Shown here: piece by piece, positions 1 through 21,249 of the stretch | Layout of the letters: the number at the start of each line of letters is the position of its first letter | Numbering within the stretch: the stretch's first letter is position 1 | IMG/VR virus record: IMGVR_UViG_3300044712_000487 | Span: 1 to 21,249 of that record | Reading direction: 5' to 3' (one strand) | Length of the DNA stretch: 21,249 nt | Origin: a virus | Program-made: the position numbers and the translations under genes | The notes under the pieces: model-generated | The model's input: the letters and a program-made list of their open reading frames with translations, nothing else | Told to the model about the DNA's origin: nothing | Databases searched by the model: none

Positions 1-596
1 TAATACTTTTGAATGATTGCTTGCTTCTGTTGAGTGGTTGTTGCTTGAGCATACTCCTCTTTTAACTCAAGAAGGGTCTTATAATCAACTGAGTTGATCA
101 TAGAAACTTGAACACCTTCATAATAAGGACCAGCACCAACAGCATAAATGTGGAACAATTCAGAACCACCAGTGAAAACTGGATTTCCACCTTCAATTGC
201 TTCGGTAGGACCAACGTTATCATATGAAAGAGGATAGAATTCAGCAGCTTTTGGAGTTGGATAGGCACTAATGAGAGGGCTACCACAAGCGGTGAATGCA
301 CCAGATGTACCGATAGTAATACCAGCACAAAGTTTTGTCTTATCTTCAGTTCTAACTACCCAGAATTGATCGGATGCGCCAAGGAACGCATAACTGGTAA
401 ACCAATGCTTATAGTTAACATCATCTGGTTCACCAAAGGTATCTCTAAATTGCTTTCTTGAATTCATCAATAATGGTTTATTGATTGGACCTTTTTCAGC
501 AACCATAACCATAGCACCAACACTTGATGTTACTGTTGGGATTGTTAATGTAAAGTCGCGTTCAATTACTTCTACGCCTGGAGAGAGTTGTGCCAT
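1..596 (-). CDS. 18: Tail sheath protein gp18, N-terminal part (cut by left edge)
   Basis: Contractile tail sheath subunit, which polymerises around the tail tube and drives DNA injection. The minus-strand frame opens with ATG at 596 (MAQLSPGVEVIERDF) and stays open to the window edge, giving 198 residues of a protein that is about 660 residues in T4. The start resembles T4 gp18 (MTLLSPGIELKE), and the region FRDTFGEPDD...YAFLGASDQFWVVRTED matches the sheath family's conserved N-terminal domain (T4: LVNTFGQPT...LRVVRAVD). The start has a good ribosome binding site (AAGGAG, 9 bases upstream) and two late promoters in front. It follows terminase gp17, as in T4. The C-terminal two thirds lie outside the window, so completeness cannot be judged. 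The identification rests on remembered family sequence. Confidence 0.9.
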   Translation of the reverse strand, partial: MAQLSPGVEVIERDFTLTIPTVTSSVGAMVMVAEKGPINKPLLMNSRKQFRDTFGEPDDVNYKHWFTSYAFLGASDQFWVVRTEDKTKLCAGITIGTSGAFTACGSPLISAYPTPKAAEFYPLSYDNVGPTEAIEGGNPVFTGGSELFHIYAVGAGPYYEGVQVSMINSVDYKTLLELKEEYAQATTTQQKQAIIQKY

Positions 597-623
597 AAAA
601 ATTACTCCTTATTATCTGTGAAG

Positions 624-631
624 TATTTATA
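624..631 (-). promoter_or_regulatory. T4-type late promoter (proximal) for gene 18
   Basis: Exact TATAAATA on the minus strand, 27 bases before the gene 18 ATG. With T4 geometry (motif at -13 to -6) the transcript would start near 618 and carry the AAGGAG ribosome site in a leader of about 22 bases. This fits high late expression of an abundant structural protein. Confidence 0.8.
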
Positions 632-683
632 ATGGATTTTATTTAAATATGAAAATTTAATATTTTACCACAACTCTATAACT

Positions 684-691
684 TATTTATA
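684..691 (-). promoter_or_regulatory. Second T4-type late promoter upstream of gene 18
   Basis: Another exact TATAAATA on the minus strand, 60 bases upstream of the proximal copy and just past the gene 17 stop codon. Tandem late promoters would increase sheath expression. The flank is very AT-rich, so a chance match is possible. Confidence 0.55.
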
Positions 692-695
692 TAAA

Positions 696-2327
696 TTAAA
701 ATTTAGTCAACTCATTCATGAAGTCATCTTGGGGTGCTTTAAAGAAAGATTTCATAAATGTATCGGCAATTTCTTCATCTTCCGCTTGTTCTTTTGTTTT
801 AACGTTTGCATTAGTTAATGACTGTTGTGTATTGCCAAGAATATTATTTTTCATTAAATAAAATAAATGATCTTCCCAGTATTTTGATCTTAAACAATAA
901 GAAACCCAATAAGTAGAAGTAACTGTATCATCATAATAATTATTACCGTTTCTTGCTTTAAATACACCAGGGCGCACTTCTTCAAAATATCCTAATTCAT
1001 TTATTTCGTTATTAGAACATATTGTTAATAATTTATTTTCTAAATCGTCTTTCATGTAAGTACATGCTAATGGTTTTGTTTTAACATTAGCATTTACACC
1101 AAATTCTTGTTTTTCGTAATCATAGAAAGTATATTCGTATTCGTGATCTTGATGAATACCATCAGCAACTACCGCTCCTATTTGATTATTTTCTACTATA
1201 ACAACAGGATTATTCCATTGTTTAGTTAACCATATTATTTTCAAAATAAAGTCAAAAAGAGGAACATCATTTTTTCTATACATAGCAACTTGTTCATATT
1301 TACCATTAATATGCCATTCAGTCACATCAAATATATTAGCGACAGAGAAATCTGAATTAGCACCTTTAGCAACATCAACACCGATGATATATAATCTATT
1401 TCTTTGAGGTTTTTTCCAAATTTGATACCCTGGTTCTGGTGTTGCGATTGGATCTTTTGCTCGCAAATCCATTAACACATTACCTTCAATAAGTGTATGT
1501 GAAGAACCAGTGAAATTTAATTCATATTCTTGAGCGAATTGAATTTTACCGTTATCACCAAGAGCAGAAATCATGTTTTTCTTCCACTCTTCGTCTCTTC
1601 CAGGCACAGCATCCCAACTTGCTTTATGTGCCTTGAAACTATTACCATCAACATTTAAAATTGCTTTTCTCCACAAATCATAATATAAACCAGCAGCACC
1701 GTTTGGCGTAGACACAACAATACATTTACCCTCTTTAGTACCTATAGTGGGGAGAACGGCTGTCCAGAACTCTTGAGCAACGTTAGTAGGTAAGTGAGCA
1801 AACTCGTCCACAAAAAGCACATTAATAGATTGACCACGAATAGCGTCTTTTGAAGTAGCAGCAGCAATTAATTTACTACCATTATCAAATTCAATGTTAA
1901 GTTCGTTCCATTCTTTCTGCCCAGGTTTTAACCAATCTGGCATCTCGTAATAAGCAGTTTTAATATCGTCCATTAATTCTGTTGCTGAACGCTGCTTGTT
2001 AGCCAATATAGCGACTGTTTTATCTTTATTAAAAAAGGTAAACCATAGCAAATATATACATGAAATTGTTGATTTACCAACCTGACGAGCAGCACAAAGA
2101 ATATTATGATTGTTATTTACGAAAGAATGTAATATTGCTTTTTGGAATTCATAAAGTTTTACTAATTGTTTACCTTTATCATTATGGGTAGAAACTAAGT
2201 AATAATAGTTTTCAGCAAAATAAACTGGATCTTGTGAACATTTTATATATTCTTGAAGCATCTCAGGGGTATATTCAACCTTTTGATCGGGTCTTTTAGT
2301 ACCCTTTTGATTAAAATTTATTGGCAT
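696..2327 (-). CDS. 17: Terminase large subunit gp17 (packaging ATPase/nuclease)
   Basis: Motor protein that translocates DNA into the prohead through the portal and cuts the concatemer. It has 543 residues (T4 gp17 has 610). Visible ATPase motifs: Walker A AARQVGKST at residues 79-87 (T4 has SRQLGKTT), Walker B with catalytic acid LFVDE at 171-175, and coupling motif STPNG at 206-210. The C-terminal RNase H-like nuclease has candidate metal ligands D318 (IIGVDVAKG), E379 (VVIVENNQIG) and D466/D467 (YYDDTV). ATG 2327 is preceded by AAGGACTAATC, and gene 16 stops only 2 bases upstream, so the two are translationally linked. No truncation or missing motif was seen. Confidence 0.96.
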   Translation of the reverse strand: MPINFNQKGTKRPDQKVEYTPEMLQEYIKCSQDPVYFAENYYYLVSTHNDKGKQLVKLYEFQKAILHSFVNNNHNILCAARQVGKSTISCIYLLWFTFFNKDKTVAILANKQRSATELMDDIKTAYYEMPDWLKPGQKEWNELNIEFDNGSKLIAAATSKDAIRGQSINVLFVDEFAHLPTNVAQEFWTAVLPTIGTKEGKCIVVSTPNGAAGLYYDLWRKAILNVDGNSFKAHKASWDAVPGRDEEWKKNMISALGDNGKIQFAQEYELNFTGSSHTLIEGNVLMDLRAKDPIATPEPGYQIWKKPQRNRLYIIGVDVAKGANSDFSVANIFDVTEWHINGKYEQVAMYRKNDVPLFDFILKIIWLTKQWNNPVVIVENNQIGAVVADGIHQDHEYEYTFYDYEKQEFGVNANVKTKPLACTYMKDDLENKLLTICSNNEINELGYFEEVRPGVFKARNGNNYYDDTVTSTYWVSYCLRSKYWEDHLFYLMKNNILGNTQQSLTNANVKTKEQAEDEEIADTFMKSFFKAPQDDFMNELTKF

Positions 2328-2329
2328 GA

Positions 2330-2848
2330 TTAGTCCTTACTAACATCAATTGTTTTTTGTGCTTGAACTTTTTTCATCATGTCAAGAATATCACCAGGGG
2401 TTCCAAAGAAATTATTATTTTGAACCAATTTTTGACTACCATTACTAGCAATAAGATTTCTTTTTATTTCATTTTGTTCTCTTGCTATTGAATTTTTCTC
2501 TTTCTTAACTTCTACTTCTTGAAGTTCCTTTGCAGCAGTTGTAACAGCATTTAAAGCCGCTGCAAGACATTCAACTGCTCTACCTTCTGCGTGTGCTTCA
2601 ACTTCAGATTGCAATGCTCTACTAGTTTGTAAACCAATTTCCATTACTTCACGCAAGGCTTGTTTGACATAATCTTCGTCGCCGTTCTTACGACGATTTT
2701 CAATTTCCATTTTCATTTTCTGAATATCTTCAAGTTTCTTTTTAAACTTCTCTTCATCTTCAGAAGGTTTATCTTTAACATCGTTAAAAGATGCTAATTC
2801 GTCTTTAATATTTAAAACATCTTTTATACTGTTATCTGTTTCACTCAT
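2330..2848 (-). CDS. 16: Terminase small subunit gp16
   Basis: Small terminase regulates gp17 and helps choose the DNA to be packaged; T4 gp16 forms oligomeric rings. This protein has 172 residues (T4 164). It is largely helical and charged, with a probable coiled-coil centre from about residue 35 to 130. The C-terminal segment VQNNNFFGTPGDILDMMKK matches the T4 gp16 segment IQNATVFMGSPTELMDEI in spacing and pattern. It lies directly before gene 17, as in T4, with a 2-base gap. GAGGGATAATAT precedes ATG 2848, and gene 15 ends 3 bases upstream. Position plus C-terminal similarity make this call strong although the rest of the sequence has diverged. Confidence 0.85.
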   Translation of the reverse strand: MSETDNSIKDVLNIKDELASFNDVKDKPSEDEEKFKKKLEDIQKMKMEIENRRKNGDEDYVKQALREVMEIGLQTSRALQSEVEAHAEGRAVECLAAALNAVTTAAKELQEVEVKKEKNSIAREQNEIKRNLIASNGSQKLVQNNNFFGTPGDILDMMKKVQAQKTIDVSKD

Positions 2849-2851
2849 ATA

Positions 2852-4243
2852 TTATCCCTCAATATTCCATATTAATTTATAACCATCAACACTTGGGGCT
2901 AAACTAAGTTTAACTACAAAGTTTCCATTATTAACACCGATGATACCATCAACAGTAATATCTGGTGTATCTCTAGTTGTATTATTAACTTCAACCAATG
3001 GTATTGAATTTATAGTTATTCTTGAATCATATATTGTAATAGTATCTGAACCAATTGGTATATCAAATATTAAATCACCAATCAATTCAACTCTCCAAAC
3101 TAATTTATAATCTGTAGAAGATGGTATATCAGAAAGTGTATAGGTGACTGAACCATCAACAATAGAAATATTTGAAATTGAAATAGGAGTTAATCCACTT
3201 GGAGTAACAATATAACCATATGGTATTGATGTTGCTTTAAATTTATTATTAGTAATTGTAATTGTGTTAGAACCAATAACGGTATTTACAACACCATTTA
3301 AATCACTCACTCCTATTACTGGATCTCTTCTATTAATAGTATCTATCATTTTTTGATCTAATGTAAGAGGTAATGAAGTATTTGGTTGGATAGGAATACC
3401 AGAAACTTCATCATAAAATTGACTTACATAAAATTGATCTTCTGCTTTAAAATCTTTAATAAAACTTCTTATATTTTCATCAAGATCAACAAAACAAGAA
3501 CCACCAGATGTAGCAGCATAAATTACTTGTTGTTCTCCATCTGCTTTACCATTTTGTTTAGGTTGACCTATGTTAAGATACATCTTCTGAATAGGATGTG
3601 CAATTGGATTTTCTGGTTTATAGAAATTGCATTCCATATTAAAAGTTAAAGTTGCTTGAAGAACTCTTCTATCTGGCTGATTTAATTCATAAACGAAATT
3701 AAGATTTTCTCCTTCTTTCGTTACTTTACATTTTCTTTCGGAACCTACTCCTTTTTCAAAAAGAGAAACATAAGCCTCTGGATGAAAGAAAGGTAAAATA
3801 TTTTCCATTAATTGGGCTAAGTCATCCATGTACTTAGTCCATAATGTAACTTCAAATGTTAACTTATAGGGAACAGTTTGAATATCGGTGTGGACATATT
3901 TTTCATCACAACCGTCTTCGTTTTTATCAGCATATTCAACATAAAGTCTTCTTTTATCTCGTTGACCTTTCATTCTTTCTGTGTCAAGAGAAATACCAGT
4001 CCAATTTATTGAAATTGATGGGAGATAATTTTCAACGGATGCACCTGTACCAATAGGCGAATCCCAATTACCTTTCATCAAAGCAGAAACAACTTTCTCC
4101 TTTGGTGTTAAGTAAACGGGTACTTTTTTTGTTTCAATTGCTTTACCGTCTGCATCATAGACATAAATCTGCATATCATTAAAGATATCAGCAAAAGCCG
4201 CAACATGATGCCAAATTACTTTATTATAATAGAAGTTCTTCAT
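2852..4243 (-). CDS. 15: Tail completion / sheath terminator gp15 with extra duplicated C-terminal domain
   Basis: gp15 caps the finished tail and connects it to the gp13/gp14 neck. T4 gp15 has 272 residues; this one has 463. Residues 1-210 follow the T4 pattern: FYYNKVIWHHVAAFADIF at the start, LPSISINWTGISLD near 74-87, LTFEVTLWTKYMDDLAQLMENILPFFHP near 128-155, and ATLTFNM near 197-203. A linker follows, then two copies of a beta-rich repeat of about 70 residues: about 317-386 (IGSNTITI ... YKLVWRVE) and about 390-461 (IGSDTITI ... YKLIWNIE). These look like small beta-sandwich modules and are absent from T4 gp15. The start ATG 4243 has AGGA only 2 bases away and an exact late promoter immediately upstream. 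Gene 16 follows after 3 bases. Confidence 0.88.
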   Translation of the reverse strand: MKNFYYNKVIWHHVAAFADIFNDMQIYVYDADGKAIETKKVPVYLTPKEKVVSALMKGNWDSPIGTGASVENYLPSISINWTGISLDTERMKGQRDKRRLYVEYADKNEDGCDEKYVHTDIQTVPYKLTFEVTLWTKYMDDLAQLMENILPFFHPEAYVSLFEKGVGSERKCKVTKEGENLNFVYELNQPDRRVLQATLTFNMECNFYKPENPIAHPIQKMYLNIGQPKQNGKADGEQQVIYAATSGGSCFVDLDENIRSFIKDFKAEDQFYVSQFYDEVSGIPIQPNTSLPLTLDQKMIDTINRRDPVIGVSDLNGVVNTVIGSNTITITNNKFKATSIPYGYIVTPSGLTPISISNISIVDGSVTYTLSDIPSSTDYKLVWRVELIGDLIFDIPIGSDTITIYDSRITINSIPLVEVNNTTRDTPDITVDGIIGVNNGNFVVKLSLAPSVDGYKLIWNIEG

Positions 4244-4249
4244 ATTCCT

Positions 4250-4257
4250 TATTTATA
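4250..4257 (-). promoter_or_regulatory. T4-type late promoter abutting gene 15 start
   Basis: Exact TATAAATA ending 6 bases before the ATG (TATAAATAAGGAATATG). With T4 geometry transcription would begin about 1 base before the ATG, so a transcript from here would be essentially leaderless and lack the AGGA. Readthrough from the upstream genes would include AGGA. Either it is a real leaderless promoter or a chance AT-rich match. Confidence 0.6.
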
Positions 4258-4275
4258 ATAAGGAACAAGAGAGAC

Positions 4276-4443
4276 TTAAATATTCTTTAAAATCTCAATA
4301 AACATTCTTTTTTCATCAAGACGGGCTTTACATACAGACTTCTCTGTATCAAATTCTTCAAGACGAGGAAGGTCTTCAAGATATTCAGATAATATCTTGC
4401 ATTCCGTCTCATAAGAACTAATGAGGTTTTTGATTTTGTCCAT
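4276..4443 (-). CDS. Small 55-residue protein of unknown function with an early-type promoter
   Basis: The product is 55 residues, starting MDKIKNLISSYETEC and ending FIEILKNI, and was found by reading the gap between genes. It is highly charged and probably a pair of helices (YLEDLPRLEEFDTEKS in the middle), with two cysteines (15 and 38), no signal peptide and no membrane segment. I do not recognise the family. Support for expression is unusually good: AAGGAGAGG ends two bases before ATG 4443, and a near-consensus sigma70-type promoter lies just upstream (4464-4491). The neighbours are late structural genes, so a dedicated host-type promoter points to an early or constitutive role, perhaps host takeover. 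That role is inference only. Confidence 0.8.
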   Translation of the reverse strand: MDKIKNLISSYETECKILSEYLEDLPRLEEFDTEKSVCKARLDEKRMFIEILKNI

Positions 4444-4463
4444 AACCTCTCCTTGTTGATGAG

Positions 4464-4491
4464 ATTATAACACATTTTCTTGGATTGTCAA
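4464..4491 (-). promoter_or_regulatory. Strong sigma70-type (early) promoter with extended -10
   Basis: Minus strand: TTGACA at 4491-4486, a 16-base spacer, then TGT-TATAAT with the hexamer at 4469-4464. Both hexamers are perfect consensus and the TGn extended -10 is present. The -35 overlaps the stop codon of the upstream gene (TGA at 4488-4490). Expected start is near 4457, giving a short leader that carries AAGGAG for the 55-residue gene. Confidence 0.85.
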
Positions 4492-5897
4492 ATAAATTTT
4501 TCTTTAGAATGATTATAAACATCTATAATAAAAGACTTTAAATACTCCACATCTTCTTTGGAAATGGTCTTTAAAGTTGCTTTTGGGTTTCTAAATTTTC
4601 TAGTAAATTGAATTAAAAGTTGTGTTGCTGGATTATTAATATCATTATTAAAATCAGTCAATTTTTTTATAAGTTCTTCTGGATTAGTTATTTGTAACTT
4701 AGGTTGTTTTGGGTCGCTTATAGTTTCCCCAACAAAAAGATTCATTAAAAAATTTTTAAACTCTTCTTCAGTTGTCCATTTCTCCATTTGAAGATCAAGC
4801 GATTTGCCGTTCAAATCATGGATGTAAGGCATTTCATTAAGAGGTTTTTCTTCTGTTTTTATTTCTTCAGTAGACACAACAAAGAGAACATTTGCGTCTC
4901 CCATCATATCTCTTGTGAATTCTTTTACAGGAGTGTGTGTCTTGCTTCTTTCGTCATAAAGATACGCATAATTAATGAGTCTACTTAACTTATTCCATAT
5001 ATTAAAACTTCCATATCCTTCTTCACCAGTTAAACTTGAATCAGAATATAAAGTCTTAAAGTATTTTTCTATCATATAGTCATAAACAGTAATAGCAATA
5101 CCTTTACCTTGATGTTCTTCTGCAACACCAGCAGATTCGGTTTGCCATTGGTTTTTTCCATTTTTTCCCCAAACAAATTCACCAGCAACTTCTCTACCCA
5201 ACCAATTTTCATATACTAAAACATAAAAAGTATCATTGTTTCTTGAAAAGACAAGTGTAATATAACCTTTTATTATTTTTAGTTCTTCTATTTGTTTGAA
5301 ATTACCTTGCTTTAGCCATTTAAAAGTTTTATCAAAGTCTTTATCAATATTTGAAGCAATACTTTTGTTTCTATCGTTCCACGCTGGCATCTCATTAAGT
5401 TGAGTTTCTTCTATACCAGCCTTTTTTAAATCTAAATAATATCTTGGATTACTTATTAAATGGTCTTTAACTATCTCAAAGGCTAAATTAGGATCATTGG
5501 TATGTTCCATTTCATCTTTAATACCATCGTCTATTTGACTTTTTATCAAATAAAACATTGTAGTATAAAGTCTTCCAGCAGTATTACCACCAGAATGTAT
5601 AGCCGCTATTTCTGATATGGTTTTATTATCAGCAGCACCACCTTGAAGTTTTTCTTCTTGTACGGGAGTGTTATCACACTCTCCACCATGTCCACAACTT
5701 CCTCTCCATTTATGATTTTTCTCACAAAAAACTGGAGCGCCTTTATGTCTAAAAGTTCCTTTAGCAAAACCACCACAAATAGGACAAGGACCAGCACCAT
5801 AAGGATCTGATGGTTGCTTTGTATCAGCATCATTGTAACTTAAAGATTCTTTAAATAAATTTATAACTTTAGAGCGTATTTGTTTTCTTAGATTCAT
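4488..5897 (-). CDS. Zinc-motif and GNAT acetyltransferase-like protein, possible processed virion protein
   Basis: The protein has 469 residues from ATG 5897 (MNLRKQIRSK); this start overlaps the gene 14 stop as TAATG and has GGGGAG upstream. Residues 38-74 hold a Cys/His cluster (CPICGG, C58, H62, C68, H70, C74) that looks zinc-binding. Residues about 205-345 look like a GNAT acetyltransferase fold: strands LVFSRNN and FYVLVYE, then GVAEEHQGKGIA (257-268) matching the acetyl-CoA loop Q/R-x-x-G-x-G/A, then YSDSSLTGEEGYGSFNIWNKL. The pentapeptide LNEMP occurs twice (167-171 and 353-357), just outside the GNAT region. L-N-E fits the T4 prohead protease consensus [L/I]-x-E, so the GNAT unit might be released in the head. 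The C-terminus is helical and unknown. It lies between neck and tail-completion genes. The substrate is unknown, and the GNAT call is by motif only. Confidence 0.6.
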   Translation of the reverse strand: MNLRKQIRSKVINLFKESLSYNDADTKQPSDPYGAGPCPICGGFAKGTFRHKGAPVFCEKNHKWRGSCGHGGECDNTPVQEEKLQGGAADNKTISEIAAIHSGGNTAGRLYTTMFYLIKSQIDDGIKDEMEHTNDPNLAFEIVKDHLISNPRYYLDLKKAGIEETQLNEMPAWNDRNKSIASNIDKDFDKTFKWLKQGNFKQIEELKIIKGYITLVFSRNNDTFYVLVYENWLGREVAGEFVWGKNGKNQWQTESAGVAEEHQGKGIAITVYDYMIEKYFKTLYSDSSLTGEEGYGSFNIWNKLSRLINYAYLYDERSKTHTPVKEFTRDMMGDANVLFVVSTEEIKTEEKPLNEMPYIHDLNGKSLDLQMEKWTTEEEFKNFLMNLFVGETISDPKQPKLQITNPEELIKKLTDFNNDINNPATQLLIQFTRKFRNPKATLKTISKEDVEYLKSFIIDVYNHSKEKFI

Positions 5898-6658
5898 TAC
5901 CATTCTCCCCAATATGCTCTATCTCTTTGAAGTACTATTCCACCAGAACGAACACCTGTAGTTGGATTGATTGGCCCCTCTGTAATATCCTTTATAGCAT
6001 TATTATCTGCCATTTGAGCAAATCCCTCATCTGTACTTATAAGTGTCTTTGGTTTTGGTATTTTATACTTATCTCTAACAGAACCATCTGGATTCAAAGC
6101 ATCAGCAGGCGCACCAGCGATTAATCTTCCATTAGCATCAAGGACACCATATTGCTCTCCAGAATATTCTCTGTTCTTACATGTTAAAAGATATACACAT
6201 TTTTGACCAAATATATTACCTTCTAACCCAAGAGTCATCCAGTCAACATGAATAACTTCATAACCTAAATTACTTACATTAGGTAAAAAGAAATTATCAC
6301 CAGGAAGAGGATCTCTAGCAACCATTTTTCTAAATGTTGGCAAATGAATATATATCTGAAACTCAACTTGCGTTATTTCACCAAACCCATTATAAACCAT
6401 GTTTTCTTCAAAAGCACCGTCTTTTGCTAAACATGTTAACTGTCTTTTATAAAGATATCTTTTAGTTGTATCTTCACCAAATATTCTATCTTTATTATAA
6501 TTTACATCTACTGGTAGGAAATCAATTGGCAACCCATAAATGGCAAAATACTCTGCCATTGCGTTATCATACATTTCAATTTCATTATGCTGGTTCCAAG
6601 GACCAGTAAATTGTCTGAAATGTTTCTTTTTTGAGAGGGGGTTGTTTAGTCCTGCCAT
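5897..6658 (-). CDS. 14: Neck protein gp14
   Basis: Head-completion/neck protein that, with gp13, seals the packaged head and gives the docking surface for the gp15-capped tail. It has 253 residues (T4 gp14 has 256). Matching features are the GLPIDFLPVDV...DRIFGEDTTKRYL stretch (T4: [26 protein letters not shown]), the FQIYIHLPTFRK region and PGDNFFLP...YEVIHVDW (T4: EGDLIYFPMDNSLFEINWV). It starts at ATG 6658 with a weak site (GGAT), 3 bases after the gene 13 stop, suggesting coupled translation, and its stop overlaps the next start. The gene 13-14 order is conserved with T4. Confidence 0.9.
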   Translation of the reverse strand: MAGLNNPLSKKKHFRQFTGPWNQHNEIEMYDNAMAEYFAIYGLPIDFLPVDVNYNKDRIFGEDTTKRYLYKRQLTCLAKDGAFEENMVYNGFGEITQVEFQIYIHLPTFRKMVARDPLPGDNFFLPNVSNLGYEVIHVDWMTLGLEGNIFGQKCVYLLTCKNREYSGEQYGVLDANGRLIAGAPADALNPDGSVRDKYKIPKPKTLISTDEGFAQMADNNAIKDITEGPINPTTGVRSGGIVLQRDRAYWGEW

Positions 6659-6661
6659 AGT

Positions 6662-7621
6662 TTATCCAAAATAGAAAGGATCTGGTGGTTCACCGTATTT
6701 GTTATCTGCTACGTCTTGTTCAAGTTTCTCAATTTCTTCTTTACCTTCATTGTAATAAAAATCACCATCAATGGTTCCACCGTTTGGAAACTGAACACCA
6801 GTATATTTTTTAACGTTCATTCCAATAACTTTTTTACACAAAGCAAGCGCATATCTTCTAATAAAAATATTATCATATAAATGCTCATCAGCCACTCTTG
6901 CATATACTGGAATTACTAACATTCCAGCACAAGAAGGTCTTGGTGATAATCTTACTTTTCTTTCTGCTTCAAGAAATTGAACAGCCATTTTAATGGTATA
7001 TCTTTGTCTCATTAATTCCATATATTCTAAACCAAGTTCGTATGTAATTAAATCAACACCACCACCTTGAGAACGACTGCCGCCTCTTGAGCCATATGCA
7101 TTATAACCAGAAAAATCAGACCAAGTTGTACCTGGGAAGAAAAGACCAGCGGACATTGCTGAACTGCTAATACCAGCTAAAGTTGGTGAATTAAATGTTT
7201 CAGCGGAAGCAAAAGCGAAATTTAACATTGGATCGTTACTTGAATATCCACCACCAGCAGTAACCCAATTACCTTGTACTGTTGGAGCCAAGTTACCATT
7301 ATCAAGTGGCTTTGCAACTGCCACAACATTTCTTGGAAGTTGATATTCTGCCTTATAAACTATTTGAACAGCACCATGAGGACTTGCTGTTATCATTTCT
7401 GTAGTGGTTGGCATTTGAGAAACTTCAGTAAGTCTTTGTGTTTGAATTAAAGCAATATATTGCTGTTCATTACCATGACCACCAGCAAATTCAGTAAAAT
7501 ATTCAATTGCTTCATCAATACAATCATCCATTTGTGATGCATCTAAAATGACATCTACAACTGGTTCACCTAATTGGTGTCTTATCCAATTTGCTAAATC
7601 TGTTTTGTTCCTGACTTTCAT
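6662..7621 (-). CDS. 13: Neck protein gp13
   Basis: Head-completion/neck protein partnering gp14. It has 319 residues (T4 309). The N-terminus (LANWIRHQLGEPVVDVILDASQ) and the DCIDEAIEYFTEF helix follow the gp13 family pattern of a helix, a G-x-P-V/I segment and a helix with acidic residues. The central part is rich in Gly and Ser (SRGGSRSQGGG), as expected for a loop. The C-terminal half holds LMRQRYTIKMAVQFLEAERKVRLSPRP and ends PPDPFYFG. ATG 7621 shares a base with the upstream stop (TAATG), so it is probably translationally coupled. The position directly before gene 14 supports the assignment as much as the sequence does. Confidence 0.85.
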   Translation of the reverse strand: MKVRNKTDLANWIRHQLGEPVVDVILDASQMDDCIDEAIEYFTEFAGGHGNEQQYIALIQTQRLTEVSQMPTTTEMITASPHGAVQIVYKAEYQLPRNVVAVAKPLDNGNLAPTVQGNWVTAGGGYSSNDPMLNFAFASAETFNSPTLAGISSSAMSAGLFFPGTTWSDFSGYNAYGSRGGSRSQGGGVDLITYELGLEYMELMRQRYTIKMAVQFLEAERKVRLSPRPSCAGMLVIPVYARVADEHLYDNIFIRRYALALCKKVIGMNVKKYTGVQFPNGGTIDGDFYYNEGKEEIEKLEQDVADNKYGEPPDPFYFG

Positions 7622-8166
7622 TATAGTTCCTTAATTATTGTCTTTAAAAATTTAAGAAGTTCCCATTTATCACTTGAAATATGTTTATAATCAATATTAG
7701 CATCTTCAAGGAACTTAATTATGTCTTCTTTCTTTAATGCAAACCATTGTTTGTTATCATAAGATTTAAGTTTTTCAATAATGTCTTTTTTAAATTCTGG
7801 TTTTCTTTCTTCTCTATTTATTTCTTCTTGAACAATAATTTGAGGTTTTGGAGGAACTGGAATACTTGGAGTAACTTCAACAATTTGGTTTGAACTATCA
7901 TTTGTTAAAGTATGTACTTCAATTGACATTGGATCTGGAACACTGGTTTCAATAATAGGATTAGGTTTGTTTATAACTAAATTACTATTAGCGGAAACAA
8001 ATTGATCCCTTTGATTATGGATTCGTATGAAAGCAAACCCAGGAACACCCATCATTTGACTATTATCAGCGATGACTAATTGACCACCTTTGACAATAAC
8101 TATCTGCCCGTTTAAATTTAAACGAATTGGTTCTGAGCGAATTCTTTTATAAACACATAAAGCCAT
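7621..8166 (-). CDS. Hypothetical protein, beta N-terminus and helical C-terminus
   Basis: The family is not recognised. It has 181 residues in three visible parts. Residues 1-70 are beta-rich with Gly turns (IRLNLNGQIVIVKGGQLVIAD, then GVPGFAFIRI). Residues 70-120 form a Pro-rich linker (VTPSIPVPPKPQ). Residues 125-181 are a lysine-rich helical domain with hydrophobic helices separated by a short loop (ALKKEDIIKFLEDANIDYKHISSDKWELLKFLK), resembling small helix-extension-helix (SAP/HeH-like) modules that often bind nucleic acid; that comparison is tentative. It has its own late promoter and is the first gene of the neck operon, overlapping gene 13 by one base. A role in head or neck assembly is likely from context. 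Confidence 0.75.
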   Translation of the reverse strand: MALCVYKRIRSEPIRLNLNGQIVIVKGGQLVIADNSQMMGVPGFAFIRIHNQRDQFVSANSNLVINKPNPIIETSVPDPMSIEVHTLTNDSSNQIVEVTPSIPVPPKPQIIVQEEINREERKPEFKKDIIEKLKSYDNKQWFALKKEDIIKFLEDANIDYKHISSDKWELLKFLKTIIKEL

Positions 8167-8181
8167 AAATTTCTCTTTCTA

Positions 8182-8189
8182 TATTTATA
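8182..8189 (-). promoter_or_regulatory. T4-type late promoter for the 181-residue gene and neck operon
   Basis: Exact TATAAATA on the minus strand, 15 bases before ATG 8166. It sits in the 26-base gap after the 86-residue gene. The leader of about 10 bases carries a purine-rich AGAAAGAG. It probably drives genes 13, 14 and the GNAT-like gene as well. Confidence 0.75.
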
Positions 8190-8192
8190 TTT

Positions 8193-8453
8193 TTATATTT
8201 CTGCTCTCTCTTTTCTTAATTCAGAAAGTTTCTTAATATAAAAAGCATATTCCTTTTCTAAATCTTCAATCATTATTTTTGTTGCTTCATATTCTGATGT
8301 GTTAAGATCGCCAGTTTTAATGAAAGTTACTTGTCTATCTCTCGCTAATTCAAGACCATAACTAACTTCATCAAGCATTTCTTCCATGTTTCTTATAGAA
8401 GCATTTAAAAATTCTTTTTTATTATTTGCATTAACTTGATCAAAATCTACCAT
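8193..8453 (-). CDS. Hypothetical small coiled-coil protein (86 aa)
   Basis: The protein has 86 residues, starts MVDFDQVNANNKKEF and is unrecognised. Two heptad-like helices (about 12-43, NASIRNMEEMLDEVSYGLEL, and about 54-86, EATKIMIEDLEKEYAFYIKKL) are joined by a short TGDLNTSE turn, so an antiparallel helical hairpin is likely. There is no signal, membrane or cysteine feature. ATG 8453 is preceded by AAAGGAAAAATAAT, and the upstream gene stops 1 base away, so the two are co-translated. The short, charged design would suit a scaffold or chaperone-like helper, but nothing in the sequence proves this. Confidence 0.75.
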   Translation of the reverse strand: MVDFDQVNANNKKEFLNASIRNMEEMLDEVSYGLELARDRQVTFIKTGDLNTSEYEATKIMIEDLEKEYAFYIKKLSELRKERAEI

Positions 8454-8454
8454 A

Positions 8455-8817
8455 TTATTTTTCCTTTAATTCTTTAGGTAATCTTGGTTTAGAAATACCT
8501 TTTTTTATCATTTCAGTAGTAACGAAAGCATAAACTTTTTGTATTGTTGAATCTGGAACCAATTCCCAAAAATCTTGAGTTTCTATAAGATTATTAACTA
8601 CATTAAACAATTCATTATATTCTTCATCAGAAGATACATCAACAATTGATTTTCTTTTTTCAATTTCAGTTTTAACTTCTTTTAAGTTTTTTTCTTTGTC
8701 ACTATGTAATTGTTTTCTATTAACAACAATTGCTTTTTCTTGCTGTGACCAATCTATTTCATTTTTATTTTTTGAATCTTTTTTTTGATCCATATAACTT
8801 GGTTTAATAATACTCAT
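8455..8817 (-). CDS. Hypothetical protein, charged (120 aa)
   Basis: The protein has 120 residues and is not recognised. The N-terminal half is very rich in Lys and Glu (MDQKKDSKNKNEIDWSQQ) and probably disordered or coiled. The C-terminal half has a compact helical look (YNELFNVVNNLIETQDFWELVPDS...VYAFVTTEMIKKG) ending KPRLPKELKEK. ATG 8817 has a strong AAAGGAG. It is the first gene after the gp23 terminator, and a sigma70-like promoter lies at 8836-8864, with no TATAAATA nearby, so it and the 86-residue gene may be expressed before or independently of the late genes around them. Confidence 0.75.
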   Translation of the reverse strand: MSIIKPSYMDQKKDSKNKNEIDWSQQEKAIVVNRKQLHSDKEKNLKEVKTEIEKRKSIVDVSSDEEYNELFNVVNNLIETQDFWELVPDSTIQKVYAFVTTEMIKKGISKPRLPKELKEK

Positions 8818-8835
8818 AAAAACTCCTTTGATAAT

Positions 8836-8864
8836 ATTCTACCACAAACGATTTAATATACCAA
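8836..8864 (-). promoter_or_regulatory. Probable sigma70-type promoter after the gp23 terminator
   Basis: Minus strand: TTGGTA (8864-8859), 17-base spacer, TGG-TAGAAT (hexamer 8841-8836), i.e. extended -10 with near-consensus hexamers. It lies just downstream of the terminator and upstream of the 120-residue gene. There is no late motif here, so host-type transcription is the simplest reading. Confidence 0.5.
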
Positions 8865-8893
8865 CAAAAAACCCCCACCTTTCGGTGAGGGTT
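8865..8893 (-). terminator. Rho-independent terminator after gene 23
   Basis: Minus-strand RNA reads AACCCUCACC-GAAA-GGUGGGGGUU followed by UUUU. The stem has eight main pairs including one G-U, with two further A-U pairs at its base, a GNRA-type GAAA loop and a U tract. It is placed 27 bases after the gp23 stop. It insulates the highly expressed capsid gene from the genes downstream. Confidence 0.9.
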
Positions 8894-8904
8894 GTTTGAC
8901 TAGC

Positions 8905-8923
8905 CTAATCTAATTTAGATTAG
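8905..8923 (-). repeat. Inverted repeat overlapping the gp23 stop codon
   Basis: CTAATCTAA-A-TTAGATTAG: perfect 9-base arms around one central base, covering the TAA stop (8920-8922). It precedes the terminator by 11 bases. It may be an mRNA 3'-end hairpin or a protein-binding palindrome. The short centre means a full hairpin would need to open a few pairs. Confidence 0.6.
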
Positions 8924-10332
8924 AATGGGCTGGTGCCGTCAGAGACGGTGCGGAATCCAGAAGCAGCAGGAACACTTGGAGCAAGGCTACTGTTACTGAG
9001 TCTCTTGATGAGGATGTAACGGTAGTAGTTCTCAGAACCAAAGAGGTTGTTACAGATACCATAACGGGTCATAACACCGATTCTTGGGTTGAAGGAATCT
9101 TGACCAACGGCATTAACGAACATTAATGGAACGTATGGGCAATAGACAAGACCAGCATCATTATCGCGTGGTCCCTTGTAACCAACAACTGCGTAGTCAA
9201 CGCGAGCGAACATGTCACGATAGACAGTGAAACGACCGATCTGACCAACTTTAGCAACACCAGAAACTTCGGTGGTGAGGTTGGTTGCAACACTTGAAGG
9301 AGCGAATGCTTCGAGGGCTTCAAGAGCAGCGATAACTGCTGGGGAAGCGAGAACGAAGTTACCAGCGCCTCTACGGGTAGCAACGGCGATTTCATTTGAA
9401 GCCTTGAGAAGAACAGTGTAGAGAACACGGAATTTCTCTTGTTCCCAACGACCATCAGCACTACCATTAGCAGCACCAGCAGTACCATAGTCCCAAGAAA
9501 GCACACCACCAAGCTTTGCGAGCTCAATAATGTTGTTCTTAACTTCAGCATCAATCTCAGCAGCAATCTCATAAGCGAGAAGGTCTGAGAGTTCTTGAGC
9601 AACGTCAACTTGATGCATGTTCTGCAAGTCTTGTTGAGCCTCATGGGTCCAACGAGCAGCGAGCTTACGAGTCTTAGCAACGATTTCTTGTGCTTCAACA
9701 CTTAAACCCATGTAACGGATCTGGTCAGGGTTGTCGTTACAGATGTAACTCTCACCTAACTTTTCACCTACGAAGGTGTCATAGCCTGGGCGCTTGCCAA
9801 GAGCTTGATCACCACCCTTGATATTACCGTTATCAAGACGGGTTGCCCAATCAGCAACAGCAGCCATATCAGCAGAGGTTGGGAGACTGGTTGCGGAAGT
9901 TGGTGAAGAACCAGAGAAGAGACTGTTTACGGTATTGTAACCAGCTTCATCACCAGCGGTTGCACCACCAGCGGTTGTCTGGTAACGATAACGAAGAGCA
10001 TAAGCAAGACCAACTGGGGTAAACATTGGCTGAACACCAACGAGGTCATTACTTACGAGTTCTGGGAACACACGAGCAACGAGAGGCATTGCGATAGCCT
10101 TGAAGCGTGCGATACCAGCAGTACCGTCACAATTTGCTGGGGAAGCGAGAGTACCAGCACCGCCTGGGCCTGATACGGTTGCACCACCGTAAGCTTCACT
10201 GAGCTTACCTGAGAAATAGCGATGCTCTTGTTCAAGCATTGCGGCGGTGTGAGCAGCTTTCTTGTCGCTGCGAATGTGGCCTACCATTGGTTTCCACTTG
10301 TTTAAAAGCTTTTCTGCTAATGCGTTATTCAT
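8920..10332 (-). CDS. 23: Major capsid protein gp23
   Basis: Main shell protein (HK97 fold family), 470 residues (T4 521). The N-terminus EKLLNKWKPMVG matches T4 (AELLNKWKPLLE). The prohead-protease site is visible as GKLSE|AYGG (cleavage after E46; T4 has FLTE|AEIGG). Other matches are DLVGVQPM...GLAYALRYRY, AEAKSR-like IVAKTRKLAARWTHEAQQDLQNMHQVD, GNFVLASPAVIAALE, VGYKGPRDNDAGLVYCPYVPL and GVMTRYGICNNLF near the end. It has its own late promoter and a terminator, as expected for the most abundant protein. Its base composition is richer in G and C (about 50 percent in a sampled stretch) than its neighbours, probably codon adaptation. ATG 10332 has AAGGAG upstream. Confidence 0.97.
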   Translation of the reverse strand: MNNALAEKLLNKWKPMVGHIRSDKKAAHTAAMLEQEHRYFSGKLSEAYGGATVSGPGGAGTLASPANCDGTAGIARFKAIAMPLVARVFPELVSNDLVGVQPMFTPVGLAYALRYRYQTTAGGATAGDEAGYNTVNSLFSGSSPTSATSLPTSADMAAVADWATRLDNGNIKGGDQALGKRPGYDTFVGEKLGESYICNDNPDQIRYMGLSVEAQEIVAKTRKLAARWTHEAQQDLQNMHQVDVAQELSDLLAYEIAAEIDAEVKNNIIELAKLGGVLSWDYGTAGAANGSADGRWEQEKFRVLYTVLLKASNEIAVATRRGAGNFVLASPAVIAALEALEAFAPSSVATNLTTEVSGVAKVGQIGRFTVYRDMFARVDYAVVGYKGPRDNDAGLVYCPYVPLMFVNAVGQDSFNPRIGVMTRYGICNNLFGSENYYRYILIKRLSNSSLAPSVPAASGFRTVSDGTSPF

Positions 10333-10374
10333 AAAATCTCCTTATTGTTAGATTATAATTAGCTAGGATATAAG

Positions 10375-10382
10375 TATTTATA
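10375..10382 (-). promoter_or_regulatory. T4-type late promoter for gene 23
   Basis: Exact TATAAATA on the minus strand, 42 bases before ATG 10332, in the 59-base gap after gene 22. The expected leader of about 37 bases includes AAGGAG. T4 gene 23 is likewise driven by a strong late promoter. Confidence 0.85.
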
Positions 10383-10391
10383 ATAGAAGCC

Positions 10392-11435
10392 TTATCCTTT
10401 TAAGTCTCTATTTAAGGTCTTGGCCCAAGAAGACATTTCTGGGTCCATACCAGTTGTAACATTATTGACCGATTCTTGAAGTTTTTGAATTTGCTTCTTA
10501 GCGGTTTCAGTAATGTTTTGTGAAGGTGCTGGCTTTCTTACGGATTCTTCAATCACTGTGTCTTTGATTCTCTTGAAAGTTGTATCAAGTTCGTCAATTT
10601 CACATTTCTCTAATAAGAATTTCGCCTTTTCCTTCTGTTTAGCAGTAAGCCCCTCAAGAAGCGAGGATATTCTTTCTGCTTTTTCAAGTTCTTTAACCCT
10701 AGCGGATAATCTCACATTGTCCTTTATCTTAGCGTTTAAGCTTTCGGTAAGTTTCTCTGCTTCTTGTTTTGCTTCCTTAATGGTTTCTAAACCAGTGGAA
10801 TCAAATTGCACATATCCCTTTGCGAAGGTCTTTATCATTCCTTCAACAAGTGGCTTATAAGCAGCAACTTGGACTGCGGCTTCCATAATGTTCTTTGGAA
10901 TAGCGGATTCAAAGCGAGCATCCATAAATTCGGATATGCTGTGAACAATCTTTTCCTTGAACGTATCAACTTCTCTTGCAAGAGCCGCCTCTTGCGTAAT
11001 TTTGTGCTCTTTGAGTTGTTCAATAGTAGTATTCTCAATATGAGTTTGATACTCTTTGCAATTCTCTAAAGCGATTTTCATAACATGTTCTTTAAGAGCA
11101 GTTGCTTCTTGAGCAGCTATCTCTTGTGTTTGCTCAATATATTCATTGAGACTTTCAAATAAAACTTTTTCTTTTTCGGCCATTTCGTTTGCACACTTCT
11201 GAGCGAAGTTACTTGCAACATCTCTTAAAACGGCTTCTTTCTCAACTAAAACTTTATTTTGTTCTTCAAGCCAAGATTTAAGTTTTGCTTCTTTCTCTTG
11301 AAGACTCTTTGTTGCATCTGCTACTTTAGCGGCAACCATTTGATCGATTAATGAAGAAACTTCTGATTGAACTTCTTCGGAAAGAAGTTGCTTATCAAAT
11401 CCTTCAAAGAGTTTAGCTAAAACTTTATCTTTCAT
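10392..11435 (-). CDS. 22: Prohead core scaffold protein gp22
   Basis: Main internal scaffold on which the gp23 shell assembles; in T4 it is later degraded by gp21. It has 347 residues (T4 269). It is almost entirely helical and charged, rich in Lys, Glu and Ala, with long coiled-coil stretches (about 40-180 and 220-300). The composition and layout match T4 gp22 (acidic N-terminal FEGFDKQLLSEEV; segments such as ERISSLLEGLTAKQKEKAKFL resembling T4 LTESQKEKVSALVEGI). Several [L/I]-x-E sites (LFE, LSE) could be cut by gp21. It lies between genes 21 and 23 as in T4. ATG 11435 follows AGAGGAATATAT and a late promoter. Confidence 0.92.
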   Translation of the reverse strand: MKDKVLAKLFEGFDKQLLSEEVQSEVSSLIDQMVAAKVADATKSLQEKEAKLKSWLEEQNKVLVEKEAVLRDVASNFAQKCANEMAEKEKVLFESLNEYIEQTQEIAAQEATALKEHVMKIALENCKEYQTHIENTTIEQLKEHKITQEAALAREVDTFKEKIVHSISEFMDARFESAIPKNIMEAAVQVAAYKPLVEGMIKTFAKGYVQFDSTGLETIKEAKQEAEKLTESLNAKIKDNVRLSARVKELEKAERISSLLEGLTAKQKEKAKFLLEKCEIDELDTTFKRIKDTVIEESVRKPAPSQNITETAKKQIQKLQESVNNVTTGMDPEMSSWAKTLNRDLKG

Positions 11436-11458
11436 ATATATTCCTCTTTATGTAATGT

Positions 11459-11466
11459 TATTTATA
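11459..11466 (-). promoter_or_regulatory. T4-type late promoter for gene 22
   Basis: Exact TATAAATA on the minus strand, 23 bases before ATG 11435, lying in the 50-base gap after gene 21. The leader of about 18 bases carries AGAGGA. Confidence 0.85.
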
Positions 11467-11485
11467 ATTGATGAGTTAAAAATTA

Positions 11486-12178
11486 TTAAATTTGTTCAAA
11501 AAACTTTTTCACTGAATTTAATATATATGCATCAACGTCTTTTTTCGGTAAAGAACTTAATTTATTTTCTAATAAATCATAAGCTTTTGAAATTCTATTA
11601 GTATTAATAGGAACATATGATCCACCTTGGAGAATATATTCTTTTCCTTCAAGAATACCCTCAACATAACCTTCTGGTGCTGATGGATCAGCAACAATAT
11701 CTTCGGCAATTAATTCAAATTGAGTTACAAGATTTTCACCAGTTGGTCCTCTTGATAATTCACCTAAGCCTCTTGAAGAAACTCCAAGTAAACCACCGCT
11801 TTTTATAATTGAAGAAGCGATTCTACCATATTCTGTATCTAAGAGTTTTGCTTTTCCATATACATCATTACCTTGCCAAGATAATTCAGTAATCATATGA
11901 GAAACTCTATGAAGATTAATATCAACGCCTTCTGGATGTCCCAATTCTCCATAAGAACGAAGTTTTGGACCACTCATTCTTTCTTGAACATATTTAGCAA
12001 CTGATTGTTCCATTACTTGTTTATCATAAACACGACCATTACGGTTTTTTACGAGACATTGAATAAAAATACCAGTGATATACATGTCTTTTGTACCAAG
12101 TTCCTTATTCTCAATTAAGGTAACATCTTGGATTGCATTAAAATTTGGAGCTGCGGCTTCCGTAATAAATTTAAACAT
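11486..12178 (-). CDS. 21: Prohead protease gp21
   Basis: Serine protease of the herpesvirus-assemblin-like fold that matures the prohead by cleaving after [L/I]-x-E. It has 230 residues (T4 212). Catalytic residues are visible: His81 in GELGHPEG (T4 H85 in GELNHP) and Ser134 in GVSSRGLG (T4 S140 in GVSSRGLG). Other conserved parts are YITGIFIQCLVKNRNGRVY (T4 YIEGIFLQAEVVNRNKRLY) and LSWQGNDVYGKAKLLD (T4 MWWKGNDVYGRARVIE). The N-terminus FKFITEAAAP contains I-T-E, a possible self-processing or capsid-targeting site. AAAAGGG precedes ATG 12178, with a late promoter between this gene and the core-protein gene and an inverted repeat around both. Confidence 0.97.
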   Translation of the reverse strand: MFKFITEAAAPNFNAIQDVTLIENKELGTKDMYITGIFIQCLVKNRNGRVYDKQVMEQSVAKYVQERMSGPKLRSYGELGHPEGVDINLHRVSHMITELSWQGNDVYGKAKLLDTEYGRIASSIIKSGGLLGVSSRGLGELSRGPTGENLVTQFELIAEDIVADPSAPEGYVEGILEGKEYILQGGSYVPINTNRISKAYDLLENKLSSLPKKDVDAYILNSVKKFFEQI

Positions 12179-12180
12179 TT

Positions 12181-12212
12181 GTATAACCCTTTTATATTAT
12201 TTATAGTTATAC
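12181..12212 (-). repeat. Inverted repeat enclosing the gene 21 late promoter and ribosome site
   Basis: GTATAAC (12212-12206) and GTTATAC (12187-12181) are perfect 7-base arms with 18 bases between them. The loop holds TATAAATA and most of AAAAGGG, and the second arm ends 2 bases before the gene 21 ATG. Readthrough mRNA could fold here; mRNA started at the late promoter would lack the first arm. Confidence 0.5.
12198..12205 (-). promoter_or_regulatory. T4-type late promoter for gene 21
   Basis: Exact TATAAATA on the minus strand, 19 bases before ATG 12178 and immediately past the stop of the upstream core-protein gene. Expected leader is about 14 bases and includes AAAAGGG. Confidence 0.8.
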
Positions 12213-13187
12213 ATCCCTGGATATTTTCTTTGCTTCTTTAGAAAGCACTTCTTGACAATATTTTTCTGCTCTAGCATTAATATTATCATTAAGTCTTGAA
12301 GATACCATATTTTCAAATGCTTTTTGTGCTTCTGTATAGTTATCTTCTGCAATGTGATTTAAGAAATCACTAGCATGTGATTTATATTGTTCTCTTGTTG
12401 TCATAATATTCCTTGCTTCTTCTATGTCTACTTTATCAATCAATGATTGGAATTCTTTCATAACATTACTCCAGAATAGCGTATCTTTTGGTTGATTACT
12501 TGAAGAATTTTTTTGTACAGCTAATTCCCAAAACTGTCTTAATTGCGCTTTAGGTAAGCCAGTTTTACTAGCCATAGTTGTAAATAATGTTGAACTCTCA
12601 TTGAGTTGTTCAGCAAATTCATCCTTATCTAAACCTTGTGCAGCCAACCAATCTTTTGCTGATTGATATTCATCGTTTGAATTTGATGATTTTTTTGCTG
12701 ATTTCTTAATAGATAACCAATCATCTCTGGTATCTGTTGGTTCTGGTTTAATTGTAGGAGGAGAAATTGTTTCTGGTTCTTTAGGTTTTAAAGTTGAAAT
12801 TGATGGAGTTGGTGGGGCAACTTTAGGAACTGGAAGAGACGTTCCAGTTGATTGAAGTTTTTCAATTTCTGGAGAAATTATATTAACAATACAATCTCTA
12901 AAAGCAGCCTTTGCTTCTGGTGCTAATCTGGATTGAGCGATAAAACCTAAAATTTCTTTTGCTCTTCCTTCAAGTCTTTCTTTACTATCATAATTCATTT
13001 TATAATTTTTTAAAGAAGGATCGTTGTTATCTTTAGTAAAAATATTTTTTACTAAATTATCAACACCAGTAGATGATTGACCGAAACGTTGATAGTCATT
13101 GATTAGTTTTAATGCTAATTCAATTTTCTTTTTTCTTGCTTCGTTTCTTTGTTTAACTTGTGCTTTAATTAATGCCATTTTATCCAT
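12207..13187 (-). CDS. Probable prohead core protein (position of T4 gp67/gp68)
   Basis: The protein has 326 residues and lies between portal gp20 and protease gp21, where T4 has the small core proteins gp67 and gp68. Three parts are visible: a basic helical N-terminus (1-115, KQRNEARKKKIELALKLIND), a Pro/Thr-rich linker (118-155, PVPKVAPPTPS) and a helical C-terminus (160-326). The last 50 residues (FLNHIAEDNYTEAQKAFEN, then SSRLNDNINARAEKY) recall a motif I associate with the C-terminus of core proteins in many T4-like phages (helix, D-Y/L-x-x-A-x-x-x-F, K/R-L/V-N-D). An L-N-E at 195-197 fits the gp21 cleavage consensus. ATG 13187 follows AAGGAATAAACT. The call is by position and motif memory, not by full alignment. 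Confidence 0.6.
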   Translation of the reverse strand: MDKMALIKAQVKQRNEARKKKIELALKLINDYQRFGQSSTGVDNLVKNIFTKDNNDPSLKNYKMNYDSKERLEGRAKEILGFIAQSRLAPEAKAAFRDCIVNIISPEIEKLQSTGTSLPVPKVAPPTPSISTLKPKEPETISPPTIKPEPTDTRDDWLSIKKSAKKSSNSNDEYQSAKDWLAAQGLDKDEFAEQLNESSTLFTTMASKTGLPKAQLRQFWELAVQKNSSSNQPKDTLFWSNVMKEFQSLIDKVDIEEARNIMTTREQYKSHASDFLNHIAEDNYTEAQKAFENMVSSRLNDNINARAEKYCQEVLSKEAKKISRDV

Positions 13188-13197
13188 AGTTTATTCC

Positions 13198-14814
13198 TTA
13201 TAGAACCGAATCTGCTCCACCCTTATCCCCACCTTCTTCTCCACTATCACCTTCTTCGTCATCCTTTAAGAGTTTCTTTGCTTGTCTTTCAGCAATTCTC
13301 TTTTCAACATGTTCATCCCACTTATCATCATCCATTTCAAGATAATCTTTAACAATTAGCTCTGTAGAGAATATTGGATCTTCGGTATCAATTAAATCAG
13401 CAAACTTACTGAAGTTCTCAAACTTCAATTCAAGTATCTTGGCTTCAAAGAATTTATCAAAGAGGTTATTACTGAACATTTGAAGAGATATATCTTTCTC
13501 TTCTAACCCAAATTCTTCCCAAATACCTTTAAGTTTCAAATGTGTAATAAAGGTTTGTTTATAAATCTTGACAAATCTCTTGGAGAATCTCTTAACTTCT
13601 TTAACAAATTTAACTTCTTCACGAGTAATGTCTTGGGTATCACCAATTGAGAATTTACCTTCTTCACCACCCCAACGACTCTTAGGAATCTTTAAGCCTC
13701 TATATAGTTTATTGAGGAAGTAATCAACGTCAGCAATTTCACCAAGACCTTGACCACCAGGAAGAGAAGTAACTTCTGAACTACGACCACCTTGGAAAAC
13801 AGGGAACCAGAAGTCTTCAGTCATAGCCATAGCATCAAGACCTTCTGACACATCACCAGTCTTTGGATCAAAGAACTTACGTTGACGATATTTAGTCATT
13901 AACTCTTGAACGAAATGTTCTGCCTTTCCTTTAGGCATATTACCAACGTCAATCTTAAATATTCTTCTTTCTGGCGCACGAACAAGACGATATATAACAA
14001 GAGCATCTTCCATTAACTTTAAACGACGATAAGTTGTTTTGGCTTGCTCAAGGAAACTAAGAATTAATTTATCTTGTTCGGTTGAATCGTAATTAGCAAT
14101 ACCAGAAGCAGCATATGAAATTGCATTCTTAGGTAATGAAATAACTTCTTTATCTGTTCTGTATGCGTAGAAAGAAATATCTTCTGCTTCAAGATCATCC
14201 CAAATTGGATGAATTCTCGTAGTCATTAACTTTTTAACTTTAGTAATACCTTTTTCTGGCTTATCATTATCAAAACAATTCTCTAAAGCAATCTCACCGT
14301 CAATCATGAATTCTCTAAACCATGTATCAACAGTTTCATCTGCTTTTATAATCTCATACATTAAATGATCAAACTCAGCATTAATAGTTTTTCGAGCATG
14401 TTCATTTTCTTTTATTGAATTGTTTGTTATTTCTATCTTACAAAAGTTAGTTCCAGATTTATCAAAGTTAATTGCTTCATCTACATATTCATCAATAGCA
14501 AACCCAATTTCTGGGAATTTAGCCATTTCACGATAAATTTCAAGTCTCTGTTGTTTTGATGCTTCACTCTGGTAAATATATTTTGAATATATATTCATCA
14601 TTCCACTGAAATCACCAATACCAGCAAAATCTTGTAAATCAGAAATACCAACTTTTTCGGTCTTACCTTGTGTTTCAGTATCTTTGCCCTCTAAAGCATT
14701 ATAGATAGTCTGACGAACTTTGAAAAGTCTTTCCTTCTCACCTGGAGATAAAGCATCTTCTCTTTTTCTCTTACCGAAGTTCTTACCAAAATTAAAATAG
14801 TCTCTTAAAGCCAT
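13198..14814 (-). CDS. 20: Portal vertex protein gp20
   Basis: Forms the twelve-subunit portal ring that initiates prohead assembly and is the DNA channel for gp17. It has 538 residues (T4 524). Strong matches: YREMAKFPEIGFAIDEYVDEAI (T4 [22 protein letters not shown]), LKLMEDALVIYRLVRAPERR (T4 [20 protein letters not shown]), KIDVGNMPKGKAEHFVQELM (T4 [20 protein letters not shown]), AMTEDFWFPV and EVTSLPGGQGLGEIADVDYF (T4 [20 protein letters not shown]), and the FSIGDTQDITREEVKF region. The C-terminus is acidic and Gly-rich (DDEEGDSGEEGGDKGGAD). ATG 14814 has AAAAAAGGATATAT upstream. No late promoter was seen directly before it, so it may be read from the promoter at 15505-15512. Confidence 0.96.
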   Translation of the reverse strand: MALRDYFNFGKNFGKRKREDALSPGEKERLFKVRQTIYNALEGKDTETQGKTEKVGISDLQDFAGIGDFSGMMNIYSKYIYQSEASKQQRLEIYREMAKFPEIGFAIDEYVDEAINFDKSGTNFCKIEITNNSIKENEHARKTINAEFDHLMYEIIKADETVDTWFREFMIDGEIALENCFDNDKPEKGITKVKKLMTTRIHPIWDDLEAEDISFYAYRTDKEVISLPKNAISYAASGIANYDSTEQDKLILSFLEQAKTTYRRLKLMEDALVIYRLVRAPERRIFKIDVGNMPKGKAEHFVQELMTKYRQRKFFDPKTGDVSEGLDAMAMTEDFWFPVFQGGRSSEVTSLPGGQGLGEIADVDYFLNKLYRGLKIPKSRWGGEEGKFSIGDTQDITREEVKFVKEVKRFSKRFVKIYKQTFITHLKLKGIWEEFGLEEKDISLQMFSNNLFDKFFEAKILELKFENFSKFADLIDTEDPIFSTELIVKDYLEMDDDKWDEHVEKRIAERQAKKLLKDDEEGDSGEEGGDKGGADSVL

Positions 14815-14832
14815 ATATATCCTTTTTTAATA

Positions 14833-15498
14833 TTATATCCCATTTCTCTTAGATAGTTTAACATTACTTTGCATTTTTTTAAATATTTCATCTGTAATAA
14901 CAACTTTTTCTAAATCTCTTATTTTTGAAATTTCAAATGTTCTAATGAATGATTCAAAATGAAGTTGTTTATTGTTAACTCCAGCAAAAAATGTTTTATC
15001 AAATACAGTATATGTTGAACTCACTGGATTTTGTGCTTTTTTCTTTATAACAAGAATATCTTCTCCTATAGTAGTAATATCTTTATTAATACTATATTCA
15101 AGGTCTTGTTTCTCATCAAACATATTTTTTATATAATTTTTAATAAAAGATAACCCCTCACTTAAAGATATTACTTTACCAGATGGATCTTTTAAATTCA
15201 TCATATATGTTTTTAATTCTACCGCTTTAATATGTTTTAAACTAGGATCAGCATATAGAAATATACATAATCTATCTCTTAATTTACCCTCTTTAGGAAT
15301 AACAAGTTGTTTTTCTTTGTTATTTAAAGAATAATTAAAAGACATAAATTCACCCAATGAGATTTCTTCCATTTCATTAGATTCAGTGACCCTATTAGGA
15401 AAATTTATTTTTAAAACTTTCCTAGATCCTTTTTTGTCTTTAAAGGAATTTCCCTCATAAGACATTGATATCTTTGATGGGTTCATGGTGATACTCAT
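14833..15498 (-). CDS. Hypothetical late protein upstream of portal (about 221 aa)
   Basis: The family is not recognised. The first ATG is at 15498 (MSITMNPSKISMSYEG); an upstream in-frame GTG at 15504 is less likely because it is even closer to the promoter. It looks like a mixed alpha/beta soluble protein with a beta-rich N-terminus (RKVLKINFPN, EISLGEFMSF), a helical middle (LSFIKNYIKNMF) and an FFAGVNNKQLHFESF motif near residue 165. There is no signal peptide, membrane segment or catalytic motif I can name. There is no ribosome binding site; TATAAATA ends 6 bases before the ATG, suggesting a leaderless transcript. It is followed 18 bases later by gene 20, so it is probably in the portal/head operon and may be a head or baseplate component. 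Confidence 0.75.
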   Translation of the reverse strand: MSITMNPSKISMSYEGNSFKDKKGSRKVLKINFPNRVTESNEMEEISLGEFMSFNYSLNNKEKQLVIPKEGKLRDRLCIFLYADPSLKHIKAVELKTYMMNLKDPSGKVISLSEGLSFIKNYIKNMFDEKQDLEYSINKDITTIGEDILVIKKKAQNPVSSTYTVFDKTFFAGVNNKQLHFESFIRTFEISKIRDLEKVVITDEIFKKMQSNVKLSKRNGI

Positions 15499-15504
15499 AA
15501 CCAC

Positions 15505-15516
15505 TATTTATAAATA
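15505..15516. promoter_or_regulatory. Palindromic bidirectional T4-type late promoter
   Basis: TATTTATAAATA is a perfect 12-base palindrome giving TATAAATA on the minus strand (15512-15505) and on the plus strand (15509-15516). With T4 geometry, transcription would begin near 15499 (minus) and 15522 (plus), one to two bases before each gene's ATG. It would drive the divergent 221-residue gene and the gp4-like gene. Confidence 0.75.
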
Positions 15517-15523
15517 TTAAATT

Positions 15524-16027
15524 ATGAGTAGTAACTTAAGATTCACTGTTCAGAAAAACACTAAACTTCATCAAGGCTTTTTTGTCCCAAAAAATCGTGA
15601 AAAATATAAAGGTGTTAGACTACCTTTTTATAGAAGCAATTGGGAAAGAATAATGATGGAGTTTCTAGACAATAACGCTAATGTTATTGAGTGGATCAGT
15701 GAGAAACCAGAAGTGGAATATATAAATCCTCTTACTGGTACAAAATGGCATTACCACCCCGACTTTGTAGTAAAGTTAAAGGATGGTAATAGTACACGAA
15801 TTGAAATGATTGAGTTAAAACCTAAACACGAAACAGAACCACCAATACAAGGTATCAAAAAAAGAAAAAAGACCCTAAAAGAACAACAAGAAAGATGGAT
15901 TCTAAATTCGGCTAAATGGGAAGCAGCTCGTTTATTCTGTAAAAGAAATAAATGGAACTTTAAAGTTCTTTATATGGAAAAAAATATATTTAAAGAAGTT
16001 GTTAGTGCTGGTTACAGAACCGCTTGA
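15524..16027 (+). CDS. 4: Head completion protein gp4-like, TnsA-type PD-(D/E)XK nuclease fold
   Basis: The protein has 167 residues (T4 gp4 has 150). T4 gp4 acts late to finish DNA-filled heads and carries a TnsA-like endonuclease fold. The pattern is clear: VPKNREKYKG then YRSNWERIMMEFLDNN (E41 in the family W-E motif), VIEWISEKPEVEYINPLTG, WHYHPDFVVKLKD (D80) and EMIELKPKHE (E97-x-K99), followed by the TEPP segment. The three acidic/basic positions form a plausible PD-(D/E)XK site. It is the only plus-strand gene in the window. It starts at ATG 15524, 7 bases after a plus-strand TATAAATA, without a ribosome site. Its last 16 bases overlap the convergent RNase H gene. Confidence 0.88.
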   Translation: MSSNLRFTVQKNTKLHQGFFVPKNREKYKGVRLPFYRSNWERIMMEFLDNNANVIEWISEKPEVEYINPLTGTKWHYHPDFVVKLKDGNSTRIEMIELKPKHETEPPIQGIKKRKKTLKEQQERWILNSAKWEAARLFCKRNKWNFKVLYMEKNIFKEVVSAGYRTA

Positions 16028-16893
16028 TTAGCAGCAGTTAAAACAGTTAAGTTTCTCCTAATTGAAGAAAGTCTATCTAATAAAGCCCTCAATGAATTTC
16101 TTTGAATATACATTAATAATTTTTTAGTATCTACCATAACATAATCATCAATTGTATTCTCAAGGCTCATTAAAAGATGTTGAGGGGTATTTTCAAGATC
16201 AATAAGTTCCTTATTTCTCTCGTAGTTTCTTCTTAATTCACAAGGTTTACCGTCAGCATCTTTTTCTTCAAGCATCTTATATATTTCTTCAGATTCAATA
16301 AGTTTTGATGCGGTTTTTGGGCCTATTCCCGATCTAATAGGAGGAATATTATCAGAAGTATCTCCAGTTAAAATCTTTTCCTCAAGATATCTCTTAGGAC
16401 TTGAACACTCCATAACTTTACCAGTTTTAGAATTAATTATTTTAACATTCTTGTATTTGACCAATTGAAGATAGTCACTATCATTTGTAATAACCGTGTT
16501 TATATCATGTGAATATCTTCTAACTAAATGAGCAGCAATATCATCTGCCTCTAATTTATCATGCTTTAAACTAATAAAAGGTAAATTTTCTTTTAATTCT
16601 ACATAGAATTTTTCAAGAAATCCATAGAATTCTTCCCAATTAATATCTTCTTGTTTAGCGCGTTGTTTTGCTCTTTGGTCTTTATAGAAATTGTATTTTT
16701 CTTTTCTCCAGTTATAGCCTTTACATTCAAAACAAACAAATACTCTATCTGGTTTTATTTTATCAATTGCATTAAAAATGTCATTTAGTAATTCACTTCT
16801 TAAAACATTCTCACCAAGCATTTTAATATCATCTTTTTTACTGAATAAGACTCTATATGCCATAGGGCTTATATCAAATATTAAGTTTTTCAT
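16012..16893 (-). CDS. rnh: RNase H / 5'-3' exonuclease (FEN1-like, T4 Rnh type)
   Basis: In T4 this enzyme removes RNA primers and flaps from lagging-strand fragments. It has 293 residues (T4 305). Conserved metal-site elements: D7 (LIFDISP), E56 (FVCFECKG, where most family members have Asp), NWRKEKYNFYKDQR (61-74, clamp/arch basic region), E115-A-D117-D118, D138 and D140 (ITNDSDYL), and D178/D181 (LTGDTSDNIPP), then the helix-hairpin-helix GIGPKTASKLI (189-199). All expected motifs are present, so the protein should be active unless the D-to-E change matters. ATG 16893 has AAAGGAAT upstream, and a terminator separates it from the preceding genes. The 3' end overlaps the convergent gp4-like gene. 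Confidence 0.93.
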   Translation of the reverse strand: MKNLIFDISPMAYRVLFSKKDDIKMLGENVLRSELLNDIFNAIDKIKPDRVFVCFECKGYNWRKEKYNFYKDQRAKQRAKQEDINWEEFYGFLEKFYVELKENLPFISLKHDKLEADDIAAHLVRRYSHDINTVITNDSDYLQLVKYKNVKIINSKTGKVMECSSPKRYLEEKILTGDTSDNIPPIRSGIGPKTASKLIESEEIYKMLEEKDADGKPCELRRNYERNKELIDLENTPQHLLMSLENTIDDYVMVDTKKLLMYIQRNSLRALLDRLSSIRRNLTVLTAANQAVL

Positions 16894-16914
16894 TTATAAG
16901 AATTCCTTTAGCTT

Positions 16915-16941
16915 ATTATAGTACCAAAAAAATAAGGTCAA
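16915..16941 (-). promoter_or_regulatory. Possible sigma70-type promoter for rnh overlapping the terminator
   Basis: TTGACC (16941-16936), 15-base spacer, TATAAT (16920-16915). The -10 is perfect but the spacer is short. The -35 lies inside the second stem arm of the terminator at 16926-16963. An early promoter would suit a replication enzyme, but support is moderate. Confidence 0.4.
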
Positions 16942-16963
16942 CCCCTAAAGGCTGACCTTATTT
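16926..16963 (-). terminator. Rho-independent terminator after the paralogous gene pair
   Basis: Minus-strand stem AAATAAGGTCA / TGACCTTATTT (11 pairs; arms 16963-16953 and 16940-16930) around a 12-base loop, followed by more T residues (TTTTTTT in total at 16932-16926). Located 23 bases after the stop of the 144-residue gene. Confidence 0.9.
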
Positions 16964-16985
16964 AAACTTATAAAAGTTAAATTAA

Positions 16986-17420
16986 TTACTTATTAAGACC
17001 TTTATTTCCTTGATTCAATTCAGAATCAAGTGGAAGACCTAAAGCACTACGAACTTTAGCACGGAACTCACCGAGGAATTCTTTTGGAGCATCGGTAGAA
17101 CCTTCTTTGCGATCAACAGGCTTTGCACCTTCAACTGCACTCTTGTTACCAATGTTCTTATCACCTTCACCAGTTTCCTTGACGCCAGCACTAGCACCAG
17201 CCTCACGATTAACTGATTTGGTATTACCCATATCACCGTTCTTTGGTTCAAATGCTTTTGGAGCATCTTTGACACCATCACCAGCGGTAACTGGTTTAAC
17301 AGTTGCACCAAGAGATGGCTTACTTGTGCCACCATCTTCGTCAGGACCGACTTTCTTCTCACTGTTGGAAGCGCCCTTCATCTCTGACTCTTTGACTAAA
17401 TCTTTTAATGTTCTGCCCAT
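16986..17420 (-). CDS. Low-complexity disordered protein A (paralogue of neighbour)
   Basis: The protein has 144 residues and no recognisable family. It is rich in Gly, Lys, Ala, Glu and Asp with almost no aromatic residues, so it is probably disordered. A short repeat, DAPKxF, occurs at about residues 71-76 (DAPKAF) and 112-117 (DAPKEF). The C-terminus (RAKVRSALGLPLDSELNQGNKG) is nearly identical to that of the 125-residue gene just upstream, so the pair arose by tandem duplication. It starts at ATG 17420 with AAGGAGA upstream and is followed by a strong terminator, closing the operon that begins at 17812. Such proteins may be packaged internal proteins or structural linkers, but no function can be read from the sequence. 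Confidence 0.7.
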   Translation of the reverse strand: MGRTLKDLVKESEMKGASNSEKKVGPDEDGGTSKPSLGATVKPVTAGDGVKDAPKAFEPKNGDMGNTKSVNREAGASAGVKETGEGDKNIGNKSAVEGAKPVDRKEGSTDAPKEFLGEFRAKVRSALGLPLDSELNQGNKGLNK

Positions 17421-17434
17421 ATAATTCTCCTTAA

Positions 17435-17812
17435 TTATTTTTCAATGCCTTTGTTACCTTGATTTAATTCAGAGTCAAGTGGAATGCCCAATGCCCCACG
17501 GAGTCTCTTCTTATAATCTTCAAGGGATTCGAATGCTTTAGGAGCATTCTTTGCCCCTGGTTCGTTCTTATCGTTTGCTGCTTTGCCAACAGTTTCTTTA
17601 TTACCATCAAATTTCTCTGGAGCCTTAGAAGCACCAGCATCTCTTTTATTTTCTGCTGGGGTGTCAATTTTCTTATCTTCAGCTTTGAATTCCTTTGGAG
17701 CATCTTGTACTCCTGGCTCTGTTTTTGTTTCTGGCTTTTTGGTGCCATAATCAGCGCCTTCGGATTCTTCAATCTTTTTATAGGCTTCCATTAATTGTCT
17801 ATCATTGAGCAT
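17435..17812 (-). CDS. Low-complexity disordered protein B (paralogue of neighbour)
   Basis: The protein has 125 residues. The N-terminus is helical (MLNDRQLMEAYKKIEES), and the middle is a Lys/Glu/Asp/Ala-rich disordered part with three copies of an A-P-K/E-x-F unit roughly 30 residues apart (DAPKEF, KAPEKF, NAPKAF). The C-terminal tail, KRLRGALGIPLDSELNQGNKG, is shared with its downstream paralogue. It is not a known family. ATG 17812 has GGAG upstream and a late promoter 25 bases upstream, so it is expected to be made late with virion proteins. The gap to the next gene is 14 bases. An alternative view is that both are decoration or internal head proteins; this is inferred only from timing and composition. 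Confidence 0.7.
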   Translation of the reverse strand: MLNDRQLMEAYKKIEESEGADYGTKKPETKTEPGVQDAPKEFKAEDKKIDTPAENKRDAGASKAPEKFDGNKETVGKAANDKNEPGAKNAPKAFESLEDYKKRLRGALGIPLDSELNQGNKGIEK

Positions 17813-17837
17813 AGTAGTTTCTCCGACTTATAGAATA

Positions 17838-17845
17838 TATTTATA
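17838..17845 (-). promoter_or_regulatory. T4-type late promoter for the paralogous gene pair
   Basis: Exact TATAAATA on the minus strand, 25 bases before ATG 17812. It overlaps the stop codon of the upstream nuclease gene (17841-17843). Confidence 0.8.
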
Positions 17846-18506
17846 ATGAATCGGGTTCAATTTTAACATCTGTGTTTGTTAAAAGTTCCAATTCTTTCTT
17901 TTTACGGTTTTCATCTCTAGTTTTTTCCCAATCAATAGGGAAGTAAAAGGTAATAAACTTTTTAACAAATTGATCTAAATCTAAAATCAAAGTACCTTTA
18001 TAAACAAAATAATTCTTTGGGTATTCAACGTTTTTGTCTTTTAGAACATAATAGAATCTATCAAAATCTACAACAGCAAAATTTTTTCTTTTAGATGTCA
18101 TATTAAAAATGATAAGCCAGTCCTTTTTAGCGGTTCTAGCCTCATCTTTTGCTTGTTTAACCCAATCATCCAAATCCTTATCCCCAATTGATAATAAGTT
18201 ATGGATTTTTGGGGAATCAGCATAATTTTTACACTCAACTATAAATGGGAACCATGCTGGAGTAATAATGTCACCAGTTAATTGACTTTGGGCATCTTCA
18301 TTGACGAAATAATTTCTGAATTTATTTTTTCCGCCGACGAATCCTCCACTCATTGGTACTCTTCTGAACTCATCGTCAAACGCACTTCCAAACATTTTAC
18401 AAGTTTGGAGTTCCCAACGATTACCCTTCTTTTTACTATTGATCTTTTTCTTATCTTTTTCAAATGGTGATTCTGGAACGTCATCTAAATTTAAGTCATC
18501 GTTCAT
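17841..18506 (-). CDS. PD-(D/E)XK family nuclease
   Basis: The protein has 221 residues. Motifs of a PD-(D/E)XK nuclease are present in order: E32 in GNRWELQTCKMF (first helix), D79 in LTGDIITP, then E91-C-K93 in FIVECKNYAD, the classic E-x-K pair, and a following helix DDWVKQAKDEARTAKKD with a conserved-looking Gln (QAKDEA), as in Holliday-junction-resolvase-like and restriction-type members. The N-terminus is acidic/Lys-rich and disordered. The C-terminus is helical and charged. The role could be in recombination, DNA processing at packaging or host DNA degradation; the sequence does not say which. ATG 18506 has AAAGGA upstream; the 67-base gap before it holds no clear promoter. Confidence 0.75.
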   Translation of the reverse strand: MNDDLNLDDVPESPFEKDKKKINSKKKGNRWELQTCKMFGSAFDDEFRRVPMSGGFVGGKNKFRNYFVNEDAQSQLTGDIITPAWFPFIVECKNYADSPKIHNLLSIGDKDLDDWVKQAKDEARTAKKDWLIIFNMTSKRKNFAVVDFDRFYYVLKDKNVEYPKNYFVYKGTLILDLDQFVKKFITFYFPIDWEKTRDENRKKKELELLTNTDVKIEPDSL

Positions 18507-18573
18507 TAAGATAGTCCTTTTAACATCTAATTGTTATTAAATGTTTCTCTATTATACTAAAAGTTTTAATTAA

Positions 18574-20157
18574 TTATAGGTCTTTTAACTCTTGTTCCAT
18601 TTGTGCCCAAGCATTTTTTAATTGTGAATCTTGAGCGATATCACCTTGTTGGGTGTAATCAATACTTGGAACATCTTCAACTTCTGAACCACCTTCTGAT
18701 GGGGCTTGAATAGCCATTAAAGAATCACTATAACCATATGAACTATCAATATCATTTGGGCTACCATCCGAAAGAATAGCGTCTGAAAGAATCTGTGAAA
18801 GTTCGGTTGAAGAATTACCAAATCTATCAAGTAAAGCATTTAAAGCATAATCTCTACTTGTTTTATTAAGATCATTATCTTTGATAAAACTATAGATAGT
18901 TGATCTATCAGCAACTTGTTGTTTAGGATTTGGTGTTGAAACAGAACCCATCAAACCACCAGCGATAGAACCAATTGGCATAATACCAAAACTACCACCA
19001 ATATCTGGTGAATCACCACCCATAGAGCAAACACCACCAGCACAACCCTCATCAAGTCTATTAAGAGTCTTTTCCATTTCAGACCATGAAAGTTGAGATT
19101 CTTTAAGACCGCTTTCTTCTCTTGCAGCCATTTTATCAATTAATGTGCCTTCAGTTGGGTCTATGTTGTTCATTGCAACATCACATGCTTCGTCCGCTAA
19201 TTTTTGAAGTTCCTTAGTAATTTCTTCAAGGTCTTTCTTTTTCTTTTTAGCATTCTTTTCGGCTTCATCTTCAACAGTATCATCTTTTGCATCTGGCTTT
19301 GGACTAACTGCTTGATTTTTTAAAGTAGGGTCTTGAGTAAAAGGAATCTTTTTTGGTTTTCCGTCAGCACCAGCATAAACACCTTCAGCCATTTGTTTTG
19401 CGGCCTTGGCTTGGTTGTTAGCATCAATTGTTTGTGCTTGGGCAAGTTTCTGTTTTGATTTCGCTAAATCAGCGTTCTTTAAAGCAACTTGAGTTTGTTT
19501 TATTTTAGTATCTTTTGATGGTTCACCAATTGGTGAAGCAGCCAAGTCCTCTTTTATTTTCTTTGATTCATAAAAGTTTTTGAATGACATATTATTTTCC
19601 TTTTTAACTTCTTGACCTTGTGTTGCTTTTTTCCATTCTTCTTGAAAAAGTTTTTCATTCATAAGAACAACATTTTTAACCTTTTCTACGAGTAACTTTA
19701 AAATTTCTACTTTTAAATCCTCAATAGGTTTGTTAACTGGATCTTTTGGATCTTTGTCTTTATCTGATGAAATTTGTAAAATTTGTTGAAAAATTATATT
19801 TTTAATAACTTCATCGCCTTTTACATTAAGAACTTTTGTATTTAAGAAATATGACCACCTAAAATGCTTAAAAAGGCTATCATCATCGCTTCTATTTGAA
19901 AGATCATTGTAGATATCTTGTAAACTTTTACCATTATTGTTTTTAATAAAAGCATTTAATTCGGCTTCGTGTTTATCAAAATCTTTAATCTTCTTTTTTA
20001 TCTGTTCAAAATTCTTAATTTTATTTTTAAGATTATTTGAAAATAAAGAATTAACGAATTGTTCCCAAGGACCAGATCCTTTAAGGATATCATTTTTAAT
20101 AGCACCACCTACACTTGATGCTAAATCCCCTAAACCTTCGTTAAACCCCTTCGGCAT
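18574..20157 (-). CDS. Large coiled-coil/low-complexity protein, possible virion protein or gene fusion
   Basis: Chosen start is ATG 20157 (MPKGFNEGLGDLA), with AAGGA 8 bases upstream and 1 base after the previous stop; an in-frame start at 20256 would lie inside the upstream gene and lacks support. It has 527 residues and the family is unknown. Residues 1-180 are lysine-rich and helical. At Met190 a second possible N-terminus begins (MSFKNFYESKKIKEDL), preceded by AAGGAAAATAAT. Residues 205-340 are Lys/Ala/Asp-rich and low complexity. Residues 375-527 include a Gly/Cys patch (CAGGVCSMGG), an acidic tail and terminal QELKDL, close to the EELKDL end of the upstream protein. L-x-E sites include RLDE|G near residue 370. 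A virion or internal head role is guessed from context. Confidence 0.65.
   Translation of the reverse strand: MPKGFNEGLGDLASSVGGAIKNDILKGSGPWEQFVNSLFSNNLKNKIKNFEQIKKKIKDFDKHEAELNAFIKNNNGKSLQDIYNDLSNRSDDDSLFKHFRWSYFLNTKVLNVKGDEVIKNIIFQQILQISSDKDKDPKDPVNKPIEDLKVEILKLLVEKVKNVVLMNEKLFQEEWKKATQGQEVKKENNMSFKNFYESKKIKEDLAASPIGEPSKDTKIKQTQVALKNADLAKSKQKLAQAQTIDANNQAKAAKQMAEGVYAGADGKPKKIPFTQDPTLKNQAVSPKPDAKDDTVEDEAEKNAKKKKKDLEEITKELQKLADEACDVAMNNIDPTEGTLIDKMAAREESGLKESQLSWSEMEKTLNRLDEGCAGGVCSMGGDSPDIGGSFGIMPIGSIAGGLMGSVSTPNPKQQVADRSTIYSFIKDNDLNKTSRDYALNALLDRFGNSSTELSQILSDAILSDGSPNDIDSSYGYSDSLMAIQAPSEGGSEVEDVPSIDYTQQGDIAQDSQLKNAWAQMEQELKDL
19588..19600 (-). promoter_or_regulatory. Internal ribosome binding site and possible second start
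   Basis: Minus strand AAGGAAAATAATATG: a good Shine-Dalgarno 7 bases before an in-frame ATG (19590) in the middle of the 527-residue gene. It would produce a protein of 338 residues beginning MSFKNFYESK, which resembles the capsid-targeting N-termini of T4 internal proteins (MKTYQEFIAEA). Confidence 0.45.
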
Positions 20158-20158
20158 C

Positions 20159-21249
20159 TTATAAGTCCTTAAGTTCCTCGTTATCCAATACTTTTTGAGC
20201 TGATTTGGAAAGAATATCAAGAGCTTCGGTAAGTTGTTCTTCACTAACTTCTTCACCCATACCTAAACCAGCACCAATATTTTCCATTGATTCTAGTTTG
20301 GCTTTGGTTCTTCTAGCGACTTCATAAACTTGCTCTTCGCTCATAGAACCTATATTTTCACAAATACCATTGGCTGCTTCAAGATTCATTAACGCTTCTG
20401 CAAAATCTGCTTCTTCTGAAATTTGACCAGAACTATAACATTCCGCCATGGCGTTTGCTAAAGCCTCAAGCATATCGTCGTCAAAATGGGTATCTTCACC
20501 ACCTAAATCTGGTGGAAGAGGACCAGCACCTAATTCAGCGACATCAGCATCTCTAGTAGCTTGAAGAGCGGCTTCATCATCAGCAGAAGGAGGTTCGGTT
20601 CCTTCTGGTCCAACTAAAGCTGGATCAATACCTAATGTTGATTCTTCAACATCATCAACATCATTAACTTCTACCCCTGGTAAATTATCACTAACTCCAC
20701 CAACTAATCCACCACCCTCACGAGGAATTCCATCAATTGGATTTGTTGGATCAACAGGTGGAGCAACTTCATCAACGGTGTTTCCAGAAATTTTATTCTT
20801 TAATTGATCAATTTTTGTTTTAATGTATGGGAACTCTAAACTTGCTTTTTCAAGTGAAGGAAGTAATTCTTTTTCAAAGAAATTACCAGTACTACCACCG
20901 AAATAAGGCTTCTTCATATTATCAAAAACTTTTGGATCAGCAGTTAAAGCCTCATCAACAACAGTCTCAAGTGCGGTTTGAATGTCAATCATATCACCAC
21001 CAAGACCAGCGGAACCACCTAAGAAAACTTCATTGTCTCCATGTTTTACTGCACTTAAAACATCTTTTAATCTTTGTTTTATTGCTTCACTTGATTTGGC
21101 TTCGTCTAAATTACTTGATTCATCAACAGCACCAGCCACAACTGATTTTCTTATATTTCCACCCGCTGGTTTTACACTAACAACTGGAAGATTTGTGTTA
21201 TAAGTACTTTCATAGAAAGCCCTTGATTCATTAAAACGAATTAATCTAG
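20159..21249 (-). CDS. Acidic protein, 5' part beyond the right edge
   Basis: The frame stays open through the right edge, so the start lies outside the window; the in-frame GTG at 21139 is internal. At least 362 residues are visible. The first visible part contains RFNESRAFYESTYNTN, similar to MSFKNFYESKK in the next gene, so this is probably near the true N-terminus. It is strongly acidic, with Gly/Pro-rich linkers in the middle (PPVDPTNPIDGIPREGGG; DPALVGPEGTEPPSADDEAA) and a helical C-terminal domain (DDDMLEALANAMAEC ... LTEALDILSKSAQKVLDNEELKDL). I know no family for it. The downstream gene begins 1 base after its stop, so the pair is co-translated, and both end in ELKDL. Confidence 0.65.
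   Translation of the reverse strand, partial: RLIRFNESRAFYESTYNTNLPVVSVKPAGGNIRKSVVAGAVDESSNLDEAKSSEAIKQRLKDVLSAVKHGDNEVFLGGSAGLGGDMIDIQTALETVVDEALTADPKVFDNMKKPYFGGSTGNFFEKELLPSLEKASLEFPYIKTKIDQLKNKISGNTVDEVAPPVDPTNPIDGIPREGGGLVGGVSDNLPGVEVNDVDDVEESTLGIDPALVGPEGTEPPSADDEAALQATRDADVAELGAGPLPPDLGGEDTHFDDDMLEALANAMAECYSSGQISEEADFAEALMNLEAANGICENIGSMSEEQVYEVARRTKAKLESMENIGAGLGMGEEVSEEQLTEALDILSKSAQKVLDNEELKDL

Follow-up and report, generated by a model that had tools for sequence, protein, structure and literature searches.

How a palindrome confined to 25 bp between two divergent late genes could serve both of them, and what kind of message would result, is the question raised by an uncultured virus contig of 21,249 bases (the window), in which T4-like head, neck, tail and packaging genes are present. 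T4 late genes serve as the standard example of late transcription coupled to the clamp, their messages being led by a Shine-Dalgarno (SD) sequence, and the geometry of the locus in the window leaves little room for such a leader on either side.

The palindrome and its flanking genes

Between a gp4-like head closure gene and the divergent minus-strand gene P0002, two copies of the box TATAAATA stand back to back inside the palindrome TATTTATAAATA (Table 1), four bases being common to the plus and the minus box, and each matches the T4 late consensus exactly. A sequence-only reading of this DNA had described a palindrome reading alike on both strands, predicted starts 1-2 bases before each ATG and the lack of an SD in front of either gene, and these three observations are borne out. 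Borrowed for these uncultured, fragmentary contigs, the T4 rule for placing +1, by which the box spans -13 to -6 (PMC1524935), puts the predicted starts 1 nt ahead of the P0002 ATG and 2 nt ahead of the gp4 ATG. The bases at the predicted plus-strand +1 and +2 are T and T, a poor initiating sequence. An SD is present in 17 of the 22 genes of the window; the SD score is 0 for gp4 and 3 for P0002, the latter from a three-base match only, and neither is usable, so that both sides of the palindrome lack a Shine-Dalgarno before the start codon, as leaderless mRNAs do.

Table 1. Features of the window discussed in the text, with strand and supporting details.
Feature	Position	Strand	Details
Palindrome TATTTATAAATA, proposed symmetric late promoter	15505..15516	both	exact match; identical in L002, L003/L004, L005/L006, L007
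Late box TATAAATA for gp4	15509..15516	+	predicted +1 at 15522 by the T4 rule
Late box TATAAATA for P0002	15505..15512 (read 15512-15505)	-	predicted +1 at 15499 by the T4 rule
gp4-like head closure protein P0001, 167 aa	15524..16027	+	phrog_218, E 2.6e-39; gap of 7 nt from box; no SD
P0002, uncharacterised, 221 aa	14833..15498	-	gap of 6 nt from box; upstream neighbour of portal gene
Portal protein gp20	13198..14814	-	phrog_213; next gene of the minus-strand operon; ordinary SD
TATAAATA before gene 15 (tail sheath stabiliser)	4250..4257	-	6 nt before ATG 4243

Both start codons are supported by alignment, ATG 15498 as the sole methionine ahead of a conserved NPS motif in L002 and L005, and ATG 15524 by the conserved N-terminus of gp4, which has no other methionine nearby. 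GTG 15504 was considered as the start of P0002 and discarded, since L002 has GAG at this point and in L007 the codon is not in frame. Searches of PHROG, Pfam and PDB with P0002 gave no match; a first scan for relatives was empty, an alignment scan returned only the six contigs already known, and in the scans made the gene occurs in this clade only. Its structure model was unusable (mean pLDDT 35).

The window holds ten TATAAATA boxes against 2.9 expected, a count reached in none of 100 shuffles, while the 12-mer TATTTATAAATA occurs with one mismatch in 49 of 100 shuffles and, taken singly, is weak evidence. Chance was nevertheless rejected as an explanation: one such 12-mer is not improbable in AT-rich DNA, yet its conservation excludes it. 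T4-type, gp55-dependent late promoters start transcription some 6 nt past the box and are activated by gp33 and gp45. As in such promoters, the box stands without need for a -35 element, is present on both strands and invariant in relatives, and precedes late structural genes, with gp4 on one side and an operon of P0002, portal, protease and capsid genes on the other.

Conservation among relatives and comparison with T4

Comparison of the palindrome in related phages, which the sequence-only reading had put forward as a check, came out in its favour: the 12-mer is identical in six of the six related contigs found (L002-L007), representing four lineages, and the short minus-side gap is kept in all. 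The proteins themselves have diverged, with identities to the window of 73-80% for gp4 and 34-64% for P0002, and identity between members drops to 37-62% at four-fold sites of gp4, so that unconstrained DNA would be scrambled. The gap from box to the P0002 ATG is 6, 6, 5, 6 and 6 nt (window, L003, L007, L002 and L005) and that to the gp4 ATG 7, 7, 7 and 10 nt (window, L003, L007 and L002), the short plus-side gap being kept wherever gp4 still abuts the box; the flank G(T/A)GGTT ahead of the minus-gene ATG is nearly conserved as well. Elsewhere in the clade, TATAAATA is separated from the structural gene it precedes by 15-47 nt, a distance that differs little between orthologues, and an SD usually accompanies it.

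L005 (1545-2405) and likewise L006 carry, in the stretch from palindrome to gp4, an ORF similar to homing endonucleases that has a TATAAATA box and SD leader of its own; the likeness is based on its N-terminus, which is similar to L087:817-1671, itself a match to a homing-endonuclease PHROG. This insertion is a natural separation of gp4 from its putative promoter, and the palindrome is still intact.

The sister contig L225 (also L225/G035), whose major capsid protein is 81% identical, carries a gp55-like late sigma gene (phrog_12791, E 9e-17) adjoining a gp47-like gene; no gp55 gene was found in the 21-kb window or the close contigs, all of which are fragments. In L225 gp4 is likewise divergent from a portal-side gene, but the intergenic region measures 55 bp and has no palindrome, for which reason the predicted leaderless palindrome may be a derived feature of the window clade.

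T4 itself (NC_000866) holds exactly one TATTTATAAATA, at 116450-116461, and this identical 12-mer is located between the divergent late genes 26 (minus strand) and 51 (plus strand), just as the window copy lies between two divergent late genes. At T4 26/51, however, the gaps are 21 and 17 nt with SDs of the AAGGAG type, whereas those of the window are 6 and 7 nt with none; as judged from the two sequences, the putative window promoter is a variant and not the same form. The T4 gp4/gp53 region resembles the window in that gp4 diverges from a structural gene, with late boxes on both strands of a short intergenic region, but its boxes face each other across 47 bp and its messages have SD leaders, in contrast to the back-to-back boxes and predicted leaderless messages of the window. 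No T4 box lies less than 13 nt from an ATG-started ORF of at least 50 aa.

In the T4-like loci sampled, palindromic boxes number 29 against 3.4 expected, about eightfold, with both strands counted and orthologues included. The idea that overlapping divergent late promoters would be unusual for a T4-like phage, advanced in the sequence-only reading, thus does not hold, given this enrichment and the same 12-mer at T4 26/51, which also deprives a two-way palindromic late promoter of its novelty. On the T4 sequence, a putative two-way late promoter is known in kind; the predicted leaderless geometry is the unusual part, though not unique.

Leaderless mRNAs are known from mycobacteria (PMC4633059) and have been reviewed for E. 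coli. The 5' end of such a message coincides with the AUG or adjoins it, and there is no SD, an arrangement which for the window is only predicted; a report of leaderless messages from gp55-type late promoters was not found in open-access full text, which does not prove novelty. A further likeness concerns T4 gene e, where a longer RNA folds so that the translation start is masked and the late start removes the 5' arm of the fold (PMC3014915). In the window, too, the late start would remove one arm of a hairpin over the start, but gene e keeps an SD leader (gap 13 nt) and the hairpins of the window clade are only partly conserved. Read-through RNA can fold over the minus-gene AUG in the window, L003 and L007, and not in L002 or L005; hairpins over both ATGs were dropped as the conserved feature, being found in part of the clade only.

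Late genes with a short distance from box to ATG

Across T4-like loci from five sets, the distance from box to ATG is bimodal, with 39 cases at 4-8 nt, two at 9-12 nt and 175 at 13 nt or more. An SD is present in 2 of the 39 short-gap and 132 of the 175 long-gap cases (Fisher p about 1e-16, an optimistic value, since orthologues do not count as independent cases and contigs chosen by palindrome supply 18 of the 39 short ones). Among environmental loci not chosen by pattern, a set which takes in the window clade, an ATG-started ORF follows at 4-8 nt for 15 of 100 boxes, while ten permuted motifs gave 16 of 806; one pattern scan was by its nature selected on the pattern, and its counts, being lower bounds, were not used as rates.

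A case away from the window is the gene for the DNA end protector gp2, which comes after gp4 and reads TATAAATA-(5 nt)-ATG, with no clear SD, in L052, L054, L056, L058 and L060; this gap of 5 nt is conserved between diverged phages of an unrelated set that was not selected for the feature. Short-gap genes also include those for tail sheath, tail-tube-like, gp14-like and neck proteins, and further double-sided palindromes, flanked by ORFs at 4-8 nt, occur for example in L086 (gp15 and a tail-fibre-assembly-like gene) and L129 (neck adaptor and a virion protein). In contig G013 every ORF-followed box is short-gap, except one extra upstream box. Some of the short-gap cases in other sets may be due to chance. 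Cultured T4 relatives have very few short gaps, nearly all being at least 13 nt, and Campylobacter T4-like phages, examined as a potential leaderless example, were rejected, with seven matches against seven for the reversed control and hence no signal.

It was also observed that the distance to the ATG is 4-8 nt for many or all late boxes of the T4-like phage contigs G013 (L211), G016 (L213) and G017 (L219, L220), those of sheath and tail-tube-like genes included, and that in G017 both gap classes stand side by side, with four palindromes in 40 kb. Many of the G017 gaps measure 4 nt, at which the strict T4 rule would put the start inside the AUG; true starts must therefore be variable within 1-2 nt or not be the same in all phages.

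Chances appear about even that many phages of the T4 superfamily have two kinds of late gene, one with an SD leader and one leaderless with the box 4-8 nt before the ATG, the latter being the main form in some such as G013. If such a conserved leaderless class is real, part of virion production in some T4-like phages depends on another mode of translation start, and promoter and start codon are fused into one short element.

Within the window, gene 15 had been proposed in the sequence-only reading to share the geometry of the palindrome. Box and spacing are as described, but the gene start (TATAAATAAGGAATATG) carries AAGGA in the DNA, inside a hairpin, and the arrangement is not conserved, being absent in the relatives L063 and L066. 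On the minus strand at 4243-4264, the order TTCCTTATT-ATA-AATAAGGAA-T-ATG makes up a 9-bp hairpin containing the late box (z -3.25), which hides the AAGGA SD on read-through RNA and resembles the design of T4 gene e. Gene 15 was accordingly set aside as a weak second example, not conserved, with its SD in a hairpin and readable from upstream.

A putative symmetric late promoter and its alternatives

From opposed boxes, short conserved spacing and missing SDs, near-leaderless messages are predicted, and the palindrome is probably a symmetric gp55-type late promoter giving rise to two such mRNAs, a conserved case of the wider class of leaderless late genes. The bidirectional late promoter with leaderless mRNAs of the sequence-only reading is retained as far as the two opposed boxes, the conserved spacing, the lack of an SD and the gp55-like gene of the sister contig are concerned, while leaderlessness itself is deduced from geometry. 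A late sigma factor of the gp55 class on the host RNA polymerase would read the same 12 bp either way, one polymerase at a time. In one orientation, transcription would start about 1 nt before the P0002 ATG and continue into the portal and head operon; in the other, it would start about 2 nt before the gp4 ATG. The leader-free RNAs would then be translated by a leaderless or very-short-leader route and not via an SD, and as read-through RNA arriving from outside may fold over the AUGs, as in T4 gene e, late starts could in addition gate timing.

Because the T4 sliding clamp has a polarity, moving the nick to the opposite strand reverses the direction of activation (PMC2988020). A symmetric promoter would be expected to read out clamp polarity directly, and would offer a clean test of whether clamp orientation, hence the direction of the replication fork, sets the direction of late transcription.

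Best placed among the alternatives, albeit unlikely, is a promoter working in one direction only, the other box being a by-product of symmetry. Its gene would then be transcribed from another site, through read-through out of the minus genes beyond gp4 in the case of P0002, or from a promoter so far unseen in that of gp4. Minus-strand genes do lie beyond gp4 upstream of P0002 with no terminator found between, so that read-through could reach it, and L005 and L006 keep the palindrome although gp4 has moved off and the inserted neighbour has its own box. Nevertheless, the plus box alone accounts for the last four bases of the 12-mer and the minus box alone for the first four, and all are invariant; three of four relatives have short gaps on either side, no further plus-strand gene lies upstream of gp4, and the double-sided palindromes with short-gap ORFs recur at unrelated gene pairs.

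Somewhat less probable still is that both directions are active but translation draws on messages begun farther upstream, with ordinary leaders, while the palindrome only boosts RNA level and the short RNAs are poorly translated. E. coli usually translates leaderless mRNAs only weakly, which would agree with this, as would the AAGGA of gene 15, usable on read-through RNA alone. Against it, gp4 is without an SD even on read-through RNA, read-through RNA can fold over the minus-gene AUG in the window, L003 and L007, and the SD is missing in the short-gap class and present in the long-gap class, which fits SD-free translation. A different role for the palindrome, for instance as a protein-binding site or AT-rich unwinding element with an incidental late-consensus match, is very improbable: dimeric regulators often bind palindromes and such a 12-mer, taken singly, is not unlikely in AT-rich DNA, but other late genes of the clade are preceded by the same box at conserved distances, and the T4 consensus is exact on both strands of a 12-mer that T4 26/51 uses as well.

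Farther along the minus strand, at 16930-16963, lies a strong terminator-like hairpin with the 3' arm TTGACC, followed 15 nt on by TATAAT. Together the two motifs look like an early promoter that overlaps the hairpin and would serve the exonuclease-like gene at 16012-16893, and similar sequence is present in L063 and L066.

Follow-up and report, generated by a model that had tools for sequence, protein, structure and literature searches.

Why should a long reading frame beside a phage head module carry in its middle a start codon, a ribosome-binding sequence and a peptide resembling those that open the internal proteins (IPs) of T4? The window, by which we mean the whole stretch of DNA that was analysed, is a complete 21,249-base metagenomic IMG/VR entry, and its minus strand bears a T4-like head module. 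Matches to PHROG 213, 207, 237 and 138 were obtained for the portal, protease, scaffold and major capsid protein, respectively. The long frame, which we call P1, is the first complete gene of the minus-strand run, and it is followed by a gene for a Holliday-junction-resolvase-like protein and then by genes for two short Lys/Ala/Glu-rich proteins. The setting of P1 is as follows.

8920 to 14814, minus strand: T4-like head module (portal, small core-like ORF, prohead protease, scaffold gp22, major capsid protein), from PHROG matches
18574 to 20157, minus strand: P1, the full-length ORF of 527 aa from the ORF reading, with first start MPKGFNEGLGD and stop codon 18574-18576
20166 to 20170, minus strand: Shine-Dalgarno sequence (SD) AAGGA of the first start of P1, within the Lys-Asp codons of the C-terminal LKDL of the upstream gene
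20159 to 21247, minus strand: upstream acidic gene, its 5' end cut by the record; homologues start with a zinc ribbon

We suggest that P1 is probably an in-frame nested gene, with a full-length form and a short form that carries a T4-IP-like, capsid-targeting-like propeptide. The observations behind this reading are a conserved Met, the tag, an SD and a domain boundary. We infer that both products are made from the same message: ribosomes would start at 20157 to give a 527-residue protein and also at 19590 to give a 338-residue protein opening with the propeptide. The short form would then enter the prohead core and, after trimming by a phage gp21-type protease behind an xxE (KIKE/D, with the cut at the slash), would stay in the head; it may have a role there or in the infected cell. 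A homologue of this protease is encoded near P1. The features of the internal start are listed here.

19588 to 19590, minus strand: internal in-frame ATG, codon 190 of 527; Met in 6/6 lineages
19598 to 19602, minus strand: SD AAGGA of the internal start, spacer 7; SD word in 6/6 lineages
19549 to 19590, minus strand: putative capsid-targeting propeptide MSFKNFYESKKIKE, with a protease-like IxE end, compared with T4 ipI, ipII and ipIII
18577 to 19590, minus strand: predicted short product, 338 aa, with a conserved IPFTQDP stretch, a C-terminal helical domain and an LKDL end
19591 to 20157, minus strand: N-terminal half, residues 1-189, a helical domain, poorly conserved and under purifying selection

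Relatives of P1 could be reached only through its neighbours. A tblastn search with the P1 sequence gave no hit at E ≤ 0.01 among 50,697 phage records, one direct scan of viral contigs gave none either, and a profile built on the short form had no hits in genome contigs. There was no convincing PHROG or Pfam match, which bears on any kinship to T4 IPI-III beyond the tag, and a fold search with an AlphaFold2 model of P1 gave no match at E ≤ 0.001. Scans with the neighbouring head genes yielded 31 loci for the capsid protein and 27 for the portal, and P1 relatives were found by tblastn inside these loci; a profile scan added L058 and L061. A Holliday-junction-resolvase scan for further close relatives gave two loci only, both on already known contigs. 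The resulting six lineages are the window, L047, L033/L004, L058, L006/L062 and L005/L007/L061; they are related, hence not fully independent.

The first-pass annotation described an in-frame ATG at 19590, with AAGGA, opening MSFKNFYESK, and this is present in the sequence; the peptide opened there is MSFKNFYESKKIKEDLAAS. At the same site the relatives have Met in 6/6 lineages, FKxF in 6/6, and an SD word 6-7 bases upstream in 6/6, as expected of an in-frame nested gene. The aligned peptides are MSFKNFYES in the window, MSFKQFHEA in L047, MSFKNFFES in L033, MTFKHFFES in L058, MTFKSFFES in L006 and MKSFKEFMG in L005, and the SD words in the same order are AAGGA, GGAG, AAGGA, AAGGA, GAGGA and GGAG. 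These words come from different codons among the lineages, and the residues ahead of the Met differ (VKKENN, PKTENI, QIKESH, PTKESN, IPEERN and FTESD). The conserved Met and SD argue that the tag lies at the N terminus of a predicted product.

Could ordinary protein conservation, or chance, account for this site? MSFKxF would then open a helix of the full-length protein, with the SD arising as a by-product of Glu conservation. All six lineages do keep a Glu at −3 or −4. The SD, however, also requires a G-ending codon before the Glu codon; this third-position G is present in 6/6 lineages, where such codons make up 4.5-36% of their families, and the product of the expected frequencies is about 3.5e-4 (post hoc, with independence assumed). 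Internal ATGs with an SD word at a spacing of 4-10 number 6/127, 5/34, 12/122, 2/100 and 12/123 in five sources, a per-source rate of 2-15% in counts that include the P1 site itself.

As a control we took 81 internal Mets conserved in at least three lineages, over 20 window genes. The P1 site has an SD in 5/5 aligned lineages, L005 not being aligned there by tblastn. Three other Mets have an SD in at least two lineages: portal M329 (5/5), capsid-protein M82 (4/5) and terminase M286 (2/3). Thus, SD conservation by itself is not unique to the P1 site. The equal conservation at portal M329, which illustrates that protein conservation can yield SD conservation, counts against the nested reading. 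However, portal M329 and capsid-protein M82 lie within strongly conserved proteins; ahead of the P1 site, most lineages are only 13-30% identical to one another. Given this poorly conserved flank, the third-position G and the match of the P1 tag to T4 IP starts, we regard chance or ordinary conservation as improbable.

Two further measurements at the internal start were mixed. The predicted mRNA structure is among the least structured fifth in five of six lineages; L058 is average, which counts against a nested start, as does the lack of a dip in synonymous changes there in L033/L058, the sole usable pair. An internal promoter for the short form was also considered and set aside, since there is no exact late-promoter octamer TATAAATA inside P1 or just upstream of the internal start. 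Initiation at the internal ATG would therefore need the long message. Exact TATAAATA octamers, which we take to resemble T4 late promoters, do occur just before several head and tail genes of the window (10375, 11459, 12198, 15505, 17838, 8182 and 4250, all minus strand).

The likeness of the tag to the T4 internal-protein sequence MKTYQEFIAEA, proposed on first reading, holds against the T4 record itself. There, ipII and ipIII both start with MKTYQEFIAEA and ipI starts with MKTFKEFTSTTTPVSTITE / MKTFKEFTSTTTPVSTITEA, in the pattern MKTFKEF...ITE. The part of PMC3012670 that covers IPI gives the mature protein 76 residues; with a 95-residue ipI gene, this places the cut after ITE-19. The P1 and T4 tags have in common a Met, a few residues, an aromatic-x-x-F and then an xxE end ahead of A, G or D. 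In P1 the xxE after the internal tag reads IKE/D, LKE/G, VKE/G, IKE/G and IKE/E. It is present in five of the six lineages and absent from L005, which counts against the nested reading. With FKxF in every lineage, the putative peptide matches the short internal-protein type (M..[FY]..F with an xxE end), and packaging of the predicted short form is plausible.

Sites of the same kind are seen in two head proteins of this clade. At the expected cut of the capsid protein, LxE stands in 27 of 32 rows (by eye), INE in one and FAE in one; three of the 32 rows are without that N terminus. The clade protease begins FITE/A or similar. In L005, L007 and L061 a tag is also present at the first start of P1, MNFKDYCIKE/G, so that both starts are tagged (L005:353-382).

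How specific is such a short tag? Among 2129 internal Mets in 23 loci, eight fit the pattern M-x(0-3)-[FY][KRQE]x[FY], and the P1 site accounts for five of those eight. In T4, the strict pattern M.{0,2}[FY][KQ].F matches five annotated gene starts (ipI, ipII, ipIII, 61.1 and 57B), one Met inside alt and one unannotated frame. To our knowledge 57B is not an internal protein, and the shortness of the tag and its fit to 57B count against the nested reading. T4 gene 61.1 (NC_000866.4 19130, minus strand) encodes a protein annotated as hypothetical, and its start, MKTFKEFIKED, comes close to the IPI tag.

The gene two places upstream of P1, with the motif VLF.G[DE][YF].PI, opens in seven lineages with the M..FK.F tag as well. 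From this motif the gene appears to be nucleotidyltransferase-like; Pfam and PHROG gave no match backing that name. It is found at these positions.

L058:3105-3959, tagged nucleotidyltransferase-like gene
L059:3135-3980, the same
L062:2980-3816, the same
L042:1701-2594, the same
L044:1932-2807, the same
L088:3013-3906, the same
L093:1815-2651, the same

The N-terminal position of the tag in these seven lineages argues independently for its use as an N-terminal element here, and it suggests that the nucleotidyltransferase-like protein may be an enzyme carried in the head.

The main rival to the nested reading is that only the full-length protein is made, and that the tag in mid-ORF binds the core and is cut by the prohead protease, separating an N-terminal propeptide domain from a mature C-terminal protein. 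The xxE sites after the tag in 5/6 lineages would suit this role. Long propeptides, of 111-254 residues, are known from head proteins of the giant phage SPN3US, according to the passages of PMC10052503 on that phage. Furthermore, fused outgroups have xxE/A- or xxE/S-like sites some 50-60 residues before IPFT (TFAE/A, ILDE/A, TLGE/S and SINE/S, by eye). A full-length product alone, however, leaves unexplained the conserved Met and the SD rebuilt from different codons in 6/6 lineages, and we consider it rather unlikely. Such a protease hinge may hold together with a nested product. One peptide would then have two uses, as the targeting propeptide of the short form and as an internal, core-binding, protease-cut hinge in the full-length form. 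The hinge would free the helical N-terminal domain inside the prohead, and one gene would set the ratio of two packaged proteins. We put this dual use forward tentatively, as a doubtful but real possibility.

The domain boundary on which the nested reading also draws is seen in both conservation and structure. Identity between lineages is 13-30% before the internal Met and 28-60% after it; the exceptions to this step are L033/L058 (58% before, 73% after) and L005/L061, which are near-identical. For L033 vs L058, pN is 0.26 and pS 0.75 in the N-terminal half, and 0.18 and 0.59 in the C-terminal half. Since pN is below pS in both, both halves appear to be translated and selected. The AlphaFold2 model, of low overall confidence (mean pLDDT 56, six rows), shows a helical domain as far as about residue 180 and then a low-confidence linker, 182-260, containing the internal ATG. 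Together with the Met, tag and SD in six lineages, this boundary supports the earlier idea of two nested products.

Is P1 instead a fusion of two ancestral genes, as was also proposed on first reading? In the outgroups L041, L042, L088 and L093 the C-terminal part is fused to the upstream zinc-ribbon gene: it closes a long gene that opens with a zinc ribbon and is without the N-terminal domain. L014/L069 have the same long form, with the start not in view. L024 has the C-terminal part as a gene of its own, a 319-codon frame with AAGGA ahead of its first Met (METELKEGEYL). The C-terminal part thus appears to be an independent module. The proposal is thus supported in an altered form: the C-terminal half occurs without the N-terminal half, but no gene boundary or unfused copy starting exactly at the internal ATG was found in any relative. 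The presence in outgroups of the C-terminal part alone would also fit a recent fusion, in which a tagged separate gene became attached to a domain upstream of it, leaving the Met and SD as unused relics. The missing unfused copy speaks against this. Furthermore, the lineages are only 28-60% identical even in the conserved half (L033/L058 73%), with synonymous sites near saturation, and over such divergence a Met, tag and SD that serve no purpose would have eroded. We find a recent fusion with relic signals improbable.

The first reading also pointed to NESRAFYES near the visible start of the upstream gene. As a second targeting peptide it is not supported. Aligned by eye, it pairs with RFQEANAFYEK of L033 and RLQEAKAFYEK of L058, which lie about 150 residues into these homologues and past their zinc-ribbon N terminus; it looks N-terminal because the record ends there.

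What precedents are there for the nested gene that we favour? The T4 record has second in-frame entries for genes 17, 21, 26 and 49. Genes 21 and 17 are like P1 in being head or packaging genes with a second product that shares frame and stop, but no targeting tag is annotated on their internal products, and the note for gene 17 mentions internal transcription, whereas P1 shows no promoter octamer. Lambda Nu3 is a further nested head-gene precedent. The two-polypeptide phage endolysins likewise have an in-frame internal start and two ORFs with a common stop, but they are lysis enzymes and P1 is a head-module gene (PMC9430671). SPN3US gp53, gp54 and gp81 resemble P1 in the long N-terminal part before the xxE cut; the passages of PMC10052503 on these proteins report no internal start, and the gp245 motif there is AxE. 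The P1 phage shares with T4 the portal, protease, scaffold and capsid protein. Unlike the tags of the T4 IPs, that of P1 lies mid-ORF, before a predicted 338-residue product that has no known relative.

Nested in-frame starts (T4, endolysins) and targeting tags (T4) are already known, each alone. The new part is the two together in mid-ORF, and a limited literature search found no report of internal translation initiation with a prohead or capsid targeting sequence. If the nested reading is true, the phage can use a single gene to tune two forms of a head protein. The rule M..FKxF...xxE, also applied mid-ORF behind an SD, could be used to check longest-ORF gene callers for missed head proteins, and it yields a predicted set of packaged proteins beyond the well-studied T4 relatives.

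The ends of the genes here are also of some interest. The first start of P1 has an equivalent place in the homologues of L033, L006, L005 and L058. P1 and its upstream neighbour both terminate in LKDL or LRDL (18577-18588 and 20162-20173, minus strand). Such ends occur in 11 of 1053 stop-bounded frames from 18 loci, every one P1 or the gene before it. The Lys-Asp codons of LKDL also serve as the SD of P1 in the upstream gene, but they have no SD role in P1 itself, and so the tail of P1 may have a role at the protein level. Finally, the two adjacent short Lys/Ala/Glu-rich proteins (16986-17812, minus strand) are paralogues with xxE-dense N termini, and are possible core proteins.
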